Source: Candidatus Desantisiibacteriota bacterium (GTDB lineage Bacteria; JACRDZ01). From it: 6,819 nt of DNA. Of the stretch, positions 1-6,819 are shown in pieces; positions within the stretch are counted from its first letter, which is position 1; each line of letters starts with the position of its first letter. The stretch is from NCBI GenBank assembly GCA_016209155.1, contig JACQWU010000009.1:1-6819 (forward strand). The letters are read 5' to 3'. The position numbers were made by a program, and so were the translations under genes. The notes beneath the pieces are model-generated. The model did no database searches. It saw nothing but the letters and a program-made list of their open reading frames with translations, and was not told the DNA's origin.

Positions 1-84
1 GCTTTTTCACCGGAACTGAGTAATATTAAACCGTATACAGACAGTGAGGTGATTTCTTTTAGAAAACTTATCATGGAGTTATAA
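1..84 (+). CDS. C-terminal end of an unidentified protein (partial)
   Basis: The frame is open from the window edge to a TAA stop at 82-84 and gives 27 residues that begin [10 protein letters not shown] and end with FRKLIMEL. The start and most of the gene lie to the left of the window. The mix of charged, polar and hydrophobic residues is compatible with a real protein end, but the fragment is too short for a family call. It converges on the tRNA gene: the stop is one base from the tRNA 3' end, and no hairpin terminator lies between them. A minus-strand frame is also open across these bases, but its first ATG (74-72) has no ribosome-binding site, so the plus-strand reading is preferred. Confidence is limited by the short length. 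Confidence 0.45.
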
Positions 85-85
85 T

Positions 86-162
86 TGGTCGGGGCGGCGG
101 GATTTGAACCCACGGCCACTCGCACCCCAAGCGAGTGCGCTACCAGGCTGCGCTACGCCCCG
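86..162 (-). tRNA. tRNA-Pro, anticodon GGG
   Basis: The minus strand folds into a complete 77-nt cloverleaf. The acceptor stem is CGGGGCG/CGCCCCG (162-156 with 96-90). The D arm carries AGCCTGGTA, the anticodon stem is CTCGC/GCGAG around the loop TTGGGGT, and the T arm has TTCAAAT in its loop. Counting the loop from position 32 gives anticodon GGG at 34-36 followed by G37, the usual proline purine context. Discriminator A and CCA are encoded (89-86). The gene begins 20 nt after the stop of the MerR-family gene on the same strand. That leaves no room for a private promoter unless it lies inside that gene, so co-transcription and processing are likely. No T-rich terminator is visible just downstream. 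Confidence 0.97.
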
Positions 163-182
163 GATTCTTTGGATCTGAACAG

Positions 183-518
183 TTACATTTTTTTTAATAT
201 ATTTTCCAGTTCTTTTCTGATCTCTTTCAGAAAAAAATTATATTCATGCTTAATATCATTATCGGGGTTTATTTCTTCATGTTTGTCTTTTTGAAGTTTT
301 TTCTTTGCGCCGGCAATAGTATAACATTCATCATACAAAAGGTGTTTTATCCTTTTTATTAATTCAATATCTTTTGTACGGTAAATCCGTTCTCCCTGCT
401 TATTTTTTTCTAAATTTAATATTTTGAATTCCGTTTCCCAATAGCGGAGAACATGCGGTTTTACCTTTGTTATCTCGCTCACTTCACCAATAGAATAAAA
501 CAACTTATCAGTAAACAT
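183..518 (-). CDS. MerR-family transcriptional regulator
   Basis: This 111-residue protein has an N-terminal MerR-type winged helix-turn-helix at about residues 7-77. The recognisable signature is FYSIGEVSEI, followed by VKPHVLRYWETEF (19-31) and a wing with GERIYRTKDIELIKRI (42-57). The 'VLRYWE' form belongs to the MerR subgroup related to HspR and MlrA, not to the metal sensors. No cysteine-rich metal-binding loop is present; the only cysteine is C65. The C-terminal part (about 88-110) is a short charged helix, probably a dimerising coiled coil, and no ligand-binding domain follows. GGGGAT lies 7 nt before the ATG and supports the start. The gene lies between an HU gene and tRNA-Pro on the same strand. 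From memory, MerR genes of this kind often sit beside an IHF/HU gene and tRNA-Pro in Desulfobacterota. The target and signal are unknown. Confidence 0.9.
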   Translation of the reverse strand: MFTDKLFYSIGEVSEITKVKPHVLRYWETEFKILNLEKNKQGERIYRTKDIELIKRIKHLLYDECYTIAGAKKKLQKDKHEEINPDNDIKHEYNFFLKEIRKELENILKKM

Positions 519-538
519 ATTATAATCCCCATATTGCT

Positions 539-747
539 TTGACTGCCTTTTTTAGTTTAAAAATTATGAATCAGTATGATTTTTACATTTAAATCAAAAA
601 GCAAATATTAAATATCAAAATTATGGTGTTCTGCGGACAAATTATTTAATGCATAACTAAAATGTCACGAAGTAACACCTCTATTTTGAATTTTGATATT
701 TAAATTTTAATTTTAAGTTTAATTTTACAACCTAAAAAGTCAGTCAA
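539..747. repeat. 209-bp imperfect palindrome with terminal inverted repeats (MITE-like)
   Basis: The two halves align as inverted copies along almost their whole length. The terminal arms 539-566 and 720-747 match at about 24 of 28 positions and both begin with TTGACTG when read inward. Bases 603-622 and 689-708 match at 18 of 20, including a perfect 15-bp TTAAATATCAAAATT core. GGTGTT (625-630) pairs with AACACC (674-679), weaker similarity continues inward, and ATGCAT (649-654) marks the centre. The left arm carries about 17 extra bases. It fills most of the 339-bp gap between the HU and MerR genes and ends about 9 bp before the MerR ribosome-binding site, so it must form the MerR leader or promoter region. 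No convincing target-site duplication was found. A nonautonomous foldback element is one reading; a structured regulatory leader is the other. No open frame of note lies inside. Confidence 0.65.
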
Positions 748-766
748 CTTGAGTAATTAAGGAATT

Positions 767-802
767 CCCCTCGCTTTAAAAAATTGCCATTAAAGTGAGG
801 GG
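767..802. terminator. GC-rich hairpin downstream of the HU gene, possible terminator
   Basis: CCCCTCGCTTTAA (767-779) pairs with TTAAAGTGAGGGG (790-802) around a 10-nt loop. It lies about 55 nt after the HU stop codon on the minus strand and is the only GC-rich stem in this AT-rich gap, so it probably ends or stabilises the HU transcript. Neither side has a clean T-run. One pair (773/796) is G-U in plus-strand RNA but A-C in minus-strand RNA, so the hairpin is slightly stronger in a plus-strand transcript. It lies outside the palindrome at 539-747, 19 bp from its edge. Confidence 0.45.
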
Positions 803-857
803 TATATTGTTAAATATAAATTTATAATTATATGATCAAATGTCATATACTTATAAA

Positions 858-1127
858 TTATCTTACAGCTTCTTTAAGTTGTTTCCCTGCTCTGAACACC
901 GGTGACATTTTTCCCGGTATCTGAATTTCTTCCCCTGTTTTAGGGTTTCTTCCTTGTCGTGGCGCGCGTTTCTTTACTTCAAAAGAACCTAATCCGGCAA
1001 TGTTGACTTTATCTCCATTTTTTAGAGCATTTTTTATAGTTTCAATAATACATTCAACTGCTTCTGATGCCTGTTTTTTTGATATACCTGTTTCTGCTAT
1101 GCTATCAACTAATTCAGCTTTAGTCAT
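858..1127 (-). CDS. hup: HU-family histone-like DNA-binding protein
   Basis: This is an 89-residue nucleoid protein, against the usual 90 for HU. It forms dimers that bind and bend DNA with little sequence preference. The N-terminal helical part is MTKAELVDSIAE and onward. The family signature runs from GDKVNIAGLGSFEV (38-51) into the basic arm with RNPKTGEEI (60-68). P62 sits at the arm tip, where the proline inserts between base pairs. The C-terminal FRAGKQLKEAV helix is typical. Overall it reads as HU and not as an IHF subunit, though the two families are close. A strong AAGGGGGGTGAG ribosome-binding site (1133-1144) precedes the ATG. The gene starts 36 bp after the gpsA stop and may be read from the same transcript, with termination near 767-802. 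Confidence 0.95.
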   Translation of the reverse strand: MTKAELVDSIAETGISKKQASEAVECIIETIKNALKNGDKVNIAGLGSFEVKKRAPRQGRNPKTGEEIQIPGKMSPVFRAGKQLKEAVR

Positions 1128-1163
1128 GTTAGCTCACCCCCCTTACTTTAAAATGTTATTTCA

Positions 1164-2174
1164 TTAACAAATATTCTTATCCGATTCATATTTGGCATCC
1201 CGTGTCATTAAACTATTTAACGCATCCGATGGAGATTTTCCTGAATAAAGAACTTCATACATTTGTTCAGATATAGGCATTGATATATTATTTTTCTTCG
1301 CCATTCCATAAACTGACAGAATGGTCTTCACTCCTTCTGCCACCATTACCATTTCATCAAGTGCTTCATTTAGCTTTTTGCCAATCCCTATTTTTTCTCC
1401 AAGCAGACGGTTCCTGCTGTGTCTGCTTGTACATGTAACAATAAGGTCACCTATTCCGCTAAGTCCGTAAAAAGTTGAAGGATCGGCTCCGAAAAAAGTG
1501 CCGAATCGTGTTATTTCGGACAAACCGCGGGTAATAAGAGCCGCTTTTGTATTATCACCAAGCCCAAGCCCGTCCAGAATACCTGCTCCAATAGCTATAA
1601 TATTTTTTAATGCTCCGCCAAGTTCAACTCCTAATACATCACTGTTAGTATAAACTCTGAAATACGCTGTCATAAATAATTCCTGAATTTCTTTTGCCAG
1701 ATTAAGATTTAGAGAAGCTGCAACTATTGCAGTAGGTATTTCTCTGCTTACTTCCTCCGCATGACTGGGGCCTGAAAGAACAACTATATTACTATTTTTG
1801 GTCTCCTTTAGAATTATTTCGGACATTCTGCAAAAAGTATTGTTTTCAATCCCCTTTGATACACTGACTAAAATAACTCCGGAAGAAATTTCTCTTAAGT
1901 TTTTAACTGCCGCCCGCACAAGATGAGAAGGAACAGCGACAATAATTATATCAGCATCTTTTGTAACTTCATCTATTGAGGAAGAGATAAATATATTTTC
2001 AGGTATTATTATCCCGGGGAGGTAAAGTTTATTTTCTCTGGTGTTTCTGAGGATACAAGCTTTTTCCTCAAAAAACTCCCAAAGCCTGATTTCTTCAGTA
2101 TACTTTTTTGCGAGTAAAACGGCAAGAGTTGTTCCCCAACTACCTGCGCCTAAAACTGCTATTTTCTTTCCCAC
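1164..2174 (-). CDS. gpsA: NAD(P)H-dependent glycerol-3-phosphate dehydrogenase
   Basis: This cytosolic enzyme reduces dihydroxyacetone phosphate to sn-glycerol 3-phosphate, the backbone of phospholipids. It is 336 residues, the normal family size. The Rossmann nucleotide-binding loop is GAGSWGTTLA (9-18). Other family motifs are VSKGIE (105-110), LSGPSHAEEV (133-142), GGALKN (186-191) with the expected catalytic lysine K190, NTKAALITRGL (208-218), GLSGIGDLIVTC (237-248), SRN (253-255) and EGV (280-282). The start is GTG at 2174-2172, since the ATG two bases upstream leads into a stop after five codons. AAGGA (2181-2185) lies 6 nt before the GTG. A run of 15 A residues sits just before that site. 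The gene follows plsY, which uses its product, after a 79-bp gap. Confidence 0.97.
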   Translation of the reverse strand: MGKKIAVLGAGSWGTTLAVLLAKKYTEEIRLWEFFEEKACILRNTRENKLYLPGIIIPENIFISSSIDEVTKDADIIIVAVPSHLVRAAVKNLREISSGVILVSVSKGIENNTFCRMSEIILKETKNSNIVVLSGPSHAEEVSREIPTAIVAASLNLNLAKEIQELFMTAYFRVYTNSDVLGVELGGALKNIIAIGAGILDGLGLGDNTKAALITRGLSEITRFGTFFGADPSTFYGLSGIGDLIVTCTSRHSRNRLLGEKIGIGKKLNEALDEMVMVAEGVKTILSVYGMAKKNNISMPISEQMYEVLYSGKSPSDALNSLMTRDAKYESDKNIC

Positions 2175-2180
2175 ATTAAA

Positions 2181-2185
2181 TCCTT
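2181..2185 (-). promoter_or_regulatory. gpsA ribosome-binding site (AAGGA) that decides a GTG start
   Basis: AAGGA lies 6 nt before the GTG (2174-2172) and 4 nt before an overlapping out-of-frame ATG (2176-2174). The ATG frame stops after five codons at TAG (2161-2159), so the GTG must be the real gpsA start. The spacing favours the GTG slightly. Confidence 0.75.
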
Positions 2186-2187
2186 AC

Positions 2188-2202
2188 TTTTTTTTTTTTT
2201 TT
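2188..2202 (-). repeat. Homopolymer run of 15 A (minus strand) before the gpsA ribosome-binding site
   Basis: The plus strand shows 15 consecutive T residues, so the gpsA leader contains A15. It ends two bases before the AAGGA Shine-Dalgarno sequence. It is by far the longest single-base run in the window. Runs this long change length by slippage during replication and sequencing, so the true length may vary. Confidence 0.9.
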
Positions 2203-2253
2203 CACAAAGCTTTAAAATACTAACAAATAAATTCAAATTTTTCAAGTTTTAAA

Positions 2254-2883
2254 TTATTTTTTTGCGTCCAGCTCGATCTTCTCCCCGATTTTTCTTTCTT
2301 CATTTTTCAAAAGTCTCTGGATATTCTCTTTATGTCTATAAATTACAAGCAGCATGGTAATGATTGCAAATATTATAATAACTGGTGAACTGCTGAAGAA
2401 AAAAATTAAAATACTTAATAATATTGAAGCAACTACATTAGACAAAGACATATACCGTGTAAGATATAAAACTAAAGCCCATATAAACAAAACTATCAAA
2501 ATAGCCCGGGGTTCTATTGCCAGCCACACCCCTACGCTTGTATTTACGCCCTTTCCTCCGTTGAAATTCAAAAAAACAGTCCAATTATGTCCTACTATAG
2601 TTGCAATTCCGACAGCAATTAAAACAAAATCATTGGTTTGATTTTTAAATATATATTTACATAAAAACACAGGAACAAATCCTTTTGCAATATCACAGAT
2701 AAGAACAACTACAGAAGGTACTGTCCCTAATACTCTTAAGACATTTGTAAAACCTATGTTTTTGCTGCCATACTCTCTTATGTCTATCCGCTTATAAACA
2801 TACCCCGCAATATATCCTGTCGGAATTGCTCCGAGAAGATAACTTGCAATAATATAAAATACAATCAAATTTGTATTTATCAT
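2254..2883 (-). CDS. plsY: Acyl-phosphate:glycerol-3-phosphate acyltransferase PlsY
   Basis: This inner-membrane enzyme moves an acyl group from acyl-phosphate (made by PlsX, not in the window) to sn-glycerol 3-phosphate, giving lysophosphatidic acid. It is 209 residues with several hydrophobic segments, at about 5-28, 52-78, 84-99, 119-141 and 146-182. The family motifs are present in order: GAIPTGYI (18-25), GSKNIGFTNVLR (39-50), DIAKG (64-68), GHNW (98-101) leading to GGKGVNTSVG (109-118), and HKENIQRLL near the C-terminus (184-192). Asparagine at 114 stands where alanine is more usual (GGKGVAT). The start is the ATG at 2883-2881, with AAAGGA 7 nt upstream; that site overlaps the der stop codon. 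Only 11 nt separate it from der, so translational coupling is likely. It is followed by gpsA, the source of its substrate. Confidence 0.96.
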   Translation of the reverse strand: MINTNLIVFYIIASYLLGAIPTGYIAGYVYKRIDIREYGSKNIGFTNVLRVLGTVPSVVVLICDIAKGFVPVFLCKYIFKNQTNDFVLIAVGIATIVGHNWTVFLNFNGGKGVNTSVGVWLAIEPRAILIVLFIWALVLYLTRYMSLSNVVASILLSILIFFFSSSPVIIIFAIITMLLVIYRHKENIQRLLKNEERKIGEKIELDAKK

Positions 2884-2894
2884 AAAAATTTCCT

Positions 2895-4262
2895 TTAATT
2901 TTCAGAGGTATTTACTCTTCTATCAGTATTCTTCGATGTTATTCTCTTAATTTTTAGTCTTATAGGAACACCTGTTAAAGGAAAATTAATCCGGAGTTTA
3001 TTTTTTATATAACGCATATAAGAATCATGAAGCTGGCCGGCACCCTTAAAATAAATCGCAAAAGTAGGAGGTTTTATCCTGTCTTGAGTAATATACATTA
3101 ATTTATTATTCCCGCCTTTTTTTGAAAAAACAGGTCTTTTTTCATTTTGAATATTACTGAAAAATTTATTAAGATGGCTTGTCTTTATTCTACCTGCCCA
3201 TAAAGAATAAATTTCAGGAATATTATCCAGCAATTTTGTAATTTTAAGCCCTGTTACCGCTGAAATAAAAAAAACCGGAGCATATTCCATAAACGGCATA
3301 CGTACAAATATTTTTTCTTTAAATAATTTTACAGCATTTTCGCCGTGTTCTGCTAAATCCCATTTATTTACAACCAGAAGACATGCTTTTCCGCACTCTT
3401 CAATGAAACCTGCTATTTTTTCATCCTGTTCGGTTATTTCTGAGGAAGCATCAAGGATAAGCAAAACAATATCTGATTTCTCAATAGCTTTAAAAGTACG
3501 ATTAACACTATAAAATTCAACATTATCATGAATTTTTGCATGTTTACGAATTCCGGCGGTATCTACCAGCATAAAGGTATTATCTTTATACTTAAAATAA
3601 GAATGAATTGAGTCACGTGTTGTTCCCGGAAATTCACTGACAATCGATCTTTCCTCTCCCAGAATGTAATTAGTAAGGGATGATTTCCCAACATTGGGTT
3701 TTCCTACAATAGCAACTTTTATAAATGAATCTGATTCTATATTGCTTGAAGGTATTGTTAAATTGGAAATTATTTTATCCAGCAGGTCTCCTATATTTAT
3801 TCCATGACTTGCGGATACTTCTATCATATTATTAAATCCCAAGCCTCTGAACTCATAAATATTATAATTCTCTTTATAATCAATTTTGTTTATCACAAGT
3901 ATAACATTTTTACCTGATTTTCGCAGCTTTTCCGCTATGTTTTTTTCAAGTGAAGTAATACCTTCATTTATATCCACAACAAAAAGTATAAGACATGCTT
4001 CTTGAATAGCTTTTTCAACCTGTTTATATATATTTGGCATAAAAACATCCTGAGATTTATTTATGGTATCAAGTCCTCCTGTATCCACCAGCATAAAATT
4101 TTTCTCACCCCAGGTACATTCAATATAGTTACGATCACGTGTTACCCCGGGAGTAGAATCAACAATAGCCACATTATGAGATCCGCTTATTCTGTTAAAC
4201 AAAGTGGATTTCCCTACATTTTGGCGTCCTACTATTGCAATAATAGGGATTTCTTCATTCAT
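2895..4262 (-). CDS. der: Ribosome biogenesis GTPase Der (EngA)
   Basis: This essential GTPase with two G domains in tandem assists 50S subunit maturation. It is 455 residues. G domain 1 shows GRQNVGKST (12-20), TPGVTRDR (37-44), DTGG (60-63), NKID (125-128) and SAS (150-152). G domain 2 shows GKPNVGKSS (187-195), PGTTRDS (212-218), DTAG (234-237), NKWD (299-302) and SA (334-335). The C-terminal KH-like domain spans about 355-440 and ends with the usual FPLTGVPIRL. The first P-loop has Q where P is most common. All nucleotide-binding motifs are intact. The ATG shares one base with the TAA of the upstream lipoprotein gene (TAATG), and AGGA lies 9 nt upstream inside that gene, so the two are translationally coupled. 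plsY follows after 11 nt. Confidence 0.98.
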   Translation of the reverse strand: MNEEIPIIAIVGRQNVGKSTLFNRISGSHNVAIVDSTPGVTRDRNYIECTWGEKNFMLVDTGGLDTINKSQDVFMPNIYKQVEKAIQEACLILFVVDINEGITSLEKNIAEKLRKSGKNVILVINKIDYKENYNIYEFRGLGFNNMIEVSASHGINIGDLLDKIISNLTIPSSNIESDSFIKVAIVGKPNVGKSSLTNYILGEERSIVSEFPGTTRDSIHSYFKYKDNTFMLVDTAGIRKHAKIHDNVEFYSVNRTFKAIEKSDIVLLILDASSEITEQDEKIAGFIEECGKACLLVVNKWDLAEHGENAVKLFKEKIFVRMPFMEYAPVFFISAVTGLKITKLLDNIPEIYSLWAGRIKTSHLNKFFSNIQNEKRPVFSKKGGNNKLMYITQDRIKPPTFAIYFKGAGQLHDSYMRYIKNKLRINFPLTGVPIRLKIKRITSKNTDRRVNTSEN

Positions 4263-5401
4263 TATTTATTATCCTTTTTTAATTTTTTGATAGCAATTAA
4301 GGCATCAATACCGCTTATTGTATCATCAATAACAAATTCATTATTGGTTTTAGCTTCTAAAATACCTCTTGTTGTCACTGTCATTATAGCATTAAAAGCA
4401 AAATGATCATTTCTAATATCAGAATACGGAGATTCTGAACCGATAAACTTTGTTGTCAGAGCTTCATCACCTGTTATTTTCATTAAAATGTCTTCTATCA
4501 TTACCGCATATTCAACCCGCGAAACTTTTTTATCAGGACGGAATGTATGATCAGGAAAAACTTCCAGTCCCCTTATCGAAAGATCAATAATTGCCTCTAT
4601 ATAAACTTTATATATATGATTGACTATATCAGTAGCTTTAGAATTTTTTTCCGCCTCTATTTGAAACTCATCCTCACTTTTCATGTTAACCGATGAATCA
4701 AAGTCAAGCTTCCCTTTTTTTCTAAATAGTTTATTAAGATGAAGTTCTTCAATAAAAAGAGCGGCAAGTTCTGCTCTATCAATGCTTTCAACTAAAGCCA
4801 TTTTTTTACCTATTTCAGTATCCGGTAAAGCTTGCTGAATTTTCTCTATAAACACCCATTCTTTTTTAGCTTCTTCTGTAAACTCTTTATTAATTTCCAA
4901 AACTTTTTTAAAACTCTCACCCGCTTTATCAAATACAAAATTTAATTTATGCGCATGTCCTGTATAATACCATAATTCCGGATTTAAAGGCTCAATATTA
5001 ATTCCCTTCTCGAATTCCTTTATAACTTCACTATACCAGTTTCCCGCACGCTCCATACTGTAAAGTCTTATTAATCCGATTTGCTTTTCAATTCCTTTGG
5101 CTTTTTTTATCTGTTTAAAAGCCGCTTTATAGTTTCCCTGCAAGCCATAAATAATAGCCGTTCCAAGAAGCGCGGGACTAAATCCTGAATCAAGCTGCAG
5201 TGCATGATCAAAACTTTCAAAGGCTTTACTTAACTCATTTTTTGAAAGAAATCTATAACCATTATTAGTATAATGCAAGGGACTATATATTTCGTTTTTA
5301 GATTTTTTGACTTTTGCTTTACTGCATCCACCGGTAATTATTCCAAGTTTAAATATAAGCAAAGAACATAAAACAATTTTAAAAGATAAACCTTTTCCCA
5401 T
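4262..5401 (-). CDS. Probable lipoprotein with TPR repeats and SLH-like domains
   Basis: This is a 379-residue envelope protein. It begins with a basic and hydrophobic signal sequence (MGKGLSFKIVLCSLLIF) ending in ITGGC at 22-26. C26 is the likely lipid-modified cysteine, but threonine at -3 is an imperfect lipobox. Residues about 44-180 read as tetratricopeptide repeats, with pieces such as LSKAFESFDHALQLDSGFSPALLG and FDKAGESFKKVLEINKEF. The second half (about 205-375) resembles S-layer homology repeats. The clearest is FPDHTFRPDKKVSRVEYAVM (282-301), a weaker copy follows at 325-371, and a fragment DRAELAALF lies at 208-216. SLH repeats bind cell-wall polymers in known cases; TPRs bind proteins. 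The exact partner is unknown. AGGAGG (5410-5415) lies 8 nt before the ATG. It leads the der-plsY-gpsA operon and overlaps der by one base. Confidence 0.82.
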   Translation of the reverse strand: MGKGLSFKIVLCSLLIFKLGIITGGCSKAKVKKSKNEIYSPLHYTNNGYRFLSKNELSKAFESFDHALQLDSGFSPALLGTAIIYGLQGNYKAAFKQIKKAKGIEKQIGLIRLYSMERAGNWYSEVIKEFEKGINIEPLNPELWYYTGHAHKLNFVFDKAGESFKKVLEINKEFTEEAKKEWVFIEKIQQALPDTEIGKKMALVESIDRAELAALFIEELHLNKLFRKKGKLDFDSSVNMKSEDEFQIEAEKNSKATDIVNHIYKVYIEAIIDLSIRGLEVFPDHTFRPDKKVSRVEYAVMIEDILMKITGDEALTTKFIGSESPYSDIRNDHFAFNAIMTVTTRGILEAKTNNEFVIDDTISGIDALIAIKKLKKDNK

Positions 5402-5454
5402 CTTTGAGACCTCCTGAAAATAATTTTATGTTTTATCTATAATTTTTATCTGTA

Positions 5455-5463
5455 ATAATAGCA
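5455..5463 (-). promoter_or_regulatory. Candidate extended -10 promoter for the lipoprotein-der operon
   Basis: On the minus strand the bases read TGCTATTAT, an extended -10 of the TGnTATAAT type with one mismatch. No good -35 lies 17 bp upstream, as is common for extended -10 promoters. The transcript would start near 5448, giving a leader of about 47 nt before the lipoprotein ATG and containing its AGGAGG site. Confidence 0.4.
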
Positions 5464-5513
5464 TACACTATGAAGATTTCAGCTTAAAAATTACACCTCC
5501 AGATAAAAAATCA

Positions 5514-5542
5514 TTGACTAAAAGCTGTTTTTTTGTTATTTT
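5514..5542 (+). promoter_or_regulatory. Candidate promoter for purM-purN
   Basis: TTGACT (5514-5519) and TATTTT (5537-5542) are separated by 17 bp on the plus strand, close to a sigma-70 type promoter. The start would fall near 5549, leaving an AT-rich leader of about 80 nt. I see no purine-riboswitch core in that leader. The rest of the 230-bp divergent region (5402-5631) holds only the opposing promoter and AT-rich filler. Confidence 0.4.
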
Positions 5543-5631
5543 ATATACAAAAGTTTATTGTTTTATTCTATTATCTATCTTTAATTAAGTATTTAATGCT
5601 TAAAAATAAAATTTAGATTTGAGACCAGACT

Positions 5632-6657
5632 ATGGGTGTTACTTATAAGGATGCCGGAGTTGATATTAATGAAGCAAGTCTTTTCATTAAAAACATATCT
5701 AAAATGGTTCAATCTACTTTTACAAAAGGAGTAATGTCCGGGATTGGAGGTTTTAGCGGTTTATTCAAATTAAATATAAATAAATATGTTGACCCTATTC
5801 TGGTTTCGTGTACTGATGGTGTCGGAACAAAACTAAAAATTGCTTTTGCAATGGATCAACATGACACAATCGGAATTGATCTTGTTGCTATGAATGTAAA
5901 TGATTTAATCGTATGCGGTGCATCGCCTTTATTTTTTCTTGATTATATAGCAACCGGAAAATTAACTACAGAAAAAGGAGAAAAAATAATTGAAGGTATT
6001 GTTTCAGGATGCAAAAATGCAAATTGCGCGCTTATCGGAGGGGAAACTGCGGAAATGCCGGGATTATACCTTGAAGGAGAGTATGATCTGGCTGGATTTG
6101 CTGTCGGAGTTGTTGAAAAAAAGAAAATTATAGACGGTAGAAAAGTGACACTAAAAGATGTTGTAATAGGCCTTCCTTCTTCAGGACTCCATAGTAACGG
6201 TTATTCTCTGGTCAGGAAAATATTTTTTGAAAAAGCAAAATATGCGTTAACGGAAAAATTGTCGGAATGCGGCTGCAGCCTCGGGGAAGAACTTTTACGT
6301 CCGACAAGAATTTATGTAAGAATAATCAATAAATTAATTGAAAAATTTTCGATCAAAGCTATAGCGCATATAACAGGCGGCGGATTACTCGAAAACATTC
6401 CCAGAGTTCTGCCTTCCAATAAAAAAGTTGTAATTGAAAAAGACAAGATACCGGTTCTCCCCATTTTTGAAATTTTGCAATCACTTGGAGAAAGTTCTGA
6501 ACAAGAGATGTTCAGAACTTTTAATATGGGAATAGGGATGGTATTAATAGTTGATCCCGATGAAGCAGATGCAATTATTAAATTCTTAAAACTGCAAAAT
6601 GAAAAAGCCTATATTATCGGAGAAGTTTTAAAAGGTAAAGGTGTGGAAATAATATAA
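5632..6657 (+). CDS. purM: Phosphoribosylformylglycinamidine cyclo-ligase (AIR synthetase)
   Basis: This cytosolic enzyme closes the imidazole ring of purine synthesis: FGAM plus ATP gives AIR. It is 341 residues, the usual length, and complete. The start region reads MGVTYKDAGVDINEA. Other family motifs are GIGGFSGLF (37-45), DGVGTKLK (62-69), GIDLVAMNVNDLIVCGA (81-97), GGETAEMPG (136-144), GLPSSGLHSNGYSLVR (180-195), LLRPTR (221-226), HITGGGLLENIPR (246-258) and FNMGIGM (297-303). The ATG at 5632 has only a weak GAG (5621-5623) 8 nt upstream, but no better in-frame start exists and the protein begins where the family begins. purN follows after 22 nt. A perfect 13-bp inverted repeat lies inside the gene at 6491-6521. 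Confidence 0.98.
   Translation: MGVTYKDAGVDINEASLFIKNISKMVQSTFTKGVMSGIGGFSGLFKLNINKYVDPILVSCTDGVGTKLKIAFAMDQHDTIGIDLVAMNVNDLIVCGASPLFFLDYIATGKLTTEKGEKIIEGIVSGCKNANCALIGGETAEMPGLYLEGEYDLAGFAVGVVEKKKIIDGRKVTLKDVVIGLPSSGLHSNGYSLVRKIFFEKAKYALTEKLSECGCSLGEELLRPTRIYVRIINKLIEKFSIKAIAHITGGGLLENIPRVLPSNKKVVIEKDKIPVLPIFEILQSLGESSEQEMFRTFNMGIGMVLIVDPDEADAIIKFLKLQNEKAYIIGEVLKGKGVEII
6491..6521. repeat. Perfect 13-bp inverted repeat inside purM
   Basis: AAAGTTCTGAACA (6491-6503) and TGTTCAGAACTTT (6509-6521) are exact reverse complements around the 5-nt loop AGAGA. In purM mRNA they would form a stable hairpin followed by UAAUAU. It lies within codons for ESSEQEMFRTFN, of which EMFRTFN is conserved in the family, so protein coding constrains at least the right arm. 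Confidence 0.75.
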
Positions 6658-6666
6658 TCTAAGTAA

Positions 6667-6672
6667 TGGAGA
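6667..6672 (+). promoter_or_regulatory. purN ribosome-binding site (TGGAGA) supporting a GTG start
   Basis: TGGAGA lies 7 nt before the GTG at 6680-6682 and 5 nt before the overlapping ATG at 6678-6680. That ATG is followed at once by TGA, so it cannot start purN. The GTG frame gives the correct protein. Confidence 0.75.
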
Positions 6673-6679
6673 TTTTCAT

Positions 6680-6819
6680 GTGAAAATTGCAGTCCTAATT
6701 TCCGGTAGCGGGACCAATCTGCAGGCTATAATAGATAAAGTTGAAAATGGTGATATACCCGCAGAACTTTCGCTTGTCATCAGCAATATTCCAGAGGCTT
6801 ATGGTATCATACGTGCTCA
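6680..6819 (+). CDS. purN: Phosphoribosylglycinamide formyltransferase (GAR transformylase), N-terminal part
   Basis: This folate-dependent enzyme transfers a formyl group from 10-formyl-tetrahydrofolate to GAR in purine synthesis. Forty-six codons are present before the window ends. The protein begins MKIAVLISGSGTNLQAIIDK with the family's phosphate-binding SGSGTNLQA loop (8-16), and LVISN (32-36) and EAYGIIRA follow as expected for the second strand and helix. The normal length is about 190-215 residues, so most of the gene, with the catalytic N, H and D residues, lies beyond the edge. The start is GTG, supported by TGGAGA 7 nt upstream. It lies 22 nt after purM in the same direction, so the two probably share one transcript. 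Confidence 0.95.
   Translation, partial: MKIAVLISGSGTNLQAIIDKVENGDIPAELSLVISNIPEAYGIIRA

Follow-up and report, generated by a model that had tools for sequence, protein, structure and literature searches.

A window of 6,819 nt (the whole stretch of DNA analysed here), which lies in contig C170 of the 3.08-Mb draft genome of Candidatus Desantisiibacteriota bacterium (79% complete, 352 contigs), carries two minus-strand genes, HU upstream and merR downstream. The gap between them is 339 nt long and 220 nt of it are occupied by an imperfect palindrome, whose parts are listed with the flanking genes in Table 1. A GGGG motif near the merR start, beside the left end of the palindrome, is a candidate ribosome-binding site. 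The 102 nt between the palindrome and HU are extra as well and are not repeated in the genome. They include a strong hairpin at 766-802, on the HU-merR strand and without a T run, which may be the 3' end of HU or a processing structure. An AT-rich inverted repeat of 17 nt (94%) at 819-859 overlaps the HU stop codon.

Table 1. Coordinates of the genes, the palindromic element and its parts in the window.
Feature	Position	Strand	Details
merR, MerR_1 HTH regulator	183..518	-	PF13411, E 1.5e-19; start codon 15 nt from left end of element
TA dinucleotide, left border	532..533	.	TA at 12/13 family ends
Whole foldback (MITE-like) element	534..753	.	220 bp; ends by comparison with other copies; fold z -5.3/-5.7
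Left terminal inverted repeat TTGCTTTGACTGCCTTTTTTAG	534..555	+	Divergent variant, common to right end of C290:~24.6 kb
Core repeat, left arm: hairpin GTTC-TGC-GGAC and AT-rich stretch	591..639	-	Model R1, E 6.8e-12; copies at C126, C175, C74, C289, C4
Core repeat, right arm: hairpin TGTCAC-GAA-GTAACA and AT-rich stretch	663..713	+	Model R1, E 6.2e-12; copies at C126, C175, C326, C10, G001
Right terminal inverted repeat CTCAAGTTGACTGACTTTTTAGG	731..753	-	Exact 14-nt ends elsewhere in genome; end model R2
TA dinucleotide, right border	754..755	.	TA at 12/13 family ends
Separate hairpin, 13-bp stem CCCCTCACTTTAA/TTAAAGCGAGGGG, outside element	766..802	-	From sequence; single copy in genome
HU-family DNA-binding protein gene	858..1127	-	PF00216, E 1.3e-34

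Structure of the palindrome

An earlier note on this DNA had described a palindrome running end to end over 539-747. The palindrome itself was recovered; the coordinates proved slightly short, since alignment with other family copies places the bounds at 534 and 753, with TA on each side. All the matching pieces named in that note are present, namely TTGACTG at 539 with its inverse at 741-748, GGTGTT at 625-630 with AACACC at 674-679, ATGCAT at 649-654 and the internal repeat AAATATCAAAATT/AATTTTGATATTT, within 581-622 and 689-730. Repeat finding alone detected the inner 42-nt arms, with 76% complementarity. Within imperfect terminal inverted repeats (TIRs) of 22-23 bp, the element contains a core made of two inverted arms, each formed by an AT-rich stretch of ~30 nt and a small hairpin (left arm, GGTGTCC-TGC-GGACA; right arm, TGTCAC-GAA-GTGACACC). 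The element contains no open reading frame of 60 aa, and among Rfam families above the gathering score a tRNA-Pro was the sole match in the window, with none for the element.

Local alignment of the two halves gave a score of 37, where shuffles averaged 19.5 (sd 3.3), and a match of this quality was reached by 3 of 2000 shuffles of 534-753 and by 1 of 2000 of 539-747. The palindrome thus passed the shuffle check that the earlier note had named as able to remove the claim. When 220-bp segments were compared across the 6.8 kb, the best half-to-half scores fell at starts 541-576, at the palindrome. As RNA, positions 530-755 fold with -49.2 kcal/mol on the plus strand and -52.5 kcal/mol on the minus strand, and none of 200 dinucleotide shuffles folded as well. 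That the palindrome is a chance product of AT-rich DNA finds some ground in the composition of the region and in the fact that arm matches of such score arise in about 1/1000 shuffles; we nevertheless regard it as having practically no likelihood, since the fold z-scores are -5.3 (+) and -5.7 (-) and both the ends and the core are repeated in the genome, copies which by themselves rule it out.

Copies of the ends

Copy numbers rest on searches of the genome. BLAST with positions 530-755 against the host genome returned 18 hits at E<=1e-3, a count that includes matches of the palindrome to itself, while a control from the same gap (754-862, 109 bp) matched itself alone and is therefore single copy. 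The element is thus dispersed, and is not the single-copy sequence that the earlier note had said would argue for a leader structure. The end sequence, TA followed by CTCAAGTTGACTGACTTTTT, recurs at eight further loci. The pattern YTCAAGTTGACTGA describes the right end in the window and has exact copies at C43 and C290 and copies with one mismatch at C227, C326, C343 and others; because the reversed control pattern gave many matches at up to two mismatches, the closest matches alone were used. The consensus derived from the aligned ends is TA followed by CTCAAGTTGACTGACTTTTTT. An end model (R2), trained on nine of the ten ends that it reports, found these ten in the host genome at E<=8.6e-4, the one at C315 being new, and it found no end below E 0.01 in three genomes of the same phylum. 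The only one of the 13 listed ends without a TA border is that of C343, which has AA instead; TA makes up 0.13 of the dinucleotides in the intergenic DNA of the window.

By their ends the copies form a small family of about nine loci, diverged and in many cases partial. A complete, near-perfect foldback with near-perfect TIRs and TA on both sides lies at C290:21194-21276 (-39.9 kcal/mol), and a very short copy in the same contig, at ~24.6 kb, pairs the left-end variant of the window with its right-end variant, one at each end. At C326, C315 and C227 the match to the window extends beyond the TIR into inner sequence and exceeds all of 500 shuffles; the C326 copy is a deletion derivative whose left end is still TACTCAAGTT. 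The copy at C343 resembles the window in the TIR alone, its remaining match being not above shuffles.

Two candidates were set aside: a 6-bp duplication, TATTTA, at C290:21194-21276 is absent from other copies, and a match to the TIR at C126, which falls at the 3' end of the coding sequence of proS, was taken as chance. Searches of plasmids, phages and viral contigs returned no homolog. At C93 (~3536-3566), close to a contig end, a tRNA-like sequence is immediately preceded by a very short remnant with TA at its borders, TACTCAA...TTGAGTA.

The core repeat and its relation to the ends

The core recurs at seven further loci, as whole or half copies. A model of its arms (R1) identified 11 arms at E<=2.3e-10, spread over eight loci of the host genome, window included, with arm pairs in the window, at C126 and at C175, and one scored arm each at C326, C10, C74, C289 and C4; these E-values are not independent, because most of the arms trained the model, and the BLAST matches are. 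In G001, a genome of the same phylum and another family, the model found one arm clearly (E 1.4e-8) and another three weakly. Contigs C112 and C104 of that genome also contain diverged intergenic foldbacks of the same plan, with AT-rich ATTTTGA arms and a small hairpin, which are possibly an ancient phylum-wide repeat. The half copies at C74 (1880-2045 of its read stretch) and C289 (2190-2370) share longer flanks, in which an upstream piece resembling the 3' end of uvrA is directly followed by the core arm, so that flank and arm were duplicated as one stretch.

REP and REPIN sequences are known as short hairpins that carry a tag such as GTAG, occur in very high copy number and have an associated RAYT. 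That the core arms belong to a family of this kind, spread by a tyrosine transposase and not by a TIR transposase, would agree with the occurrence of single arms at C74, C289 and C4 and of inverted pairs in the window, at C126 and at C175. However, the conserved companion of the hairpin is here an AT-rich arm of ~30 nt and not a short tag, and copies number tens at most, which makes this origin improbable.

The core is also found at loci that lack these ends, so that the copy in the window probably combines two repeat families. In the window, at C326 and at C315, the same GTAAAATTAAA linker connects the right outer end with the right core arm, and this shared junction suggests that the composite moved as a unit, at least partly; we consider it probable that it is one unit in at least some copies. 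It might instead be argued that two unrelated repeats were nested by chance, the core having inserted into a small TIR element without joint mobility. Such an event would account for the core without outer ends at C126 and C175 and for the outer ends without core at C290 and C43, but it is at odds with the junction repeated at three loci, and we hold it to be possible though rather doubtful. A broader and more speculative proposal, offered here only tentatively, is that of a modular element with shared TA-flanked ends and interchangeable interiors, one of these interiors being the two-hairpin repeat, which would also move, or be reduced to single arms, alone. That repeat would be old enough to have left traces in G001, and the element would here separate an ancestral HU-merR transcription unit.

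The HU-merR junction and other probable insertion sites

Comparison of the gap in relatives was in line with an insertion. In G002, a genome of the same phylum with the order gpsA-HU-merR, only 13 nt separate the HU stop from the merR start; in G001 and G003 merR directly follows gpsA, and in most of the distant genomes in which HU adjoins merR the two are tightly spaced. A search with gpsA for close relatives gave distant matches only (best 56% identity) and the nearest relative is of the same phylum only, for which reason no strict empty site was found.

These comparisons also bear on another reading of the palindrome, as a leader or regulatory RNA structure of merR that is single copy and conserved at the locus. 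The strong fold on the merR strand and the site just upstream of the merR ribosome-binding site would suit a leader. Yet the sequence is dispersed in the genome beside unrelated genes, is missing from the HU-merR and gpsA-merR junctions of same-phylum relatives and has no Rfam match. The dispersed copies, together with the short or absent gap in relatives, rule out such a leader as the origin of the element, and we consider the explanation very unlikely; a secondary leader role of the element is possible.

Other copies are also intergenic, according to gene names read from the sequences and not by profile: between trpB and trpA (C227), between proS and a rimP-like gene (C126), and between csrA and a NAD-dependent epimerase gene (C326). 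The fragments at the first two junctions indicate that core-gene junctions have been invaded by these repeats more than once. The C227 fragment (~1490-1541 of its read stretch) appears to provide the last codons of trpB.

Discussion

Bacterial MITEs are AT-rich, small sequences with TIRs, 5'TA3' termini and a target-site duplication, a stable fold and no protein product (PMC2229807). The element in the HU-merR gap is AT-rich and non-coding, forms a stable stem-loop as RNA, has terminal inverted repeats and exists in multiple dispersed genomic copies; its 220 bp slightly exceed the usual MITE length of <200 bp (PMC2229807), and two other copies measure about 80 and about 54 bp. The suggestion of the earlier note that it is MITE-like is upheld by the dispersed copies with shared ends, the TA on both sides, the lack of an ORF and the near absence of the HU-merR gap in a relative of the same phylum. 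Therefore, we propose, with a probability of roughly 85%, that a copy of a non-autonomous, TA-flanked MITE-type foldback element was inserted into a once tight HU-merR junction and that the palindrome is this copy in decayed form.

Judging from this anatomy, the terminal inverted repeats would be the sites for a transposase supplied elsewhere, and TA would be both the target and the sequence duplicated at insertion, a duplication that is hard to prove because TA is self-complementary and common here. In the genome, 79% complete, no autonomous element with the family ends was found. The one DDE_3 gene detected, of IS630 type, is partial and lies at a contig end (C139); it is a doubtful partner, since the 1.96 kb read there contained no TIR match within 6/20 mismatches. 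The divergence of the copies suggests that the family is old here and that the copy in the window has probably lost its mobility.

The proposal of the earlier note that the element could supply or block the merR promoter did not gain support. Promoter-like sites are not clearly enriched (6, against 3.1 +/- 1.8 in shuffles), and of the TTGACT sequences that had been viewed as inward -35 boxes, the one on the merR strand is without a scored -10 partner, and the one at 539 on the plus strand has a -10 partner matching at 9/12 but is directed away from merR. A search for an intrinsic terminator within the element found none. An effect at the RNA level is plausible by analogy: provided that HU and merR are still transcribed together, their RNA would form a foldback of ~200 nt whose end lies about 15 nt ahead of the merR start codon, and this could decouple the expression of the two genes via polarity or RNase cleavage. 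Analogous RNA-structure effects have been described for ERIC and Correia insertions (PMC10969869; PMC3049150).

Several known repeats resemble the element. The pneumococcal BOX is also modular, with differing inner modules between common ends and variable length (PMC3049150), although no repeated boxB-like module was seen here. Correia or NEMIS elements share TIRs of about 24-26 bp, TA termini and forms that either have or lack an internal block (PMC2229807, PMC3049150); they are neisserial and some carry promoters and IHF sites, whereas promoter evidence was not found for the present element. RUP, with 107 bp, about 110 copies and IS630-Spn1 as its proposed mover, is likewise small, AT-rich, non-coding and intergenic, with TIR ends, TA termini and a foldback (PMC2229807, PMC3049150), but by description it differs in having a proposed partner IS, while here the copies are few and diverged and no partner was found. 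ERIC or IRU is an imperfect palindrome between co-directional genes with TA termini and a long RNA foldback, which can sit in operons (PMC2229807); also by description, it differs in being enterobacterial and 127 bp long, against 220 bp and a two-hairpin core here. The element is best read as a member of a new family of a well-known kind and is otherwise ordinary. It adds a record of a small repeat family of mobile type from a lineage for which very few genomes exist, and the gpsA-HU-merR order here provides a clear example of a tight junction opened by an element of this sort.
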